From Marivirga harenae (GTDB lineage: Bacteria; Bacteroidota; Bacteroidia; Cytophagales; Cyclobacteriaceae): a DNA stretch of 64,000 nt. How positions within the stretch are numbered: the first letter of the stretch is position 1; each line of letters opens with the position of its first letter. The stretch is from contig NZ_CP130565.1 in NCBI RefSeq assembly GCF_030534335.1, positions 2,501,501 to 2,565,500 on the forward strand. Reading direction: 5' to 3'. Positions 1 through 64,000 of the stretch are shown here, one piece after another. Under the pieces are notes generated by a model that did not search any database, was not told the origin of the DNA, and saw only the letters and a list, made by a program, of their open reading frames with translations. A program made the translations under genes and the position numbers.

Positions 1-629
1 TTTATAACTTTTATAGACAGTTTATTACTCTTTTCATCAAGATAATTGAGATAAAATGGATCACGCAAACCTAAAAACTCGGGTATTCTTTTGGGTTCAG
101 TAGCAGAGGTCAAAATCTTTTTTCTCAGCTGTGGAAGTTCCCAAATAATGGCTTTCATTTCTCCTTCGAAACCAATTTCCAATGATTTATCAAATTCGTC
201 TAGTACTAAAGTCTGTATACTTTTTACCGCAAAACTTTCTCTCTTGATGTGATCAGCTATCCTACCGGGGGTTCCGATTAGAATGGCAGGAGGGTGCTGT
301 AAATCGATTTTATCTTTGACCCCAGCTCTTCCTCCATAAATCGCATTTGCTTTAAAACCGCTACCTAATTCTCTAGTAACTTGTTCAATTTGTAAAGCTA
401 ATTCTCGAGATGGTACTATAATAAGTACCTGAATTTCTCTGCATTCTGGGTCTAATGATTCTATAATCGGAAGTAAAAATGCTAGAGTTTTACCACTTCC
501 GGTTGGAGACAGCAAGATTGTATCCTCAGAGGTTTTAAGCACTTGCTGTGCTTCTTTTTGCATAGGATTTAATCCTTTTATACCCAGTTTTGCCAGCATT
601 TCGGCCTGTGATTTAACTTTTTGAACCAT
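1..629 (-). CDS. DEAD-box RNA helicase, N-terminal part (cut by window edge)
   Basis: The N-terminal 209 codons of a superfamily 2 RNA helicase run off the left edge of the window. From the start at 629, the visible motifs are Walker A SPTGSGKT at residues 41-48, motif Ia VPSRELA near 72-78, TPGR near 120-123, a variant motif II DEFD at 144-147 and SAT at 175-177. The DEFD form departs from the usual DEAD. The C-terminal helicase domain lies outside. It is divergent from a second DEAD-box helicase 116 bp away, and the two are not close copies. RNA remodelling is the family role; the specific substrate cannot be read from the sequence. Confidence 0.85.
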   Translation of the reverse strand, partial: MVQKVKSQAEMLAKLGIKGLNPMQKEAQQVLKTSEDTILLSPTGSGKTLAFLLPIIESLDPECREIQVLIIVPSRELALQIEQVTRELGSGFKANAIYGGRAGVKDKIDLQHPPAILIGTPGRIADHIKRESFAVKSIQTLVLDEFDKSLEIGFEGEMKAIIWELPQLRKKILTSATEPKRIPEFLGLRDPFYLNYLDEKSNKLSIKVI

Positions 630-745
630 GCTGCAAAGCTAAGGAAATTAAGTTTGAATTAGATAGTATTATTAAACCTCAATGTAGAAGTGAATCATGA
701 TTAAAATTGAATAACTTTACATTTCATTTTTTACTACCCCTGTTT

Positions 746-1888
746 ATGTCTTTTGCATCCTTTGATTTGCCTATTTCTCTTTCTAATTCTTTAGTAAAAC
801 AGAACATTAAAACTCCATTTCCTATTCAGAAGGAAGTTATTCCAATAGCATTAAAGGGGCAAGATGTTTTAGGTATTGCTAAAACAGGATCTGGAAAAAC
901 CTTAGCCTATATTTTACCCATTCTTACCAAGCTTAACCTTTTTCCGGAAGGGAGAAATCGTCAGCCTCAAGTTTTAATCTTGGTACCTACTCGTGAATTG
1001 GCACAACAAGTTTTAGAGGTTTTTAAACTTTTTGTTGATGTAAATAGAAACAATAGTAAAACTTTGGCTGTATTTGGTGGCACTTCTATCAATCCGCAAA
1101 TGCAGGCGATGGGAGAGGTTAAAATATTAATTGCTACGCCAGGTAGGTTACTGGATTTGGTGTCTTCTAATGCTCTAAAATTAAGCGCTTTAGAACTTTT
1201 GGTGGTGGACGAAGCAGATAAACTATTGAGCACTAATTTTAAAGTTGAGCTTGATAAGATTTTGAAACTCATTCCCGGTACAGCTCAAAAATTATTATTT
1301 TCAGCTACTTTAAGCCCTGATGTTCAGAAACTTAATCAACTATATCTCAATAAACCTGCTATTGTACATCTACAGCAGAGGGAAGAAAAAATTCAGTTGA
1401 TTGACCAGTCAGCCTATGCAGTTGACGACTATCAAAAAGGACCATTTCTTCGGTATTTAGTAAAGTCGAAAGATCTGACACAGGTAATGGTGTTCACTTC
1501 TTCTATAAATACAGCAGACAAAGTTGCCGATAAATTGAGAAAAAACGGAGTTGTTGCTGTGGCAGTTCATAGCAAGAAAAGCCAGCGTGCACGTAATCAA
1601 TCTTTGCAAGATTTTAAGGGAGGAAAAATCAATGTATTGGTAACTACTGACCTTTTATCTAGGGGTATCGATATTGAATTTTTACCTTTTGTAATTAACT
1701 ATGAATTACCTCGATCACCTAAGGATTTTGTTCACAGAGTAGGAAGGACTGGTAGGGCAGAGCATTCAGGAATAGCTATTTCACTTATTTCACCTGAAGA
1801 ACAGTCTCACTTTGAGGTAATACAAAAGAAAATGAAGAACAAAATTGAGTTAAAAGACATATCCGATATTGATTTGCACGGTTATTAA
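746..1888 (+). CDS. DEAD/DEAH-box ATP-dependent RNA helicase (about 380 aa)
   Basis: A complete RhlE-like DEAD-box RNA helicase. It shows a Q-motif region (PFPIQ), Walker A AKTGSGKT at residues 45-52, PTRELA, TPGR, DEAD, SAT, and in the second RecA lobe a RGIDI motif and HRVGRTGR. The length is typical of a minimal DEAD-box core without a long basic tail. The frame is open from a TTG at 707, but ATG 746 is preferred because the extra 13 residues are hydrophobic and unlike the family N-terminus. Divergently placed from the helicase at the left edge; a shared 116-bp spacer must hold both promoters. Confidence 0.88.
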   Translation: MSFASFDLPISLSNSLVKQNIKTPFPIQKEVIPIALKGQDVLGIAKTGSGKTLAYILPILTKLNLFPEGRNRQPQVLILVPTRELAQQVLEVFKLFVDVNRNNSKTLAVFGGTSINPQMQAMGEVKILIATPGRLLDLVSSNALKLSALELLVVDEADKLLSTNFKVELDKILKLIPGTAQKLLFSATLSPDVQKLNQLYLNKPAIVHLQQREEKIQLIDQSAYAVDDYQKGPFLRYLVKSKDLTQVMVFTSSINTADKVADKLRKNGVVAVAVHSKKSQRARNQSLQDFKGGKINVLVTTDLLSRGIDIEFLPFVINYELPRSPKDFVHRVGRTGRAEHSGIAISLISPEEQSHFEVIQKKMKNKIELKDISDIDLHGY

Positions 1889-1949
1889 CCTAATATCCGG
1901 ATCTAAAGGTTTAAATATGATTATTCAATATATTCCCTATCTTTAATTT

Positions 1950-2183
1950 ATGAAAAACCAACAAAGTGATATAGTAAGGATTCATAGTGATACGGAAATC
2001 AACATTAATTTACTTCAAGATGAATTGAACAAAATAGGGATTCCCTCAATGGTTAAAAATGATTTTCAATCAGCTACGTTGGCTGGTTTTGGATCGTCTT
2101 CAAATGCGGTGGATTTGTATGTTAACGCCAATGATTTTGATAAGGCCTCAGAAGTGATACAAGATTTAAACAAAGGTAGTTAA
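1950..2183 (+). CDS. DUF2007-type putative signal-transducing protein (77 aa)
   Basis: A small soluble protein matching the DUF2007 pattern: an early hydrophilic strand (IVRIHSDTEININLLQDELNK form), the phrase GIPSMVKND, then a short strand and a helix ending in DKASEVIQDL. The family is a ferredoxin-like fold often fused or linked to signalling proteins; its molecular activity is not established. TATCTTTA at 1938-1945, one base off the Bacteroidota -7 consensus, lies only a few bases before the ATG, so the transcript may have almost no leader. The neighbouring sensor-like gene follows 38 bp downstream and may be co-transcribed. Confidence 0.75.
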   Translation: MKNQQSDIVRIHSDTEININLLQDELNKIGIPSMVKNDFQSATLAGFGSSSNAVDLYVNANDFDKASEVIQDLNKGS

Positions 2184-2221
2184 GTTGCGTTCAATAAAGT
2201 TTCTTATTTAATTTCAATTGG

Positions 2222-3199
2222 TTGGATAAAAGTATAGTAAATAATCAGCATTTTAAAGATATCTTGCTCAGCTTGATATTTGGATTGCTTTCCACCCTTC
2301 TGAGCTTAGTTAAATTTAATATCCCTGGTTTTACTGCCGCAATCAGCAGTTTGAATGAAATCCCATTGTTAATTAGTGTATTTTATATCACTAATCCTAT
2401 CTATCTAATTATCACTGTTGTAATTTCCGCTTTAGCAACCCCTGAGCAAGGTTCTATCTACTCCACCATCTTAATGCATTCGGGTGGGTTGGCTTTTTTT
2501 GGTGTTTTTTATCACTTGGTCATTAAGCAATATTCTGATTATGTATTAAAGAGTATTTTTTTCTGTTCAATAGGAATCATCATCTATTACGCTGTTTTTT
2601 TAATACCTATTTTTATTGTTACGAATCAAGCATTAGGATTGAACAATACCCCTTTTACAACTTTTTATGATGAATTGAGACGATCTCTCTACTTTGAGTT
2701 CATAACATCTTTACTTGTAGTGACTTTATTTTTGGTTCAATTCAATTATGGTAAAAAACTAAAAAAATACTCTACAAGCTTGGAAGAATTAGTAAGTGAA
2801 AGGACAGAGGAATTACGAAGTACTGTAGACGAACTAAATCATGCCAATGAAGAGCTTACATCTATGAACGATGGCTTGGATTTAATGGTCAAAAATCGAA
2901 CTACTGAGTTGGAGGAAAGAAACTATCAACTCACGGAATATGCATTTATCAATTCACATTTACTTCGTGCGCCACTTGCTAGAATCTTAGGTCTGACGGA
3001 TTTGATAAGGATGGAATCTACCGATCCTAAGACTCAAGATTTGATGGATAAATTATTTAATTCCTGCGAAGAGTTAGACGAAATCATTAGATTAATGAGC
3101 ACGCAGCTATCTGATGGCAGTATTTTGAGCTCCGAGCAAAAAGAAGATTTGAAGAATAAGATTAATGAGATAATAGCTCAACGCGATAATTTTAATTAG
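2222..3199 (+). CDS. Membrane sensor with DHp-like phosphoacceptor region but no ATPase domain (325 aa)
   Basis: An N-terminal block of about six membrane helices (residues 12-180) is followed by a coiled coil (about 182-245) and a HisKA-like helix carrying NSHLLRAPLARILGL, in which the histidine sits where histidine kinases are phosphorylated. The protein ends about 60 residues later, and no N, G1 or G2 boxes of a HATPase_c domain follow in any frame. It therefore looks like a phosphoacceptor without its own kinase domain, perhaps modified by a partner. The start is TTG at 2222: the next in-frame ATG, near residue 83, would cut off two membrane helices. The function is inferred from the DHp-like segment only. 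Confidence 0.7.
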   Translation: MDKSIVNNQHFKDILLSLIFGLLSTLLSLVKFNIPGFTAAISSLNEIPLLISVFYITNPIYLIITVVISALATPEQGSIYSTILMHSGGLAFFGVFYHLVIKQYSDYVLKSIFFCSIGIIIYYAVFLIPIFIVTNQALGLNNTPFTTFYDELRRSLYFEFITSLLVVTLFLVQFNYGKKLKKYSTSLEELVSERTEELRSTVDELNHANEELTSMNDGLDLMVKNRTTELEERNYQLTEYAFINSHLLRAPLARILGLTDLIRMESTDPKTQDLMDKLFNSCEELDEIIRLMSTQLSDGSILSSEQKEDLKNKINEIIAQRDNFN

Positions 3200-3255
3200 A
3201 GAAGGAGACGAGATTTCGATTAGGAATTTTATTCATTCCTTATCTTATCTTCAAT

Positions 3256-4008
3256 TCAGGATTTATTTACCATAGTCGAAGCAGCTTGAGCTGTAGGGAA
3301 AATCAAAACATCAGCCAAATTTACATGTGCAGGTCGAGTAGCCATAAATAATATCAAATCTGCTATGTCTTCAGCCTTTAGAGCGTCAAAGCCTTCATAA
3401 ACTGATTTTGAGCGATCTTCATCTCCTTTAAATCTTACCAGTGAGAACTCGGTTTCAACTAAACCCGGAGCTACCTGAGAAACTTTGATTCCATATTTAT
3501 TTAAATCCATTCTCATGGAACTGTTCAAAGCATCTACCGCATGTTTAGAGGCACAATACACATTTCCATTAGGATAAGTCTCTTTTCCAGCAACAGATCC
3601 AATATTGATAATATGTCCCGATTTTTGTGCAATCATTTTATTGATAATAGGTTGGGATACATATAAAAGACCTTTAACGTTAATATCAATCATCGCTTCC
3701 CAATCTTCCATACTTCCATTTTCAATTGATGCCAAACCATGTGCGTTTCCAGCATTGTTAATCAGTAAGTCTATATTTTGCCACTCTGACGGTAGGCTTT
3801 CAATCGCATCTACTACAGCTTTTTGGTTGCGGACGTCAAAATTCAGCGTATGGATTTCAGTATGTTTTTCTAGATCTTTTTTTAATTCATCTAGTCTCTC
3901 TTGCCGTCTGCCAGTTGCAATAATTCTATATCCATTTTCACCTAAAAGTACGGCAGTAGAATGACCAATACCTGAAGTTGCGCCTGTTATAAATGCTGTT
4001 TTTTTCAT
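3256..4008 (-). CDS. Short-chain dehydrogenase/reductase (YdfG-like, 250 aa)
   Basis: A classical SDR of standard length. The N-terminal TGATSGIG at residues 8-15 binds NAD(P); NNAG follows near residue 86, a Ser about residue 138 and the catalytic YxxxK (YCASK) near 152-156. The GRR after the second strand (ATGRRQERL) favours NADP. Closest in style to the serine/3-hydroxy acid dehydrogenase group (YdfG), but the substrate cannot be decided from sequence alone. Transcribed in the same direction as prmC but 212 bp away, so probably from its own promoter. Confidence 0.85.
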   Translation of the reverse strand: MKKTAFITGATSGIGHSTAVLLGENGYRIIATGRRQERLDELKKDLEKHTEIHTLNFDVRNQKAVVDAIESLPSEWQNIDLLINNAGNAHGLASIENGSMEDWEAMIDINVKGLLYVSQPIINKMIAQKSGHIINIGSVAGKETYPNGNVYCASKHAVDALNSSMRMDLNKYGIKVSQVAPGLVETEFSLVRFKGDEDRSKSVYEGFDALKAEDIADLILFMATRPAHVNLADVLIFPTAQAASTMVNKS

Positions 4009-4220
4009 AATAAATTATGTGTTATATAAATTCTCTCACAGAAAACACAGAAGCTCACAGAAAGAGTTTTAAGACTTAAATATAGGAAATGGATATGAGA
4101 TGCAATAATCTGTCAATAATTAATTATTCTTACCCAGCTTTCATTATTAACTAGCTTTGTTATATTTATGGGAAGCTAAAATCCATTTTCTTTCTGTGCA
4201 TTTTCTGTCTCCTGTGAGCT

Positions 4221-5066
4221 TCATCTTCTCCCCAAAACAAAGCGATCCTTCTCCTGCATATCCTTTTTAATTACTATCTCTTTAAAGCCGCAATCTCCCA
4301 TTATTGCTTTTACCTCTTTACCAAATAGCTCATTAATCTCGAAATACAATTCACCCCCTAATATTAAATTATTATATGCCAATTGAGCAATTCTCTCATA
4401 AAAAATCAAAGCATCGTGGTCAGGTACAAAAAGCGCTGTAGTAGGATCATGGTCGTAGACTTTAGCCTCCATTTCTGCCTTTTCCTTCTCCATTACGTAA
4501 GGCGGATTGCTTACCCAAATATTGGCTTTTGGTAAATTGGGCTCTTCTGTTAAAATATCAGCTTGAATGAAACTTACTTGAGCGTGGTTTAGGTCTGCAT
4601 TTCTTTTAGCAGTTGCCAATGCGGCTGAGCTAATGTCTATTCCGTACACTTCACAATGTTTCCTTTCTTTTGCTATTGTAATAGGAATAATACCACTTCC
4701 AGTACCAACATCTACTATAAGTTGTTCGCTTAAATCAGAATGTCTTTCCAAAATTAGATGGACTAACTCTTCTGTTTCCCTTCTGGGAATCAGTACATTA
4801 GGATTTACCAAAAATTGTCTTCCATAAAACTCAACCTTTCCCAAAATATGTTGAATAGGTTGCCCGCTTTTCAGCTGGTCGAGCATAGACTTTAATTTTT
4901 CATCTGTTTCACTACTAATATCAATTTCTTTTTCCACCAATACATCCATTCTTGAAATATGAAACAGTTGTTCGAGGATTAACAAAGTTATGGCCTCTGC
5001 TTCACCTTGTGCTTCAAATTCAGCAATTGGAGTTTTTATATTTTCAAATAATTGTTTGCTAGTCAT
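4221..5066 (-). CDS. prmC: Peptide chain release factor N5-glutamine methyltransferase PrmC
   Basis: Methylates the glutamine of the GGQ motif in release factors RF1 and RF2 using S-adenosylmethionine. The protein has the family's N-terminal helical domain (ending in GQPIQHILG) and then the Rossmann methyltransferase domain: DVGTGSGIIPI binds SAM and WVSNPPYV is the NPPY active-site motif. The length of 281 aa is normal. It is divergent from ribD with about 50 bp between the two starts. The gene arrangement gives no sign of linkage to prfA. Confidence 0.92.
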   Translation of the reverse strand: MTSKQLFENIKTPIAEFEAQGEAEAITLLILEQLFHISRMDVLVEKEIDISSETDEKLKSMLDQLKSGQPIQHILGKVEFYGRQFLVNPNVLIPRRETEELVHLILERHSDLSEQLIVDVGTGSGIIPITIAKERKHCEVYGIDISSAALATAKRNADLNHAQVSFIQADILTEEPNLPKANIWVSNPPYVMEKEKAEMEAKVYDHDPTTALFVPDHDALIFYERIAQLAYNNLILGGELYFEINELFGKEVKAIMGDCGFKEIVIKKDMQEKDRFVLGRR

Positions 5067-5103
5067 TTCAGAATGCTTTCCTCAAAGTTCATGATTTTTT
5101 ATT

Positions 5104-5111
5104 TAGTTTTG
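5104..5111 (+). promoter_or_regulatory. Predicted -7 promoter element of ribD
   Basis: TAGTTTTG is an exact match to the Bacteroidota -7 consensus TAnnTTTG. It ends six bases before the preferred ribD ATG at 5118, so transcription would begin at or very near the start codon, giving a leaderless message. No good -33 element is seen at the expected distance, which lowers confidence. Confidence 0.4.
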
Positions 5112-5117
5112 CCAATG

Positions 5118-6164
5118 ATGAGCAAACAAGATGAACATTTTATGCAACGAGCCTTGCAATTGGCTTCTTACGGTAAATCAACTGTAAGCCCCAATCCGAT
5201 GGTGGGTTGTGTAATTGTGTTGAAGGGTAGAGTAATTGGAGAAGGTTGGCATCAAAAAGCAGGAGAACCTCATGCAGAAGTTTTAGCCATTCGATCTGTG
5301 AAAGATCAGGAATTATTGAAATCAGCCACTGCTTATGTTACGCTGGAACCTTGTGCTCATTATGGCAAAACACCACCTTGTGCGGAATTATTAGTAGAGA
5401 AACAGCTGAAAAAAGTAGTGATTGGCGCTGTTGATCCTAATCCCTTGGTGGCAGGTAAAGGAATTGAAATTCTTGAAAAAGCAGGAATTCAGGTCGAAGC
5501 AGGTGTTTTGGAGCAAGAGTGTCTGGAGATAAATAAAGCATTTTTCACTTTCATGCAGAAAGAAAGACCTTTTATAGTTTTGAAGTGGGCTGAAACTGCA
5601 GATGGATTTGTAGCAAGAGAGAATTTTGACTCCAAATGGATCAGTAATGCGCTATCTCGTCAAATGGTTCATAAATGGCGTACAGAACTTGATGCTATTT
5701 TGGTAGGGAAAAATACGGTCAAATTTGATGATCCTCAATTGACAGCTAGAGATTGGTCAGGTAAAAATCCCGTTCGATTAGTTATTGATCATCAATTAGC
5801 TTTAAGGGATAAGCTGAAAATTTTTGATAAAAACCAAAAAACAATTCTTTTTCATACTAAATCTGAAAAGAGGAATTTGAATGGAGTTGATGCAATTCAG
5901 TTGGGACAAGAAAATTTTTTAAATGAAATGATGGGATATCTCTTTCAGCAACAGTTTCAATCAGTTTTAGTAGAAGGAGGAGCACAAACTTTGCAGGCTT
6001 TCATTGACGCAGATCTTTGGGATGAAGCAAGAGTTTTTAAAGCTACAGTTAATTTTCAAAAAGGAATTCAATCCCCTCAACTAAATAATCATAAGCTCGT
6101 TTCCCAAAAAAATATCAGGGATAAAAAGCAAACAGATTTCTTAAGTATTTATCAAAATAAATAA
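5118..6164 (+). CDS. ribD: Bifunctional riboflavin biosynthesis deaminase/reductase RibD
   Basis: Catalyses the second and third steps of riboflavin synthesis: deamination of the GTP-derived pyrimidine and reduction of its ribose. The N-terminal deaminase domain shows the zinc ligands HAE and PCAHYGKTPPC; the C-terminal reductase domain starts at about residue 150 with FIVLKWAETADGFVA. The open frame begins at a TTG at 5052, but ATG 5118 (or 5115) is preferred: it gives the usual MxxxDExFMxRALxLA start, avoids overlap with prmC, and sits just after a -7 element. Riboflavin synthase is encoded separately about 3 kb away on the other strand. Confidence 0.9.
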   Translation: MSKQDEHFMQRALQLASYGKSTVSPNPMVGCVIVLKGRVIGEGWHQKAGEPHAEVLAIRSVKDQELLKSATAYVTLEPCAHYGKTPPCAELLVEKQLKKVVIGAVDPNPLVAGKGIEILEKAGIQVEAGVLEQECLEINKAFFTFMQKERPFIVLKWAETADGFVARENFDSKWISNALSRQMVHKWRTELDAILVGKNTVKFDDPQLTARDWSGKNPVRLVIDHQLALRDKLKIFDKNQKTILFHTKSEKRNLNGVDAIQLGQENFLNEMMGYLFQQQFQSVLVEGGAQTLQAFIDADLWDEARVFKATVNFQKGIQSPQLNNHKLVSQKNIRDKKQTDFLSIYQNK

Positions 6165-6202
6165 TCTATAATCTTTAATCTAGAATCCATAAATCTCATA
6201 AT

Positions 6203-6685
6203 ATGTCAGAGTCATTATTAATAGATGTGAACGCATCCAAAGAAGAAAAATACAAGGCATTAATTCCACAAATAAATGCTTTAGTGGATGGCGAAGAAGA
6301 TGTGGTGGCAAATTTGGCTAATATAACTGCTGCCCTTAAAGAAGCTTTCGGTTACTTTTGGATTGGGTTTTACATTGTAAAAAATGGAGAATTAGTGTTG
6401 GGGCCATTCCAAGGGCCTATAGCTTGTACTCGCATTCAAAAAGGAAAGGGGGTTTGCGGATCGGTTTGGGCAGAAGGTAAAACTTTGGTGATTCCAGATG
6501 TGGAAGCTTTCCCTGGACATATTGCCTGCAGTTCAGCTTCTAAGTCTGAAATAGTAGTCCCTGCATTTAAAGATCAAGAGGTAGCTATGGTTTTAGACAT
6601 TGACAGTGATGAGCTTAATACTTTTGATGAAATCGATCAGAAATATTTGGAAGAATTAATGAAGTCTGTTTCTAAATTTTTATAA
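6203..6685 (+). CDS. msrC: GAF-domain free methionine-(R)-sulfoxide reductase
   Basis: Reduces free methionine-R-sulfoxide. The whole 160-aa protein is one GAF domain. Cysteines at 75, 85 and 109 lie in CTRI, VCG and HIACSS and have the same spacing (10 and 24) as Cys84, Cys94 and Cys118 of the Escherichia coli enzyme YebR, so the catalytic set is complete. It lies 38 bp after ribD and 9 bp before hemF, all on one strand, so ribD, this gene and hemF may form one transcript. Role: repair of oxidised methionine in the cytoplasm. Confidence 0.88.
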   Translation: MSESLLIDVNASKEEKYKALIPQINALVDGEEDVVANLANITAALKEAFGYFWIGFYIVKNGELVLGPFQGPIACTRIQKGKGVCGSVWAEGKTLVIPDVEAFPGHIACSSASKSEIVVPAFKDQEVAMVLDIDSDELNTFDEIDQKYLEELMKSVSKFL

Positions 6686-6694
6686 GCCGTTGTA

Positions 6695-7612
6695 ATGAAT
6701 ACCGATAAAGCATCCATAGGACATTTTTTTCAAGAGCTCCAAGCCAATATTTGCGATCAAATTTCAGCTACCGATGGAAAAGGTAAATTTGAAATAGATG
6801 AGTGGAGCCATGCGAAAGGCGGTGGAGGAAAGTCTAGGTTATTGCAAGAGGGAAATATACTCGAAAAAGCAGGAGTGAATTTTTCAGCGGTTGAAGGTCC
6901 AGCTCCAGAAGGGTTGTTGAAAACCCTAGAAATTGATGCTGAAAATGATGATGAATTGAGCTTTTTCGCCACGGGAGTTTCCATTGTAATGCATCCATTT
7001 AGCCCCATGGTACCTATCATTCATATGAATGTGCGCTATTTCGAATTTAGCAATGGTACTTATTGGTTCGGAGGAGGAATTGACCTTACGCCCCATATTA
7101 TTGATCAATCTCAAGCGCAATATTTCCATCAGGAAATTAAGAAAGTCTGTGACAAACATGATGTTGATTATTATCCGAAATTCAAGAAATGGGCAGATGA
7201 CTATTTTTATTTACCGCATCGAAATGAGACCCGTGGGGTAGGAGGCATTTTCTTTGATCGCCTAGTGGAAAATGAAAAACATAGTAAGGAAGATGTTTTT
7301 GCCTTTGTTCAAGATGTAGGCAATCTGTTTGCTCCTGTTTACAGTCATTTGATGGAAATCAATAAAGAAAAAAGCTTTTCTGAACAACATAAGAAATGGC
7401 AGTACTTAAGAAGAGGAAGATATGTGGAGTTTAATTTAGTTTGGGACAGAGGAACTAAATTCGGTCTGCAAACCAACGGAAGAACAGAATCCATTCTCAT
7501 GAGCATGCCGCCCCAAGCCAATTGGGCATATGATTACCAAGCAGAAAAGGATTTTGAGATAGAAACTATGGCTTTATTAAAGAAAGAGGTAGATTGGGTC
7601 AATATTCAATAG
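6695..7612 (+). CDS. hemF: Oxygen-dependent coproporphyrinogen III oxidase HemF
   Basis: Converts coproporphyrinogen III to protoporphyrinogen IX with O2 in heme synthesis. Recognised by the family landmarks: an early KGGGGKSR segment followed by NFSAVEG, HMNVRYFE, WFGGGIDLTP, a central CDKHD, RGVGGIFFDRL and a C-terminal RRGRYVEFNLVWDRGTKFGL. The length of 305 aa is normal. It begins 9 bp after the methionine sulfoxide reductase gene, consistent with co-transcription. Requirement for O2 suggests an aerobic lifestyle. Confidence 0.93.
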   Translation: MNTDKASIGHFFQELQANICDQISATDGKGKFEIDEWSHAKGGGGKSRLLQEGNILEKAGVNFSAVEGPAPEGLLKTLEIDAENDDELSFFATGVSIVMHPFSPMVPIIHMNVRYFEFSNGTYWFGGGIDLTPHIIDQSQAQYFHQEIKKVCDKHDVDYYPKFKKWADDYFYLPHRNETRGVGGIFFDRLVENEKHSKEDVFAFVQDVGNLFAPVYSHLMEINKEKSFSEQHKKWQYLRRGRYVEFNLVWDRGTKFGLQTNGRTESILMSMPPQANWAYDYQAEKDFEIETMALLKKEVDWVNIQ

Positions 7613-7667
7613 ATTCTTTTTAGGTCATTTCTAAGTTTAGCATTAATTTTCCTCAAATTTTTACAGA

Positions 7668-8243
7668 ATGATAGAATCATTGATAGAACTCGATCAACAA
7701 TTATTCCTTTGGCTTAATGGGCTTCATGCTGATTGGTTAGATCCTATCATGCTTTTTATTACCAAGCGAAACCCATGGATTCCTTTGTATGCCCTTATTT
7801 TGTTTCTTGTTATCAGAAAATTGAAATGGCAAAGTTGGTCTATGATATTGGCTTTTGCATTACTAATAACCTTAGCAGATCAGGCAGCATCCGGTTTTTT
7901 TAAACCTTTCTTTGAGAGATTGCGGCCTTGTCATGATCCCGCCATTCAAGGACTTGTTCATATGGTTAAAGGTTGTGGAGGACAATATGGATTTGCTTCC
8001 AGTCATGCCTCTAATACTTTTGCTTTGGCTTTTTTCCTGTGGTTTATCTATAGAAATAGTTATGCAAAAATTATGATAGCTTGGGCTGTGGTGGTTTCAT
8101 ATTCCCGAATTTATGTGGGAGTTCACTATCCGGGAGACATCATTATGGGAGCGATTTTAGGGGTGTTGGCGGCAATAGTCACCTTCCAACTATACAAAAG
8201 AATTTTCCCTAATCACTTAGAGAAAATTCATGGTATTGTATAA
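7668..8243 (+). CDS. PAP2-family membrane phosphatase (191 aa)
   Basis: An integral membrane phosphatase of the type 2 phosphatidic acid/undecaprenyl-pyrophosphate class. The three-part signature is present: KPFFERLRP (KX6RP), SSHASN (the PSGH-like block) and SRIYVGVHYPGD (SRX5HX3D). About five membrane helices can be seen. Likely substrates are lipid pyrophosphates in the inner membrane, but lipid A or PgpB-like activity cannot be separated by sequence. Its last 27 bases overlap the 3' end of the response-regulator gene on the other strand. Confidence 0.85.
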   Translation: MIESLIELDQQLFLWLNGLHADWLDPIMLFITKRNPWIPLYALILFLVIRKLKWQSWSMILAFALLITLADQAASGFFKPFFERLRPCHDPAIQGLVHMVKGCGGQYGFASSHASNTFALAFFLWFIYRNSYAKIMIAWAVVVSYSRIYVGVHYPGDIIMGAILGVLAAIVTFQLYKRIFPNHLEKIHGIV

Positions 8244-8915
8244 AGCCTCTTTGTAGGAAGCGCCAATCGGGATCGCCTTGACTTTAATATGAACAGTCAA
8301 ATCTTCTATATGATCTATTTTTTCTATGTTGACTATAAAAGATCTATGTACTCGCACAAATCGATGAACGGGTAATTTTTTCTCAACTCCTTTCATGGTG
8401 TGATGTACAATATATTTCTTAGCCTCAGTATTAATTACAACATAATCAGCTAAAGCCTCAACAAAGAGTATGTCCTGTAGTCTTAAATGGACAATTTTCC
8501 CATCACTTTTGATGAAAATATGCTCTATTATATTCTTTTTCTTACGGAAGGCTTCAATGTTTCTTTGCGCCTTGTTGATGGCTTGAACAAATCTTTCATA
8601 CTCAAATGGTTTAACAAGATAGTCAGTTACTTTTTGCTCGAAGGCATCAACCGCGTAGCTATCATTTGCAGTCACAAGAATGACCTCGTAACCATTATTT
8701 AATCGTTGAGTTAACTCAATGCCAGTCATTTCAGGCATTTGCACGTCAAGAAATATAATATCTACCTCATGTTCTTCTAATAAATCAAGAGCACTATTAG
8801 CATTCTCAGCCTCGGTAACTAATTTTAGGCCATTAGTTTCCTTGATTTGTTTGGCAATATATTGTCTGAAAATGGGATCGTCATCCACTATCATGCAATT
8901 CAATTCTGAAGCCAT
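8217..8915 (-). CDS. LytTR-family response regulator (232 aa)
   Basis: A two-domain regulator. The receiver domain (about residues 1-118) has the acidic pair DD near residues 11-12, phospho-acceptor Asp in FLDVQMPEM and the KP of LVKPFEYE. The LytTR DNA-binding domain (about 135-230) contains FVEALADYVVI and FVRVHRSFIVN. Such regulators usually pair with LytS/HisK-type sensors, but none is adjacent. It starts 11 bp after riboflavin synthase on the same strand, so the two may be transcribed together. Its 3' end overlaps the convergent PAP2 gene by 27 bp. Confidence 0.9.
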   Translation of the reverse strand: MASELNCMIVDDDPIFRQYIAKQIKETNGLKLVTEAENANSALDLLEEHEVDIIFLDVQMPEMTGIELTQRLNNGYEVILVTANDSYAVDAFEQKVTDYLVKPFEYERFVQAINKAQRNIEAFRKKKNIIEHIFIKSDGKIVHLRLQDILFVEALADYVVINTEAKKYIVHHTMKGVEKKLPVHRFVRVHRSFIVNIEKIDHIEDLTVHIKVKAIPIGASYKEALYNTMNFL

Positions 8916-8926
8916 ATTGTAATTGG

Positions 8927-9514
8927 TTAGTTGGTTTTATTTATTAGTTTATGTACATATTTCCCAATTATATCGAATTCTAAGTTCACTTCATCGTTTT
9001 TTTTCATTTTTTTGAAGTTTGTGTGTTCAAAAGTATAGGGAATTATGGCAATACTAAATTTTTCATCTGTCACATCAAAACAAGTTAGACTGACACCATT
9101 TATGCAAATGGACCCTTTTTCTACCAATACATTTTCAGAAGAATCATAAGAAAAGGTAAATATCCAACTCCCATCTTCATCATTAATACTGAGACATTTT
9201 CCCTTTCCATCGACATGCCCTTGAACGATATGGCCATCCAATCTGCCGTTCATGATCATGCAGCGTTCCAAGTTCACAAAATCTCCTTTTTGAAGATTTC
9301 CAATTGAAGATTTTTTAAGCGTCTCATCTACTGCAACCACTGTGTGTGCATCTGGATGCAATTCCGTTACTGTTAAGCAAACACCATTGTGGGAAATACT
9401 TTGATCTATTTTTAATTCACTAGAGATATCGCTTTTGACCGTCAGAATTAAATTGCTATTCTCTTTATCTGCTGATACTATTTCTCCTAATGATTCAATA
9501 ATTCCTGTAAACAT
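8927..9514 (-). CDS. ribE: Riboflavin synthase, alpha subunit
   Basis: Dismutates two molecules of 6,7-dimethyl-8-ribityllumazine to riboflavin. The protein begins MFTGIIESLGEI, the family hallmark, and has two similar lumazine-binding barrels: the first with SISHNGVCLTV and the second with SICINGVSLTC. HIVQGHVDG lies between them. The length of 195 aa is normal. No FMN riboswitch was recognised upstream. The LytTR regulator follows 11 bp downstream. Confidence 0.93.
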   Translation of the reverse strand: MFTGIIESLGEIVSADKENSNLILTVKSDISSELKIDQSISHNGVCLTVTELHPDAHTVVAVDETLKKSSIGNLQKGDFVNLERCMIMNGRLDGHIVQGHVDGKGKCLSINDEDGSWIFTFSYDSSENVLVEKGSICINGVSLTCFDVTDEKFSIAIIPYTFEHTNFKKMKKNDEVNLEFDIIGKYVHKLINKTN

Positions 9515-9591
9515 ATTTTAATATTAAGTAAAAGTAAATGATTTGAAAAACACCGTTTGCTTCAATTGGTTTAGATAAATCAATAAAAAGA

Positions 9592-10497
9592 CTAATTCAT
9601 TTTATTCCTTTTAATTAAGAACTCAGCCAAAACTTTTTGAATATTGTCATTGATGTCCACTCTGGTTAAGTCAACTTTATACTGATGGCACTTCAATGCA
9701 ATCTGTTTATAGTAGTCCTCCACTTTTTCGTGATAGGTTTCCTTGATTTGCGAAGGATTTAGCTTCAGCTTTTGGCCAGTTTCTAAATCTTCTATAACAT
9801 AAGGGCGATCTTCCAAATCAAAATCCAATTCAGTAGAAGGTTCATTTACCTGAAAAAACAGAACTTCGTGTTTGCGATGTTTGATATGTTGAATGGATTT
9901 AAAAAACTCTTCTAGTTGCTCCGACTTTGTCATGAGGTCACTAAAAATGATTACCAAAGACCTTTTATGGATTTTTTCAGCTACGATATGCAGACTTTGA
10001 CTGATTTCTGTGCTTTTGTGCTGTTGGGTCTGTTGTAATATGTTCTGCAAATGAACAAATAGGTTTTGCAGATGTGCCCTCGTTGATTTTGCTTCAGTAA
10101 ATACATCTATTTTATCTGAAAAGCTGATCAAGCCCACTGCATCTCTTTGTCTCTGTAATAAGTACGCCAAGGTTGAAGCGGCCAAAATGCTAAATCTGAT
10201 CTTCCCGTTATTTTGAGTCGGGTAATACATAGAAGAACTATTGTCCAATAAAATATAGGCTCTAAGATTGGTTTCCTCATCATACCTTTTGGTGTAAAGC
10301 CGATCAGTTTTAGCATAAACCTTCCAGTCAATATGACGAGTGCTTTCCCCAGTATTGTATAATCTATGTTCAGCAAACTCAACCGAGAATCCATGGAAAG
10401 GAGATTTGTGCATCCCAGTAATAAATCCTTCAACCAATTGCTTGGCCAATAAATCCAATGATGGAATTTCAGGAAGGTTTTCTAATGATATGTCCAT
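9592..10497 (-). CDS. DUF58 protein with von Willebrand A-like fold (301 aa)
   Basis: Matches the DUF58 family, usually encoded next to MoxR AAA ATPases. Landmarks: GFSVEFAEHRLYNTGESTR and HIDWKVYAKTDRLYTKRYDEE form the DUF58 core, followed by a vWA-like LLDNSSSM metal-site motif and IIFSDL. It has no membrane segment, unlike longer DUF58 proteins. No MoxR or BatA/B genes are adjacent in the window, so it stands alone here. The function of the family is not settled; a role in protein assembly or the cell envelope is usually suggested. Confidence 0.85.
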   Translation of the reverse strand: MDISLENLPEIPSLDLLAKQLVEGFITGMHKSPFHGFSVEFAEHRLYNTGESTRHIDWKVYAKTDRLYTKRYDEETNLRAYILLDNSSSMYYPTQNNGKIRFSILAASTLAYLLQRQRDAVGLISFSDKIDVFTEAKSTRAHLQNLFVHLQNILQQTQQHKSTEISQSLHIVAEKIHKRSLVIIFSDLMTKSEQLEEFFKSIQHIKHRKHEVLFFQVNEPSTELDFDLEDRPYVIEDLETGQKLKLNPSQIKETYHEKVEDYYKQIALKCHQYKVDLTRVDINDNIQKVLAEFLIKRNKMN

Positions 10498-10552
10498 AAA
10501 TATTATATACTTATTTATTTAAAGTTATGTTTTGGCAATTTAATAAGGGCAA

Positions 10553-10585
10553 TTTGCAAAAGTGTAAGGCATTGTACTATATTTA
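10553..10585 (+). promoter_or_regulatory. Predicted promoter of the DUF3276/PUR-alpha gene
   Basis: TTTG at 10553-10556 and TATATTTA at 10578-10585 are 21 nt apart, matching the Bacteroidota -33/-7 layout with one mismatch in the -7 box. It lies about 35 bp before the coding start, giving a short leader. Confidence 0.5.
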
Positions 10586-10620
10586 AGCCAAATAATTAAA
10601 AACAACATTTAGATAGATTA

Positions 10621-10938
10621 GTGAAAGAGTTTATGGAAAGAGAACAGGAAGAATTATTTTCGAAGAGAGTAAGGGCTGGAAAAAGAACTTATTTCTTTGA
10701 TGTAAGAACAACAAAAGCCAACGATTATTATTTGACCATTACCGAAAGCAAAAGGAAACCCAAAGATGATGGATTTACTTTTGAGAAGCACAAAATATTC
10801 TTGTACAAGGAAGATTTTAATAAATTCGTTAATGCTTTAGGCGAAACAGTAGACCATATCAAAACCGATTTAATGCCTGAATTCGACTTCACTCAGTTTG
10901 ACAGAGATGAAGATGATGAAGAAATGAGCTGGGATTGA
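10621..10938 (+). CDS. PUR-alpha-like single-strand nucleic-acid-binding protein (DUF3276)
   Basis: A small PUR-domain protein typical of Bacteroidota. The core FSKRVRAGKRTYFFDVR followed by DYYLTITESKR and HKIFLYKEDFNKFVNAL is diagnostic, and the C-terminus is acidic (FDRDEDDEEMSWD). PUR domains bind single-stranded DNA or RNA; the cellular role in bacteria is not known. The start given is GTG 10621; ATG 10633 is a reasonable alternative because many relatives have only about eight residues before FSK. Followed by a strong terminator. Confidence 0.85.
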   Translation: MKEFMEREQEELFSKRVRAGKRTYFFDVRTTKANDYYLTITESKRKPKDDGFTFEKHKIFLYKEDFNKFVNALGETVDHIKTDLMPEFDFTQFDRDEDDEEMSWD

Positions 10939-10963
10939 TGTCAATTAAGAAGTTTATATAATT

Positions 10964-11006
10964 TTAAAGCTCCTTCAATTACAGGGGCTTTAATTCATTT
11001 TTTTTG
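10964..11006 (+). terminator. Rho-independent terminator after the DUF3276 gene
   Basis: TTAAAGCTCC at 10964-10973 pairs with GGGGCTTTAA at 10984-10993 (one G-T pair) around a 10-nt loop, and is followed by a T-rich run to about 11006. It ends the DUF3276 transcript before pyrD. Confidence 0.75.
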
Positions 11007-11104
11007 GATTGAATTATTTTTTTTAATCAAAAACAAGGATTTATAAAATCTAAGTCAGAACTTTGTAATTCAATAAAGAATTTGAATTTTCTGACCTTGA
11101 ATTA

Positions 11105-12145
11105 ATGTATAAATCCATAATCCGACCTCTATTATTTCAACTATCTGCTGAAAAAGCCCATCATCTTACCTTTTCGTTAACAAAACTCCTTTTCAATTTT
11201 CCTGGAGTAAAGTCTTTAAATAGAAGTTTATTTCAAGTAAAATCACCAAAGCTTGAGCAAGAATTATTTGGTTTAAAATTTCCCAATCCTGTGGGGCTAG
11301 CAGCAGGTTTCGATAAGGATGCTAAGTTAATTGATGAATTGGCTTCCTTGGGATTTGGCTTTATTGAAATAGGAACCATAACTCCTAAAGCTCAATCCGG
11401 TAATCCGAAACCGCGCTTGTTTCGCCTGACGGAAGATCATGGTATAATTAACAGAATGGGTTTTAATAACCAGGGGATTGAACAAGCTATCGAAAGATTG
11501 AAGAAACGCAAAAGCGATATCATCATTGGTGGAAATATTGGTAAAAATAAAGTTACTGCTAATGAGGAAGCATTTAATGATTATGAAAAGTGCTTTCTTC
11601 AACTTTATCCTTATGTAGATTACTTTGTGGTGAATGTAAGTTCTCCCAATACTCCCGGATTAAGAGAGCTACAGGAGAAAGAGCCATTGATGCAATTGTT
11701 AAATCATTTGATGGAATTAAATCAGAAGCAAACAAAAGCTAAGCCTATTTTATTAAAGATTGCTCCTGACTTAACGGATCAACAGTTGGACGATATAATT
11801 GAAATTGTTAGGGAAACAAAAATTGCTGGAGTAATAGCCACGAATACTACTATCAGTAGAGATGGGTTGAAATCTCCCGCAAATAAAGTAAATGAAATTG
11901 GAAATGGTGGATTGAGTGGGAAACCTCTCGGAAAAAGGGCAACTGAAGTTATTAGATATCTTAGTAGAAAATCAAGTCAAGCTTTCCCTATTATTGGTGT
12001 TGGAGGTATCATGTCGGCCGAAGATGCACTCGAAAAATTAGATGCTGGAGCCAGTTTAGTACAACTTTATACAGGCTTTATTTATGAAGGGCCACGTTTA
12101 GTAAAGAATATCAATCAAGCACTTCTTAAGCGATCAGACGCTTGA
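11105..12145 (+). CDS. pyrD: Dihydroorotate dehydrogenase (quinone), class 2
   Basis: Oxidises dihydroorotate to orotate in pyrimidine synthesis, passing electrons to membrane quinone. The class 2 N-terminal extension ([19 protein letters not shown]) is present, followed by the FMN barrel: [42 protein letters not shown] with the catalytic Ser, ATNTT and GVGGI. The length of 346 aa is normal. It stands alone, separated from the preceding gene by a terminator and from the transporter gene by 64 bp. Confidence 0.93.
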
Positions 12146-12209
12146 TTTTTACATAGCTGATTGCAGATGAGAAATAAATTCAGCATTTTACAGTCAAAAA
12201 CTGACTATT

Positions 12210-13106
12210 ATGGAACAAAGCGCTGTAACTGCAATATTTTTACCTTTGGCCTTGGGGATTATTATGCTTGGAATGGGCATGACCCTAACACCCAGCGATT
12301 TTAAAAAAATAGCGCTTTATCCAAAAGCGGCAGTGATTGGCTTAGTTTGCCAATTAATACTTCTACCCTTAATAGGTTTCGGATTGGCCGCTTTAATGTT
12401 TACAATACCCGAGCTAGCAGTTGGATTAATACTAATTTCACTTTGTCCGGGAGGAGCTACCTCAAATCTCATTTCTCATTTAGCTAAGGCGGATTTAGCA
12501 TTATCCATAAGTTTAACGGCCATCAGCAGTATCATTACTAATTTCAGTATTCCGATTCTGTTAAACATTGCATTAGCGTATTATATGACAGAAGAGAAGG
12601 CAATATCACTTCCATTTTTCAAAACCTTTATTCAAATATTTTTAGTGACCATTTTCCCTGTCATAATTGGAATGGTCATCAAGAAAAAACGTCCTCGTTT
12701 TGCAGTTAAGTCTGAAAAGGCGATGAATATAATTTCAACTTTTTTCTTTGTTCTTATTTTATTGGCGGCAATATTGAAAGAGAGGGAGAGTATTATTCCC
12801 TACTTTGAGCAGGCTGGTGTTGCAGCAATCATATTGAATATAACGGCATTGTTAATGGGCTTTGTTTTAGGTAAATTATTTGGCTTAAACAAGAGACAAA
12901 GAAGCTCCATCGCCATTGAAACAGGGATTCAAAACGGAACTTTGGCAATTGCGTTGGCTTTAAGCCCAGCGATTTTAAATAATACACAAATGGCGGTGCC
13001 AGCCGCCATTTACAGCTTATTGATGTTTGTGACCGCTGCTGTAGTTATAATGATTTCTAAAAAACAAAACTCACAAGAGGCTTTAAAAGAATTATCTTTA
13101 TCATAA
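12210..13106 (+). CDS. Bile acid:sodium symporter (BASS) family transporter (298 aa)
   Basis: A membrane protein with about nine to ten hydrophobic helices. The early GMGMTLTPSDF and the conserved LCPGGATSNLISHLAKADLALS segment, plus ETGIQNGTLAIALAL in the second half, are typical of BASS/SBF transporters such as YocS and PanS. These import organic anions with sodium; the substrate here is unknown. It ends 17 bp before the M28 peptidase start, so the two may be co-expressed. Confidence 0.85.
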   Translation: MEQSAVTAIFLPLALGIIMLGMGMTLTPSDFKKIALYPKAAVIGLVCQLILLPLIGFGLAALMFTIPELAVGLILISLCPGGATSNLISHLAKADLALSISLTAISSIITNFSIPILLNIALAYYMTEEKAISLPFFKTFIQIFLVTIFPVIIGMVIKKKRPRFAVKSEKAMNIISTFFFVLILLAAILKERESIIPYFEQAGVAAIILNITALLMGFVLGKLFGLNKRQRSSIAIETGIQNGTLAIALALSPAILNNTQMAVPAAIYSLLMFVTAAVVIMISKKQNSQEALKELSLS

Positions 13107-13123
13107 ATATAAACTTATCAAAC

Positions 13124-14608
13124 ATGACTAAAAAAATCTGGATTATTGGAGCTTTATTGGTAAGCTCTTTTTATGTGCTTGCCCAAGAAGAGGCTGATTT
13201 AGTGAAAAATACTATTAAAAAAAGTACTATTAAAGGACATATATATTTTCTGGCTTCAGATGAATTAGCAGGAAGAGAAACAGGAACTCCCGGAATAGAT
13301 GTTGCAGCACGCTATATTTCTACTACTTTTCAAAGATACGGGGTCTCACCGGTTAAAGGAGCAACAGAAGGCTATTTTCAGGAAGTGCCTTTGGTGCAAA
13401 AAATTGCTCCAGATGCTTACGCACTTCAAATCGGAAGTGAGTCAGTTTTAGAAGAAGATTTAATAAGGGTAGAAGGTTCAGATGTAAATATAAATTCTGA
13501 TTATGTTTTTTTGAATTACGGAACAGAAGAAGACTTTGAAAAGGATAATCTTGAAGGGAAAATTGCAGTAGTTTTGGCTGGCCAAGAGGATAATCAACAT
13601 TATAGATTTGTCTACCAGGCCAGTGGCAAAAAATCAGGATTGGCCAAGGAAGCAGGAGCAATCGGAATAGTGGAATTACATACTGAAAACCCAGATAACT
13701 GGAAGACTTTTCAAAGTTTCATGGGTAGAGGATCATCGCTCGGGTTTGCATCTCAAGAAACAGAAGAAAGTTTTTTTAAGCTGTGGGTAAATGATACCAA
13801 TAAAAAATGGTTAGAAAAGCTTGATAAAAGAAAAAAGCCGGAATTGAGCATTACCATTGGGAAATCAATGCAATTGCCAGTTCCTTCTAAAAACGTGGTA
13901 GGGATGGTTGAAGGAACTGATCCTGAGCTTAAAGATGAATTCATAATTTACTCAGCTCATTATGATCACTTGGGTATTGGGAAATCTAATGCTGAAGGAG
14001 ATTCTATTTACAATGGTGCCCGCGATAATGCTGTAGGAGTCGTTACTGTGATGAGTGCTGCTGAAAGCATTGCCAAGAATCCGACTAAGCGTTCTGCTTT
14101 GTTTATTTTATTTACTGCAGAGGAAAAGGGCTTGTTGGGTAGCAGATACTATGTGGAAAATCCTTTAATTCCATTAGATCAAATGGTTTATTGCTTCAAT
14201 AGTGATAATGGAGGCTATAATGATACCAGTTTAACCACGATAATTGGATTGGGAAGAACTACAGCTGGAAAACATATTAAAAAGGCTTCAGAGGCCTTTG
14301 GTTTGAAAGCTATTGATGATCCTGCTGGAGAGCAAGGGCTGTTTGACAGAAGTGACAATGTTAATTTTGCCAGAAAAGGTATTCCTGCCCCAACCTTTAG
14401 TTTGGGTTTTACTGCTTTTGATGCAGAAATCGGTAAATATTACCATCAGCAATCTGACAATCCTGAAAGCATAGACTATGATTATATGGAGCAGTTTTTC
14501 AGAGCTTTTGTTCTATCGGCTCGACTGATTGCAAATGATGAGGAAACTCCTTTCTGGACTGAGGGCGATAAATATTATGAAGCAGGTAAGTCGCTTTATG
14601 GTAAATAA
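13124..14608 (+). CDS. Secreted M28-family zinc aminopeptidase with PA domain (494 aa)
   Basis: An N-terminal signal peptide (MTKKIWIIGALLVSSFYVLAQ) directs export. A protease-associated domain fills roughly residues 100-250. The M28 catalytic domain has SAHYDHLG (zinc His), GARDNAVGV (bridging Asp), FTAEEKGLLGS (catalytic and zinc Glu), NSDNGG (zinc Asp) and a late YYHQQSDN (zinc His), so all expected ligands are visible. Likely releases N-terminal residues from peptides outside the inner membrane. No T9SS tail is seen. It closes with a strong hairpin shared with the convergent lipoprotein genes. Confidence 0.88.
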   Translation: MTKKIWIIGALLVSSFYVLAQEEADLVKNTIKKSTIKGHIYFLASDELAGRETGTPGIDVAARYISTTFQRYGVSPVKGATEGYFQEVPLVQKIAPDAYALQIGSESVLEEDLIRVEGSDVNINSDYVFLNYGTEEDFEKDNLEGKIAVVLAGQEDNQHYRFVYQASGKKSGLAKEAGAIGIVELHTENPDNWKTFQSFMGRGSSLGFASQETEESFFKLWVNDTNKKWLEKLDKRKKPELSITIGKSMQLPVPSKNVVGMVEGTDPELKDEFIIYSAHYDHLGIGKSNAEGDSIYNGARDNAVGVVTVMSAAESIAKNPTKRSALFILFTAEEKGLLGSRYYVENPLIPLDQMVYCFNSDNGGYNDTSLTTIIGLGRTTAGKHIKKASEAFGLKAIDDPAGEQGLFDRSDNVNFARKGIPAPTFSLGFTAFDAEIGKYYHQQSDNPESIDYDYMEQFFRAFVLSARLIANDEETPFWTEGDKYYEAGKSLYGK

Positions 14609-14615
14609 TAAATGC

Positions 14616-14650
14616 AATAACTTCCTGAATGAAAATTTCAGGAAGTTATT
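14616..14650. terminator. Bidirectional terminator hairpin
   Basis: AATAACTTCCTGAA at 14616-14629 and its exact reverse complement at 14637-14650 form a perfect 14-bp stem with a 7-nt loop. It sits between the M28 peptidase gene and the convergent lipoprotein pair and overlaps the stop codon of the latter, so it can serve both directions. Confidence 0.8.
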
Positions 14651-15002
14651 CTATTTCAAATTCAAATACCCATCTATAATAATCTTTCAAATTGTTGTCC
14701 CCAATACTGCCTCTTTCTATAATCTCCACAGTTTGAGACCCCTTGAAACCTTCTTTAGCCCTGAATCTAAATAGCAATTCTTTTTCTATTAATTTTATCT
14801 CACTGATTTGATATTTTTTAGCTTGTTTTCTAATACTACGCCCACCTTCTGCAGGAAAAGTACTACCAAAGCTATATTCATATAATTCAGTTCCCTCAAG
14901 TGTGACTTTAATAACTTCAGTTTCAATATCGCTGTCTATACTTTCTTCTTTACAACTAATAAAAAATAAGGAAAGGGAGACAATCAATAATTTAAGTTTC
15001 AT
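14646..15002 (-). CDS. Small lipoprotein, second of a tandem paralogous pair (118 aa)
   Basis: Begins with a lipoprotein signal (MKLKLLIVSLSLFFISCKEE, lipobox FISC), so Cys17 should be lipidated. The mature part holds KVTLEGTELYEY, EGG and AKEGFKGSQTVEI, matched closely in the next gene. I do not recognise a named family; the short beta-rich mature domain suggests a small sandwich or barrel. It follows its paralogue by 19 bp on the same strand, so the two are surely co-transcribed. Function unknown. Confidence 0.7.
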   Translation of the reverse strand: MKLKLLIVSLSLFFISCKEESIDSDIETEVIKVTLEGTELYEYSFGSTFPAEGGRSIRKQAKKYQISEIKLIEKELLFRFRAKEGFKGSQTVEIIERGSIGDNNLKDYYRWVFEFEIE

Positions 15003-15021
15003 CTTATTATTTTTAAATAAT

Positions 15022-15363
15022 CTATTTCACTCTGATTTCAAATACCCATTTTTGGTAATCCGTGAAATTTCCGTCTCCAGGACTACCAAACAATACAATT
15101 TCTACTGTTTCAGTTCCTTTAAATCCTTCTTTAGCTTGATAGTGGTATGTTGCCCAATTGATTTCACTTTTCTGAAAATTTTGTGCTTGTTTCCGTATGT
15201 CATAACCACCTTCAACCGGTCGAGTATCGCCAAATTTATACTCATATAATTCTGTTCCATCTAATGTTACTTTGATAACGTCAGTATCTAAATCGCTTTT
15301 CATTTCTTCTTTACAACTAAGGAAAGATAACAAAATCATCGAAAATATTATGCAGTTTTTCAT
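15022..15363 (-). CDS. Small lipoprotein, first of a tandem paralogous pair (113 aa)
   Basis: A paralogue of the following gene, sharing KVTLDGTELYEYKFG, EGGYDIRKQAQ and AKEGFKG in the same order. ATG 15363 is preferred over the upstream ATG at 15378 because it gives a clean lipoprotein signal (MKNCIIFSMILLSFLSCKEE, lipobox SFLSC). Pair members appear to be an old duplication, since only about half of the residues match by eye. No family is recognised. The upstream region is shared with the divergent rhodanese operon and contains an 18-bp palindrome. Confidence 0.7.
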   Translation of the reverse strand: MKNCIIFSMILLSFLSCKEEMKSDLDTDVIKVTLDGTELYEYKFGDTRPVEGGYDIRKQAQNFQKSEINWATYHYQAKEGFKGTETVEIVLFGSPGDGNFTDYQKWVFEIRVK

Positions 15364-15418
15364 ATAAATAGGACACATTTCCGCATCAAAAGGTTGCTTA
15401 CTACCCTTATGACAATAA

Positions 15419-15436
15419 TTGTAACTACCGTTACAA
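15419..15436. promoter_or_regulatory. Crp/Fnr-like palindromic operator before the rhodanese-thioredoxin operon
   Basis: TTGTAACtaccGTTACAA is a perfect 7-bp inverted repeat with a 4-bp spacer, the geometry of Crp/Fnr-family sites. It is centred about 44 bp upstream of the start site predicted from the -7 box at 15458, the position of a class II activator. It also lies 56 bp upstream of the divergent lipoprotein pair. Confidence 0.45.
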
Positions 15437-15457
15437 ACAAAGCCTAACCAAAAACCG

Positions 15458-15465
15458 TATCTTTG
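15458..15465 (+). promoter_or_regulatory. Predicted -7 element of the rhodanese-thioredoxin operon
   Basis: TATCTTTG matches TAnnTTTG exactly and lies 34 bp before the rhodanese ATG. There is no recognisable -33 box at the expected distance; the palindrome at 15419-15436 sits just upstream of where it would be, which fits an activator-dependent promoter. Confidence 0.5.
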
Positions 15466-15498
15466 TACAAATAATGTTCAATTTTTTAAATAATAATT

Positions 15499-15807
15499 AT
15501 GAACCACAAAAATATTAGTGCAGAAGAATTTGATAAGCTTTCAAAAGAGACAAACACGGAAATAATTGATGTTCGTTCTCCAGAAGAAGAAGCGGAAGGA
15601 TTTATAGAAGGTGCTAAGGTGATTAATATCATGGGCCCGTCATTTGCAGAGGACATCAAGGCATTGGATAGAGATAAAACGTATTTAGTGTATTGCAGAA
15701 GTGGAAACAGAAGCAGTACTGCTTGTGGTTTTATGGCTAGTAATGGCTTCGATAAATTATTCAATTTGGATGGCGGAATCCAGGCTTGGAACCAGTATAA
15801 AAAGTGA
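15499..15807 (+). CDS. Single-domain rhodanese (102 aa)
   Basis: A compact rhodanese-like sulfurtransferase. The CH2A-like IIDVRSPEE block comes early, and the active-site loop CRSGNRSST carries the catalytic cysteine that forms a persulfide. Cytoplasmic, since no signal peptide is present. It opens a tight cluster: an HMA protein begins 6 bp later, then thioredoxin (8-nt overlap) and a small membrane protein (11-nt overlap). The company suggests a role in sulfane-sulfur, thiol or metal handling, with thioredoxin as a plausible reductant; that role is inferred. Confidence 0.9.
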   Translation: MNHKNISAEEFDKLSKETNTEIIDVRSPEEEAEGFIEGAKVINIMGPSFAEDIKALDRDKTYLVYCRSGNRSSTACGFMASNGFDKLFNLDGGIQAWNQYKK

Positions 15808-15813
15808 AGTGAG

Positions 15814-16014
15814 ATGGAATCATTATTAGTTAAAAACGTAAAATGTGGAGGGTGTGCAGATGCTATCAAAAATGGCTTAGGCGAATTAGAAGGAGTTGAA
15901 GTAAAAAGTATAGATATTTCAACAGGTAAGCTCGAGTATAGTAGCAATGGTAACACTCCAATATCTACGGTCAAAGAAAAATTGGATATTTTAGGATATC
16001 CAGTAAATGAATAA
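15814..16014 (+). CDS. Heavy-metal-associated (HMA) domain protein (66 aa)
   Basis: A stand-alone HMA domain with the ferredoxin-like pattern MESLLVKNVKCGGCADAIK, where the CGGC loop is a variant of the usual MxCxxC metal-binding motif: two cysteines remain but the preceding Met is replaced. It may act as a soluble metallochaperone. The spacing of 6 bp from the rhodanese and the 8-nt overlap with thioredoxin indicate translational coupling. No metal-transporting ATPase is adjacent in this window. Confidence 0.85.
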   Translation: MESLLVKNVKCGGCADAIKNGLGELEGVEVKSIDISTGKLEYSSNGNTPISTVKEKLDILGYPVNE

Positions 16015-16327
16015 CATGGGAAGTTTTGGAGATTTAATTAAGAGTGAAACACCTGTCTTGGTCGATTTTTATGCCGACTGGTGTGGTCCATGTAAAATGA
16101 TGGCTCCTTATTTAAAAGAGGTGGCTCAGAAAATGAAGGGAAAAGTCAAAGTGATCAAAGTGGACGTGGATAAAAATCAACAGGCTTCTCAAAAGTATAA
16201 AGTTCAAAGTATTCCCACTTTGATTTTGTTTCAAAATGGTCAAATCAAGTGGAGACAGGCGGGAGTCGTTGATCCTAATACAATCATATCACAAATTGAT
16301 CAATTAAGTAATCGAAATGAAAAATAA
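16007..16327 (+). CDS. Thioredoxin (106 aa)
   Basis: A cytoplasmic thioredoxin with the exact WCGPC redox motif (residues about 24-28), a conserved DVDKN strand and the cis-proline of SIPTLILF. The length is normal for TrxA. It overlaps the HMA gene by 8 nt and the small membrane protein by 11 nt, so all four genes in the cluster are one transcriptional unit. Whether this is the main cellular thioredoxin or a dedicated partner of the rhodanese cannot be told here. Confidence 0.9.
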   Translation: MNNMGSFGDLIKSETPVLVDFYADWCGPCKMMAPYLKEVAQKMKGKVKVIKVDVDKNQQASQKYKVQSIPTLILFQNGQIKWRQAGVVDPNTIISQIDQLSNRNEK

Positions 16328-16547
16328 TAAATTAGTATTGCCTATTTTGGCAGTTTTGACTTTAGGATTAGCTCCATATTTCCCAGAACCTCATTTCTTT
16401 GGTAAACTTCGCTGGATTTTAGGTGGAGGAGAAGGCATGCAAGCGGGCGATTATTTCGATTTGCTAATGCATGGGGCTCCGTGGCTGTTTTTAGTATATC
16501 GTTTGGTAGAAATGTTTATAAAGTCTATAAACAAACAAAATTCATAG
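16317..16547 (+). CDS. Small conserved membrane protein (76 aa)
   Basis: Two hydrophobic segments: residues about 5-22 (LVLPILAVLTLGLAPYFP) and about 52-68 (APWLFLVYRLVEMFIK), joined by a loop with PHFFGKLRWILGGG. Relatives in Bacteroidota are sometimes labelled RND transporter, but at this length it cannot be a pump and the label should not be trusted. It overlaps the thioredoxin gene by 11 nt, so its function is probably tied to that operon. Followed 4 bp later by a paired-palindrome element. Confidence 0.7.
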   Translation: MKNNKLVLPILAVLTLGLAPYFPEPHFFGKLRWILGGGEGMQAGDYFDLLMHGAPWLFLVYRLVEMFIKSINKQNS

Positions 16548-16550
16548 TAC

Positions 16551-16632
16551 AAACCTGTCAGGTTTAAATATCTTAGAATGTGACATTCTCCATAGTTTCA
16601 TAATTTGGACAATCGAAAACCTGACAGGTTTT
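16551..16632. repeat. Two-palindrome dispersed repeat, copy 1
   Basis: AAACCTGTCAGGTTT at 16551-16565 and AAAACCTGACAGGTTTT at 16616-16632 are each self-complementary about one central base and are also complements of each other. Their centres (16558 and 16624) are 66 bp apart. It lies between convergent gene ends. A second copy with the same spacing but different interior occurs at 34438-34520. Confidence 0.75.
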
Positions 16633-16660
16633 ATTAGATTTCGATATATTGAAAATTGTA

Positions 16661-16963
16661 CTAAACAGTTTCCAAGAAAGTCCTAAAGGAAACACACTTG
16701 TTTTGAAATTTTTTGTAATGCTCATCTCTCAATCTTGGAGCATCTTCTGTCATATATTTCTCAAGCTTTTCAAGTTCATCAGTGAAATACTGCACGGCAT
16801 AAGTTTCACCCTCATTCTCGGTTTCGTTTAATAAGCGAAGTATTTTATGTTCGTGAAAAAATCCAGTAGCTAAAATGTCTGGAATATGGACTTCTTTCAT
16901 CCATGAAAGCCAGCTTGATTCTACCTCTTTCTCTACATTTATTGTAACATTATAAATAATCAT
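16661..16963 (-). CDS. DUF4286 family protein (about 100 aa)
   Basis: Matches the DUF4286 pattern, a dimeric alpha-beta barrel-like small protein: MIIYNVTINVEKEVESSWL with HIPDILATGFF, then QYFTDELEKLEKYM and a closing helix. The ATG at 16963 is preferred over the one at 16999 because family members begin with MIIYN. Cytoplasmic, no known activity. It converges on the thioredoxin operon across the paired-palindrome element. Confidence 0.8.
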   Translation of the reverse strand: MIIYNVTINVEKEVESSWLSWMKEVHIPDILATGFFHEHKILRLLNETENEGETYAVQYFTDELEKLEKYMTEDAPRLRDEHYKKFQNKCVSFRTFLETV

Positions 16964-17124
16964 GGCGTTTGTCAGATTTTTTTTACAAATTTGACACATT
17001 GTTATTGAATCTTAAAACATTTTCAATGACATGTGGTTATTTTTTTTACTTATCAATCCGCAATATTAATAAAAATACAAATATACTTTAATTTAAACAG
17101 GTAAGTAGAAAGGAGAGAAGCAAC

Positions 17125-18060
17125 GTGAGCAGTTATTCAATTAAAGATTTAGAACACTTATCAGGCATTAAAGCCCATACGCTAAGAATATGGGAGCAGC
17201 GCTATAATTTCATAGAGCCGAAAAGAACCGATACCAACATTCGTTACTACAGTGATGATGATTTAAAATTGGTTCTAAACATTAGCACACTCAAAGAGAA
17301 CGGGTACAAAATATCCAAAATTGCTAAAATGAATGAAGAGGAGCTCAGTCAGGAGGTCCTCAAGATTGCAGAAACCAATCTGAGATTTCCAGATCAAATT
17401 AACTCACTTACTCTGAGTATGATTGATATGGATGAAGATAGGTTTGAAAGTATCTTAAACAATAATATTTTGAAGTATGGTTTCGAAAGGACTATGCTGA
17501 ATATCATCTATCCTTTTTTGGCTAAAATAGGAATGCTTTGGCAAACGGGTAGTATTCTACCAGCCCAGGAGCATTTCATTTCTAACCTAATTCGTCAAAA
17601 AATGACAGTGGCTATTGATGGACAATATGTTACAGAACGAGAGTCAAAAGGGAAATGGTTATTATATTTGCCTGAGGGTGAATTACATGAACTTTCGTTA
17701 ATGTTTGCCGCTTTCTTATTAAGAGCTAGAAAGTTTAAAGTGATCTATTTAGGGCAGAATTTACCTAAAGCAGATTTATACTCTGTTAAGGAAATACACG
17801 AACCAGATTATGTTCTGACAATTTGTACGGCAGCACCGAAAAAATCGGAAGTGCAGGAATATATAGATGAAGTTGCAGATTTGTTTAGTAGTGCCACCAT
17901 GTTTGTAGGGGGATTTCAAGTAATAGGACAAGATATTAAGAGAAAGAAGAATGTTGAGTTTATTATGAAAATGGAGGATCTAATTGATTTTATCAACGAG
18001 AAAGATATCGAGCTTAGTCCGAAAAGACCTGAAGGACAGAAGAATATGAGGTACGAATAA
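17125..18060 (+). CDS. MerR-type regulator with cobalamin-binding domain (CarH/LitR-like photoreceptor)
   Basis: A three-part regulator of 311 aa. Residues 1-70 form a MerR winged helix (SIKDLEHLSGIKAHTLRIWEQRY). Residues about 95-165 are the helical cap with W139-x9-E149-H150, the Wx9EH signature of CarH proteins. The B12-binding Rossmann domain follows, with GELHEL around His188 in the place of the lower axial ligand (GExHxx). In CarH/LitR proteins adenosylcobalamin senses light, and light releases the repressor from DNA. Unusually for this genome the GTG start has a strong Shine-Dalgarno (AAGGAGAG, 17110-17117). It sits upstream of the ECF sigma and carotenoid genes, its likely targets. 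Light response is inferred from motifs and context. Confidence 0.85.
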   Translation: MSSYSIKDLEHLSGIKAHTLRIWEQRYNFIEPKRTDTNIRYYSDDDLKLVLNISTLKENGYKISKIAKMNEEELSQEVLKIAETNLRFPDQINSLTLSMIDMDEDRFESILNNNILKYGFERTMLNIIYPFLAKIGMLWQTGSILPAQEHFISNLIRQKMTVAIDGQYVTERESKGKWLLYLPEGELHELSLMFAAFLLRARKFKVIYLGQNLPKADLYSVKEIHEPDYVLTICTAAPKKSEVQEYIDEVADLFSSATMFVGGFQVIGQDIKRKKNVEFIMKMEDLIDFINEKDIELSPKRPEGQKNMRYE

Positions 18061-18084
18061 AATTCTTATTGACTTATCATTTAC

Positions 18085-18111
18085 AAGCTACCCTATGGGG
18101 TGGCTTTTTTT
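18085..18111 (+). terminator. Rho-independent terminator after the MerR/B12 regulator
   Basis: AAGCTACCC at 18085-18093 pairs with GGGTGGCTT at 18098-18106 (one T-G pair) around a 4-nt loop, followed by a T run. It separates the regulator transcript from the carotenoid operon. Confidence 0.75.
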
Positions 18112-18264
18112 ATGCTCAATATTTAATACCTGTGCGTGATATTATTTTCTTAAACACTCATTTGAATCACTGTTTTATTTATTATTGATTTATTTTAGAT
18201 ATTTGTTCAACATAAGTTAAACTTTTATAATTTATGTCGATACATTTAAAATATGCCTTTAAGG

Positions 18265-18294
18265 GTATTTGGAGCGTATTTGAATCTATTTTTG
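18265..18294. promoter_or_regulatory. Direct repeats of GTATTTG with 11-bp period
   Basis: GTATTTG occurs at 18265-18271 and 18276-18282, exactly 11 bp apart, and the related TATTTTTG follows at 18287-18294. The last also matches the -7 consensus TAnnTTTG. Direct repeats at 11-bp steps are the known binding layout of CarH tetramers. It lies within the 345-bp non-coding stretch between the regulator and the ECF sigma gene. Confidence 0.35.
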
Positions 18295-18312
18295 ATATAA
18301 CCGGTATCAAAA
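18290..18312. promoter_or_regulatory. Palindrome TTTTGATA-N7-TATCAAAA
   Basis: TTTTGATA at 18290-18297 and TATCAAAA at 18305-18312 are perfect 8-bp inverted arms around TAACCGG. The size and symmetry suit a dimeric regulator site. It directly precedes the GTTTAA/TTAAAC array of the carotenoid promoter; the bound factor is unknown. Confidence 0.4.
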
Positions 18313-18313
18313 T

Positions 18314-18395
18314 GTTTAATGTAGAAGAAAAAAAATTAAACAAAAGATTTGGTTATTGTTTAATTAAAGTATAGATTTGTTAAACAACATTAAAC
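18314..18395. promoter_or_regulatory. Phased GTTTAA/TTAAAC operator array over the carotenoid promoter
   Basis: Hexamers GTTTAA at 18314 and 18358 and TTAAAC at 18336, 18380 and 18390 (start positions). The first four step by exactly 22 bp and alternate in orientation; the fifth is 10 bp after the fourth. They lie before the -33 box, between the boxes, and at the predicted start of transcription, so a bound repressor would cover the promoter. The adjacent CarH-like protein is the natural candidate. TTAAAC also occurs at 17093 before the regulator's own gene. Confidence 0.5.
18348..18379 (+). promoter_or_regulatory. Predicted promoter of the ECF sigma-crt operon
   Basis: TTTG at 18348-18351, 20 nt, then TAGATTTG at 18372-18379: an exact match to the Bacteroidota consensus TTTG-N19-21-TAnnTTTG. 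Transcription should begin near 18385, about 20 nt before the sigma factor ATG. It is the best promoter found in the window. Confidence 0.7.
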
Positions 18396-18405
18396 ACTGA
18401 CAATC

Positions 18406-18909
18406 ATGACAGCATTAGAATTTGGTTACGCGATTAACAACATGACAAAATCCATGAAACCGTTCGCTTTAAGGTTGACGAAAGACATGGAGCAGGCAAA
18501 TGATTTAATTCAGGAAACTGTATTAAAAGCATTTTCAAACAGAGAAAAGTTTTCTGAAGGGACTAACTTGAAAGCATGGTTGTTTACTATAATGAAAAAT
18601 ACATTCATTACTAATTACCAGAGAATGGTGAGAAGAAAGACTTTCATTGATACTACCGAAAATTTGCACTTCATTAATTCCACTGAAAATATTGCTCAAA
18701 ATTCGGCCTATGGCTCATTTGCCATGGCAGACATCGTAAGCCAAATTTCAAAATTAGATGATGTTTATAAAGATCCATTCATGATGCATTTTAGAGGTTT
18801 TAAATATCATGAAATAGCAGAGAAATTAGAAATTCCGATAGGAACTGTGAAAAATAGAATCCATATTGCCAGAAAAGAGTTAAAAGATGCATTAAAGATT
18901 TATGCATAA
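18406..18909 (+). CDS. ECF-type RNA polymerase sigma factor (167 aa)
   Basis: A sigma-70 family member with only regions 2 and 4. Region 2 includes DLIQETVLKAFSNREKF and LKAWLFTIMKNTFI; region 4 ends with a helix-turn-helix in YHEIAEKLEIPIGTVKNRIHIARKEL. No anti-sigma factor gene is adjacent, so control is probably transcriptional, by the regulator next door. It is 12 bp upstream of crtI, which resembles light-induced carotenoid systems such as Myxococcus CarQ in logic, although the gene order differs. Target promoters are not known. Confidence 0.9.
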   Translation: MTALEFGYAINNMTKSMKPFALRLTKDMEQANDLIQETVLKAFSNREKFSEGTNLKAWLFTIMKNTFITNYQRMVRRKTFIDTTENLHFINSTENIAQNSAYGSFAMADIVSQISKLDDVYKDPFMMHFRGFKYHEIAEKLEIPIGTVKNRIHIARKELKDALKIYA

Positions 18910-18921
18910 TTTGAAAAGTTA

Positions 18922-20403
18922 ATGGCAAATAAAAAGATAGTAGTAATTGGTTCTGGTTTTGCAGGTTTATCTACTGCAACTTACCTTGCCAATGAGGGCT
19001 GTGATGTAACAGTCTTAGAAAAAAATAAGGATTTAGGAGGGAGAGCCCGTCAGTTCAAAGCTGAGGGCTTTACTTTTGATATGGGTCCAAGCTGGTATTG
19101 GATGCCCGATGTATTTGAAAAATATTTTGAGACTTTTGGAAAGAAAGTATCAGATTATTACGATCTCCAAAGACTAGACCCATCTTATCATGTAGTTTTC
19201 GGAAAAGATGATATTTTAAAAGTGCCTGCCAATATGCAGGAATTCAAAAATATGCTGGAAACACTCGAGGAGGGAAGTGGTGCACAACTCGATAGATTCC
19301 TGAAACAAGCTGCCTATAAGTATGAAAAAGGAATAAATGACTTGGTCTATAAACCGGGACGCTCCTTGACCGAATTTATGAGTCTGAAGTTACTTCTTGA
19401 TATGCTGAGAATGGATATTTTTTCTTCCATATATAGCCATGTGAGAAAATTCTTCAAAAACGATAGGATTATCCGTTTAATGGAATTCCCAATTTTGTTT
19501 TTGGGTGCTCTTCCTGAAAATACCCCAGCATTATACAGTTTAATGAATTATGCTGACATCAGTCTTGGAACTTGGTATCCAAAGGGCGGAATGCATAAGA
19601 TTGTGGAAGGAATGGTGAAGTTGGCTGAAGAAAAGGGAGTTACTTTCATTACTGATCAAGAGGTTATATCTGTAGATTGTGAAGGAAAGTTGGCCAAAAG
19701 AGTTGTAACCAAAAATGCCACTTATGAGGCAGATGTTGTCGTTTCTTCTGCTGACTATGAACATACTGATCAATCCATACTTCCAGAGAATTTCAGGAAT
19801 TACGATACTAAGTATTGGGAAAATAGAACCATGGCTCCTTCGTCTTTGATATTCTATTTGGGAGTTGATAAGAAAGTTGCAGGATTAGTCCATCATAATT
19901 TATTCTTCGATCATGATTTTGGTCCTCACGCAAAGGAAATTTATGAAACACCAGGGTGGCCTGAAGCTCCATTATTTTATGTTAGTGCACCTTCCAAAAC
20001 GGACCATACCGTTGCACCTGAAGGCAAGGAAAATTTATTTATTTTAATGCCTGTGGCTCCCGGTCTTGAAGATAATGAGGAAATTAGAGACAAGTATTAT
20101 GAGCTTATTATGGATAGAATGGAGAAAATATTAGGAGAAGACATTAAGAAATATGTAACTTATAAGCGTAGTTATGCTCATAATGATTTTATCGATGATT
20201 ATCATTCATTTAAAGGGAATGCATATGGCTTAGCGAATACTTTAAAGCAAACGGCAATCTTGAAGCCTGCTTTAAAAAATAAAAAGCTGAAAAACTTTTA
20301 TTATGCAGGTCAGTTAACTGTGCCTGGTCCAGGAGTTCCACCGTCTTTGATTTCTGGTCAAGTTGTAGGAAAAGAGGTGATGAAAGATTTAAATAAGATG
20401 TAA
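18922..20403 (+). CDS. crtI: Phytoene desaturase CrtI-type carotenoid oxidoreductase (493 aa)
   Basis: Introduces double bonds into phytoene on the way to lycopene. The N-terminal FAD-binding motif (VVIGSGFAGLSTATYLANEG) and the following GGRARQF are present, and the C-terminus carries the family motif YYAGQLTVPGPGVPPSLISGQ. The length is typical for bacterial CrtI. It starts 12 bp after the sigma factor and ends 4 bp before crtB. A role as a related desaturase (CrtD) is less likely because it is next to crtB. Confidence 0.92.
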   Translation: MANKKIVVIGSGFAGLSTATYLANEGCDVTVLEKNKDLGGRARQFKAEGFTFDMGPSWYWMPDVFEKYFETFGKKVSDYYDLQRLDPSYHVVFGKDDILKVPANMQEFKNMLETLEEGSGAQLDRFLKQAAYKYEKGINDLVYKPGRSLTEFMSLKLLLDMLRMDIFSSIYSHVRKFFKNDRIIRLMEFPILFLGALPENTPALYSLMNYADISLGTWYPKGGMHKIVEGMVKLAEEKGVTFITDQEVISVDCEGKLAKRVVTKNATYEADVVVSSADYEHTDQSILPENFRNYDTKYWENRTMAPSSLIFYLGVDKKVAGLVHHNLFFDHDFGPHAKEIYETPGWPEAPLFYVSAPSKTDHTVAPEGKENLFILMPVAPGLEDNEEIRDKYYELIMDRMEKILGEDIKKYVTYKRSYAHNDFIDDYHSFKGNAYGLANTLKQTAILKPALKNKKLKNFYYAGQLTVPGPGVPPSLISGQVVGKEVMKDLNKM

Positions 20404-20407
20404 AGGC

Positions 20408-21250
20408 ATGAATGCTAAAGAACTATTTAATCAAACTACTTTTGAATGTAGTAAGCTGATTACTAACCGTTACAGCACATCCTTTAGTTTAGGTATTAAA
20501 AGCCTTGATAAAAAATTTCATTATCCCATTTATGCTATCTATGGTTTTGTGAGATATGCAGATGAAATTGTAGATACATTCCATGAAAAAGACAAAGCTG
20601 CTCTATTACAAGATTTTAAGAAGCAAACTTATGAAGCGATTGAGCAGCAAATCAGCTTAAACCCTGTTTTACATTGCTTTCAAATGGTAGTGAATGAGTA
20701 TCAAATTGACCATTTACTTATTGAGGCTTTTTTGCATAGCATGGAGATGGATTTGCAAGATATTGATTATCAGCAATCTTCATATGAGGAATATATTTAC
20801 GGCTCTGCTGAAGTGGTCGGTTTGATGTGTTTAAAAATCTTCTGCGATGGAAATGAAGAGGAATATCAACAGTTATTACCACCGGCCAAAAGTTTAGGGT
20901 CTGCTTTCCAAAAGGTAAATTTCTTGAGAGATATTAAGTCTGATTATTATGAAAGAGGGAGGGTGTACTTTCCTGGAGTAGATTTCAACGACTTTTCGGT
21001 TTCCCATAAGGAAAAAATTGAAGATGATATTCAAAAAGATTTCGACCACGCTTATGAGGGTATCGTAAAACTTCCTAGAGGCGCAAGATGGGGCGTGTAT
21101 TTAGCGTATACTTATTATTTGAAGTTATTTGATAAAATTAAGCGTTTTCCACCTAACAAAATATTGGAAGAAAGAGTTAGAGTTCCTGATTCCAAAAAAC
21201 TATTTCTGTTGTTAGGTAGTTATCTTAAACATCAGTTCAATACGCTTTAA
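20408..21250 (+). CDS. crtB: Phytoene synthase CrtB (280 aa)
   Basis: Joins two geranylgeranyl diphosphates into phytoene. The first aspartate-rich motif is YADEIVDTF, the second is near NFLRDIKSDY; the tyrosine-rich helix YYERGRVYFP follows. The start RYSTSFSLG is typical of the squalene/phytoene synthase family. It is 4 bp after crtI and 10 bp before ispH, within one operon. Confidence 0.92.
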   Translation: MNAKELFNQTTFECSKLITNRYSTSFSLGIKSLDKKFHYPIYAIYGFVRYADEIVDTFHEKDKAALLQDFKKQTYEAIEQQISLNPVLHCFQMVVNEYQIDHLLIEAFLHSMEMDLQDIDYQQSSYEEYIYGSAEVVGLMCLKIFCDGNEEEYQQLLPPAKSLGSAFQKVNFLRDIKSDYYERGRVYFPGVDFNDFSVSHKEKIEDDIQKDFDHAYEGIVKLPRGARWGVYLAYTYYLKLFDKIKRFPPNKILEERVRVPDSKKLFLLLGSYLKHQFNTL

Positions 21251-21260
21251 ACAATAGCTC

Positions 21261-22106
21261 ATGATGAACCTAAACGTTAAAATCGATAATAGCTCAGGAT
21301 TCTGTTTTGGTGTAGTTTATGCCATCGAAATGGCTGAAGATATGCTCGATGAGCAGGGTTACCTATATTGCTTGGGCGATATCGTGCATAATGATGAAGA
21401 AGTAAAAAGACTGGAAGCTAAGGGTCTTAAAATTATAGATCGTGAAGCTTTAAAAGATTTACACGGTGAAAAGGTGTTGATTAGAGCTCATGGTGAACCT
21501 CCATCGACTTATAAATTAGCTATTGAAAATAACCTGACTTTGGTGGATGCTTCATGTCCGGTTGTTTTGAAATTGCAAAATAGGATAAAAAACTCATTTG
21601 ATAAAAAGGAGCAAATTTATATTTACGGAAAGCATGGCCATGCGGAGGTAGAAGGTCTTTTGGGTCAAACAAACCAAGAGGCTGTTGTTTTTCAAGATAT
21701 AAATGAATTAGATATTGACAGCCTGCCAAGGGAAATGACTTTATACAGTCAAACCACTAAAAGCACAGACAATTTTTACAAAATTAAAGAAACTTTAACC
21801 GAAGCGGGTATCAGTGTAAATGCTAATGATACGATTTGCCGTCAGGTTTCTAATAGAGATAAAGAATTAAGATCTTTTGCTGGAGAATTTGATAAAGTTG
21901 TCTTTGTTTCGGGAACCAAATCATCCAACGGAAAGGTTTTGTATAATGTGTGTAAGGACAAAAATCCTAACACTTATTTCATCTCCAATATTACTGAATT
22001 AGATAAGGACTGGTTTTCAGAGAATGATTCAGTTGGTATTTGCGGAGCTACTTCCACTCCTATGTGGTTAATGGAACAAGTTCGAGATGAATTATCAAAA
22101 TTATAA
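21261..22106 (+). CDS. ispH: 4-hydroxy-3-methylbut-2-enyl diphosphate reductase IspH
   Basis: The last enzyme of the MEP pathway, making IPP and DMAPP. Three cluster-binding cysteines are seen in SGFCFGVV, VDASCPVV and DTICRQVSNRDKEL, and the closing CGATSTP loop is present. The length is 281 aa (ATG 21261 or 21264). Its position between crtB and crtZ means that the supply of isoprenoid units may rise with carotenoid synthesis. dxs, the first enzyme of the same pathway, lies about 9 kb away on the other strand. Confidence 0.93.
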   Translation: MMNLNVKIDNSSGFCFGVVYAIEMAEDMLDEQGYLYCLGDIVHNDEEVKRLEAKGLKIIDREALKDLHGEKVLIRAHGEPPSTYKLAIENNLTLVDASCPVVLKLQNRIKNSFDKKEQIYIYGKHGHAEVEGLLGQTNQEAVVFQDINELDIDSLPREMTLYSQTTKSTDNFYKIKETLTEAGISVNANDTICRQVSNRDKELRSFAGEFDKVVFVSGTKSSNGKVLYNVCKDKNPNTYFISNITELDKDWFSENDSVGICGATSTPMWLMEQVRDELSKL

Positions 22107-22129
22107 TCCAAATTATTTAATTTGCATTC

Positions 22130-22609
22130 ATGTTAGAAGTATTAACTATTTTATTTTATGCCTTCTTGGTAGTAGGAACTTTCTTCTTTATGGAAGCAGT
22201 AGCTTGGTTTACTCATAAATATATCATGCACGGATTTTTGTGGACGTGGCATAAGTCTCACCATAAAGTTCATAATCATAAATTGGAAAGAAACGATTTG
22301 TTTGCGGTCGTTTTTAGCGTCCCTTCAGCAGGGCTCATTATGGCAGGAATTGAATTTCCACAGCTAAGATGGCTCTTATTTGTAGGAATTGGAGTAGCTT
22401 GTTATGGTGTTTTTTATGTCTTATTTCATGATATTTTGGTCCACAGAAGAGTTAAACTAAAATTTAAAGCTGAAAATTCATATCTTAAAAGAATGATGCG
22501 AGCCCATTACATCCATCATGAAGTGCACACGAAGGAAGGAGCCGAAGCTTTTGGCTTTCTCTACGCCCCTAAAAAATATGAGCCTAAAGAACAGAAAAGT
22601 AAGGCTTGA
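22130..22609 (+). CDS. crtZ: Beta-carotene hydroxylase CrtZ (159 aa)
   Basis: A membrane di-iron hydroxylase that adds 3-hydroxyl groups to beta-ionone rings, giving zeaxanthin. The histidine motifs are HKYIMHG, HKSHHKVH, HDILVHRR and HYIHHEVH, the full set of this family; about four membrane helices are visible. It closes the carotenoid operon. A lycopene cyclase is needed before it but none is seen in this window. Confidence 0.9.
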   Translation: MLEVLTILFYAFLVVGTFFFMEAVAWFTHKYIMHGFLWTWHKSHHKVHNHKLERNDLFAVVFSVPSAGLIMAGIEFPQLRWLLFVGIGVACYGVFYVLFHDILVHRRVKLKFKAENSYLKRMMRAHYIHHEVHTKEGAEAFGFLYAPKKYEPKEQKSKA

Positions 22610-22984
22610 TCTGATCTAGAATTTTGCTCTGATCGTTCTGGTTACATATGAGTGCTAGTTAGGAAATATTGAAAATATTGCTGAACGTAATATTGGTTTT
22701 ATATTAGGAATTATGAAGTTTATAAACTTTATTACTGTGGTGAACTTTATGAAGTTCATTTATCGTTGGCAAGGAACTAGGACGACCACTTCCGAGGAAG
22801 TCGGAAGAGCGGGAGGGAGGAAAGTTTAGAGAGCCAGTGTTGGGATTGTGGAGTGAAGCATTAAACTTTCTTGATTTTTTGTTTCTTTTTGATTAAGCAA
22901 ATAGAAAGTTAGAAATCAATCTGTACATCAATAAATTAAAGTCCTAAACAACTATAAATAATATCTTAGATCAATAAAGAATCC
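22610..22984. other. 375-bp non-coding stretch with stacked inverted repeats
   Basis: No credible gene was found. It holds a 14-bp perfect palindrome AAGTTTATAAACTT at 22716-22729, a hairpin TGAACTT-TATG-AAGTTCA at 22741-22758, and CTTCCGA-ggaag-TCGGAAG at 22789-22807, followed by a purine-rich tract that is much richer in G than its surroundings (22804-22830) and an AT-rich tail near 22870-22915. It may be a decayed dispersed repeat or a structured RNA; nothing decides between them. Confidence 0.45.
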
Positions 22985-23638
22985 CTAATCCAACATCTCC
23001 TCCTTCAACTTCTCCCAATCATCATTTTTATATTTTTTATAGCAGTGCTGGTGATAGCCATCTAGTTTTATTAATGAATCAAATAATTTCACTTTTTCTG
23101 TCTTATTTAAATTACCGACTAAATGCTGACTGACTTCGTTGGCTCTAGTCATTACAATGAAACTAGCAGTTTTCCCAGTCTCAGTAAGTTTCAAATCTTT
23201 ACTTCTTTTGTCTTTTTCGTTGGGCCTCTCCTCTAAAATTCCATTGCTCACTAGTCGTTTTATATTTTCAAAAATTGTAGTTTTTTCTTGTAGTGAATGA
23301 TTAGCCACTTCAGATTTACTGCAGCCTTCGTGGCTCATCACATATAATGCAATTCCAAATTCAGTTAAATTGTGTATAGGTTGATTTGCAAATGCCTTCT
23401 TCTCCCAAATTTGTGTAAAACTCATCATTCTACCCCAAACCCACCCGATGTATTCATCTGGAGACTTTGCCGGAAATGGAAATGGCATTTTATCTCTCAT
23501 TTGAGTTAATTCGTCTTTGTTATTGTCCCTATTTACATTACTTGATAGGGTTTTTCCGAACTCACTGAAATCACCATTCGGATTCTTTTTGAGGAATTCC
23601 GTATACATTTCCAACAGTTTAATTCCATTCTCTAACAT
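22985..23638 (-). CDS. MarR-like winged-helix transcriptional regulator (217 aa)
   Basis: A winged-helix protein with an N-terminal extension of about 65 residues before the MarR-like core: LTEFGIALYVMSHEGCSKSEVANHSLQEKTT as the helix-turn-helix, then GILEERPNEKDKRSKDLKLTETG as the wing. It is divergent from a TonB-dependent receptor, 93 bp from its start, and may control it. The phrase at residues 55-62 (FPAKSPDEY) and the following GRMM are not part of the common core. The ligand is unknown. Confidence 0.8.
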   Translation of the reverse strand: MLENGIKLLEMYTEFLKKNPNGDFSEFGKTLSSNVNRDNNKDELTQMRDKMPFPFPAKSPDEYIGWVWGRMMSFTQIWEKKAFANQPIHNLTEFGIALYVMSHEGCSKSEVANHSLQEKTTIFENIKRLVSNGILEERPNEKDKRSKDLKLTETGKTASFIVMTRANEVSQHLVGNLNKTEKVKLFDSLIKLDGYHQHCYKKYKNDDWEKLKEEMLD

Positions 23639-23731
23639 TTTCCGAAAAATTTTGTATTAATATTAAAACAACTTTGTAGCATAATTGTTATGGATTTGTA
23701 ATAATATTAAATCGTAAACTGGATATACAAA

Positions 23732-26119
23732 ATGAAACGTTACATTTTTGGGTTAATAGGTACTGCTATATTTTTTTTAATTGGTAATCAGCAAATTTTG
23801 GCACAAGGAACAGCAAGTTTTGGCGGTTATGTTCGAGATGCTAAAACCGAAGAGCCACTAATTGGAGCGACTGTGATAATAGAAGGAACCGAATTAGGTG
23901 CAGTGACCAATTTAGAAGGCTATTATGAAATCAAAAATATTGAGCCACAATCTTATACAGTTACTGCTTCTTATGTCGGATACGAAAAAGGCTCTAAATT
24001 CAATGTAACAGTGAGGTCAGGTGGTATTCCCAATGTCAATTTTGAGTTATCCGAAGATGTAGAACAATTAGAAGGCGTTACGGTTCGTGCTAATCCATTT
24101 AAGAAGAATGAGGAAACGCCTCTCTCTATACAGAAATTATCCCCAGAGGAAATAGCTACCTATCCAGGAGGAAATAATGATATTGCCAAAGTAGCACAAT
24201 CCTTGCCTGGTGTTAGTGGTTCTGTTGGTGGATTTCGAAATGATATCATAATCCGAGGTGGTGCACCAAATGAAAATGTATATTATTTAGATGGAATTGA
24301 AATTCCTAATATCAATCACTTCAGTACGCAAGGAAGTGCAGGTGGGCCTGTTGGATTATTAAACGTATCATTTTTTGAGGGCGTTACCTTATCGTCCAGT
24401 GCCTTTGCAAGTCAGTATGATAATGTGCTTTCAGGGGTTTTACAGTTTGATCAAAGAGATGGAAATAGGAGAGAGTTTAGAAATAACTTCAGATTGAGTA
24501 GTAGTGAAGCTGCAGTAACCACTGAAGGTCCATTATTCAAGAAGAAAGATGAGGAGTCTAGCAATACCTCTTTTATTGCCTCTGTCAGAAGATCTTATCT
24601 ACAATTATTATTTCAGGCCATTGATTTACCATTTTTACCAGATTATTGGGATTATCAATATAAAGTTACCCATAAATTTGATGATTATAATGAATTGATT
24701 TTTACAGGGGTGGGTTCTCTTGATGATTTAACTATTAATGCTCCAGACGATTTTGATGCTGAACAACAAGCGGTTCTTGATCAAATCCCGGTTATTCAGC
24801 AGTGGAGTACAACTTCGGGCTTAAGTTGGAAACGAAGGTTTAAAGATAATTCTGGTTTTATGACAACTGCGCTGAGTACCAATATTCTCAATAATCAATT
24901 TGATCAATATGAAGATAATGTAAATCAAGAAGGCTTGGTGTTTAGTAATAAATCCCAGGAACAAGAAGTGAAGCTCCGTTATAACCTGACTAAATTTGTT
25001 GAGGATTGGACTTTCAGCAGTGGATTTATAGTGCAAGAGGCTATTTATTCCAATAATTCAGAATTGGTAGATGAAAATCGAGGGTTTAGTTATGAGAACA
25101 GCTTAAATTTCACTCGCTATGGATTGAATGCGCAAGCGTCCAGAAATTTTGTAAGCGATAGGCTTGGCTTATCTGCTGGTTTTAGAGTGGATGGCAATAC
25201 ATTTACAGAAACAGGAAATGAGATTTACAGGACATTTAGCCCAAGGTTTTCCGCATCTTATACATTTGATGAAAAAAGAAAGTGGACATTAAATGCATCA
25301 GTCGGAAGATATTTCAAGATACCGCCATACACAATTTTAGGTTTTACTGATCAAAATGATAGCTATGCAAATCAAGATGCAGAATACATTCAAAGCGATC
25401 ACTTAGTAGCTGGAATTGAGTATTTAGTTACACCATCTTCTCGCTTTAGTATCGAAGGCTTTTACAAAAAATATGATAACTATCCTGTATCAGTGGTGGA
25501 TAGCGTATCCTTGGCAAATTTAGGAGGTGGCTTCTCGGTTTTAGGGAATGAAAATATTGAAAGCGTTGGCCTAGGAAGAACCTATGGGATGGAATTTTTA
25601 TATCAAAGAAAGTTAACAAAAGACTTTTATGCTATTTTAGCTTATACGCTGTACAGAAGTGAATTTACAGGTTTTAATGAAGATGAATATTTGCGTTCTA
25701 CTTGGGATAATCGAAATTTATTGACTTTCACAGGAGGTTATAAATTTGGAAATAACTGGGAACTTAGTGCAAGGGTACGGTACTTAGGTAGAACACCTGT
25801 TGCTCCAGTAGACCAGGCAGCTACTTTAAATTCTTATCCAAATATCATTAGGGACTATTCTCGACAAGGCGATTTATTATTAGATCCTTTCAATCAAACT
25901 GATATTAGAATCGATAAGAAATGGAATTTTGACAATTGGACCTTTAATGTTTTCTTGGAATTGCAAAATGCATTTGTTCAGGATTTACCCTCCGAACCGA
26001 GCTTTGGTCTACGAAGAAATGATGCTGGAGAGATTCAACAACCTAGGGAATTGGTAAGAATTGCAGATGTAAGCAACAGTTCCTTGTTACCTAATTTGGG
26101 GATTGTTATAGATTTTTAA
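23732..26119 (+). CDS. TonB-dependent outer-membrane receptor with CarboxypepD_reg domain (795 aa)
   Basis: A signal peptide (about residues 1-24) is followed by a CarboxypepD_reg-like beta domain (GGYVRDAKTEEPLIGATV), then the plug (GVSGSVGGFRNDIIIRGGAPNENVYYLDGIEI) and a 22-strand type barrel through to the terminal DF. This layout fits uptake of a small organic or metal-chelate substrate across the outer membrane. No SusD partner follows, so it is not a SusC/D polysaccharide pair. The divergent regulator gene suggests local control. The substrate cannot be named. Confidence 0.9.
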   Translation: MKRYIFGLIGTAIFFLIGNQQILAQGTASFGGYVRDAKTEEPLIGATVIIEGTELGAVTNLEGYYEIKNIEPQSYTVTASYVGYEKGSKFNVTVRSGGIPNVNFELSEDVEQLEGVTVRANPFKKNEETPLSIQKLSPEEIATYPGGNNDIAKVAQSLPGVSGSVGGFRNDIIIRGGAPNENVYYLDGIEIPNINHFSTQGSAGGPVGLLNVSFFEGVTLSSSAFASQYDNVLSGVLQFDQRDGNRREFRNNFRLSSSEAAVTTEGPLFKKKDEESSNTSFIASVRRSYLQLLFQAIDLPFLPDYWDYQYKVTHKFDDYNELIFTGVGSLDDLTINAPDDFDAEQQAVLDQIPVIQQWSTTSGLSWKRRFKDNSGFMTTALSTNILNNQFDQYEDNVNQEGLVFSNKSQEQEVKLRYNLTKFVEDWTFSSGFIVQEAIYSNNSELVDENRGFSYENSLNFTRYGLNAQASRNFVSDRLGLSAGFRVDGNTFTETGNEIYRTFSPRFSASYTFDEKRKWTLNASVGRYFKIPPYTILGFTDQNDSYANQDAEYIQSDHLVAGIEYLVTPSSRFSIEGFYKKYDNYPVSVVDSVSLANLGGGFSVLGNENIESVGLGRTYGMEFLYQRKLTKDFYAILAYTLYRSEFTGFNEDEYLRSTWDNRNLLTFTGGYKFGNNWELSARVRYLGRTPVAPVDQAATLNSYPNIIRDYSRQGDLLLDPFNQTDIRIDKKWNFDNWTFNVFLELQNAFVQDLPSEPSFGLRRNDAGEIQQPRELVRIADVSNSSLLPNLGIVIDF

Positions 26120-26258
26120 AAGCTTTTATGAATTAAATCTTTCTTATTTTAAATTCTTTCAAATAATAGTTTAATTTTGGGGTTCTAAATTTATAGTCGA
26201 TGAGCTCAGTAAAACAGTTCATTCTGATCTTTACAATCTTAAATTAAACTATCATTAA

Positions 26259-27557
26259 ATGAAAATAGCAGTAGTAGGTACAGGTTATGTTGGTTTGGTA
26301 ACAGGCACCTGTTTCGCGGAGACGGGCAATCATGTAACTTGTGTTGATATAGATGAAGCAAAGGTAAATAAATTACAATCCGGTAAAGTCACAATTTATG
26401 AACCAGGTCTGGAAGTAATCTTTGAGCGAAACGTTAAGCAGAAACGACTTGATTTTACGACTAACTTAGCTGAAGGTATCAAAGACGCTGAGGTTATATT
26501 CCTGGCATTACCAACTCCTCCAGGTGGTGATGGTGCTGCAGATTTGCGTTTTGTTTTAAAAGTAGCCGATGACTTAGGGCATATTCTACAAAAATATGCC
26601 GTGATAGTGGATAAAAGCACTGTACCTGTGGGCACGGCAGATAAAGTTCATGCTGCAATCGCTGAAAATGCCAAAGTTGATTTTGATGTGGTATCGAATC
26701 CCGAGTTCTTACGAGAGGGAGTAGCAGTAGATGATTTTATGAAGCCTGATCGTGTAGTGATTGGAACGCAATCCGAAAGAGCTACAAAGATAATGCAGAG
26801 GTTGTATGAGCCTTTGGTCCGTCAAGGAAATCCTATCATTTTCATGGATGAGAAATCTGCAGAGCTTACCAAATATGCAGCCAATTCATTTTTAGCTACC
26901 AAAATCACATTTATGAACGAAATTGCCAATCTCTGTGAAAGATTGGGTGCCAATGTGGATATGGTTCGTAAGGGAATTGGAACTGATACCAGAATTGGTA
27001 AAAGATTCCTTTTTGCAGGGATAGGATATGGTGGAAGTTGTTTTCCTAAGGATGTTCAGGCTTTGGCAAAATCAGCTAAAGATGCCAATTATGACTTCAA
27101 GATTTTGAATGCGGTGATGGACGTGAATACAACACAAAAAACACGTTTAATGGAAAATTTGAAGGGTTATTTTAAAAATGACCTAAAAGGAAAAACCATA
27201 GCTATGTGGGGGTTGGCCTTTAAACCTAATACTGATGACATCAGAGAAGCTCCTGCCTTGTATAACATAGAAGCTCTAGTGGAATCAGGTGCTAAAGTTC
27301 AAGCTTATGATCCGGAGGCCATGGAAAACGTAAAAGGGCAAATTGGTGATAAGATCACTTATGCAGATAACCCTTACGATGCCTTAAAAGGAGCAGATGC
27401 TTTAATGATTATGACTGAATGGCCAGTATTCAGGACTCCAGATTTTGATATAATAAAAAAGGAACTGAAAGAGCCGTTGATCTTGGACGGAAGGAATTTA
27501 TATGATGTTGAGCAAATGAAAGAATTACAGTTCACATATTTCAGCATAGGAAGATAA
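26259..27557 (+). CDS. ugd: UDP-glucose 6-dehydrogenase
   Basis: Oxidises UDP-glucose to UDP-glucuronate. The NAD-binding MKIAVVGTGYVGLVTG opens the protein; PEFLREG, the lysine of KYAANSFLATKITF and the catalytic GYGGSCFPKD with its cysteine are all present. The length of 432 aa is normal. It begins a three-gene run with a UXS-like decarboxylase (3-bp gap) and galE (1-nt overlap), so UDP-glucuronate is probably passed to the next enzyme for UDP-xylose and related sugars. GDP-mannose dehydrogenase activity is a weaker alternative. Confidence 0.9.
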   Translation: MKIAVVGTGYVGLVTGTCFAETGNHVTCVDIDEAKVNKLQSGKVTIYEPGLEVIFERNVKQKRLDFTTNLAEGIKDAEVIFLALPTPPGGDGAADLRFVLKVADDLGHILQKYAVIVDKSTVPVGTADKVHAAIAENAKVDFDVVSNPEFLREGVAVDDFMKPDRVVIGTQSERATKIMQRLYEPLVRQGNPIIFMDEKSAELTKYAANSFLATKITFMNEIANLCERLGANVDMVRKGIGTDTRIGKRFLFAGIGYGGSCFPKDVQALAKSAKDANYDFKILNAVMDVNTTQKTRLMENLKGYFKNDLKGKTIAMWGLAFKPNTDDIREAPALYNIEALVESGAKVQAYDPEAMENVKGQIGDKITYADNPYDALKGADALMIMTEWPVFRTPDFDIIKKELKEPLILDGRNLYDVEQMKELQFTYFSIGR

Positions 27558-27560
27558 ATA

Positions 27561-28559
27561 ATGATTATGGCTAAAGAAAGGGTTTTAATTACCGGGGCGG
27601 CAGGTTTTTTAGGGTCACATCTGTGCGATAGATTCATTAAAGAAGGATATGATGTTGTCGGCATGGATAACCTTATCACTGGCTCTATGGATAATATCGC
27701 TCATTTAATGGGGAATGAGAATTTTGAATTTTATCATCACGATGTTAGTAAATATGTTCATGTACCTGGTGATTTGAAGTATATTCTTCATTTTGCTTCA
27801 CCTGCAAGCCCAATTGATTATTTGAAAATACCCATTCAAACTTTAAAGGTAGGGGCACATGGTACTCACAATTTGCTGGGTCTCGCTAAGGAAAAAAATG
27901 CTAGAATATTGGTTGCCTCCACTTCTGAAGTTTACGGTGATCCTTTGGTACACCCACAAACTGAAGATTATTATGGTAATGTAAATCCAATTGGACCTCG
28001 CGGAGTTTATGATGAGGCTAAGAGGTTTATGGAATCTATTACCATGGCTTACCATACATATCACAAATTGGAGACACGTATTGTCAGGATTTTCAATACT
28101 TATGGTCCAAGAATGAGACTTAATGACGGTAGAGTACTACCTGCCTTTATAGGCCAAGCATTGAGGGGGGAAGATTTAACAATTTTCGGTGACGGTTCCC
28201 AAACCCGTTCATTTTGTTATGTAGATGATTTGGTCGAGGGTATCTATAGATTATTGCTAAGTGATCATGCTGAACCAGTGAATGTCGGTAATCCTGATGA
28301 AATTACTATTTCTGAGTTTGCTGAAGAAATCATTAAATTGACAGGGACCAAGCAAAAAGTAATTTATAAGGATTTGCCAAAAGATGATCCTAAAAAGAGG
28401 CAACCTGATATCACCAAGGCTAAGGCCTTATTAGGTTGGGAACCAAAAGTTAGTAGACAAGCTGGTTTGAAAATCACTTATGACTATTTTAAATCTCTTG
28501 ATAAAGAGAAATTGTTTCAAAAGGAACATAAAGATTTTGAAAAATATATTGTGAAGTGA
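27561..28559 (+). CDS. UDP-glucuronate decarboxylase (UXS-like, SDR family)
   Basis: An extended SDR that makes UDP-xylose from UDP-glucuronate. The cofactor site is [17 protein letters not shown], the active-site Ser/Thr is in STSEVYGDP and the YxxxK is [22 protein letters not shown] and [14 protein letters not shown] are typical of the UXS group. Start at 27561, with 27567 as an alternative ATG. Its TGA overlaps the ATG of galE by one base, and it follows ugd by 3 bp. The product would feed surface polysaccharide synthesis. Confidence 0.88.
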
Positions 28560-29581
28560 TGTCGAAAAAAGTACTAGTTACAGGCGGGTTAGGCTACATT
28601 GGTTCTCATACTGTTATAGAATTAATGAATCAAGGATATGAACCCTTGATTATTGATAATCTTTCCAATAGCGATATTTCCGTTTTAGATAGAATAGAGA
28701 AAATTTGTGGTAAGCGTCCAGAATTCCAGCAAGTAGAAATGCGAGACAAAGAACAGTTGCAGGAAGTATTTTGGAGTAATAATAATCATATTATTGGTGT
28801 GATTCATTTTGCAGCCGTTCTTTTGGTAGGCGAATCTGTAGAAAGACCATTACACTACTACTACAATAATCTTACTTCTACAATCAATTTGTTGGAGTGC
28901 ATGAATGAATTTGATGTGAAGCCCATAGTATTCTCATCGTCATGCACCGTCTATGGTAATCCGGATCAATTGCCAGTAAATGAAAATGCTCCAATTAAAC
29001 CTGCTATTTCACCTTATGGGAATACAAAAAAGGTTTGTGAGGATATTTTGAAGGATGCCAGCATTGCGCACCCTACTAAGGTTGTTTCATTAAGGTATTT
29101 CAACCCCATCGGGGCGCATAAGTCTTCCTTGATTGGAGAATTTCAATCGGGCCCCCCACATCATCTAGTACCTTTTATTACAGAGACTGCTACTGGGAAA
29201 AGGGAGAAACTCAATATTTTTGGAGGGGACTGGAATACTGCGGATGGTACCTGCGTTCGCGACTATATTCATGTTTCGGACGTGGCGGAAGCTCACATTA
29301 ATGCTTTAGATTTTGCAATTAGGCAATTTGACCATTCTTTTAATGTTTTCAATATTGGTTCTGGAAATGGGTATTCCGTATTGGAGATGGTTACCAGTTT
29401 TGAGAAAACCACAGGATTGAAAGTCCCCTATGAAATTGTAGATAGAAGACCTGGTGATGTAGAAGCTGTTTATGCGGATACGTCTAAAGCCTCAAAAGAA
29501 CTAGGCTTTAAAACCAAAAGGGGACTTGATGAGATGTTGAAATCTGCCTGGGATTGGGAACAAGCTTTGGCCAAAGAATAA
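28559..29581 (+). CDS. galE: UDP-glucose 4-epimerase GalE
   Basis: Interconverts UDP-glucose and UDP-galactose. The NAD motif VLVTGGLGYIGSHT, SSSCTVYG and YGNTKK give the classic GalE active site, and RYFNPIGAH is diagnostic. The ATG at 28559 shares its A with the stop of the upstream gene, showing translational coupling; a GTG at 28556 is the only other nearby start. Together with ugd and the UXS-like gene it forms a nucleotide-sugar module; no glycosyltransferase is adjacent. Confidence 0.92.
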   Translation: MSKKVLVTGGLGYIGSHTVIELMNQGYEPLIIDNLSNSDISVLDRIEKICGKRPEFQQVEMRDKEQLQEVFWSNNNHIIGVIHFAAVLLVGESVERPLHYYYNNLTSTINLLECMNEFDVKPIVFSSSCTVYGNPDQLPVNENAPIKPAISPYGNTKKVCEDILKDASIAHPTKVVSLRYFNPIGAHKSSLIGEFQSGPPHHLVPFITETATGKREKLNIFGGDWNTADGTCVRDYIHVSDVAEAHINALDFAIRQFDHSFNVFNIGSGNGYSVLEMVTSFEKTTGLKVPYEIVDRRPGDVEAVYADTSKASKELGFKTKRGLDEMLKSAWDWEQALAKE

Positions 29582-29659
29582 ATCTCGGATTAGAGTTTGC
29601 AGTTGATGTGTGAATGATAAATATGTATAATTCGTTTTATGCTGTTTTTAGAATATACC

Positions 29660-30433
29660 TTATTTATGTGTAACCTCAATAAATTTTGAAATAGCCTGAT
29701 AGACTTCTTCTTCCTCTTCGAACATTCCCATATGACCGGTTTTAGGAAGATTTTTCAAATAGGGGTGCTTCATAAATTTTATTTGAGATTTACTTAAAGC
29801 AACGGGAATACTAGGATCTTCTTCACCATAAACAAATAAGATCGAGCCTTCGAATTCTTTTATAAATTCAAGACTATCACTTCGGTCGCGCATTGCCAAC
29901 ATATAGTCAGTAAGCGTTTTTTCGGGAATTTTACTTCCTTCCTTAACTATTGATTGAATAGTATCCTGTAATTTCTCACGATTATTTTCATGGACTAACA
30001 TGGGGACGAAACTTTCTATGAATTTCTCTACTCCATGCCTTTGAATAAATTCAATGGATTTTTCTCTACCTTCCTTTTTTTCATCTGTATCAGCAAGTGC
30101 TGTCGAGTGAATTAGACCGATATGGGAAACAATATTGGGGAATCTTTTTGCGATTTCTAAAGTAACATACCCTCCTAAGGAATGCCCCATAATGATACAT
30201 TCATGTACATTTAACTTTTTTAAGCAATCATAGATGGAATTTGCCACCATATCAAGACTGTGCTCATATGGTAAGCTATCGCTTTGCCCGAAACCAGGTA
30301 AGTCAGGTGTGATTACTTTGTATTTTTTAGATAATCTTTCCCTGTAATGGTTCCAAATATTATGGGTTTCCCCATAACCGTGCAAAAAAACTACCGGATA
30401 ACCTTTTCCGGATACTTCATAATGAATGGTCAT
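29660..30433 (-). CDS. Alpha/beta-fold hydrolase (257 aa)
   Basis: A typical alpha/beta hydrolase: oxyanion-loop HGYGETHNIW, nucleophile elbow GHSLGG with Ser at about residue 97, acid residue in YGEEDPSIP and late histidine in LPKTGHMGMFEEE. The catalytic triad is complete. No signal peptide. The start codon overlaps the stop of dxs by 4 nt (ATGA), so it is translated with dxs. The substrate is unknown; ester or lactone hydrolysis is the family norm. Confidence 0.88.
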   Translation of the reverse strand: MTIHYEVSGKGYPVVFLHGYGETHNIWNHYRERLSKKYKVITPDLPGFGQSDSLPYEHSLDMVANSIYDCLKKLNVHECIIMGHSLGGYVTLEIAKRFPNIVSHIGLIHSTALADTDEKKEGREKSIEFIQRHGVEKFIESFVPMLVHENNREKLQDTIQSIVKEGSKIPEKTLTDYMLAMRDRSDSLEFIKEFEGSILFVYGEEDPSIPVALSKSQIKFMKHPYLKNLPKTGHMGMFEEEEEVYQAISKFIEVTHK

Positions 30434-32355
30434 AGTTTAGCATGTAATGAATGTTCAACCATTTGAAGCGCTGTGGTAAAAATGCCTTCTGGATCGAAAT
30501 TGCACTCAGCGTGCAACTCATGTTGCTCACCGTGCTCAATAATCCTATCCGGAATGCCTAAGCGTTTCACTTGTGAAGAATAATCATTTTCCGCCATAAA
30601 TTCAAGTATTGCACTACCAAATCCTCCCATTAGGCAGCCATCTTCTATGGTTATTACCTTTTTATATTGGGAAAATACCTGATGCAGCATTTTTTCATCT
30701 AATGGTTTAACGAATCGCATATCAAAAACTGCAGCATCTACCCCTTCTTTTTCTAATTTTTCGGCTGCCTCTACCGCATAGTTGCCTATGTGACCGATGC
30801 TTAAAATTGCAATATCTTTACCTTCTTTCACTTGTCGACCAGTTCCAATTTCCATTGCTTCCATTGAGGTCTTCCATTCTGGCATTACTCCCTTTCCTCT
30901 TGGATAGCGAATTGTAAAAGCTTTACCTTCTCTTGGTAACTGAGAGGTAAACATCATATTTCTTAATTCTGCCTCATTCATTGGGGAGGCAATTATCATA
31001 TTCGGAATGCATCGCATGTAGGCAATGTCATAATTTCCATGGTGTGTTGGGCCATCAGCTCCTGCAAATCCGGCTCTGTCTAAAAAGAAATTAACAGTTA
31101 AATCTTGAATACAAACATCATGAATTACCTGATCATAACCTCTTTGCATAAATGTACTGTAGATGTTACAGAAAGGAATTAAGCCTTGAGTAGCTAATCC
31201 TGCAGAAAATGTAACAGCATGTTGTTCAGCTATTCCTACATCAAAGGCTCTGTCCGGCATAGCTTTCATCATTATATTTAATGAAGAGCCGGATGGCATG
31301 GCAGGAGTAACCCCGACAATTTTATCATTTTGCTCAGCGAGTTCCACAATAGTGTGACCGAAAACCTCCTGGTATTTTGGTGCAGATGGCTTTTCAACTG
31401 GCTTCTTTTGAATTTCACCAGTGATTTTATCAAATTTTCCAGGAGCATGCCATTTGGTCTGATCTTTTTCTGCAGGTCCAAATCCTTTTCCCTTAGTGGT
31501 GACACAATGCAGAACTTTTGGGCCTGGGATATCTTTTAGGTCTCTCAATACATGTACTAAATGATTCACATCGTGGCCATCAACAGGGCCAAAGTATCTT
31601 AAATTAAGAGATTCAAATAAGTTGCTTTGTTTTAGTAAAAATGACTTTATGCTATTTTCTAATTTACCTACGACTTCTTGTGCACTTTTACCAAATCCAC
31701 TTACTTTCCCTAACAACTTCCAAACATCATCCCGCATTCTATTGTAAGTATGTGAAGTAGTGATGTCCGTTAAATATTCTTTTAATGCACCTACATTAGG
31801 ATCAATAGACATACAATTATCATTCAAAATAATAATCATATTGGCATCAGAAGCCCCTGCATGGTTCATGCCTTCAAAAGCCATTCCACCTGTCATTGCT
31901 CCATCGCCTATAACTGCAATATGTTGTTTATCGAATTCACCCTTAAGATTAGAAGCTAGAGCCATTCCTAAAGCAGCAGAAATAGATGTGGAGGAGTGAC
32001 CTACACCGAATGCATCGTACTCGCTTTCCTTTCTTTTCGGGAAACCGGACATTCCTTTATACACTCGGTTAGTATGAAATCTTTCTTTTCTACCCGTTAA
32101 AATTTTGTGGCCATATGCTTGATGACCAACGTCCCAGATTACTTGGTCTTCAGGAGTATTAAAAACGTAGTGCAAGGCAGTGGTTAATTCCACAACACCT
32201 AAACTAGCACCAAAATGCCCTCCATAAATGGAGACGTTGTCAATGATAAATTGTCTTAATTCTTGACTTAACTGTACTAATTGAGATTGATTGAGTTTCC
32301 TGAGATCAGCAGGGCTGTCAATCTTGGATAAAAGTTCTCCGGGTTGAATAAGCAT
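30430..32355 (-). CDS. dxs: 1-deoxy-D-xylulose-5-phosphate synthase
   Basis: First enzyme of the MEP isoprenoid pathway, joining pyruvate and glyceraldehyde 3-phosphate with thiamine diphosphate. Landmarks are DVGHQAYGHKILTGR, the thiamine site GDGAMTGGMAFE with NDN, DVGIAEQHAV, and DGPTHHG. The length of 641 aa is normal. It is followed by the alpha/beta hydrolase with a 4-nt overlap. ispH is about 8.3 kb away in the carotenoid operon, so the two ends of the pathway are under different promoters. Confidence 0.94.
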   Translation of the reverse strand: MLIQPGELLSKIDSPADLRKLNQSQLVQLSQELRQFIIDNVSIYGGHFGASLGVVELTTALHYVFNTPEDQVIWDVGHQAYGHKILTGRKERFHTNRVYKGMSGFPKRKESEYDAFGVGHSSTSISAALGMALASNLKGEFDKQHIAVIGDGAMTGGMAFEGMNHAGASDANMIIILNDNCMSIDPNVGALKEYLTDITTSHTYNRMRDDVWKLLGKVSGFGKSAQEVVGKLENSIKSFLLKQSNLFESLNLRYFGPVDGHDVNHLVHVLRDLKDIPGPKVLHCVTTKGKGFGPAEKDQTKWHAPGKFDKITGEIQKKPVEKPSAPKYQEVFGHTIVELAEQNDKIVGVTPAMPSGSSLNIMMKAMPDRAFDVGIAEQHAVTFSAGLATQGLIPFCNIYSTFMQRGYDQVIHDVCIQDLTVNFFLDRAGFAGADGPTHHGNYDIAYMRCIPNMIIASPMNEAELRNMMFTSQLPREGKAFTIRYPRGKGVMPEWKTSMEAMEIGTGRQVKEGKDIAILSIGHIGNYAVEAAEKLEKEGVDAAVFDMRFVKPLDEKMLHQVFSQYKKVITIEDGCLMGGFGSAILEFMAENDYSSQVKRLGIPDRIIEHGEQHELHAECNFDPEGIFTTALQMVEHSLHAKL

Positions 32356-32588
32356 AGTATCTTAAAATGTTTAATGCTGAAAACAAATACAGTATGTAAA
32401 TGTTTCATCCAATTAAATTTTCATTAAATATTATTTATTAAAGAAAATTCAATCTTGACGTTAAGTGTTTTCAATTAAGAAGTTAGACACTAAACGTAAC
32501 AATCCACAAATTACCGAAAAATTTGTTTTATAAAAGGCAAAATTACAATAAAATCCTGCTATTCACCTGCAATCTTTTCAAATTCAAT

Positions 32589-32596
32589 TATCTTTG
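32589..32596 (+). promoter_or_regulatory. Predicted -7 element of scpA
   Basis: TATCTTTG matches TAnnTTTG exactly, 31 bp before the TTG start of scpA. No clear -33 box is found at the right distance. It lies in the 272-bp divergent space between dxs and scpA. Confidence 0.4.
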
Positions 32597-32627
32597 AAAT
32601 CTTTGATCACTTAAATAATCATCTGAA

Positions 32628-33374
32628 TTGAGTTTTGAAATAAAACTTCCGCTTTTTGAGGGTCCTTTTGATTTACTGCTTTTCTTTATTGAAAGGGATG
32701 AGTTGGATATTTACGATATTCCTATTTCCAAAATCACCAATGATTTCTTGGATTACCTTAAGCATTTGGAGCAGATGAATATTGAAGTGGCTAGTGAATT
32801 CATTTTAGTTGCCTCAACTTTAATGCGAATTAAAGCCAAAATGTTATTACCACGCCCTCAAATTGATGAGGAGGGAAATGAAATTGATCCGAGAGAGGAA
32901 TTGGTACGGCACTTACTGGAATACAAAAAGTATAAATCAGTTTTGCAAGAGCTTTCAGAGATGGAAAGACAAATGCAGGAGAAAGAGAAGAGGGGGAATG
33001 TAAAAAAAGAAGTCCGGTCACTTTCTGAAATCATCAATGTGGAAGCCGAACTTCAAAACGTAGATTTATATAAGCTATTAAGAGTGTTTAGGGATGTGAT
33101 GGCACGCTACGAACTCGAAAAAAACAAACCCTCGCATAAGGTGGTTCAATATCCTTATACCATCGAAGGGCAAAAAGAACATATAATTGGAAAATTGGAT
33201 CGAGATGGTAGAATGGCTTTTACCACTTTCATAGAAGAGAAACCTGAAAAAATAGCTGTGATCTTTAATTTTCTAGCCATATTAGAGCTTTTGCAAAGTG
33301 CGTTGATTACCATCACGGTGGGAGAGGGCTTTAATAATTTTTGGTTGGAAAAAATTGAAACTGTTGCTGAATGA
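32628..33374 (+). CDS. scpA: Segregation and condensation protein A
   Basis: The kleisin subunit of the SMC-ScpAB condensin complex. It opens with FEIKLPLFEGPFDLLLFFIERDELDIYDIPI, the family hallmark, and has the C-terminal winged-helix region with FNFLAILELLQ. The start is TTG at 32628; the next Met is at about residue 50 and would remove the conserved N-terminus. scpB is not adjacent. It overlaps the following membrane-protein gene by 4 nt. Confidence 0.92.
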   Translation: MSFEIKLPLFEGPFDLLLFFIERDELDIYDIPISKITNDFLDYLKHLEQMNIEVASEFILVASTLMRIKAKMLLPRPQIDEEGNEIDPREELVRHLLEYKKYKSVLQELSEMERQMQEKEKRGNVKKEVRSLSEIINVEAELQNVDLYKLLRVFRDVMARYELEKNKPSHKVVQYPYTIEGQKEHIIGKLDRDGRMAFTTFIEEKPEKIAVIFNFLAILELLQSALITITVGEGFNNFWLEKIETVAE

Positions 33375-34423
33375 AGTTAGAGAAAGAGAAAATTTTCAAA
33401 ACTCTTAATCCGAACAAAGTATGGATACCTGTTTTACTAGGAGTAGGTATAGTTGCTTTTCTATTTTATCAAGACGATTCTGTTACAGTAGAGAATCTAT
33501 CTCTAATTTTTCAAGCCGAAATTCTTCCTGTGGCACTTGCGTTTTTTGTGCTTTTCGCAAGAGATGTGGGATATGTCTATAGAATAAGAATGATTACAGG
33601 AAAAAGGCTGAATTGGAAAAGCAGTATTTATGTGATTATTCTTTGGGAATTTGCTTCAGCGGTGACTCCTTCTGTAGTAGGAGGAACTGCAGTAGCAGTA
33701 TTTATCCTTATGAAAGAGGGTTTGAAATTGGGTAAAGCCCTAGCCTATACTATGATTACCGCCATTTTCGATAATCTCTACTTTGTAGTAATGGCGCCTA
33801 TTGTCTATCTTATTGCCTCAGGGCATATTTTTCCTCAGAATTCAATGATAGAAACTCAATTGGGGAGAAGTTTACCGGCACTTTTTATTATCAGCTATAC
33901 GCTCATTGCAGTTTATACCTTTGTCATGGCTTTTGCTGTTTTGGTCAATCCAAGATGGTTCAGATGGATATTATTAAAAATAACTTCTATAAAGTTCTTG
34001 AGAAGATGGAGACAGGGAGCCTATGATCAGGGCTCCGAAATCATGATGGCTTCGAAAGAATTAAGAGGCAGAAATTTTACTTATTGGTTAAAGATTTCAC
34101 TATCTACAATTTTCATATGGACTGCACGTTATGCGATGCTGAATTGTGTGATTGAAGCATTCTCCAATCAAAGCTTTTTTGAGCATATCGTGATTTTTGC
34201 CCGTCACGTGGTGATTTGGATAACTATGTTGGTTTCCCCAACTCCTGGTAGTAGCGGTACTGCCGAATTTATCTTCACTCAATTTTTCAAAGAAGATTTA
34301 GGCTCTGTTACTTTTATTACTAATATTTTCTGGCGATTAATGACCTACTACCCGTATTTATTTCTAGGTGCGATTGTACTGCCGAGATGGATCGCTAGGG
34401 TTTTTAAGAAGAAAAAGAAATAA
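33371..34423 (+). CDS. Lysylphosphatidylglycerol synthase TM-like (UPF0104) membrane protein (350 aa)
   Basis: An integral membrane protein with about eight helices, matching the UPF0104/AglD-type flippase-like domain also found in MprF: the conserved block WEFASAVTPSVVGGTAVAVFIL and the later SPTPGSSGTAEF are both present. There is no MprF synthase domain, so the activity would be transport or flipping of a lipid-linked substrate. ATGA overlap with scpA. A paired-palindrome element follows 14 bp after the stop. Confidence 0.83.
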   Translation: MKLEKEKIFKTLNPNKVWIPVLLGVGIVAFLFYQDDSVTVENLSLIFQAEILPVALAFFVLFARDVGYVYRIRMITGKRLNWKSSIYVIILWEFASAVTPSVVGGTAVAVFILMKEGLKLGKALAYTMITAIFDNLYFVVMAPIVYLIASGHIFPQNSMIETQLGRSLPALFIISYTLIAVYTFVMAFAVLVNPRWFRWILLKITSIKFLRRWRQGAYDQGSEIMMASKELRGRNFTYWLKISLSTIFIWTARYAMLNCVIEAFSNQSFFEHIVIFARHVVIWITMLVSPTPGSSGTAEFIFTQFFKEDLGSVTFITNIFWRLMTYYPYLFLGAIVLPRWIARVFKKKKK

Positions 34424-34437
34424 CAGAAAACCGTGAT

Positions 34438-34520
34438 AAAACCTGTCAGGTTTTGGCTATAATAAATGAATATATTATGAATTGCCTGATATTTTCAAAT
34501 TGAGAAACCTGACAGGTTTT
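34438..34520. repeat. Two-palindrome dispersed repeat, copy 2
   Basis: AAAACCTGTCAGGTTTT at 34438-34454 and AAACCTGACAGGTTTT at 34505-34520, with centres at 34446 and 34512, again 66 bp apart as in copy 1. The interior sequences of the two copies show little match by eye. It lies just after a stop codon, in a same-strand gap. Confidence 0.75.
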
Positions 34521-34602
34521 GGGCTTCAGTTTGTAAAGTACTTTCTCTTAAATTGTAATGATCTCGTTCGTAATTTTTACTAATTTTCCATACATTGAGT
34601 CT

Positions 34603-34998
34603 ATGCATATCAATCAAATCAAAGAGACTTGTCTGTATATTAAAGACTTGAAAAAAGCTAAAGATTTTTATCATGGTAAATTAGGCTTACCTATTATAAC
34701 GCATGCACCCGAGAAATTGATATTCTTTCGTTCGGGTAGTTCTGTTCTACTTTGTTTTAATCCGGAGTATAGTGAGAATCAGGATGTTCCCCCGCCTCAT
34801 TTTGCGAGTGGCAAGCAACATATTGCTTTTGAGGTTCCCGCCAATGATTATGACTCAGCCAAAATGGAATTAGAAGAGAAAGGGATCGCTATAACTTACG
34901 AGCACGAATGGCCAAACGGGAAACTTTCAGCCTATTTTGAAGATCCGGAAGGAAATGTTTTGGAGATAGTGCCAAGCGGTTTGTGGGATAAGGCATGA
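34603..34998 (+). CDS. VOC-superfamily (glyoxalase-like) protein (131 aa)
   Basis: One vicinal-oxygen-chelate domain: ETCLYIKDLKKAKDFYHGKLGLPII, HIAFEV and a final YFEDPEGNVLEIV. The two likely metal ligands are the H of HIAFEV and the E of LEIV. ATG 34603 is preferred to 34558, because the upstream 15 residues are hydrophobic and unlike the family, and TAATTTTC (34581-34588) could serve as its -7 box. Possible roles include glyoxalase, dioxygenase or fosfomycin-type resistance; sequence does not choose. Confidence 0.82.
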   Translation: MHINQIKETCLYIKDLKKAKDFYHGKLGLPIITHAPEKLIFFRSGSSVLLCFNPEYSENQDVPPPHFASGKQHIAFEVPANDYDSAKMELEEKGIAITYEHEWPNGKLSAYFEDPEGNVLEIVPSGLWDKA

Positions 34999-35131
34999 AT
35001 AATCCTTGAAAATATTTTTCTTTTGCTTGCCATTCCTGTCGTAAGCTAGTTGTTTCCGTTGGTTCAGAGTATCTTACATTGAAAATGCTGGTACTCTCTG
35101 AATTCGTAATTATTCAATTCCCAATTCTTAA

Positions 35132-35923
35132 TTATATTACAAGCGCACCTTTTTTATTCAATGCTTCCTCAACATAATCAAAAGTAGAAAGGATATCAGG
35201 TTTACCGTCTACTATGGCTACATCATGTTCGAAATGGGCAGAGTATCTGTTGTCAGCAGTGACTATCGACCAGCCATCAGCCAATTGCTTGATGCTTCTT
35301 CCGCCTAAATTAATCATGGGCTCAATAGCCAATACCATCCCTTCTTTCAATTTAGCTCCTCTGCCTCTTTTGCCGTAATTAGGTACTTCTGGTGATTCAT
35401 GCATTTTTCTGCCTAAGCCATGGCCTACCAATTCTCTTACCACTCCATATCCGTGCGTTTCCGCATGATTCTGAATAGCAAATCCGATATCACCGATTCT
35501 ATTTCCAGCTTTACATTCTTCTATGCCTAAATACAATGACTCTTTCGTGACTTTTAATAATTTCTCTATCTCAGGTTTCACTTCTCCCACAGCAAAGGTG
35601 TAGGCATGATCTCCATAAAAACCATTCATGACCACACCGCAATCAATCGATATAATATCACCTTCCTTTAAAGGGTCTTTATTAGGAAAGCCATGTACAA
35701 CTTGCTCATTCGGACTCATACACAGTGTATTCGGAAAGTCGTATAGACCTAAGAAGCCCGGTACACCACCATTATCTCTAATATATTCCTCTGCTTTCTT
35801 ATCCAATTCCAAAGTGGTAACTCCTGGCTCTAATAATTCAGCCATTAGTCCTAAGGTTTTGGATACCAATAATGCGCTTTTACGCATTAATTCAATCTCT
35901 TCTTTTGTTTTCAAATGAATCAT
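35132..35923 (-). CDS. map: Methionine aminopeptidase, type I
   Basis: Removes the initiator methionine from new proteins. The five metal ligands fit: D in SIDCGVVM, D in YGDHAYTF, H in GHGLGRKMHE, E in AIEPMI and the late E of HFEHDVAI. HESPEVPNYG is also diagnostic. The length of 263 aa is normal. It overlaps the preceding HAD-like gene by 4 nt (ATGA). It is not linked to ribosomal genes here. Confidence 0.93.
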   Translation of the reverse strand: MIHLKTKEEIELMRKSALLVSKTLGLMAELLEPGVTTLELDKKAEEYIRDNGGVPGFLGLYDFPNTLCMSPNEQVVHGFPNKDPLKEGDIISIDCGVVMNGFYGDHAYTFAVGEVKPEIEKLLKVTKESLYLGIEECKAGNRIGDIGFAIQNHAETHGYGVVRELVGHGLGRKMHESPEVPNYGKRGRGAKLKEGMVLAIEPMINLGGRSIKQLADGWSIVTADNRYSAHFEHDVAIVDGKPDILSTFDYVEEALNKKGALVI

Positions 35924-36321
35924 CTGAATAAATCTTTAAGTTTTTCCCAAAAGCTTTTTTTAGGAATTGTGTATTCAACTGGATTATTACCTAATAGTTC
36001 CCAAACTTTACTCCAGCCCAGAAATCCGCCTATATTTCGGTCGTCAATAAAAAAATCAACATTGAGCTTTCGACTTTGTCCGGGCTCCAATTCCTCTTCA
36101 GGATAATTTTTATTTACGGCATAAAACTCTATTCCATGCTTTCTGCAAAATTCCACAGCTTCTTGTAAGGATTTACCTTCTCTTACAGTCCATAATATCA
36201 ATTGATGCTGTTGTTGATGCAAGGCCTTCATAGTTTCAATCGCGAATAGCTGAGGCTTCCCAATAGCTGGATAACGATCTTCTACTATAGTGCCATCAAA
36301 ATCAACTGCAATTTTCAACAT
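35920..36321 (-). CDS. HAD-like small phosphatase family protein (133 aa)
   Basis: Begins with the HAD motif I, AVDFDGTIVEDRYP, and contains LILWTVREG (motif II-like) and FFIDDRNIGG (motif IV-like). No cap domain. It resembles the small HAD proteins of Bacteroidota typified by Bacteroides BT_0820; the substrate is not known. It overlaps map by 4 nt, so the two are translated together, and is 3 bp from the upstream conserved gene. Confidence 0.8.
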   Translation of the reverse strand: MLKIAVDFDGTIVEDRYPAIGKPQLFAIETMKALHQQQHQLILWTVREGKSLQEAVEFCRKHGIEFYAVNKNYPEEELEPGQSRKLNVDFFIDDRNIGGFLGWSKVWELLGNNPVEYTIPKKSFWEKLKDLFR

Positions 36322-36324
36322 TAT

Positions 36325-36627
36325 CTATTTTGCTTTGTATTCTGCTCTTATTTTTGCTTTCAAACAAAGGCGTTCATAAATCATTTCCGCCAGCTTTTCC
36401 GGGATTTCTGCATTTCCAGGTTGCAAAGTTAAGGCAAATTCTTTTTCTGACACATCAATACGGTACATTATCTGCACCAGTTTTTGAAAGTCAGTATCTA
36501 ATAATTGGGAAATATAGGGGCTAAGCTTTTCAATAAAGCTTTGTTTGTGCAAAGATTCTTCCTGGCTGATTTCAAAATCAGGGATTAATTTCTGGGAAAC
36601 GGTAATGAGTTCTTTTTGATAATCCAT
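36325..36627 (-). CDS. Conserved hypothetical protein (100 aa)
   Basis: A soluble, mostly helical protein with SQEESLHKQSFIEKLSPY, then LVQIMYRIDVSEKEF and a final helix KLAEMIYERLCLKAKIR. No domain is recognised. It is the first gene of a three-gene set with the HAD-like protein (3-bp gap) and map, which suggests a constant transcript. No membrane segments or metal motifs. Confidence 0.7.
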   Translation of the reverse strand: MDYQKELITVSQKLIPDFEISQEESLHKQSFIEKLSPYISQLLDTDFQKLVQIMYRIDVSEKEFALTLQPGNAEIPEKLAEMIYERLCLKAKIRAEYKAK

Positions 36628-36777
36628 TGATTGGAATTTACCACAAAGCTATAAAACTGGATTCAATTGTAAAATATGCTTAGAAAGTCATCTCGGAATT
36701 TTTCTTTTTTTGGGAGAAGATAATTGTCCGTGATCTAGTTCTAGAGTTAGTGAATTTCTAAAATTACATGATTATAT

Positions 36778-37005
36778 TTAAAGACTGGATTCCAAAAATG
36801 AATTATGATTCTGATATTGAAAATCAAACCAATAAGCATAATCTTGATACTCCACGCAGTCAGGTAGACTGATATTGTTAATTTCCATTTTTATCATGGC
36901 CGCTTTTGGAACCCAGCTGGAGAAAAGTTCTTGTTGCTCGTAAGGCAAGCTGGAAATTTGTATGAAATTGATGCCTTGGTGGAAATTTGGTGTTGCTTTT
37001 AGCAT
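36778..37005 (-). CDS. Small conserved hypothetical protein (75 aa)
   Basis: A short soluble protein with SSLPYEQQELFSSWVP and VEYQDYAYWFDFQY. No recognised domain. The amino-acid composition and codon use look like a real gene and not a shadow, and there is no competing gene on the other strand. It is separated by 150 bp from the next gene on its strand. Function unknown. Confidence 0.6.
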   Translation of the reverse strand: MLKATPNFHQGINFIQISSLPYEQQELFSSWVPKAAMIKMEINNISLPDCVEYQDYAYWFDFQYQNHNSFLESSL

Positions 37006-37268
37006 TAGTAGATATTTTCAATTTTTACAAATGTAGGAATTTATAAACGACTTATTATTAAGTGTTTGTTAATCTTTTATGAAGTTTTTTAACTAGTGAA
37101 ATGATCATGGAATTATTGAATGATGTTACTGAAGAAATATACCCAAACCTAGTATCTGTATGATCTAACTTTTAGGAGTATTTGAATCTTTAATTAGTCA
37201 TTATAAACATTTGTATGTACTGTCTTTATTTTGCACCTTTAGGATAATTTTAATTTAAACATTAAACG

Positions 37269-37718
37269 ATGATAAATCTAATGAAATCTATTTCAATGAT
37301 TTGTCTAGTGCTTATTCTAGGGGCCGGGTGTGAAGAGGAGGAATCAGTGCGAAATTTTGATGACCTTATTGGTTCTTGGCAGTTAGCGTATTACCTGACT
37401 GAGGACAATGGTCGGATTAATGATCCTGATGACGGCAAGCCTGTTTATTTGACATTTAAAGCAGATCGTACATTTGAAGGCATGGCTGGCAATAATTTCA
37501 TTGAGCTTGGTAAATTCGAAGTCGAAGGTGATCAATTAATTTTAATGGATGCTGCTGTGACAGAGATTACAACCACAGAATGGGGAGAGCGCTTTAATGA
37601 TGCACTAAGACATAGTTGGAATGGTGAAGCCCTTGCTATACCATACACGATTGAAGATAATGAGTTGATTTTAAATTATGTAGATAATGATACCATGCAT
37701 TTTTTGCCAAAAGAGTGA
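37269..37718 (+). CDS. META-like (HslJ-type) lipoprotein, copy A (149 aa)
   Basis: A lipoprotein signal ends at LILGAGCEEEE (lipidated Cys21). The mature part resembles the META fold: IGSWQLAYY, TFKADRTFEGMAGNNFIELGKFEVEGDQLIL and a final NELILNY. It is nearly the same as the gene at 38937: the last 65 residues differ at two places while the first 84 differ at about 30. It starts a two-gene module (with the next gene 46 bp away) that is duplicated 1668 bp downstream. Function unknown; META proteins occur in the envelope and in stress responses. Confidence 0.8.
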   Translation: MINLMKSISMICLVLILGAGCEEEESVRNFDDLIGSWQLAYYLTEDNGRINDPDDGKPVYLTFKADRTFEGMAGNNFIELGKFEVEGDQLILMDAAVTEITTTEWGERFNDALRHSWNGEALAIPYTIEDNELILNYVDNDTMHFLPKE

Positions 37719-37764
37719 ATTCATTTCTAAATTTATATAAAAGCAATTACAAATTGACAGTCAT

Positions 37765-38118
37765 ATGAAGAAATTAAAGTCTGCTATTCCTGTCGCCTAT
37801 TTGCGCATTTTAGTATTTTTCTTATTTGCACTATTTGTAATGAGTTGCGATAATCAGTCTCCCGTTGATGAGGGTCCACCCGATCACGAAGATGTGTCAG
37901 CTCTGATTGTTTTTGATGGGAGTCCTGCAGTTGATGGCTGTGGATGGTTAATTCAAATCGATCAAGAATTTCAAGCGCCTGTCAACTTAGATTCTGCTTT
38001 TATGATAGAAAGCCTTGAAGTTGTATTGAGCTATAATTTTTTGGAATCAAATCGGCTTTGTGGCTGGAGAGATCCTGGTTATAAGGAAATTGAAATATTA
38101 GAAATTAAAAAGCAATAG
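37765..38118 (+). CDS. Small lipoprotein of duplicated module, copy A (117 aa)
   Basis: A signal with lipobox FVMSC (Cys28) and a mature domain with DGCGWLIQID, LEVVLSYNFLESNRLCGW and a final KEIEILEIKK. Two or three cysteines (about residues 59 and 99) suggest a disulfide. It differs from its copy at 39433 at 12 of 117 positions. The family is common in Bacteroidota and has no known function. Same transcript as the META-like gene. Confidence 0.78.
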   Translation: MKKLKSAIPVAYLRILVFFLFALFVMSCDNQSPVDEGPPDHEDVSALIVFDGSPAVDGCGWLIQIDQEFQAPVNLDSAFMIESLEVVLSYNFLESNRLCGWRDPGYKEIEILEIKKQ

Positions 38119-38293
38119 TGTGATATGGGAGCCTTGTAGTAAGCCTAAATTTTGGATGATGCGAAAGATTTTAATTTTATGTAAGAAAATGGACATCTCA
38201 ATCTTAAATAGTATAATTAAAGAGTTCAACTAAAATCATTTGTATTTAATAATATTTCATTTTACTTCAATAATGAAATCAAAACCTAGCAAT

Positions 38294-38770
38294 ATGAAAA
38301 GTCATTTCAATTACTTACTTATCCTTTTAGCCTTTATTTTAATAGCCTCTTCTTGCCAAAAAGAAGATATAAAAGTGGAAGATGAACTTCCCCCCATCAC
38401 ACAAGAAGGCTTGAATACTTTCGGTTGCAAAATTGATGGGGAGGTTCTAGTGCCGAAGGACGGTGATCCGAGTTTATTTGTGGGTTCTAGGAAGGGGTTA
38501 ATTGCAGGAAATCCACATGCTGGTGAAAACCCTGTTAAAAGTTATTTTTTTATTAGAGTTTTGAATGCGCAAGATGAAGGTGGGGATTATATTTTTTTAT
38601 ATATCCCAGAGCTAGAAGTAGAAGGTGAATATGAGTTAGGAAACAGTACAGGTAGTACTCCTTATGAAAATAATAGCCCAAATCATGCAATTGTAATTTC
38701 ATACGATGGGGAAACTGCTGGAAAAAGATACCTGTCCTTCGAAGGGGGGGGGGGATATTGTAATCGATAG
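38294..38770 (+). CDS. DUF6252-like lipoprotein, cut short by an 11-G tract
   Basis: Starts with a lipoprotein signal (MKSHFNYLLILLAFILIASSC, from ATG 38294; 38273 is possible), followed by a beta-rich domain with NTFGCKIDGEVLVP and YFFIRVLNAQDEGGDYIFLY. As sequenced, translation crosses a run of 11 G at 38744-38754 and stops eight residues later (GGGGYCNR). The natural C-terminus is encoded in another frame to 38909. With one G fewer, or two more, the protein would be about 204 aa. It lies between the two copies of the duplicated module. Either phase-variable, decayed or misread. Confidence 0.75.
   Translation: MKSHFNYLLILLAFILIASSCQKEDIKVEDELPPITQEGLNTFGCKIDGEVLVPKDGDPSLFVGSRKGLIAGNPHAGENPVKSYFFIRVLNAQDEGGDYIFLYIPELEVEGEYELGNSTGSTPYENNSPNHAIVISYDGETAGKRYLSFEGGGGYCNR
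38744..38754 (+). repeat. Homopolymer tract of 11 G inside a coding region
   Basis: Eleven consecutive G in an AT-rich sequence, within the DUF6252-like lipoprotein gene. Such tracts are slippage-prone. The count sets the reading frame downstream: 10 or 13 give a full-length protein, 11 does not. Confidence 0.9.
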
Positions 38771-38909
38771 GTATGATACCATCAATACAATTATCTCAGG
38801 AACATTTGAATTTGATGTAATAAAAGAATCTGATCCACTTTCTGATACTATTTCAGTAACCGATGGCCGTTTTGATATTAATTGGAGTAGATTAAACGAA
38901 GAAGAATAA
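38745..38909 (+). pseudogene. Out-of-frame C-terminal part of the DUF6252-like lipoprotein
   Basis: After the G tract this frame reads DIVIDRYDTINTIISGTFEFDV and SVTDGRFDINWSRLNEEE, the expected C-terminal half of the domain (ISGTFEF and DGRFDI are typical). It has no start of its own and is only meaningful as the tail of the gene at 38294. The stop at 38907-38909 is the natural end. Confidence 0.75.
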
Positions 38910-38936
38910 ATTTTTAATAAACTAAAACATTAAATT

Positions 38937-39386
38937 ATGAAAAATCTAGCGAAAATTATTTTAATGATTTGCTCAGTGCTTTTTGCTGGAACAGGTTGTG
39001 ACGAGGAAGATCCCATACAAAATTCCAAAGAACCAATTGGTTCTTGGCAGTTGGCCTATTACCAAACTGAAGAAAAAGGCCGGATTGATGACCCCAATGA
39101 CGGCAAGCCTGTATATTGGAATTTTAAAGCAGATGGTACCTATGAAGGGATGGCAGGTAATAATTTCATTGAGCATGGCGAATTCAAAGTCGAAGGTGAT
39201 CAATTAATTTTAATGGATGCTGCTGTGACAGAGATTACAACCACAGAATGGGAAGAGCGCTTTAATGATGCACTAAGACATAGTTGGAATGGTGAAGCCC
39301 TTGCTATACCATACACGATTGAAGATAATGAGTTGATTTTAAACTATGTAGGTAATGATACCATGCATTTTTTGCCAAAAGAGTGA
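38937..39386 (+). CDS. META-like (HslJ-type) lipoprotein, copy B (149 aa)
   Basis: A paralogue of the gene at 37269. Signal with lipobox FAGTGC (Cys21), then IGSWQLAYYQTEEKG and the META-like EGMAGNNFIEHGEFKVEGDQLIL. The C-terminal 65 residues are almost unchanged against copy A, but the N-terminal part has many replacements, so the pair is a mosaic. It starts 27 bp after the end of the frameshifted lipoprotein and is followed by its own partner 46 bp later. Confidence 0.8.
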   Translation: MKNLAKIILMICSVLFAGTGCDEEDPIQNSKEPIGSWQLAYYQTEEKGRIDDPNDGKPVYWNFKADGTYEGMAGNNFIEHGEFKVEGDQLILMDAAVTEITTTEWEERFNDALRHSWNGEALAIPYTIEDNELILNYVGNDTMHFLPKE

Positions 39387-39432
39387 ATTCATTTCTAAAT
39401 TTATATAAAAGCAATTACAAATTGACAGTCAT

Positions 39433-39786
39433 ATGAAGAAATTAAAGTCTGCTACTCCTATCGCCTCTTTGCGTATTTTAATATTTTTCTTATTTGCACT
39501 ATTTGTGATGAGTTGCGACAATCAGTCTCCCATTGATGAAGTCCCACCCGAGCACGAAGATGTGTCAGCTCGTATTGTTTTTGATGGGAGTCCTGCAGTT
39601 GATGGCTGTGGATGGTTAATTCAAATCGATCAAGAATTTCAAGCGCCTGTTAACTTAGATTCTGCTTTTATGATAGAAAGCCTTGAAGTTGTATTGAGCT
39701 ATAATTTTTTGGAATCAAATCGGCTTTGTGGCTGGAGAGATCCTGGTTATAGGGAAATTGAAATAGTTGAAATCGAAAAGCTGTAG
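39433..39786 (+). CDS. Small lipoprotein of duplicated module, copy B (117 aa)
   Basis: A paralogue of the gene at 37765, with lipobox FVMSC and an unchanged central block (IVFDGSPAVDGCGWLIQID to SNRLCGWRDPGY). Of the 12 differences, eight are in the first 47 residues and four in the last 11. No function known. It ends the tandem module; 199 bp without a gene follow before the acyltransferase. Confidence 0.78.
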   Translation: MKKLKSATPIASLRILIFFLFALFVMSCDNQSPIDEVPPEHEDVSARIVFDGSPAVDGCGWLIQIDQEFQAPVNLDSAFMIESLEVVLSYNFLESNRLCGWRDPGYREIEIVEIEKL

Positions 39787-39985
39787 AGTTCACCCGTGTT
39801 ATTCAAGAGTTGATTATTTGAGATAATTAGACATGAAGACCACCACTCCCGATTGAGTAAGTTACTTTAATTATCCTGTCAATTTTCTTAATTTTATCGT
39901 GCAATACGACTTTTTCCGCCTTTTTTCGTAAAATCACGGTTTTTATCATAAAATTCGCTTATTTCGTGTTTACATTTTTTTATCT

Positions 39986-41143
39986 ATGGAGTATTTGGAA
40001 GCATTTGATTCGATTAGACCTTATAATGACTCAGAGGTGAATGAAGCCGTTCAGCGCTTGATACAGCATCCATTTTTTGATAAAGTTGTCCAAAGAGTTT
40101 TTCCTGATAAGTCGGTGGATCAATTGAAGGGAGCATTGGCAGATGTACATAATGTCAAGGATTTCCAAAAAGTAATGATGTATCCGACTGCTCGTAGCGT
40201 ATTAGATAATAGTTCGGAAGGCATTTCTCACGATGGTTTTGATAAAATCAATCCAGATAAATCTTATCTTTTTATTTCCAACCATAGGGATATTGTGTTG
40301 GACTCTACCATTTTAAATGTATTGCTTTTTGAATTAGGGATAGATACAACAGAAGTAGCTATAGGTAATAATCTATTGGTGAATCAGTGGGTGACCGATT
40401 TGGCTAAACTCAATAAAAATTTTATAGTTAATAGAAATATCCCGCCAAGGGAAATGTATTCTTATTCACAGACTTTGTCGTCTTATATTCGACATACCAT
40501 TTTGGAGAGAAAGACCTCCATTTGGATTGCACAGCGCGAGGGTAGAACCAAAAATGGAGACGATCAAACACAACAAGGCTTGCTGAAAATGATTGGTTTA
40601 AGCGGAGAAAAAGATTTCTATGAAAATTATGCTCCTTTAAGAATAGCTCCAATGGCGATTTCCTATGAATATGATCCTTGCGATGTTTTGAAAGCAAGAG
40701 AGATAGCTTCCAAATTAGCCGGCAAATCTAAAGAGAAAACGCCTGAAGATGATTTGCAAAGTATGATTGCCGGAATAACAGGAGTGAAAGGAAGGGTTCA
40801 TATTTCAATAGGAAAAATAGTAGATGAGAAATTAAGGGAAATTCGTGAAATCAGAAATAAAAATGATCAAATGCAGGCTTTGGCTGATTTGATTGATGAG
40901 CGAGTACACAAAAGCTATAAGCTTTGGCCCAATAATTTTATTGCGTATGATTGGTTATATGAAAAGCGTTTCGCTGATCGTTATACAAAAGAAGAAGTAG
41001 AAAAATTTGAAGCCTACCTAAGGAAGCAAGCCCAAGCTTTTTCTGCTAATTTTAATGAATTGAAAGATCCCTTATTGGCTATGTATGCCAACCCTATAAA
41101 AAATAAATTGAAAGTGGTGGGAATGATCGAGAGGGATTTATAA
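39986..41143 (+). CDS. 1-acyl-glycerol-3-phosphate acyltransferase-like protein (385 aa)
   Basis: A PlsC/GPAT-type acyltransferase. The catalytic block is SNHRDIVLDS at about residue 95 (HRD with a following D), then a substrate-site-like IAQREGRTKNGDDQTQQGLLKM and PLRIAPMAISYEYDPCD. It is longer than E. coli PlsC and has no clear membrane helix, closer to the glycerol acyltransferases of Bacteroidota. It may act in phospholipid or ornithine-lipid synthesis. The last 6 nt overlap the 3' end of the convergent lipoprotein gene. Confidence 0.83.
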   Translation: MEYLEAFDSIRPYNDSEVNEAVQRLIQHPFFDKVVQRVFPDKSVDQLKGALADVHNVKDFQKVMMYPTARSVLDNSSEGISHDGFDKINPDKSYLFISNHRDIVLDSTILNVLLFELGIDTTEVAIGNNLLVNQWVTDLAKLNKNFIVNRNIPPREMYSYSQTLSSYIRHTILERKTSIWIAQREGRTKNGDDQTQQGLLKMIGLSGEKDFYENYAPLRIAPMAISYEYDPCDVLKAREIASKLAGKSKEKTPEDDLQSMIAGITGVKGRVHISIGKIVDEKLREIREIRNKNDQMQALADLIDERVHKSYKLWPNNFIAYDWLYEKRFADRYTKEEVEKFEAYLRKQAQAFSANFNELKDPLLAMYANPIKNKLKVVGMIERDL

Positions 41144-41674
41144 TACTTTAGCTTTTACCTCAAATACCATATCAGATCGTATCTCGGTATCTGAATTCAT
41201 GGTTTCCCTTGTCACTATTTCATATTGTAGGTCATAACTATCTTCCTTAATATATTCATCCAAATTGGCACCTGTGGTCTCCAAATCTAATTCAGTTCCT
41301 GCATTTTCAGGTACATCTTGAATTTCAGCAATCAAGGTTGAGCCCTCACTTTCATTTGAAATATAAATTTCTAAACTTTTCAAAAAGAAAAAATCCCTAT
41401 CGTTTGGGCTAGTTATTGTTAGCTTCAGCTCGCTTAAGTTCACATTTTCCACTAAATCTGCACGAGTATTATTATTCTCAAAACTTTGTTGAGAAGAAGT
41501 GCTTACATCTGGAGTTCCTAGATCAATTGGCAGGTTTACTCCTGAAGAAGAAGGAACTGTAAACTCAGCGGAATTAGTAATAGTAAAGGTGGTGATTTTA
41601 TCAATACTGTCTTGAATATCACAACCACTAAAAAATAAAGCTGCAACAATTAAAATTGAAAAAATAATCTTCAT
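41138..41674 (-). CDS. Hypothetical lipoprotein (178 aa)
   Basis: ATG 41674 gives a lipoprotein signal with lipobox FFSGC (Cys17 or so). The mature part is rich in Ser, Thr and Asn with beta-strand pattern: NLSELKLTITSPNDRDFFFLKSLEIYI, LIAEIQDVPENAG and a final VFEVKAKVL. No domain recognised. It is convergent with the acyltransferase gene (6-nt overlap) and 25 bp downstream of rluD on the same strand, so it may share its transcript. Confidence 0.7.
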   Translation of the reverse strand: MKIIFSILIVAALFFSGCDIQDSIDKITTFTITNSAEFTVPSSSGVNLPIDLGTPDVSTSSQQSFENNNTRADLVENVNLSELKLTITSPNDRDFFFLKSLEIYISNESEGSTLIAEIQDVPENAGTELDLETTGANLDEYIKEDSYDLQYEIVTRETMNSDTEIRSDMVFEVKAKVL

Positions 41675-41711
41675 GAAATAATACATTTGGTTTACTTCTA
41701 CCTACGGAAGA

Positions 41712-42743
41712 TTAGTGAAATTGGATATAATGTCTCCATTTTTCTAAGACCTCAATAAAATCTGGAGGTAATTCAGAATCAAAGTTAACGGTCTTGTTTT
41801 GCGATGGATGATTAAAACCTAAGGATTTGGCGTGTAGAGCCTGTCTTGGAATTATTTTAAAGCAATTATCCACAAATGACTTGTACTTGGAAAACTGAGT
41901 TCCTTTTAAAATTCTGTCACCACCATAAGTAGCATCATTAAACAAAGGATGTCCAATATACTTCATATGGGCTCGAATTTGATGGGTACGACCAGTTTCT
42001 AAATTACATTGAATAAGCGTTACATATCTTAATCTTTCCAAAACTTTGTAATGCGTGATAGCCGTTCTGCCAAAATCACCATCAGGAAATGCGTCAGTAA
42101 TTCTCCTGTCCTTGAAGCTTCTGCCCAAGTTTACATCGATTGTACCTTCATTCTCTTCCACATCACCCCAAACTAAGGCGTAATAGGTTCTTTCAATGCT
42201 ATGGTCAAAAAATTGTTTTGCCAAATGCGTCATGGATTTTTCATTTTTGGCTATCACCAAAAGCCCTGAAGTATCCTTGTCTATTCGATGAACCAAGCCT
42301 GGTCTGCCATCATTCCCTTCCATTTCTGGTAAATTTTGAAAATGGTAAGCTAAAGCATTGACTAAAGTTCCTTCCCAATTTTGATGGGCAGGATGTACCA
42401 CCATGCCAGCTTCTTTGTTTACAATTAAAAAATCGGGATCTTCAAAAATTATATTTAGTGGAATGTTTTCAGGTTTTACATCCGTGTCTCTAGGAGGCTC
42501 AGGTAGGGCAATCCGAATAATATCATTGGGGTGCACTTTGTAATTCGGTTTAATGGTCTCCCCATTTACCTGCACAAAACCATCTTTAATAGCTTTTTGC
42601 ACCTTATTGCGGGTCACATTTGGGAGCCTGTCCATTAAGAATTTATCTATTCTCAACAGATCCTGCTTGGGATCAACTGTAATTTGATGATGTTCAAACA
42701 ATCCATCATCTTCTTGTTCGTTTTGTGCTATATCTTCTTGCAT
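41712..42743 (-). CDS. rluD: RluD-type 23S rRNA pseudouridine synthase (343 aa)
   Basis: An N-terminal S4 RNA-binding domain (LLRIDKFLMDRLPNVTRNKVQKAIKDGFVQVNG) is followed by the RluA-family catalytic domain with HRIDKDTSGLLVIAKN (catalytic Asp) and LETGRTHQIRAHM. Pseudouridylates the large-subunit rRNA. The N-terminal acidic tail (about 20 residues) is a little longer than usual. Divergent from the outer-membrane barrel gene. Confidence 0.92.
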   Translation of the reverse strand: MQEDIAQNEQEDDGLFEHHQITVDPKQDLLRIDKFLMDRLPNVTRNKVQKAIKDGFVQVNGETIKPNYKVHPNDIIRIALPEPPRDTDVKPENIPLNIIFEDPDFLIVNKEAGMVVHPAHQNWEGTLVNALAYHFQNLPEMEGNDGRPGLVHRIDKDTSGLLVIAKNEKSMTHLAKQFFDHSIERTYYALVWGDVEENEGTIDVNLGRSFKDRRITDAFPDGDFGRTAITHYKVLERLRYVTLIQCNLETGRTHQIRAHMKYIGHPLFNDATYGGDRILKGTQFSKYKSFVDNCFKIIPRQALHAKSLGFNHPSQNKTVNFDSELPPDFIEVLEKWRHYIQFH

Positions 42744-42852
42744 AATTTCCTTAAGCCTACAAAGTTAATAAAAAGATAGTGTGAACGAACATATCATTTA
42801 TTTTGATGGAAGATTAAAAAGTGAGATATTTATTGTGGTGTATGATTATAAA

Positions 42853-43734
42853 ATGATGTTAAAATATATTGTAAGTATATTTTTATTGCTTTCAACGGTA
42901 GTTTGTCAGGCACAATCTATTTGGGATAAATTAAATAAAAATCCATTTAAAACATCTCAGGTCTATTTTGGAGTTCGGTCAGGTGCGAATTACAATATGG
43001 TAAATGTTATTAATCGCTATTCATTGATTAAGCCTACCACAAGCTTAGATGAAGGTCTCTACGATAAAGAATATAAAGATGTAGAAAATATTGGAGTTCT
43101 TTATGGGCTGACCTTTATGTATCAATTTGACCAGCGACTAGTTTTGGGTGCAAATGCGTCAGTAAATCAAATTCGGTTTCAATACACCCAGTCGCAACCT
43201 GGTTCAACAAGAAGTGTAAATTTCATCCATAATCATGATCTTAATTATTTGGATGTACCTGTTTTTTTTAGGTTTATGTTCCGAAGAGTCAACAGCCGTT
43301 TTTGGGATAAACAGAATAGAAAACCAACAGTTCCGCCTATTATACCCTTTGTACAAGTGGGCTTAAATTTTTCCGTGTTAATTAATGCCGACAAAGAATA
43401 TTCTAAATTCACCACTCAAGATGGTATAGAAAGTCAAGAATTTAATAAAAACGAAGATATAAAATCTATTATGTCTCCTTTTACTGCTGGAGCTTTCCTA
43501 GGAGGGGGTGCAAGGTTTAGAGTGAGTACTTTTTATATTACTGCCGAAGCAAATTTCAGGCAGGGCTTGAGCAATGCAAATAATCAAAATGCACGATATG
43601 CTAATGATAATCTTCAAAATGAAGCTTATGATGTGATGGACGATTTTAGTTTTCAGTCTGTAGAAGCCTTAATAGGAATCATATTTCCATTGAAATACTT
43701 GAATAAGAAAGAATTTATGCCAGTTGAGATATGA
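42853..43734 (+). CDS. PorT-like outer-membrane beta-barrel protein (about 293 aa)
   Basis: The signal peptide (MMLKYIVSIFLLLSTVVCQAQ) is seen from ATG 42853 or 42856; the frame is open further upstream from 42781 but the extra 24 residues do not fit. The mature part has alternating beta strands (VYFGVRSGANYNMV, GLTFMYQFDQRLVLGANA, YLDVPVFFRF, FVQVGLNFSV) ending in a strand with hydrophobics. PorT-like barrels occur in the T9SS and other outer-membrane systems. The next gene overlaps it by 4 nt. Confidence 0.8.
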   Translation: MMLKYIVSIFLLLSTVVCQAQSIWDKLNKNPFKTSQVYFGVRSGANYNMVNVINRYSLIKPTTSLDEGLYDKEYKDVENIGVLYGLTFMYQFDQRLVLGANASVNQIRFQYTQSQPGSTRSVNFIHNHDLNYLDVPVFFRFMFRRVNSRFWDKQNRKPTVPPIIPFVQVGLNFSVLINADKEYSKFTTQDGIESQEFNKNEDIKSIMSPFTAGAFLGGGARFRVSTFYITAEANFRQGLSNANNQNARYANDNLQNEAYDVMDDFSFQSVEALIGIIFPLKYLNKKEFMPVEI

Positions 43735-44891
43735 AAAGGATCAGTATCATCATATCAGCTTTTATTTTACTTGCCGCTTGCGATGATGATGTAATCGAAT
43801 TTACCCCAACGGAAAAGTTTAACAGCATTTTTGATAGTCCCAAAGAAGGGTCAGATTATAATCCTCTAGATGTAATTGAAACTGATGATGGCGGGTTTCT
43901 TATTTTATCAGCATTAGCTAATGAATCTATATTTGTGCTGAAAGTAAATAATAGAGGAGATTTTCAATGGAGTCAGGAGCTAGAGCCTCAATTTGTGAAA
44001 GCAGTGCCCAATTTGATCAGGCAAGGTGATAATTATTATTTTATTGGAAGTAGCCAACCGGATTTTACAGCTACTTTGTTTGAAATAAATGAATTGGAAC
44101 AAACCGTAGAAGCCTTGCGATCTTACACTGCATATCGAAAACCCTTGGCATTCAACATTCTAACGCCAGATACCTATTTGCTCTTAACTTACAATGATAC
44201 TACGGGAACTATTTTAAGTAAAATACAGGATGGTTTTGCAATGGAATGGGCTAGAAAATATGACGATACTAAAAATGCACATCAACAGTTAGAAGCTTTC
44301 CAAAATGCTAATAATGCTGAATTTTTTGTTGGAGCCTACAATGCAGGATCAGTAATTTATTTCAACTCACTCAGGGAGGGAAACTTAGATATGACTTTTA
44401 CGAACGAACAAGGAATTGAGACTGGTAAAATTAGTAGTTCTGCATCAAACTATATTAATTCTGCCTTATCATATGGAAATTCATTATTTTCTTTCAATTA
44501 CGTTTTCAGTAATCAAGCTTATTTTGTTAATACCTACCAGCCTATTGTGAACGATTCTGTTTCATTACAAACATTAGAGGGTGAGCTGATGCAAGATAGA
44601 TTGAGAATTCAAAGTGCTATATCCGCAGTAATTCCCATAAGTACCACTAATTATCTTGTGAATGCATACTCTACTCTAGATGGTCGAATTAAACTGAATT
44701 TTTATGATTTTGCCTCAGGTGAGCAAGTTGCAATAAAATATATTGGCGGAATTGATCCTTTAGAGGTAGTAGAGATCATTCCTACGAGAGATGAAGGGAT
44801 GACTATTCTTAGTAAGATCACCATTGCAGGTGCTAAGAATAGGATTAACTTATCGAAAATTCCTAAAGATGAGATTTTAGAAATGTTGTAA
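43731..44891 (+). CDS. Lipoprotein with repeated beta-propeller-like pattern (386 aa)
   Basis: A lipoprotein signal with lipobox ILLAAC (Cys17). The mature part has a repeated strand pattern with GGFLILSALANESIFVLKVNNRGDFQW and TEKFNS.., similar to delta-60 or PQQ-like repeats in other Bacteroidota lipoproteins. No catalytic motif is visible. It overlaps the outer-membrane barrel gene by 4 nt, so the two are likely a pair: a barrel and its lipoprotein partner, perhaps at the outer membrane. Function unknown. Confidence 0.72.
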   Translation: MKRISIIISAFILLAACDDDVIEFTPTEKFNSIFDSPKEGSDYNPLDVIETDDGGFLILSALANESIFVLKVNNRGDFQWSQELEPQFVKAVPNLIRQGDNYYFIGSSQPDFTATLFEINELEQTVEALRSYTAYRKPLAFNILTPDTYLLLTYNDTTGTILSKIQDGFAMEWARKYDDTKNAHQQLEAFQNANNAEFFVGAYNAGSVIYFNSLREGNLDMTFTNEQGIETGKISSSASNYINSALSYGNSLFSFNYVFSNQAYFVNTYQPIVNDSVSLQTLEGELMQDRLRIQSAISAVIPISTTNYLVNAYSTLDGRIKLNFYDFASGEQVAIKYIGGIDPLEVVEIIPTRDEGMTILSKITIAGAKNRINLSKIPKDEILEML

Positions 44892-44999
44892 TCATTTTCT
44901 TGAAATGATCATACCAACAAGTCATAAATAATGCGGAAGCTACTATTTTTCATTTTTTAAATACTGAATTTCAACATTTTAAAGAAGATATCGTTTTTA

Positions 45000-45488
45000 A
45001 TGACTATGAGTAAAATAGGACTTATTCTTTTAATCATTGGCTTTTTTAGTACTAATCATGCTAATGCTCAAAATAGTGACATAAAAATCATAAAGGTCCC
45101 AGAATTAGAGGATATTATGAATCAATCGGATGCTGATAAATTACTTGTGATAAACTTCTGGGCCACTTGGTGTAAACCATGTGTGAAAGAACTTCCTTAT
45201 TTTGTAAATGCTCAAAAGCAATTTTCAGATGTTGAATTCGTGTATATGAGCATTGATTTTTCGGAAAATGCCACTAAGGCTGAAAAATTTGCTCAAAAGA
45301 AAGGTTTGAATCCAGATGGATTATATCTTATTGATGATTTGGATTATAATTCATGGATTGACAAAGTATCTCCTGAATGGTCTGGAGCGATTCCAGCTAC
45401 TCTTATTATTAAAGATGGACAAAAATACTTTTATGAGAAAGAGTTTCACGAAGGTGAACTGGAAAATTTAATCAAACAAAAACTGTAA
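45000..45488 (+). CDS. TlpA-like periplasmic thioredoxin (162 aa)
   Basis: A signal sequence (MSKIGLILLIIGFFSTNHANAQ, from ATG 45006; 45000 also possible) and a single thioredoxin fold with the redox motif FWATWCKPCVKELP and cis-proline AIPATLII. In the periplasm such proteins reduce disulfides or assist cytochrome assembly. The following gene is another thioredoxin-fold protein 10 bp away, so they form a unit. Confidence 0.85.
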   Translation: MTMSKIGLILLIIGFFSTNHANAQNSDIKIIKVPELEDIMNQSDADKLLVINFWATWCKPCVKELPYFVNAQKQFSDVEFVYMSIDFSENATKAEKFAQKKGLNPDGLYLIDDLDYNSWIDKVSPEWSGAIPATLIIKDGQKYFYEKEFHEGELENLIKQKL

Positions 45489-45498
45489 ATATACCGCT

Positions 45499-46095
45499 AT
45501 GAAAAAGTTAATTGGATTATCATTAGTACTGATCGCTTTGGTGGCTTTTAGTTTTAAAAATGGGGGATACGAGCTTGGGGATAAAGCAACGGACTTTTCT
45601 CTTAAAAATGTAAATGGAGAAATGGTTTCGATGCAATCGTATGTAGAGGCTAAGGGCTTTATGATTATATTCACCTGTAATTCTTGTCCTTATTCAGTAG
45701 CCTATGAAGACAGGATCATTGAGCTTCATGAAAAGTACGCCAGTAAAGGTATTCCGGTAATTGCTATCAATCCGAACGATGATGAGAAATCTCCGAGAGA
45801 CTCTTTTGATAAAATGGTTGTAAGAGCAAAAGAAAAGGGATTTCCTTTCCCTTATGTTTATGACGAAACTCAGGAAATCACAAAAGCCTATGGGGCCACC
45901 AATACACCACATGTTTATGTTTTAGATGCTAATAGAACCGTGAAATATATTGGTGCAATTGACAATAATACAAAATCCGCTGAGGCTGCAAATAAAAAAT
46001 ATGTGGAGGATGCAGTTGATGCAGTATTATCTGGCACTGAGGTTCCAGAAAAGAAAACAAAAGCCATAGGATGTACTATAAAATGGGCCTCCTGA
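45499..46095 (+). CDS. AhpC/TSA-like thioredoxin-fold protein (198 aa)
   Basis: A hydrophobic N-terminus (about residues 3-18, export or anchoring) and a peroxiredoxin-like fold: YELGDKATDFSLKNVNGEMVS, FTCNSCPYSVAYEDRI with a CxxC motif, then TNTPHVYVLD with the cis-proline. It fits the PRX-like1 group. The CNSC pair may work as a dithiol oxidoreductase. It is 10 bp after the TlpA-like gene and ends with a terminator. The partner is not known. Confidence 0.85.
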   Translation: MKKLIGLSLVLIALVAFSFKNGGYELGDKATDFSLKNVNGEMVSMQSYVEAKGFMIIFTCNSCPYSVAYEDRIIELHEKYASKGIPVIAINPNDDEKSPRDSFDKMVVRAKEKGFPFPYVYDETQEITKAYGATNTPHVYVLDANRTVKYIGAIDNNTKSAEAANKKYVEDAVDAVLSGTEVPEKKTKAIGCTIKWAS

Positions 46096-46124
46096 TCAGA
46101 TTATTTTTGAATTAGAACTGAGGG

Positions 46125-46155
46125 AAAAAGCTGGTTGCGAAACTGGCTTTTTTCG
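46125..46155 (+). terminator. Rho-independent terminator after the thioredoxin-fold pair
   Basis: AAAAAGCTGGTT at 46125-46136 pairs with AACTGGCTTTTT (46141-46152), with two G-T pairs and a GCGA loop, followed by further T. It ends the two-gene transcript. Confidence 0.7.
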
Positions 46156-46288
46156 TTGATAATCAGCTGCTTTGAGAATATGTCTCTATTCACCAAATGA
46201 GAAAGAGAAAAAGAGAAGTATATAAGTGTTTGTAACTAAACTTGATAGAATCCGCTTAATAGCAACATAACCAAATATTTTTTTTGAA

Positions 46289-46900
46289 ATGAAGAGACTA
46301 ATTTTAGTATTACCATTTTTAATTCTAAGTTCATTTTTTGTTAATGCTCAATCGGATCAAAGCGGTATCAGAGCTTCCTTAAACTTATCTAATTTGTATG
46401 TGGATGAGGTCAATGATGAAAATACGAAGCCAGGTTTTGCAGTTGGTGTTTATTTTCGTAAAGGTATTTCCGATCAAGTAAGTATTCAACCTGAAATTAA
46501 TTATAGTCTAAAGGGCTCACAGATCAACTATGATGGAGGCTTTTTTACAGGTAGTGGAAAGTATAGATACAATTTATCATATGTTGAAATACCTGTATTA
46601 GCTAATATACATGTTGGTGAGAATCTGTATTTTAGTGCGGGTCCGTATATTGCGAGTTTGATCGCAGTGAAAGTTAAAGATGTTGATGGAGATGGAAGTA
46701 TTAATAGTGTAGAGGAGTATGATAGGGATGATTTTAATACTTTCGATTATGGTGTAGCTGCAGGAGTAGGCTTTGACTTTTCTGGAGGTACAGCCGGTGT
46801 CAGATATAACTATGGCTTAGTTGATGTAGCACCGGATGGAAATGGGTTAGACAATGGAAAGAATTCAGTATTACAGTTTTTTATTGGATTTGAATTCTAA
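46289..46900 (+). CDS. PorT-family outer-membrane beta-barrel protein (203 aa)
   Basis: A signal peptide (MKRLILVLPFLILSSFFVNAQ) and a small barrel: GIRASLNLSNLYV, GFAVGVYFRKGIS, VSIQPEINYSLKGS, YVEIPVLANIH, LYFSAGPYIASLI and a final strand LQFFIGFEF ending in Phe, the usual barrel terminus. A DVDGDGSINSVEE segment between strands looks like an EF-hand type calcium loop. Relatives include the outer-membrane protein beta-barrel (Omp_b-brl) family. A terminator follows. Confidence 0.85.
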   Translation: MKRLILVLPFLILSSFFVNAQSDQSGIRASLNLSNLYVDEVNDENTKPGFAVGVYFRKGISDQVSIQPEINYSLKGSQINYDGGFFTGSGKYRYNLSYVEIPVLANIHVGENLYFSAGPYIASLIAVKVKDVDGDGSINSVEEYDRDDFNTFDYGVAAGVGFDFSGGTAGVRYNYGLVDVAPDGNGLDNGKNSVLQFFIGFEF

Positions 46901-46922
46901 AATTTCATCAGAAGGTATTTTG

Positions 46923-46955
46923 AAAAGCACAGCAACCACAAGCTGTGCTTTTTAT
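46923..46955. terminator. Bidirectional terminator
   Basis: AAAAGCACAGC at 46923-46933 and GCTGTGCTTTT at 46942-46952 form a perfect 11-bp stem with an 8-nt loop and T tracts on both strands. It lies between the outer-membrane barrel gene and the convergent GH3 gene, and overlaps the inferred original stop of the latter. Confidence 0.8.
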
Positions 46956-48473
46956 TTTTCTACGACCATCTCCAACAAATCATCCAAATATTTTCTGCTG
47001 TTGGATAATCTAGGAACTTTATTTTGGCCCCTAGTTTGCCTCTTTTTCTCATCCATTCATAAAAAGTGCCTTGTGGAACTTTATGAATCACCAAGCAATG
47101 TAGAGCGATATCTTTATATCTCTTCGCATCATAATCAGAGTTTATCTTTCTGATTTCATCATCTAAAATTTTGGAGAATTCCTCAATATTATCGGGTTCT
47201 TTTGCAAATTCTATTACCCATTCATGAGCTCCTCGTTTTCCTTGTTGCAGATGCTTAGGTGCTGCTGTGAAATTATCAATACTAACTGAAGTTTTATTGC
47301 AAGCTGATGCAAGTGCTTTCTCAGCATTTTCAATCATTAGTTCTTCACCAAATGCATTTATGAAGTGCTTGGTCCTTCCACTGATTTTTATTCTATATGG
47401 GTTTAAAGAAGTGAACCGTACAGTATCTCCAATTCTATAACGCCACAAGCCAGCATTGGTGCTAATGACAATTTCATATACTTTATACAGTTCTACTTGA
47501 TCAAGCCGAATCGTCTTAGGTTGTTTTTGATGTGAATCTTCTAATGGAATAAATTCATAGAAAATGCCGTAATCCAGCATCAGCAACATTTCGTCAGAAT
47601 TCAATTCATCTTGAATACCAAAAAAACCTTCAGAAGCATTATAGGTTTCCACATAATTCATTTTTGGAGATTTTATCAAATCTCTAAATAGCGGTTCGTA
47701 GGGTACGAAAGAAACGGCCCGTGAATAAATAATTCCAGATTCGGCCAAACCTCTGAAATGTTCTCTTTCCCACTAAGTTCAAGGATTCTTTGAAGTAAAA
47801 CCACAGTCCAGGTTGGAACACCGGTCAGACTAGTAACATCTTCCTTCATGGTGGCATTAGCCATAGCTTCAATCTTCCCTTCCCATTCATCCATCAATGC
47901 AATTTCTAAGCTAGGAGTTCTAATGATTTGAACCCAAAATGGAAGATTTTTCATAATCACTGCAGAAACGTCCCCATAAAACGAATTGGAGTTATTATCA
48001 AATTGGTTGACCTGCTGGCTTCCCCCAATACTTAAATTTTTCCCTGTGAAAAGCCGTGATTCAGGGTTGTTGTTCAGATAGATTGATAATAAATCTTTGC
48101 CGCCTTTAAAATGACAATCTTCTAATGCTTCGTCTGAAACGGGTATAAACTTGCTTCTATCATTTGTAGTGCCAGATGATTTTGAAAACCATCTGATTTC
48201 GGTAGGCCAAAGAATATTTTGATCGCCTTTTAATAATTGATCAATGTATGGGAATAATTCCTCATAGGTGTGTAACGGAACTCTTTCTTGATAACTTCCG
48301 AATGTTTTTAGTTCCTCAAATTTATACTCTTGACCAAATTTCGTATTCCTAGCTCTATAAATAAGCTTTTGTAGTACTTCACTTTGCACTTCATTAGGGT
48401 ATTTCATGAAAAGCTCCACTTCGTGAATTCTTTTCTTCATAACCCAGGTCATTATAGAGTGAAGGAATTCCAT
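46952..48473 (-). pseudogene. GH3-family acyl-adenylate-type protein, broken by two single-base losses
   Basis: GH3-type proteins belong to the ANL superfamily and link acids to amino acids. The N-terminal frame (48473 to 47676) has WFSKSSGTTNDRSKFIP, the ATP-binding phrase, and ends out of frame after ELFIHG. A second frame (to 46960) continues with VSFVPYEPLF, YNASEGFFGIQ and WRYRIGDTVRFTS. Adding one G at about 47718-47720 joins them. A second missing G, near 47031-47034, restores a natural end (KVPRLSNSRKY to VVEK) at the stop at 46952-46954. With both the gene would be 507 aa, a normal GH3 length. Real decay or assembly error. Confidence 0.85.
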
Positions 48474-48476
48474 TGT

Positions 48477-49208
48477 TTATAGTTTTCGTTTCAATTCGAA
48501 ATGTTTTCCTAAATATACCCTTCTAACTTGTTCATCATTTGCTAAATCTTCAGCAGTCCCGGCTTTCAATAATTTACCTTCAAACATCAAATAGGCTCTA
48601 TCAGTAATGGAAAGCGTTTCGTTTACATTGTGGTCAGTAATTAATATTCCAATATTTTTATTTTTCAGTTGACCTACAATCGCTTGAATTTCTTCTACAG
48701 CAATTGGGTCAACACCAGCAAATGGTTCATCTAGCAAAATGAAACTTGGATCCATCGCCAGGGCACGTGCAATTTCTGTTCTCCTTCTTTCTCCACCAGA
48801 CAGCACCATTCCTTTATTTTTCCGAACGTGATTCAAACTAAACTCGTCCAGCAGGCTTTCCATTTTCTCTTTTTTTGCTTCCTTGCTGATTTTTCTCATT
48901 TCCAAAACAGCCATTAAGTTCTCCTCCACAGTCAATGATCTAAACACAGAAGCCTCTTGTGCCAAGTATCCCACACCTTTTTTTGCTCGTTTATACATAG
49001 GCAAACTGGTGATATTTTGATCGTCTAGGAAGATTTCACCTGAATTCGGTTTCACCAATCCGACAATCATATAAAAAGATGTTGTTTTTCCAGCTCCATT
49101 CGGGCCTAATAGTCCCACAATTTCACCTTGTTCAACACTCACAGAAATATGGTCTACCACAGTTCTCTTAGAATAGATTTTTACAAGATTTTCAGCTTTT
49201 AATATCAT
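48477..49208 (-). CDS. lptB: LPS export ABC transporter ATP-binding protein LptB
   Basis: The ATPase of the LptB2FG complex, which extracts LPS from the inner membrane. Walker A is LGPNGAGKTTSFY, the signature LSGGERRRTEIARALA, Walker B FILLDEPF and the switch His ITDHN. The LptB-type phrase AGVDPIAVEEIQ is present. The length of 243 aa is normal. It is 3 bp upstream of the GH3 reading frame on the same strand. No lptC or lptF/G in the window. Confidence 0.92.
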   Translation of the reverse strand: MILKAENLVKIYSKRTVVDHISVSVEQGEIVGLLGPNGAGKTTSFYMIVGLVKPNSGEIFLDDQNITSLPMYKRAKKGVGYLAQEASVFRSLTVEENLMAVLEMRKISKEAKKEKMESLLDEFSLNHVRKNKGMVLSGGERRRTEIARALAMDPSFILLDEPFAGVDPIAVEEIQAIVGQLKNKNIGILITDHNVNETLSITDRAYLMFEGKLLKAGTAEDLANDEQVRRVYLGKHFELKRKL

Positions 49209-49273
49209 TTTTATTTTTTTGTTTCGATGCTATAAGCAACAAACATACCCAATCAGCAAATTAACGAAATTAT

Positions 49274-50983
49274 TTAGTGAATGCGGATATCTTTTAGATA
49301 AAGCTGTAAAGATTTTGTCCCGTTAAAGTGGTTTTCTTGAATAGTATATGCCAATTCAAAGCCATTTGAGTCCAAAATCAGTGATTTATATGGCGCCATA
49401 CCGAATCCTATAGCAGTTATCTTCTGCCGACCATCTTTATTTTTCACTTGTAGTTTAAGGTGTTTTTCTTTTAGGATTACGGGTGAACCTAAGAGCTCTA
49501 GCTCTCTAGTGGCAAAAACAGGTTGCATATTTCCAGGACCGTAGGGATCCATTTGGCTCAGGATAGAATAAAACTTTTCAGTAATTTGATCAATATTAAT
49601 ATAGCTATCGATGTTTATTTTAGGTATTAGTTGATCATCTGTTATGCTGCTTTGCACGGCTTTTTCAAAGGCAGCAGAAAAATCAGGGATTTTGTTGATA
49701 GAAAGTGTTAAACCTGCTGCATGTTTATGGCCCCCAAATTGATCCAAATGTTCTTGACATAATTCGATGGCAGCATAAAGATCAAATCCGTCAACTGAGC
49801 GAGCAGAACCTGTTGCTTTTCCGTTAGATTCTGTCATGATTATAGTGGGGCGGTAATGCTGTTCAATGCATCTGGAGGCAACAATTCCTATTACTCCTTT
49901 ATGCCAATTTTTATTAAAAAGCACTGTGCTTTTTGCCGTTAATAATTCACTGCTTTCTTCTATATAACTCAATGCCTCAGAGGTTATGCTTTGATCAAAG
50001 TCTTTTCGAGTGTTATTCTTCTTCGATATATCCACAGCAATAATTAAGGCTTGATCTTCGTGAATAGAAGTCAGCAATTGAACTGCTAAATGAGCGTGAT
50101 CTATTCTACCAGCAGCATTTATTCTCGGACCTAACTGGAAAACTAAATTAGAAATGGTGATTTTTTCTTTTAATCCGGATGCTGCCAGTAGTGCCTTTAT
50201 ACCTGGTCTTGGATTGAAATTTATTTTCTCTAGACCATAATAAGCCAATATTCTGTTTTCACCAGTGACCTCAACAATGTCTGCTGCAATACTGATAGCT
50301 ACTAAATCAAGTAATTCGAAAGCAAGATGCTCTGGAATTCCTTTTTGAATACAGTAGGCTTGAATGAGTTTAAAGCCAACACCGCAACCTGATAGTTCCT
50401 TATATGGATATTTGCAATCTTGCCTTTTTGGATCTAGAATTGCTATGGCCTCTGGTAAGGCTTCGCCAGGATTGTGGTGATCACAAATGATAAAATCTAT
50501 AGCTTTTGAATTGGCATACCTAACCTGATCCATGGCTTTAATCCCACAGTCCAAAGCAATAATAAGTTTGCAATTTTTTTCATGTGCGTAGTCAATACCT
50601 TTGGTAGAAATGCCATAACCCTCTAAATATCTATCTGGTATATAATAGTACAAGTTTTCGCAATAATTTTTAAGAAAACTGAACATCATAGCAACGGATG
50701 TTGAGCCGTCTACGTCATAGTCTCCAAAAACAAGAATAGGCTCTTGTTCGTCAATGGCTTTTACTAATCGTTGGGTAGCTACGTCCATATCCTTCATGAG
50801 AAATGGGTCGTGGCAATCTTCTATAGAGGGTCTAAAATATTTCTTGGCATCTTCATAATTTGTAATGCCTCTAGACACCAATATTTTAGACAGGATAGGG
50901 TTTATATTTATTGATTTACTTAAGTCATCAACTTTTTTGAGTGAAGGTGCGGCTGCTATAATCCATTTTTTCTCTTTGGGCAT
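49274..50983 (-). CDS. recJ: Single-stranded-DNA exonuclease RecJ (569 aa)
   Basis: A 5'-3' exonuclease for single-stranded DNA in recombination and mismatch repair. The DHH domain has VFGDYDVDGSTSVAM, ALDCG and ICDHHNPGE; the DHHA1 domain has GSARSVDGFDLYAA and FGGHKHAAGLTL. A C-terminal OB-fold follows to the end. Residues near 40-60 carry the usual GI(T/x)xxEDAxKYFxP start. It is normal in length. Confidence 0.93.
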   Translation of the reverse strand: MPKEKKWIIAAAPSLKKVDDLSKSININPILSKILVSRGITNYEDAKKYFRPSIEDCHDPFLMKDMDVATQRLVKAIDEQEPILVFGDYDVDGSTSVAMMFSFLKNYCENLYYYIPDRYLEGYGISTKGIDYAHEKNCKLIIALDCGIKAMDQVRYANSKAIDFIICDHHNPGEALPEAIAILDPKRQDCKYPYKELSGCGVGFKLIQAYCIQKGIPEHLAFELLDLVAISIAADIVEVTGENRILAYYGLEKINFNPRPGIKALLAASGLKEKITISNLVFQLGPRINAAGRIDHAHLAVQLLTSIHEDQALIIAVDISKKNNTRKDFDQSITSEALSYIEESSELLTAKSTVLFNKNWHKGVIGIVASRCIEQHYRPTIIMTESNGKATGSARSVDGFDLYAAIELCQEHLDQFGGHKHAAGLTLSINKIPDFSAAFEKAVQSSITDDQLIPKINIDSYINIDQITEKFYSILSQMDPYGPGNMQPVFATRELELLGSPVILKEKHLKLQVKNKDGRQKITAIGFGMAPYKSLILDSNGFELAYTIQENHFNGTKSLQLYLKDIRIH

Positions 50984-51049
50984 GATGTAAAATTAAAAAG
51001 GCTTCGATACAATTCTAAGCCTCCAGCGGAAATAGTTTTTAAATAAAAT

Positions 51050-54000
51050 TTATTCTCCTACCATTACAAAAGCACCCCAATAGAATGGAGATTCATATTT
51101 TTCTTTTATTGTTTTTTGAGCCTCGTTAAAAGCGGTCAGTTTATCTTTTCCACTAATCCAATTTGCATAGAAAGCGGTCATCAGTTCTTGGGTTGCCTCA
51201 TCATCTACCGACCATAAGCTCATAATTATTGCATTAGCACCAGCCACTTGAAAAGCCCTTCTCAAACCATAAACGCCTTCTCCATTTTTTAATTCGCCAA
51301 GTCCTGTTTCGCATGCAGAAAGAACTACAAGTTCAGTATGGTTTAAATCCAAATTCATAGCTTCATAGGCGGTTAATATTCCATCTTGACTCACTTCTTC
51401 GTTTAAACCAGTAGCAATGAAAGAATTTGCACCAGCCATTATTAAGCCCGATTTTAAAAGAGGATTTTCGCTGTATTTATCTTCCTCATCAGTATTACTG
51501 GTTTCATTATCTTCCAGGAAGAAGCCATGAGTAGCAACATGTAGAACTCGTGGGTTTTTGACACGCTTCAATTGATTTTCGTCAGCCTGATTTTCCAAGT
51601 AGGTATTAGGTTCGGAATATTTACTATCTCTATAAATAGATTGAATTTTATTTACTTCATCTTTTGTGCCTGGCAAGGAGGTTACCAATGAATTTCCTCT
51701 TATGTATCTTTGCAAACTGCCTCTCAGTCCTCTGTTTAGACTTGCATTTTCTACAATATCGCTGGCGACATTTTCACCGCCTTCTGCAGATTCACGCATG
51801 CCTTTATTATAATTTGGAAAACCAAATAGAGCAGGGGCAGATGCCATATTTGAGTCAGGGGTTCTTTCTCTATATGCGATTAAATCTTTAGTATTGGTTA
51901 ATAACTGAATATTTTGCTCTTCTAAAACATGTTTTTCAGTATTGGTATTATACAATGCGTTTATACTTATTTGATTATAGATACCGTCAGGGGAAAAGTA
52001 AACTTTTTCATATTTTTGAGTTTGTTCTGCAATGGGCTTCCAATAAAAATCATAACTATATTTGTCTTTAACCTTATATCGGATGGCATTTCTGTAATTT
52101 TTGATGTATCTATTCTCCAGTTCTAATCCATTTTCAAACAGGATTAATTTTGGACTTTTGGAATTTTTATCAATAAGTAAGGCAGCATAATTGACCTTGT
52201 CATTAAAGAGTCCACTACTATCAGGTGTGAATTCCCTAAATCTGATCATTTCAATTGCTGCTTCATTATCCTTTAATTTCATCTGGACATCTTTCCAGTT
52301 GTAGCTTTTGGCTGCATATGCATCAGAGAAATCACTTGAAGCGCGACTCAGTTCCTTCTCTAGTTCATTTGAGCCCTCAATGAGTGAATCTAACTTTAAT
52401 TCTTGCTGTTGAACTTCCTCCTCCGACATTGAATACAATTGGGAAATAAGCTCCTTTGTAGCAATCCATTTTTGATATTTTTCTTTTAACTCTTGATTAT
52501 CGCTATTTAAGATGTTTTTTCTTGCTTTAGCTGTTGCATACATGATTAAGCCCTTAGTAGCTAATTGATAATCATACATATCTCCTAATAATTCGGGATC
52601 ATTTTTGTGATAGGCAATGGCAAATGAATTAAATTCTTCAAATGTTGACCTAAGCGTATTAGTATAAAAATTGGCTTTTTGTTGCTCGCTTAAAGCTGGA
52701 AAATAGGCCTCAATCTGAGCAAAATAGTTATTAAAAGTCTCTTTGAAGTACTCTTTTGCTTTTTTAGGATTGTTTTTATACCAAGATAGTTCAGCTAATT
52801 CTTTGCTTGTTTCGGCATATAAAGGGTGTTTTTCGCTAAGGTATTTCGAGCGTAATTTGTGTGCAGATTTGACATGCTGCTCCGCTTTATCAATATTATT
52901 AATTCTAAAATTTGCAACACCCCAGTTCAATTCATATTTAGAATATTCTGGATTACTTTTTTCTAATACTTGTTTTGAAGTGACGAAACTTTGATTCATT
53001 AATTCATAATATTCGTGGAGGGCTTTATTCTCTTTAAGGGCTAATGCTTTTTCTTTTTGCACTCGGATGTACAATTCACTATCTGTACCCAATATATCTT
53101 TTATAATGGTCAGAGCTTTAGAGAAATGTTCAATGGCTTTTTCTTTTTGGTGTGTTACAAGCAGATTTTGTGCATAATTACTTAGTTTACTAGCGTTTTC
53201 TAGAGATTTTTCGTCACTAATTATTTCCTCAAATATATTGATAGCTTCGTTATGGAGGCCGATTTTCCAATACAGTACCGCTAAGTTGTTTTTTATATTA
53301 TCCTCCAATATTTTATCGGCTGAAATTTTAGATAATGCTTCTAACGCCTTGTTATATAGCAATTCGGATTCCGAGTAATTGGAACGAGAATAATAGGGAA
53401 TAGCTAATGTTACTAAACCATCCACATATTCGATGCTTTCTTTTCCGAAATTGTCTTTTACGAACAGAAGATTTTCTTTTAAAATATCTTCAGATTTTGT
53501 GTAGTACCCTAAATCAAAATAAGATAAGCCCAACTCTTTATTTATAATTTGAAAATATCTATCCTTGGCAAAATCATTCTTTAGTAATTTTTCATAGATG
53601 TCAATTGCTTTGCGGTGCTCATCCAATAGCCCTTGTAATTGAGCGAGTTTGATTTTGCTTTCTACATAGGCAATGTTATCTGTTCCTAGGTTTTCTTCGT
53701 ACAATTCCCCCGCTTTCGAAATATTTGATTTTGCTAATTTTATTTGATTGTTTAGTTGTTGGTAGTATGATAAATTGTTGTAGATATCAGCAATTAATAC
53801 AGGATCTGCGTTCGGAAGTTGTTTTCTTATTTCTAATTCCATTTGCATTATTTCCAATGCTTTATTTAAGCTGTCATATACTAAATATGAATCTCCAAGA
53901 AAGTATAGTAATTCAGCGGAGATGGAATCTGAATATTGATTTTTATGCTGGAGAATTTTATTTTCATTGTTTATAATTAATTGGTAATCCTCCTCATTAA

Positions 54001-54106
54001 AAGCGGTCTCCAACTTACTGTTGAGATCGGAATGATTATTTTGGGCACTTAATGTGGTTAAAAAACAAAATAAAAGAGTTAAAAGTAGAAATGAACGTTT
54101 TTTCAT
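51050..54106 (-). CDS. Secreted TPR-CHAT domain protein (1018 aa)
   Basis: A signal peptide (KRSFLLLTLLFCFLTTLSAQ) is followed by about eight or more TPR-type helical repeats (residues about 30-450), a helical linker (about 460-600), and a C-terminal CHAT domain. The caspase-like dyad is visible: His in LHVATHGFFLED and Cys in VVLSACETGLGEL, and the protein ends in SPFYWGAFVMVG, the family's C-terminal motif. CHAT proteins are caspase-HetF-type proteases. Export to the periplasm or outer face is unusual for such a domain. It is divergent from a very large T9SS cargo gene with a 163-bp gap. The substrate is unknown. Confidence 0.88.
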   Translation of the reverse strand: MKKRSFLLLTLLFCFLTTLSAQNNHSDLNSKLETAFNEEDYQLIINNENKILQHKNQYSDSISAELLYFLGDSYLVYDSLNKALEIMQMELEIRKQLPNADPVLIADIYNNLSYYQQLNNQIKLAKSNISKAGELYEENLGTDNIAYVESKIKLAQLQGLLDEHRKAIDIYEKLLKNDFAKDRYFQIINKELGLSYFDLGYYTKSEDILKENLLFVKDNFGKESIEYVDGLVTLAIPYYSRSNYSESELLYNKALEALSKISADKILEDNIKNNLAVLYWKIGLHNEAINIFEEIISDEKSLENASKLSNYAQNLLVTHQKEKAIEHFSKALTIIKDILGTDSELYIRVQKEKALALKENKALHEYYELMNQSFVTSKQVLEKSNPEYSKYELNWGVANFRINNIDKAEQHVKSAHKLRSKYLSEKHPLYAETSKELAELSWYKNNPKKAKEYFKETFNNYFAQIEAYFPALSEQQKANFYTNTLRSTFEEFNSFAIAYHKNDPELLGDMYDYQLATKGLIMYATAKARKNILNSDNQELKEKYQKWIATKELISQLYSMSEEEVQQQELKLDSLIEGSNELEKELSRASSDFSDAYAAKSYNWKDVQMKLKDNEAAIEMIRFREFTPDSSGLFNDKVNYAALLIDKNSKSPKLILFENGLELENRYIKNYRNAIRYKVKDKYSYDFYWKPIAEQTQKYEKVYFSPDGIYNQISINALYNTNTEKHVLEEQNIQLLTNTKDLIAYRERTPDSNMASAPALFGFPNYNKGMRESAEGGENVASDIVENASLNRGLRGSLQRYIRGNSLVTSLPGTKDEVNKIQSIYRDSKYSEPNTYLENQADENQLKRVKNPRVLHVATHGFFLEDNETSNTDEEDKYSENPLLKSGLIMAGANSFIATGLNEEVSQDGILTAYEAMNLDLNHTELVVLSACETGLGELKNGEGVYGLRRAFQVAGANAIIMSLWSVDDEATQELMTAFYANWISGKDKLTAFNEAQKTIKEKYESPFYWGAFVMVGE

Positions 54107-54269
54107 GATTTGATGAAAGATTTTGTTGATATAAAGATAACGTAAATAAATAGCAATAAAAAAATAATAATTAGGATTTATACAATATTATTTTTTAATT
54201 TGTAAAGATGTAAGGTCCTTTGTAAGGACAATATGATATGTATTTAAATTTATGATATAGCTAGTCAAT

Positions 54270-57200
54270 ATGAAGAATTTTTTGTCAATTTTCATCCTAT
54301 TAGCACTGAGTCAATTTGATGTGTGGGGTCAATGCGGAGTAGGTGAAACTGAAGTGATTATTGAAGTAGATGGAACCGCTGGGCAATATAATGAAGAAAT
54401 CTATTGGAGGCTTTACCGTCAAAATAGTAATACTATTGTTGCTGAGACCTCTGCAGGATATTTAGGGACAGGGGCATCAGAAAGTGATACTATTTGTCTT
54501 CAAGATGGAATAGCCTATCGTTTTGAGGCTTATGATACTTTTGGTGATGGTTGGAATGATGCTGCCTATAGTATTTTATATATTGATGGTTTCGTTTTAA
54601 ATAATGGAATTCCCGATAATGGAACTGAATCAAGTGGTAGTGATGATTTGGAAGATACATTTTCTTTCGAAGTAGGAAGCAGGCCTGGGGATGATTGTAG
54701 TTTGCCTAAAACTATATCTGTTGATGACTCTATTAGAGTAAGTACGGAGCAGTATGCCAATAATTACGAATTAGACCCTTTATTTGATTCTGGTAATGAA
54801 GCAATTTTCACTTTTAGACCGCTAATTACCGAAGAGTACGCTATTACTTTTTCTGAAATTGCATCTTTAGACCGTGGTTCACTACAATTATTTGATAATT
54901 GCTATGATAATACCCCAACTCGCTTAGCCTTCGATACCACTGGAGTTTCGAATAACTTATTGGAGATTTACGAAACACTCAATGCTGGAAACACTTACTA
55001 TATCGTCATCTCAAATAATGGTACTGATACAGGGATAGACTTTATTGATGGAGATTTAAATATTTCTTACTCAGGATCTCCCATTAATGTCACTTGTGCT
55101 AATGCATATAGCTTAGTTATTGATGGAGATTCCATTTACAGTAGAACACAAAGCAACAGTCCTGCACAAAATCCTGTTGTCAATGTTCTTACCAATTACG
55201 GTGAAAGCATTAATTCCTATGGAGATAGTCTTTTTTATGAATTCTCCTTAGCCGTTCAAGAAGATGTTATTGTTGAAGTGGGAGACTATGATCCATATAA
55301 TCCTCTTTTTGTTGAACTGGAAAGAAGAGGGGATTGCGTAGGAGAAGCAGAATCTACTTTTACAAGGGTAGCACTTGAGGATGTTGAGAAAAAATTTACT
55401 TTTTCTAATTTGCAAAGTGGGGATTATCGCTTAAAAGTTTTCCCACCAGCATTTATTGAGGACGAATTTTTTGTCCGTATAAAATCAGGTGCAAGTATAA
55501 CTGCCGCTTCAAACCAGGAATGTTCCAATGCAATAAATTTGAATGTATTTGGATACGAAGAAAGCACTGGGTCTTCTTCTATAACACCAATTTCTTATTT
55601 CAATAGTACTAATTCCGGAATTGGATCACCTTGTGGTCAGGATTCAATTTACAGTGTAGGAACCGGAGATTTATGGGTTAAAGCTCAAGTACCTAACTCT
55701 GGAGATCTCGTTATACAGACTTTTGGGGAATTATATGATGTTTTATCTTCTCCTGATCAAGCACTAGAGTCACGGTTCTCTGTGTACACTGGTTCATGCG
55801 GGAGCTTTAATGAATTTTACTGTAGTAGTAACTTTGAAGCACATCAACAAGATACTATTAAAGGATTACCAATAGGAGAGGAGGTTTTTATTCGACTGTG
55901 GGATCGAAATGGTGATAATTCTGGCTTAATGAATATTCGTTTGATAGAACCTGAGCCTTTACCAGTTCCTGAAACCTCAATACAACACTTTCCCGATTCA
56001 CTGCATGTTTCTTTTACAAATTTAGCTGGTGATGATGAATTTTTTTATGAAGTATTAATTTCAGAAGATAGTTTTAATACCTTTTTACCTGGGTTTAATC
56101 CTGCCAACATAAGTTCTTATACTGGTGACTTTGGTGTTCAGGGGTTACAGCCAGCCACCACTTATTATTTCCAGATTTTCAGTAAAAATGGAGCTCTGTC
56201 CAATAGCGATACCACTGTTTTTGAGGTTGAGACGGCCCATATTTCATTAATACTATTGCAAATGGTAATTGGTCTGATCCTGCAATCTGGTCTAGCGGAA
56301 CCGTCCCGCCTTTAGATTCTGCCGTCAATATTTACCATCGAGTTTCAATTAATGAATCAGAGGATTTTGAGATCAATGAAGTCAATATTGTTGGTGGAAT
56401 TGAAGTAGAACCTAATGTTGGAATCTGGATAACAAACGGTGGACTTAATATCAGGAATAATGTGCAAGTAGGGCACTTATCAGGGATTCAAACCGACTCT
56501 GTAGGTATTTTTATGCAAAGTGATTTGACAAAATCAGCCACTTTAGATGTAGGAGATAATCTGGTGTTTGAGCAAGATGATAATGCAAACGGGGAGCAAA
56601 TTCTCTTTCATGCTATTAATAATGGTGATTCTCTTAGAATTACAGTGGGTGAGGAGTTCTCATTCCGACATTCTGCTAGTGACAGCACACAACTTTATGA
56701 TATACCTAACATTGATTTTCAGTCTGTTGATTTTACAGTAGGAGGAAACTTGTTTTTATTCAATGATAATTTTAATAGTCCTCAACCTTTCAATGCTGTA
56801 TTTAACAATTCTAGAGTTATCGCGGATGTTTTTGAATTAAATGCTCTAGAAAATACAGACGGTCAATTTCAAGTGAATTTTGCAGGGTATACTGATGTGG
56901 ATATAAAATTTTATTTCAAAAGGTCAGGTAATGGTGGTAAAATTAAATTTTCCGATCAGTCAACACTTAGATATGATGGCTCAGGTTATCAGGAAATAAC
57001 TGGTTTTGGTGAATTACAAGATTCCATAATCTATAATAATGTAGTAGTGGATATTGCTGAGGATCCAAGTTCTGACAGGCAAATACCAGAATTGGTACTT
57101 TTGAAGTCTTACGGAGAATTAGTTTCTAAAGTGATGATCGAAGGTCAATTAACATTGAATCAGGGAATATTGGTTGCAGACTACGATATCTTCAGTGCTG

Positions 57201-60200
57201 GATTTGAGGAAGTGGTTTTTGGTCAGGATGCAGCGGTTGTTGGAGCAAAAGGAGTCTCTTACATCAATGGTGTAGTTAGTAAAATAGGGAATACCCCTTT
57301 TATTTTTCCCGTGGGGCATGATGATGGTCCTCGTCAAATTAGTGTTTTAGATAATAATGAATTTCAAAAGTCTGATTTGATCCGGGTTAATCCTTTAGAT
57401 AATTTTTGTGGATTAACGGATTCACTACTTATCAAGTCCGCATTGATTAGAGATCGTACTAAAGAGTATTGGGAGGTAACTGCATTGTTATCAGATAATA
57501 ATGTAGCTGCTACTTTTGAACCAATTGTTTCCGATAAGGTGGCAGAGGGTATCACCGATTTCACAAGTTTGGAATTGATTGATTTTTTTGACGGATCATC
57601 TTTAGGGAATGGATTTAACACTGACACATCTTTCCAGTCCGCCATGGAGTACGATTTTTCAGTTGCTGATACCGCACGATTAGGCTTGTCCTCTAATTTG
57701 GAAAGTGAGAACCCTTTTTATTATCAAAGAAAAATCTTAAGTCTAACTGAATCTTTTGCATCAGCGGGAGAAAATATCACATTGAATTTGTCGGGGCCAT
57801 TCGCTTCCCCAGCAGACCAAGTAGTTATCGGTGGAAAAATTGCAAATGTAGTGAGCAATACTGATAATTCTTTAACGGTCAGAGTTCCTGATGGCGCTAG
57901 ATCTGGAAATATAGAAGTTGTATATAATGGTGATCAAATATTATATGGATCTGATCAATTTACTGTTAGTTATGATAATACTATTGGGTTAGAAGCCAGC
58001 AATTATGAAAATAAAACCATACTGGACAGCATTAATGGGACGGTATTATTGGGTCAGAGTAAAATGGAGCTAGGACAAATTAACAATGACAGCGATTTTG
58101 ATGCTATGATTGTTAGCTCCAATTATGAGGCCGTGACTGTAATTAGTAGTTTATCAGGAGCAACGACTTCGCATGAATTCTTTCTTAATTCAGAAGGGTT
58201 GACTTTAAAGCCCACTGACTTTAAGCTTCAAATTTCAAATATTGGTGGAACCTTAGGTGTAGATGCTCTTTTTGATGTAGAATATAATGGTGTAGAGGGG
58301 ATTATATATTTTAAGAATGATGGGAACGGTAATTTTACTCCTGTTGGCGATGGTAATTTCGATGATCAGAGCATTTATAATGATTATTTGCTTGTCGATT
58401 CTGATTTTGACGGGATTACTGATGCACTATTTAGTGTTTTTGATTTAAGTTCTTCGTCAAGCATACTCAGTGGTGAGGGTGGAGGATTCTCAGATTGTAG
58501 TCCATATGCAAAAACGATCTTACCCTTTATTGAACCAAATAACAGAGAATTTAACCAGATTTTAAAAGGTAATTATCTCGAAAATGGAAATGCAGATATT
58601 AGTTATTTAAACGCCAATGAGAGTTTAATTGGACTTATTGACCTTTTCAATCATGATACTACCATTTATACTAGTAATCCAAGATCATCGGACCAGATTT
58701 TTGAAATCAAGAATATATCATTATTGAATAACGGATTTGATCAAATAGTGGCTTCAAATCAAAATACTGACGAAATAGAAATATTCACGTTTAACAACGG
58801 TACAGAAACATTTGATATTACCACAATTCCATTAGAATTTACACCTGCTAAATTGGTGGTTGAAGATTTAAATGGTGATGGTTTCCAAGATTTAATTGTT
58901 TCTGATCAAAATTCTCCGTCCTTAAACTTTTTATTAAATGATGGTGCTGGTCAATTAACTGTAGAGCTAACTGTTTCTTACGATGGTGGAATTATTGCAG
59001 ATTTTGATATATTGGACCTAAATAATGATGGTTTTAAGGATTTCTTGATTCTACAAGAAGGGGGTGAGCTTTCTATTTCCTATTTTGAAGTGCCAGCAGT
59101 TGCAGGGCCTCCGATTATTTCTGCTACCAACATTACGAACTCTGGATTCAATTTGGAATGGGATTCAGTTGCGAATGCTAGCGAATATGAGATATTCATT
59201 TCGATGGAAAATGATACTGTTCCTTTGCATTCATCAGATAGCACTTTTCTAATATCAGATACGTCTTTAACTTTTTCTGCACCAGAGCCTTTTCAAACTT
59301 ATTATGTGTTCGGGCGGTCAATTAATTTAGCTGGAGATTCTTCATTCTACAGTAATTCTGTGGAAGTGCAGTTACTTCCGATTGAAATCCCGACTCCCGT
59401 TTCCTCAAACCCAACATCAAATCTATTTGATTTAACTTGGCCAATTGTACCAGGTGCAGATGAATATCAAGTGTATATCGGAATAAATAATGATACAAGT
59501 TCGATAGCTCAAAATGATTCTTTATTTGTGGTGCCTTCGGATAGCATTACTTTTCATGCTCCCGAATACTCAGAACTTTATTATTTTTACGTTCGTGCCA
59601 TTTCGAATACGGGTGATACAAGTGCCTTCAGTATTCAGGATAGCATAAAGTTACCAGTTTCAACATATTTAGAGCAGGATTCTTTGGCAATGCTGGCATT
59701 TTATGAAAGTACTAATGGTGAAAATTGGAACAATGCACAAAACTGGACTACTGGAAAGCTCAACACTTGGGAAGGTTTGAGTATGATTCAAGATTCCCTT
59801 TTCTCAATTAATCTTCCTGGAAATCAAATGGAAGGTGTGTTACCCAATGAGTTAGGCAATTTGAATTTTGTGAATGAAATCAATCTTTCACAAAACAATA
59901 TAACAGATATCACCGCTTTGGAAGCATTAGTTGGGTCTTTGAATAATTTGGATGTCAGTGGAAATGAACTAAGTTTTGATCAACTAGAAACTTTTGTCAC
60001 CGTCCCAAATTTTGCATATGAAAATCAGAATTTCGCGTATAATCTTCCACCAGAATTTTTTGATTTCCTTGGAGCAAATATGTCAATTGAAATTGAAGCA
60101 CCTGCTTCCTCCAACACTTTTCAGTGGTATAAAGATTCTGTTCAGATTGCAGGGGAAACGAATTCTACTTTGGTTTTAAATGATGTACAGAGGTTAGATG

Positions 60201-61891
60201 AAGGGATCTATTATGTTGAGGTAAATAACGATTTATTGGGTGAATTAAGCTTGTCTTCCGCACCCACAGAGTTAAAAGTTTCCACATTGGAGCGTGATGT
60301 AGAAGCTCTACGGGTCTTTTATGATTCTACTAATGGTGAGGGCTGGACTTCCATTGATTGGGATACTGCTGCTGCGGATCCAACTACTTGGTCAGACAAT
60401 GGTCAGGATATTATTGTTGAGGATAATAGAGTAGTGGAAATTAATTTACCGGAGAATAATTTAACAGGCTCTGTTCCTGATGCGATAAATGATATTTTAG
60501 GTTTACGTACTTTGAATATATCAGGTAATGCTCTTGAAAGCTTAGCAGATTTAACAAGTCTTCCCAATTTGGAGTTAATAGATGTGACTAATAATTCACT
60601 TGATTACTCGGATCTAGAACCGAATATTACAATTGATGGTATTTCGTTTGCTAATCAAGCCAAATTTGGAAATGAAGCAGACCAAAAGCTACCGCAAGGA
60701 GCAGAGCTTTCCATAAGTTACTCAGTAGGAGGGACAAACAATACTTACCAATGGTTTAGAAATGGTGTAGAAATTAATATATCTGATTCTAGTTCCATTT
60801 CAATCGATTCCCTGACATATAGCGCGATGGGTGAATATGTTTTGGAAGTCCGGAATGACTTGATTAATTCCATTGATCCCGAATTCAAATTAATTTCAAA
60901 CCCTGTACAGGTAATTGCAACAGCTAATATTAGTGGTCAGATTTCAGATGCTAATAAATTTCCGACTGAAGCGGGTCAAGTCTACTTATTTGAATATCAA
61001 GAAGGGGCTGAATATGACAGTGTAAGATTGGGTAATGGCGATTTCTTTGTGAATGCGGATGTTGGAGGAGTTTTTGAAATGCAAGATGTGGAACTAGGTG
61101 ATTATGTTTTATATGTGGACAATGATGATCAGGAATACCCAGATTTATTAAATACGTATTTCACAAATACTATCGATTGGGAATTTGCCAACATTATTTA
61201 TCATAGAAGCAATATTGAGGGATTGGAAGTTACTATGGAAGGAGAACCTGAACCTCTTAACGGAACGTCAAATTTTAGCGGGTTTTTAGAAGAGGAGTTT
61301 GAAGAAGGAGAACGGAAATTGCCAAGAAGAAGGGTAAGTGGAGTTGGTGTCAGTGTTAGAGTGGTAACGGGTTCAAGTAGAGATTTGTCATTTAGAAGCA
61401 TACTAGAAAATGGACAGCTCGTGGCTTATCTTGAAACGGATGAAAATGGAGAGTTTGTAATTCCGAATCTTCCTGCAGGAAGGTATTCAGTTAAATTTGA
61501 TATTCCAGGGGTTCCTATGAACGAGGAATCTGATATAATCTTTGATTTGACAGGGGAAAACAAGGAATCCTTAGAGATTTCCGCTATTTCTGATAATGGT
61601 AAAATTACAGTTAGTAGAGTAAGTTATACCGCAAATCAATCATCTTTTGAAAAAAGTGTAGTTATCTATCCAAATCCTTCAAATGGTATTTTTAGAATAA
61701 AGGGTGTTGAAGAAATTTCAACGATTAAAATTATAGGTCCAGATGGAAGACTAATTGAAGAAATATCTGATTTTGGTCATTTATATAATGAATTAGAAAT
61801 TGATTTAAGCAACTACCCAGATGGGATGTATTTTATGCAGATTGAGTGGGGAGATGGTTTAAGGAGTATGAATAAAATGATAAAAGAGTAG
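54270..61891 (+). pseudogene. Giant multidomain T9SS cargo protein, split by one 1-nt frameshift
   Basis: As sequenced, two open frames: 54270-56315 (signal peptide, a DTFGDGWN domain, three pre-peptidase-C-like domains, one fibronectin III) and 56462-61891 (IPT/TIG-like domain, VCBS/FG-GAP-type VEDLNGDGFQDLIVSD repeats, two fibronectin III, two leucine-rich blocks each followed by an Ig-like domain with QWYKDSVQI or QWFRNGVEI, an SdrD-B-like region and a T9SS type A tail with VIYPNPSNGIFRI). One added base at about 56234-56238 rejoins them and exposes GNWSDPAIW, a common motif of this class. The joined length, about 2540 aa, is exact to the codon. No enzyme domain; it is probably a surface adhesin or structural protein. 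Confidence 0.82.
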
Positions 61892-61919
61892 CGATTATAT
61901 AAATTTTCGTTCTTAAATA

Positions 61920-61950
61920 GGTTTGCTGATCAAAGCAAACCTTTTTTTTT
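61920..61950 (+). terminator. Rho-independent terminator after the giant T9SS gene
   Basis: GGTTTGCT (61920-61927) and AGCAAACC (61934-61941) form an 8-bp stem with a 6-nt loop, followed by nine or ten T. It ends the preceding transcript. Confidence 0.85.
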
Positions 61951-62014
61951 GTATTCATATCCAATATTTCAACAGTTACGTAAGTTATACTAATGTCTAA
62001 TCTGATATGATCAT

Positions 62015-63304
62015 ATGCGTTTAATTTTTATTCTATTTATAGCTACTCTAAGTTTCCAATTAACAGCTCAAAACGAAAAAATTCATACTTCTTTTGCTTT
62101 GGACTTGGGGAATAGTCAGCGCTTAAGACAAACTAGTAACTTTAAATTTACTTCAATAGCATTGAAGTCAACTCAAGCCATTGACTTCAGGACCATTGGT
62201 TTTGTCAATAATTCTGATACTATTTTATTCAATAATAGTCTTCATTCTGATGAAAGAACAAATTATTTTTATTCAAGTCTAATTCATTTTGATCGAGAAG
62301 TAGGTGAAATAGCTATATATTCACAAAGAGTGTTAAACGACCTTGAAGTGGTCCTCATCAATGGCAGCGGAGAATATGCTGACTTTTCACAAAGAAAATC
62401 AATTTCAATTCAAAATAATGATTGTGAATTGAATGGCGTTATTCAGCAATCGGAATGGCGAGCTGGACTACCTGAGCCCGCTTATAACAGAAGTTTTACA
62501 AGCACTGAAAATATGATTGTCCACCATTCTGCTGGGTCTAATAATATTACAGATTATACCCAAGCCGTCAGAGATATCTATATATTTCATACCGAAGAAA
62601 ATGGCTGGTCGGATATTGGATATAATTATTTAGTAGCTCCTGATGGCGTAATTTATGCAGGAAGGGATCCTGTTAATGGCGAGCAAGATAAAGTAATTGG
62701 AGCTCATTTCTGTGGATCCAATTCGAATACGATGGGTATTTGCCTTTTAGGAAACTATGAAATCACTGAACCTAAGTCCCAAATGTTAGAAAGCTTATTA
62801 ACCATTTTGAGTTGGAAAGCCTTTAAAGATGATTTAGAACCCTTGGGAAATACTGCCCATCCTTTAAATGCAAATCTTGGGGTAATTGCAGGTCATCAGG
62901 ATGGATGCAATACTTTGTGTCCAGGTGAAAACGTATATAAGAGATTAGGAGAGATTCGTAAGGGTGTGGATGAACAATTGATGATTTGCTCCGGTGGAAG
63001 TGAAGAAGAGGAGGAACCAGTAGTTGTTATTGAAATTGATTCTATTCCAAGTCAGAAAATCCATCCAAACCCAATAAGAAATGATTTCACCTTTAGTTTA
63101 GATTTATCCGAAAAGCGTAAGGACGAGCTTCAGTACATTCGCATATTTAGTCAAGAAGGAAAATCATTGCAATGGGAAAATCTATATTTCAGTGAGAATA
63201 GTTTAGAAGTGAAACTTCCCAGCACTTTGAAACCGGGAATATATTTCTTGCAAACTAGCTATAAAAATGGTGAAGAAAATTCAGAGCGATTCTTAATCCA
63301 ATAG
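62015..63304 (+). CDS. N-acetylmuramoyl-L-alanine amidase/PGRP-like with T9SS tail (429 aa)
   Basis: A signal peptide (MRLIFILFIATLSFQLTAQ), a beta domain (about 20-145), a PGRP/amidase_2 domain and a C-terminal sorting domain. The amidase domain has zinc-type histidines in MIVHHSAG and GHQDGCNTLCPG (with a disulfide-like Cys pair), plus GYNYLVAPDGVIYAGRD. The last 80 residues (IHPNPIRNDFTFSL to PGIYFLQTSYKNG) match T9SS type A signals, so it should be exported to the surface or outside. It would cleave peptidoglycan amide bonds. Its own terminator-separated promoter is likely. Confidence 0.88.
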   Translation: MRLIFILFIATLSFQLTAQNEKIHTSFALDLGNSQRLRQTSNFKFTSIALKSTQAIDFRTIGFVNNSDTILFNNSLHSDERTNYFYSSLIHFDREVGEIAIYSQRVLNDLEVVLINGSGEYADFSQRKSISIQNNDCELNGVIQQSEWRAGLPEPAYNRSFTSTENMIVHHSAGSNNITDYTQAVRDIYIFHTEENGWSDIGYNYLVAPDGVIYAGRDPVNGEQDKVIGAHFCGSNSNTMGICLLGNYEITEPKSQMLESLLTILSWKAFKDDLEPLGNTAHPLNANLGVIAGHQDGCNTLCPGENVYKRLGEIRKGVDEQLMICSGGSEEEEEPVVVIEIDSIPSQKIHPNPIRNDFTFSLDLSEKRKDELQYIRIFSQEGKSLQWENLYFSENSLEVKLPSTLKPGIYFLQTSYKNGEENSERFLIQ

Positions 63305-63382
63305 AGTTCGATTCATGTTTTCAATATATTTTGATTTAGATTGCCTTTCAACCATATTTGCATCTAATTAACCAAAAGGCTT

Positions 63383-64000
63383 TTGCACAAAATTAAGACC
63401 ATCATATTTGACTTAGGCGGAGTCATTATTAACCTCTACGTTGAGAAAACGATTTCAGCTTTTTCAAATTTATCAGGCTTATCTGAAAAGGAAGTGGAAA
63501 GAGCTTATCTGTCTGCAGAGATTTTCAGAAGGTATGAAAAAGGATTAATTGCAGATGCTGAATTTCTTCAAAGTTTAAGAGATGAATTCAGCTTAACTGC
63601 TTCTGATGATGATATTGTAATAGCCTGGAATGCTATGCTAGGGGAGATTCCTGCAGACAGAATTGAAAGCATTAAAAGCCTACTACAAAATCATAAATGC
63701 ATTGTTTTAAGTAACACTAATGCTATTCATGAGCAGGCATTTCATAAAATTCTATCCAATTCATATCAATATCATCATTTAAATGAACTGTTTCATGAAG
63801 TGTATTTTTCTCATGAATTAAATCAAAGAAAACCAGACCTTGAAATCTATGAAAATGTTTTGAAGCAAACAGAAACAGAAGCTAATCAAGTGCTGTTTAT
63901 GGATGATGGTCAAGCTAATTTGGATTCGGCTTCCAGCTTAGGTATTCACACTCTCCATATACCGAGGAATGGAGGCTTCATTGATTTGTTAGAAAGTAAA
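63383..64000 (+). CDS. HAD-family hydrolase, cut by right edge of window
   Basis: The first 206 codons of a haloacid dehalogenase-like hydrolase. Motif I is IIFDLGGVI near residue 10, motif II is CIVLSNTN, motif III has a Lys in RKPDLEIYE and motif IV is VLFMDDGQ. The form FDLGGVI and a small four-helix cap (residues about 18-90) resemble the YihX-type phosphatases. The start is TTG at 63383: an in-frame stop lies 15 bp upstream and no ATG precedes motif I. The 3' end is outside the window. Confidence 0.85.
   Translation, partial: MHKIKTIIFDLGGVIINLYVEKTISAFSNLSGLSEKEVERAYLSAEIFRRYEKGLIADAEFLQSLRDEFSLTASDDDIVIAWNAMLGEIPADRIESIKSLLQNHKCIVLSNTNAIHEQAFHKILSNSYQYHHLNELFHEVYFSHELNQRKPDLEIYENVLKQTETEANQVLFMDDGQANLDSASSLGIHTLHIPRNGGFIDLLESK

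Follow-up and report, generated by a model that had tools for sequence, protein, structure and literature searches.

A predicted operator of a CarH-like MerR/B12 repressor over the carotenoid promoter of Marivirga harenae

Positions 18312-18387 of the 64-kb stretch of Marivirga harenae DNA analyzed here (the window) are likely to be the operator of the CarH-like MerR/B12 protein encoded next to them, predicted to be a repressor that is released by light and governs a wider light regulon. The site itself, the rule that governs its spacing, its overlap with a promoter, its dependence on the presence of the MerR/B12 gene, its recurrence upstream of rhodopsin genes and the conservation of the photoreceptor residues of the protein were all computed from genome sequences.

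Results

The genome that contains the window consists of a single 4.37-Mb contig and encodes one MerR/B12 protein of this kind (at E 0.001), by which its nearest named relatives are species of Marivirga. On the plus strand, the merR/B12 gene is followed, after a gap of 345 bp, by the genes for an ECF sigma factor, CrtI/CrtD, CrtB, IspH and a CrtZ-like protein [Table 1], the ECF sigma factor gene being the first of a probable operon. Pfam and NCBIfam searches gave no match for the product of the last gene (22130..22609), which we take to be CrtZ-like from its histidine motifs. The merR/B12 gene thus adjoins carotenoid genes, the linkage expected of carH, and its product presumably controls them.

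Table 1 Features of the merR/B12-carotenoid locus (window coordinates)
Feature	Position	Strand	Remarks
merR/B12 gene, CarH-like regulator	17125..18060	+	311 aa; MerR HTH, B12-binding helical bundle, Rossmann B12 domain
Distal operator unit (predicted), ATGTTTAA-N16-TTAAACAA	18312..18343	.	15/16 letters; arms 18312-18319 and 18336-18343; kept in Marivirga
-33 element, TTTG	18348..18351	+	between distal and proximal units
Proximal operator unit (predicted), TTGTTTAA-N16-TTAAACAA	18356..18387	.	16/16 letters; arms 18356-18363 and 18380-18387; covers -7 box
-7 element, TAGATTTG	18372..18379	+	abuts last arm
Fifth TTAAAC	18390..18395	+	exact in only 4/10 Marivirga genomes
ECF sigma factor	18406..18909	+	Pfam Sigma70_r2 and Sigma70_r4_2
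Phytoene desaturase / 3,4-desaturase (CrtI/CrtD type)	18922..20403	+	NCBIfam CrtID, 777 bits (cut-off 640)
Phytoene synthase (CrtB type)	20408..21250	+	Pfam SQS_PSY, 9e-47
ispH (4-hydroxy-3-methylbut-2-enyl diphosphate reductase)	21261..22106	+	NCBIfam, 366 bits (cut-off 276)
Carotene hydroxylase, crtZ-like, probable	22130..22609	+	syntenic in relatives

The intergenic region between the merR/B12 and ECF genes (18061-18405; 345 bp, 76% A+T) contains GTTTAA at 18314 and 18358, and TTAAAC at 18336, 18380 and 18390. These hexamers had been pointed out in an earlier note on this DNA, and their positions were verified both against the sequence and by script; the two promoter boxes that the note had read among them, TTTG (18348-18351) and TAGATTTG (18372-18379), likewise lie where it had placed them. 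Seven copies of GTTTAA or TTAAAC occur in the region, versus a mean of 0.84 in dinucleotide shuffles, and the chain of four hexamers at 22-bp steps was reached in none of 20,000 shuffles. Steps of 10 to 40 bp were all considered, and no other chain of at least three hexamers was found in the 64-kb window. A chance array in A+T-rich DNA is ruled out by these shuffle counts.

Conservation of the spacing among relatives, which the note had proposed as a check, was then established in ten genomes of the genus Marivirga, the window's included. The four arms retain 22-24 of their 24 letters in this set while the rest of the intergenic region diverges, and the steps between them measure 22/22/22 bp in eight genomes, 22/21/22 in one and 23/22/22 in one. 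The two inner arms of M. atlantica are altered alike, from TTAAAC to TTCAAC and from GTTTAA to GTTGAA. The fifth hexamer (18390), which had been counted with the others, did not turn out to be a conserved part of the array [Table 1] and probably lies outside the operator. As for the operator-like character attributed to the hexamers, they do behave as an operator, but conservation extends beyond the six bases, to the words TTGTTTAA and TTAAACAA.

The operator unit is the inverted repeat TTGTTTAA-N16/17-TTAAACAA, a word derived from units matching at least 15 of its 16 letters with those close to crtI omitted; the window has two such units, 44 bp apart, and the type represented by the proximal one was found again in most of the sampled Bacteroidota genomes that encode the MerR/B12 protein (MerR+ genomes). 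To describe its geometry, we used the 74 loci in which merR lies beside an ECF gene, 62 of them nonredundant. The distance from GTTTAA to TTAAAC in these 62 loci was 22 bp in 47 pairs and 23 bp in 30 pairs, with no pair at 14-21 or 24-31 bp, and a 22- or 23-bp pair was present in 54 of them, compared to a shuffle mean of 0.09. Steps between units in the merR-ECF loci were of 33 bp (11 pairs), 22 bp (8), 21 bp (3) and 35 bp (2). Across 116 nonredundant promoters, unit-to-unit distances peaked at 43-45 bp (16) and 54-57 bp (27) over scattered single values, and a second unit at one of these distances was found in 36 of 58 ECF promoters, 5 of 18 rhodopsin promoters and 0 of 40 crt promoters from the family labeled f7. 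The element is thus an inverted-repeat unit, often doubled in steps of about 11 bp and single in f7 crt promoters; given its absence as a doubled form from all 40 of the latter, the four-arm array is not general.

Similar results were obtained upstream of crtI in 74 MerR+ genomes, where inverted units scoring at least 14 of 16 occurred with N16 in 56 regions and with N17 in 22, the median over spacings being 4. Direct 8-mers reached the threshold in 10 of the 74 regions at 11 bp and in nine at 22 bp. The only strong direct-repeat signal, at 21 bp (36/74) and 20 bp (26/74), would be best explained by the TTTG of the -7 box abutting an arm, and three tandem TnnACA repeats were found in none of the 74 regions.

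Primary-sigma promoters of Bacteroidota consist of TTTG and TAnnTTTG about 19 bp apart, a consensus to which the window promoter conforms with TTTG at 18348, TAGATTTG at 18372 and a gap of 20 bp. A TAnnTTTG box was located near 81 of 145 distinct strong units (89 boxes in all). Compared to a baseline in which spacers and flanks were shuffled and the arms kept, the box was strongly enriched at +16 of the unit, immediately preceding the right arm, which is also its place in the window (29 versus a shuffle mean of 0.22), and at +5 (25 versus 1.35). These two registers, 11 bp apart, are firm. The register at -5 (17 versus a mean of 8.1 and a maximum of 16 in shuffles) is not, and was set aside as consisting mostly of letters of the arm itself. 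An operator lying over the -7 box suits repression.

Whether the site accompanies the MerR/B12 gene or the ECF gene was assessed in a sample of 392 Bacteroidota genomes, of which 89 encode the MerR/B12 protein and 100 crtI; 264 gave an ECF match at E <=1e-20, although many of these matches are probably to other ECF factors. Up to 3 kb upstream of crtI were taken for 98 of the 100 genomes (G087 and G358 were left out) and 97 regions were scored, 74 from MerR+ and 23 from MerR- genomes, the 703 bp available from G398 being too short. A unit scoring at least 14 of 16 was present in 67 of the 74 MerR+ regions and in one of the 23 MerR- regions, that of G284 (Fisher 9.5e-15, a value that, like the other Fisher value reported here, overstates independence since the genomes are mutually related, many of those of f7 belonging to one genus). 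At a threshold of 15, the counts were 47 of 74 and 0 of 23. The mean G+C contents of the two sets of regions were 0.38 (MerR+) and 0.40 (MerR-). Of the seven MerR+ genomes devoid of a site upstream of crtI, three (G213, G181 and G401) have units scoring 15-16 before an ECF gene elsewhere in the genome, two (G068 and G276) have exact 6+6 units before the ECF gene adjoining merR, and the remaining two, G201 and G161, have best scores of 13 and 11, respectively.

Promoters at which the two genes are separated were informative in this respect. Nine of 11 promoters of unlinked ECF genes (ten of 30 ECF loci with merR elsewhere in the genome, plus G064 from the crtI set) scored at least 14, the other two being those of G201 (13) and G161 (11); several of these unlinked ECFs are only about 50% identical and lack an adjoining crtI. 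Among the same 30 ECF loci, none of the seven promoters from MerR-less genomes reached 14 (scores 11-13), and the element is thus not found wherever the ECF is, regardless of MerR. G145 and G185 carry merR beside crtI rather than beside an ECF gene. In genomes of family f7, no ECF match was obtained at E 1e-20, and the unit is found close upstream of crtI, or else upstream of merR; a weak ECF-like match occurs in four f7 regions, on the opposite strand and further upstream. Within f7, all 40 scored MerR+ genomes reached 14 and both MerR- genomes stayed below it. The unit is also found upstream of merR itself (L169, L178, L182; several f7 genomes). Autoregulation of merR in the window was considered and dropped, the best score upstream of that gene being only 12. 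No unit with one mismatch or less was found in the 16 loci in which merR lies away from both ECF and crt genes, several of which end at a contig end. The site follows the MerR gene, not the ECF gene, and its presence both at unlinked ECF promoters and in f7 genomes without this ECF makes the MerR/B12 protein its likely binder.

A single unit proved a poor tool for finding a regulon genome-wide. In the M. harenae genome, units with at most one mismatch in 6+6 letters numbered 44 versus 95 for a backward control, those with at most two mismatches in 8+8 letters 16 versus 15, and a further count gave 141 versus 188. Since these counts exceed the control little or not at all, the evidence rests on the array and its conservation, and further targets were sought from conserved or orthologous sites instead.

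To this end, the 250 bp upstream of rhodopsin genes were scored for the unit. A score of at least 14 was reached in 14 of 15 MerR+ and in none of 10 MerR- sampled genomes (Fisher 3.4e-6), a contrast less clean than that at crtI in that the MerR- genomes come from families outside the window's class and their upstream regions average 0.36 G+C versus 0.25. Four of six further Marivirga rhodopsin promoters also reached 14, bringing the total to 18 of 21; three of the ten Marivirga genomes gave no rhodopsin match. The signal peaked at N16, at which 16 of the 21 MerR+ promoters scored at least 14, compared to a median over spacings of 1 and next best values of 6 and 5. A perfect unit precedes the rhodopsin genes of the Marivirga genomes G001 and G002, that of G001 being followed by a Brp/Blh-type gene (Pfam), and in four f7 genomes the four-arm layout appears, by eye, to be repeated before rhodopsin. 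The rhodopsin gene of M. harenae itself (G000:C1:1692538) is preceded at -49 by a unit scoring 14, a score reached by 4 of 100 shuffles; the sites of G007 and G009, taken singly, are within chance (12 and 13 of 100 shuffles). Two operator-like units, matching 14 and 13 of 16 letters, were noted in the segment before the M. harenae gene (G000:C1:1692400-1692540; L355:2400-2540).

Operator-like units also recur near pterin genes in Marivirga. By raw count, nine of the ten genomes have a unit scoring 13-15 that begins 472-476 bp upstream of folE, just ahead of queD where the genes were inspected, and six of the ten have another at +745 to +968, before an SDR gene where inspected; G004 has neither. 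The units at this queD-folE-SDR cluster (L371-L379) suggest that pterin genes may be under light control.

Other occurrences were recorded individually. In three Marivirga genomes (L350, L351 and L352), a perfect unit lies between a small, presumably DUF983 gene, judging from its translation, and a gene for a fasciclin-domain protein (Pfam in L350). In M. harenae, a perfect unit lies upstream of an ABC-F-like gene, so read by eye (L362:1690; G000:C1:4283689), and a one-mismatch unit that may be due to chance separates a LysR gene from a divergent operon (L340:1501; G000:C1:2314730), the second gene of which resembles, by eye, that of NDH subunit 5. A site at G000:C1:4041191, also found in G001-G004, was discarded, as it falls within a long ORF in the relatives and its conservation may be coding.

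The product of the merR/B12 gene matched Pfam MerR_1 (5e-18) and B12-binding_2 (2e-12), and B12-binding at 3e-6, below the cut-off of that family; its sequence match in the PDB was CarH (5c8d, 3e-20). The best match by E-value of its AlphaFold model (mean pLDDT 86) was DNA-bound CarH (5c8e, 9e-16). The full-length superposition on CarH was loose (TM about 0.55, rmsd 10-15 Å), the B12 domain alone fitting better (about 0.8 by target length). The protein has the N-terminal MerR HTH, the C-terminal B12 domain and the fold of CarH, in an arrangement that fits loosely. It scored 102 bits with the NCBIfam CarH equivalog, the cut-off of which is 400, and its residues 1-73 matched NCBIfam MlrA at 38 bits, also below cut-off.

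The earlier note's reading of a CarH-like protein encoded next door was borne out, in that the key photoreceptor residues of CarH are kept. W131, E141 and H177 (CarH numbering) are conserved in 141 of 141 proteins, the window's included, and H142 in 138; all four have been called key for AdoCbl binding in CarH (PMC11796333), and the window protein retains this entire AdoCbl pocket, with H177 as the lower ligand. His132, the upper ligand of CarH after photolysis, is replaced by Q in the window protein, and at least 139 of the 141 proteins have Q, L, V, M, I or S there; a CarH H132A variant was described as unable to monomerise (PMC11796333). The linker between the DNA-binding and B12 domains is 53 residues long in 137 of the 141 proteins versus 42 in CarH, and the GGH of the CarH wing is changed to T, N and I in 135, 141 and 139 of them, respectively. 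A longer linker and a new wing would fit a changed DNA geometry.

Discussion

The predicted operator and the protein encoded beside it have much in common with the CarH/LitR systems of Thermus thermophilus, Bacillus megaterium and Myxococcus xanthus. Shared features are a MerR HTH joined to an AdoCbl-type B12 domain, the W-x9-EH and ExH residues, linkage to carotenoid genes, an operator lying over the promoter, a phasing of about 11 bp and a half-site, here TAAACA, that fits the TnnACA of CarH. The CarH operators of Thermus and Bacillus are reported to consist of three or four tandem 11-bp direct repeats of nnnnTnnACAn and are described as unlike the usual palindromes of MerR proteins (PMC9304148, PMC8156234). 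Here, in contrast, inverted half-sites are spaced 22/23 bp apart and form units that frequently recur at intervals of about 44/55 bp, the linker and wing differ, His132 is missing in nearly all members, and the apparent targets extend to the ECF gene, rhodopsin and pterin genes. The CarH architecture invoked in the earlier note thus holds for the phasing (22/23 bp within the unit, mostly 22/33 bp between units, about 44/55 bp from unit to unit) and not for the tandem arrangement. The MerR/B12 protein probably works like CarH, yet its sites are not CarH operators as published; it would be a variant.

Other relatives provide partial parallels. CarA of M. xanthus is a related protein for which a site of two inverted repeats, the second overlapping the -35 region, was proposed (PMC9304148); CarA differs in being B12-independent and countered by CarS, and its inverted repeats are degenerate in relatives, the segment being read there as 11-bp direct repeats. 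MlrA/BluR of Escherichia coli, an HTH relative of the MerR/B12 protein, recognizes the shorter pseudo-palindrome AAAGTTGTACA(12N)TGCACAATTTT (PMC3509220), whose outer TTGT...ACAA recurs in the unit described here, although the span from TTGT to ACAA is 26 bp compared to 32 here and the known MlrA target is csgD. CtMerR of Chloracidobacterium thermophilum (PDB 8JBS) is a MerR/B12 photoreceptor with a DNA-binding domain unlike that of CarH, for which its authors suggest an alternative DNA site and whose B12 domain passes from tetramer to monomer in light (PMC11796333); its B12 domain is about 17% identical to our AlphaFold model. The carotenoid cluster of the flavobacterium Nonlabens likewise starts with a gene that has been called MerR-family (PMC11855829). 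Among the titles and abstracts listed from the open-licence literature, none reports a Bacteroidota CarH operator, which is weak evidence of novelty.

On the mechanism that we propose, the two inverted-repeat units would present four half-sites at 22-bp steps, in alternating orientation and on about one face of the helix, across the -33/-7 promoter of the ECF sigma-crtI-crtB-ispH operon. In the dark, the MerR/B12 protein would bind adenosylcobalamin, oligomerise and occupy the half-sites, thereby blocking RNA polymerase; in light, breakage of the Co-C bond would cause the oligomer to collapse and free the promoter. Through the same unit, the protein may control further light-related genes, including rhodopsin and, in Marivirga, pterin genes.

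Of the alternatives, the one that survives best, although unlikely, is that the MerR/B12 protein binds the array but senses B12 levels or redox rather than light, or acts as an activator. The part played by light is itself a deduction, and the histidine found at CarH position 132 is not conserved. Many MerR-family proteins activate transcription by remodelling long promoter spacers, as this alternative would have it. The proximal unit, however, extends over the -7 box and, probably, the start site, not the -33/-7 spacer alone, and rhodopsin and carotenoid genes are among the apparent targets. This alternative is further countered by the retention of W131, E141, H142 and H177, key to AdoCbl binding, and by CtMerR, whose light state is not bis-His and whose B12 domain nonetheless goes from tetramer to monomer (PMC11796333).

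Less probable still is binding of the palindrome by some other regulator, whose gene is unlinked to the MerR/B12 gene but occurs in the same genomes. Co-occurrence is no proof of binding, and an inverted repeat with a 22-bp dyad departs from the published CarH layout; against this, the site tracks MerR in several families and does so at promoters away from merR as well, the unit precedes merR itself in some genomes, and the TAAACA half-site fits the published TnnACA.

We attach very little weight to the idea that the ECF sigma factor regulates its own promoter through the array, suggested by the position of the array directly upstream of the ECF gene in those Cytophagales and Chitinophagales loci that are arranged in this way: the ECF factor as binder is largely ruled out by the f7, unlinked-ECF and MerR-less ECF promoters (0/7 for the last), the unit precedes crtI or merR in f7 genomes with no ECF at E 1e-20 and precedes rhodopsin genes too, and inverted repeats are ill-suited to a sigma factor. 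Just as improbable is a conventional CarH operator with 11-bp direct repeats in tandem, for which the 11-bp phasing, the TnnACA-like half-site and the CarH-type protein would speak, as the arms alternate in orientation, none of the 74 MerR+ regions contains three TnnACA repeats in tandem, and the direct signal at 20-21 bp is probably due to the abutting -7 box.

Beyond the window, we incline, with less assurance than for the operator itself, to the view that Bacteroidota possess a CarH-like B12 photoreceptor of their own type, set apart by its extended linker, its new wing and its palindromic operator of 22-bp dyad, and that it acts as master switch for carotenoids (directly or via the ECF factor), rhodopsin pumps and pterin genes. 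Expression of rhodopsin genes rises in light in the flavobacterium Nonlabens sp. YIK11 (PMC4831467). If true, the master-switch reading would supply the missing photoreceptor for light-induced rhodopsin expression in marine flavobacteria, for which the present analysis names a candidate protein and a mutable site. For several families within a single phylum, the unit described here provides a DNA code by which a predicted light-sensing repressor can be put to the test. It also suggests that inverted repeats, instead of direct ones, can partner a protein of CarH type, alongside an 11-residue-longer linker and a changed wing. A second type of operator for green-light optogenetics may follow.

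Two further features of the gene neighborhood were noted. Two adjacent small lipoprotein-like genes on the minus strand of the window (14646-15002 and 15022-15378) read as tandem paralogues, the second giving no match in Pfam. Convergent to the crt operon lies a MarR-family gene (22985-23638, minus strand), found in the same place in L013, L014 and L015. A MarR-family gene resembling that of the window stands just before crtI in MerR-less loci of families f6 (L222, L225, L227, L230, L232 and L233), f4 (L221) and f5 (L223), where it is perhaps a different carotenoid regulator.
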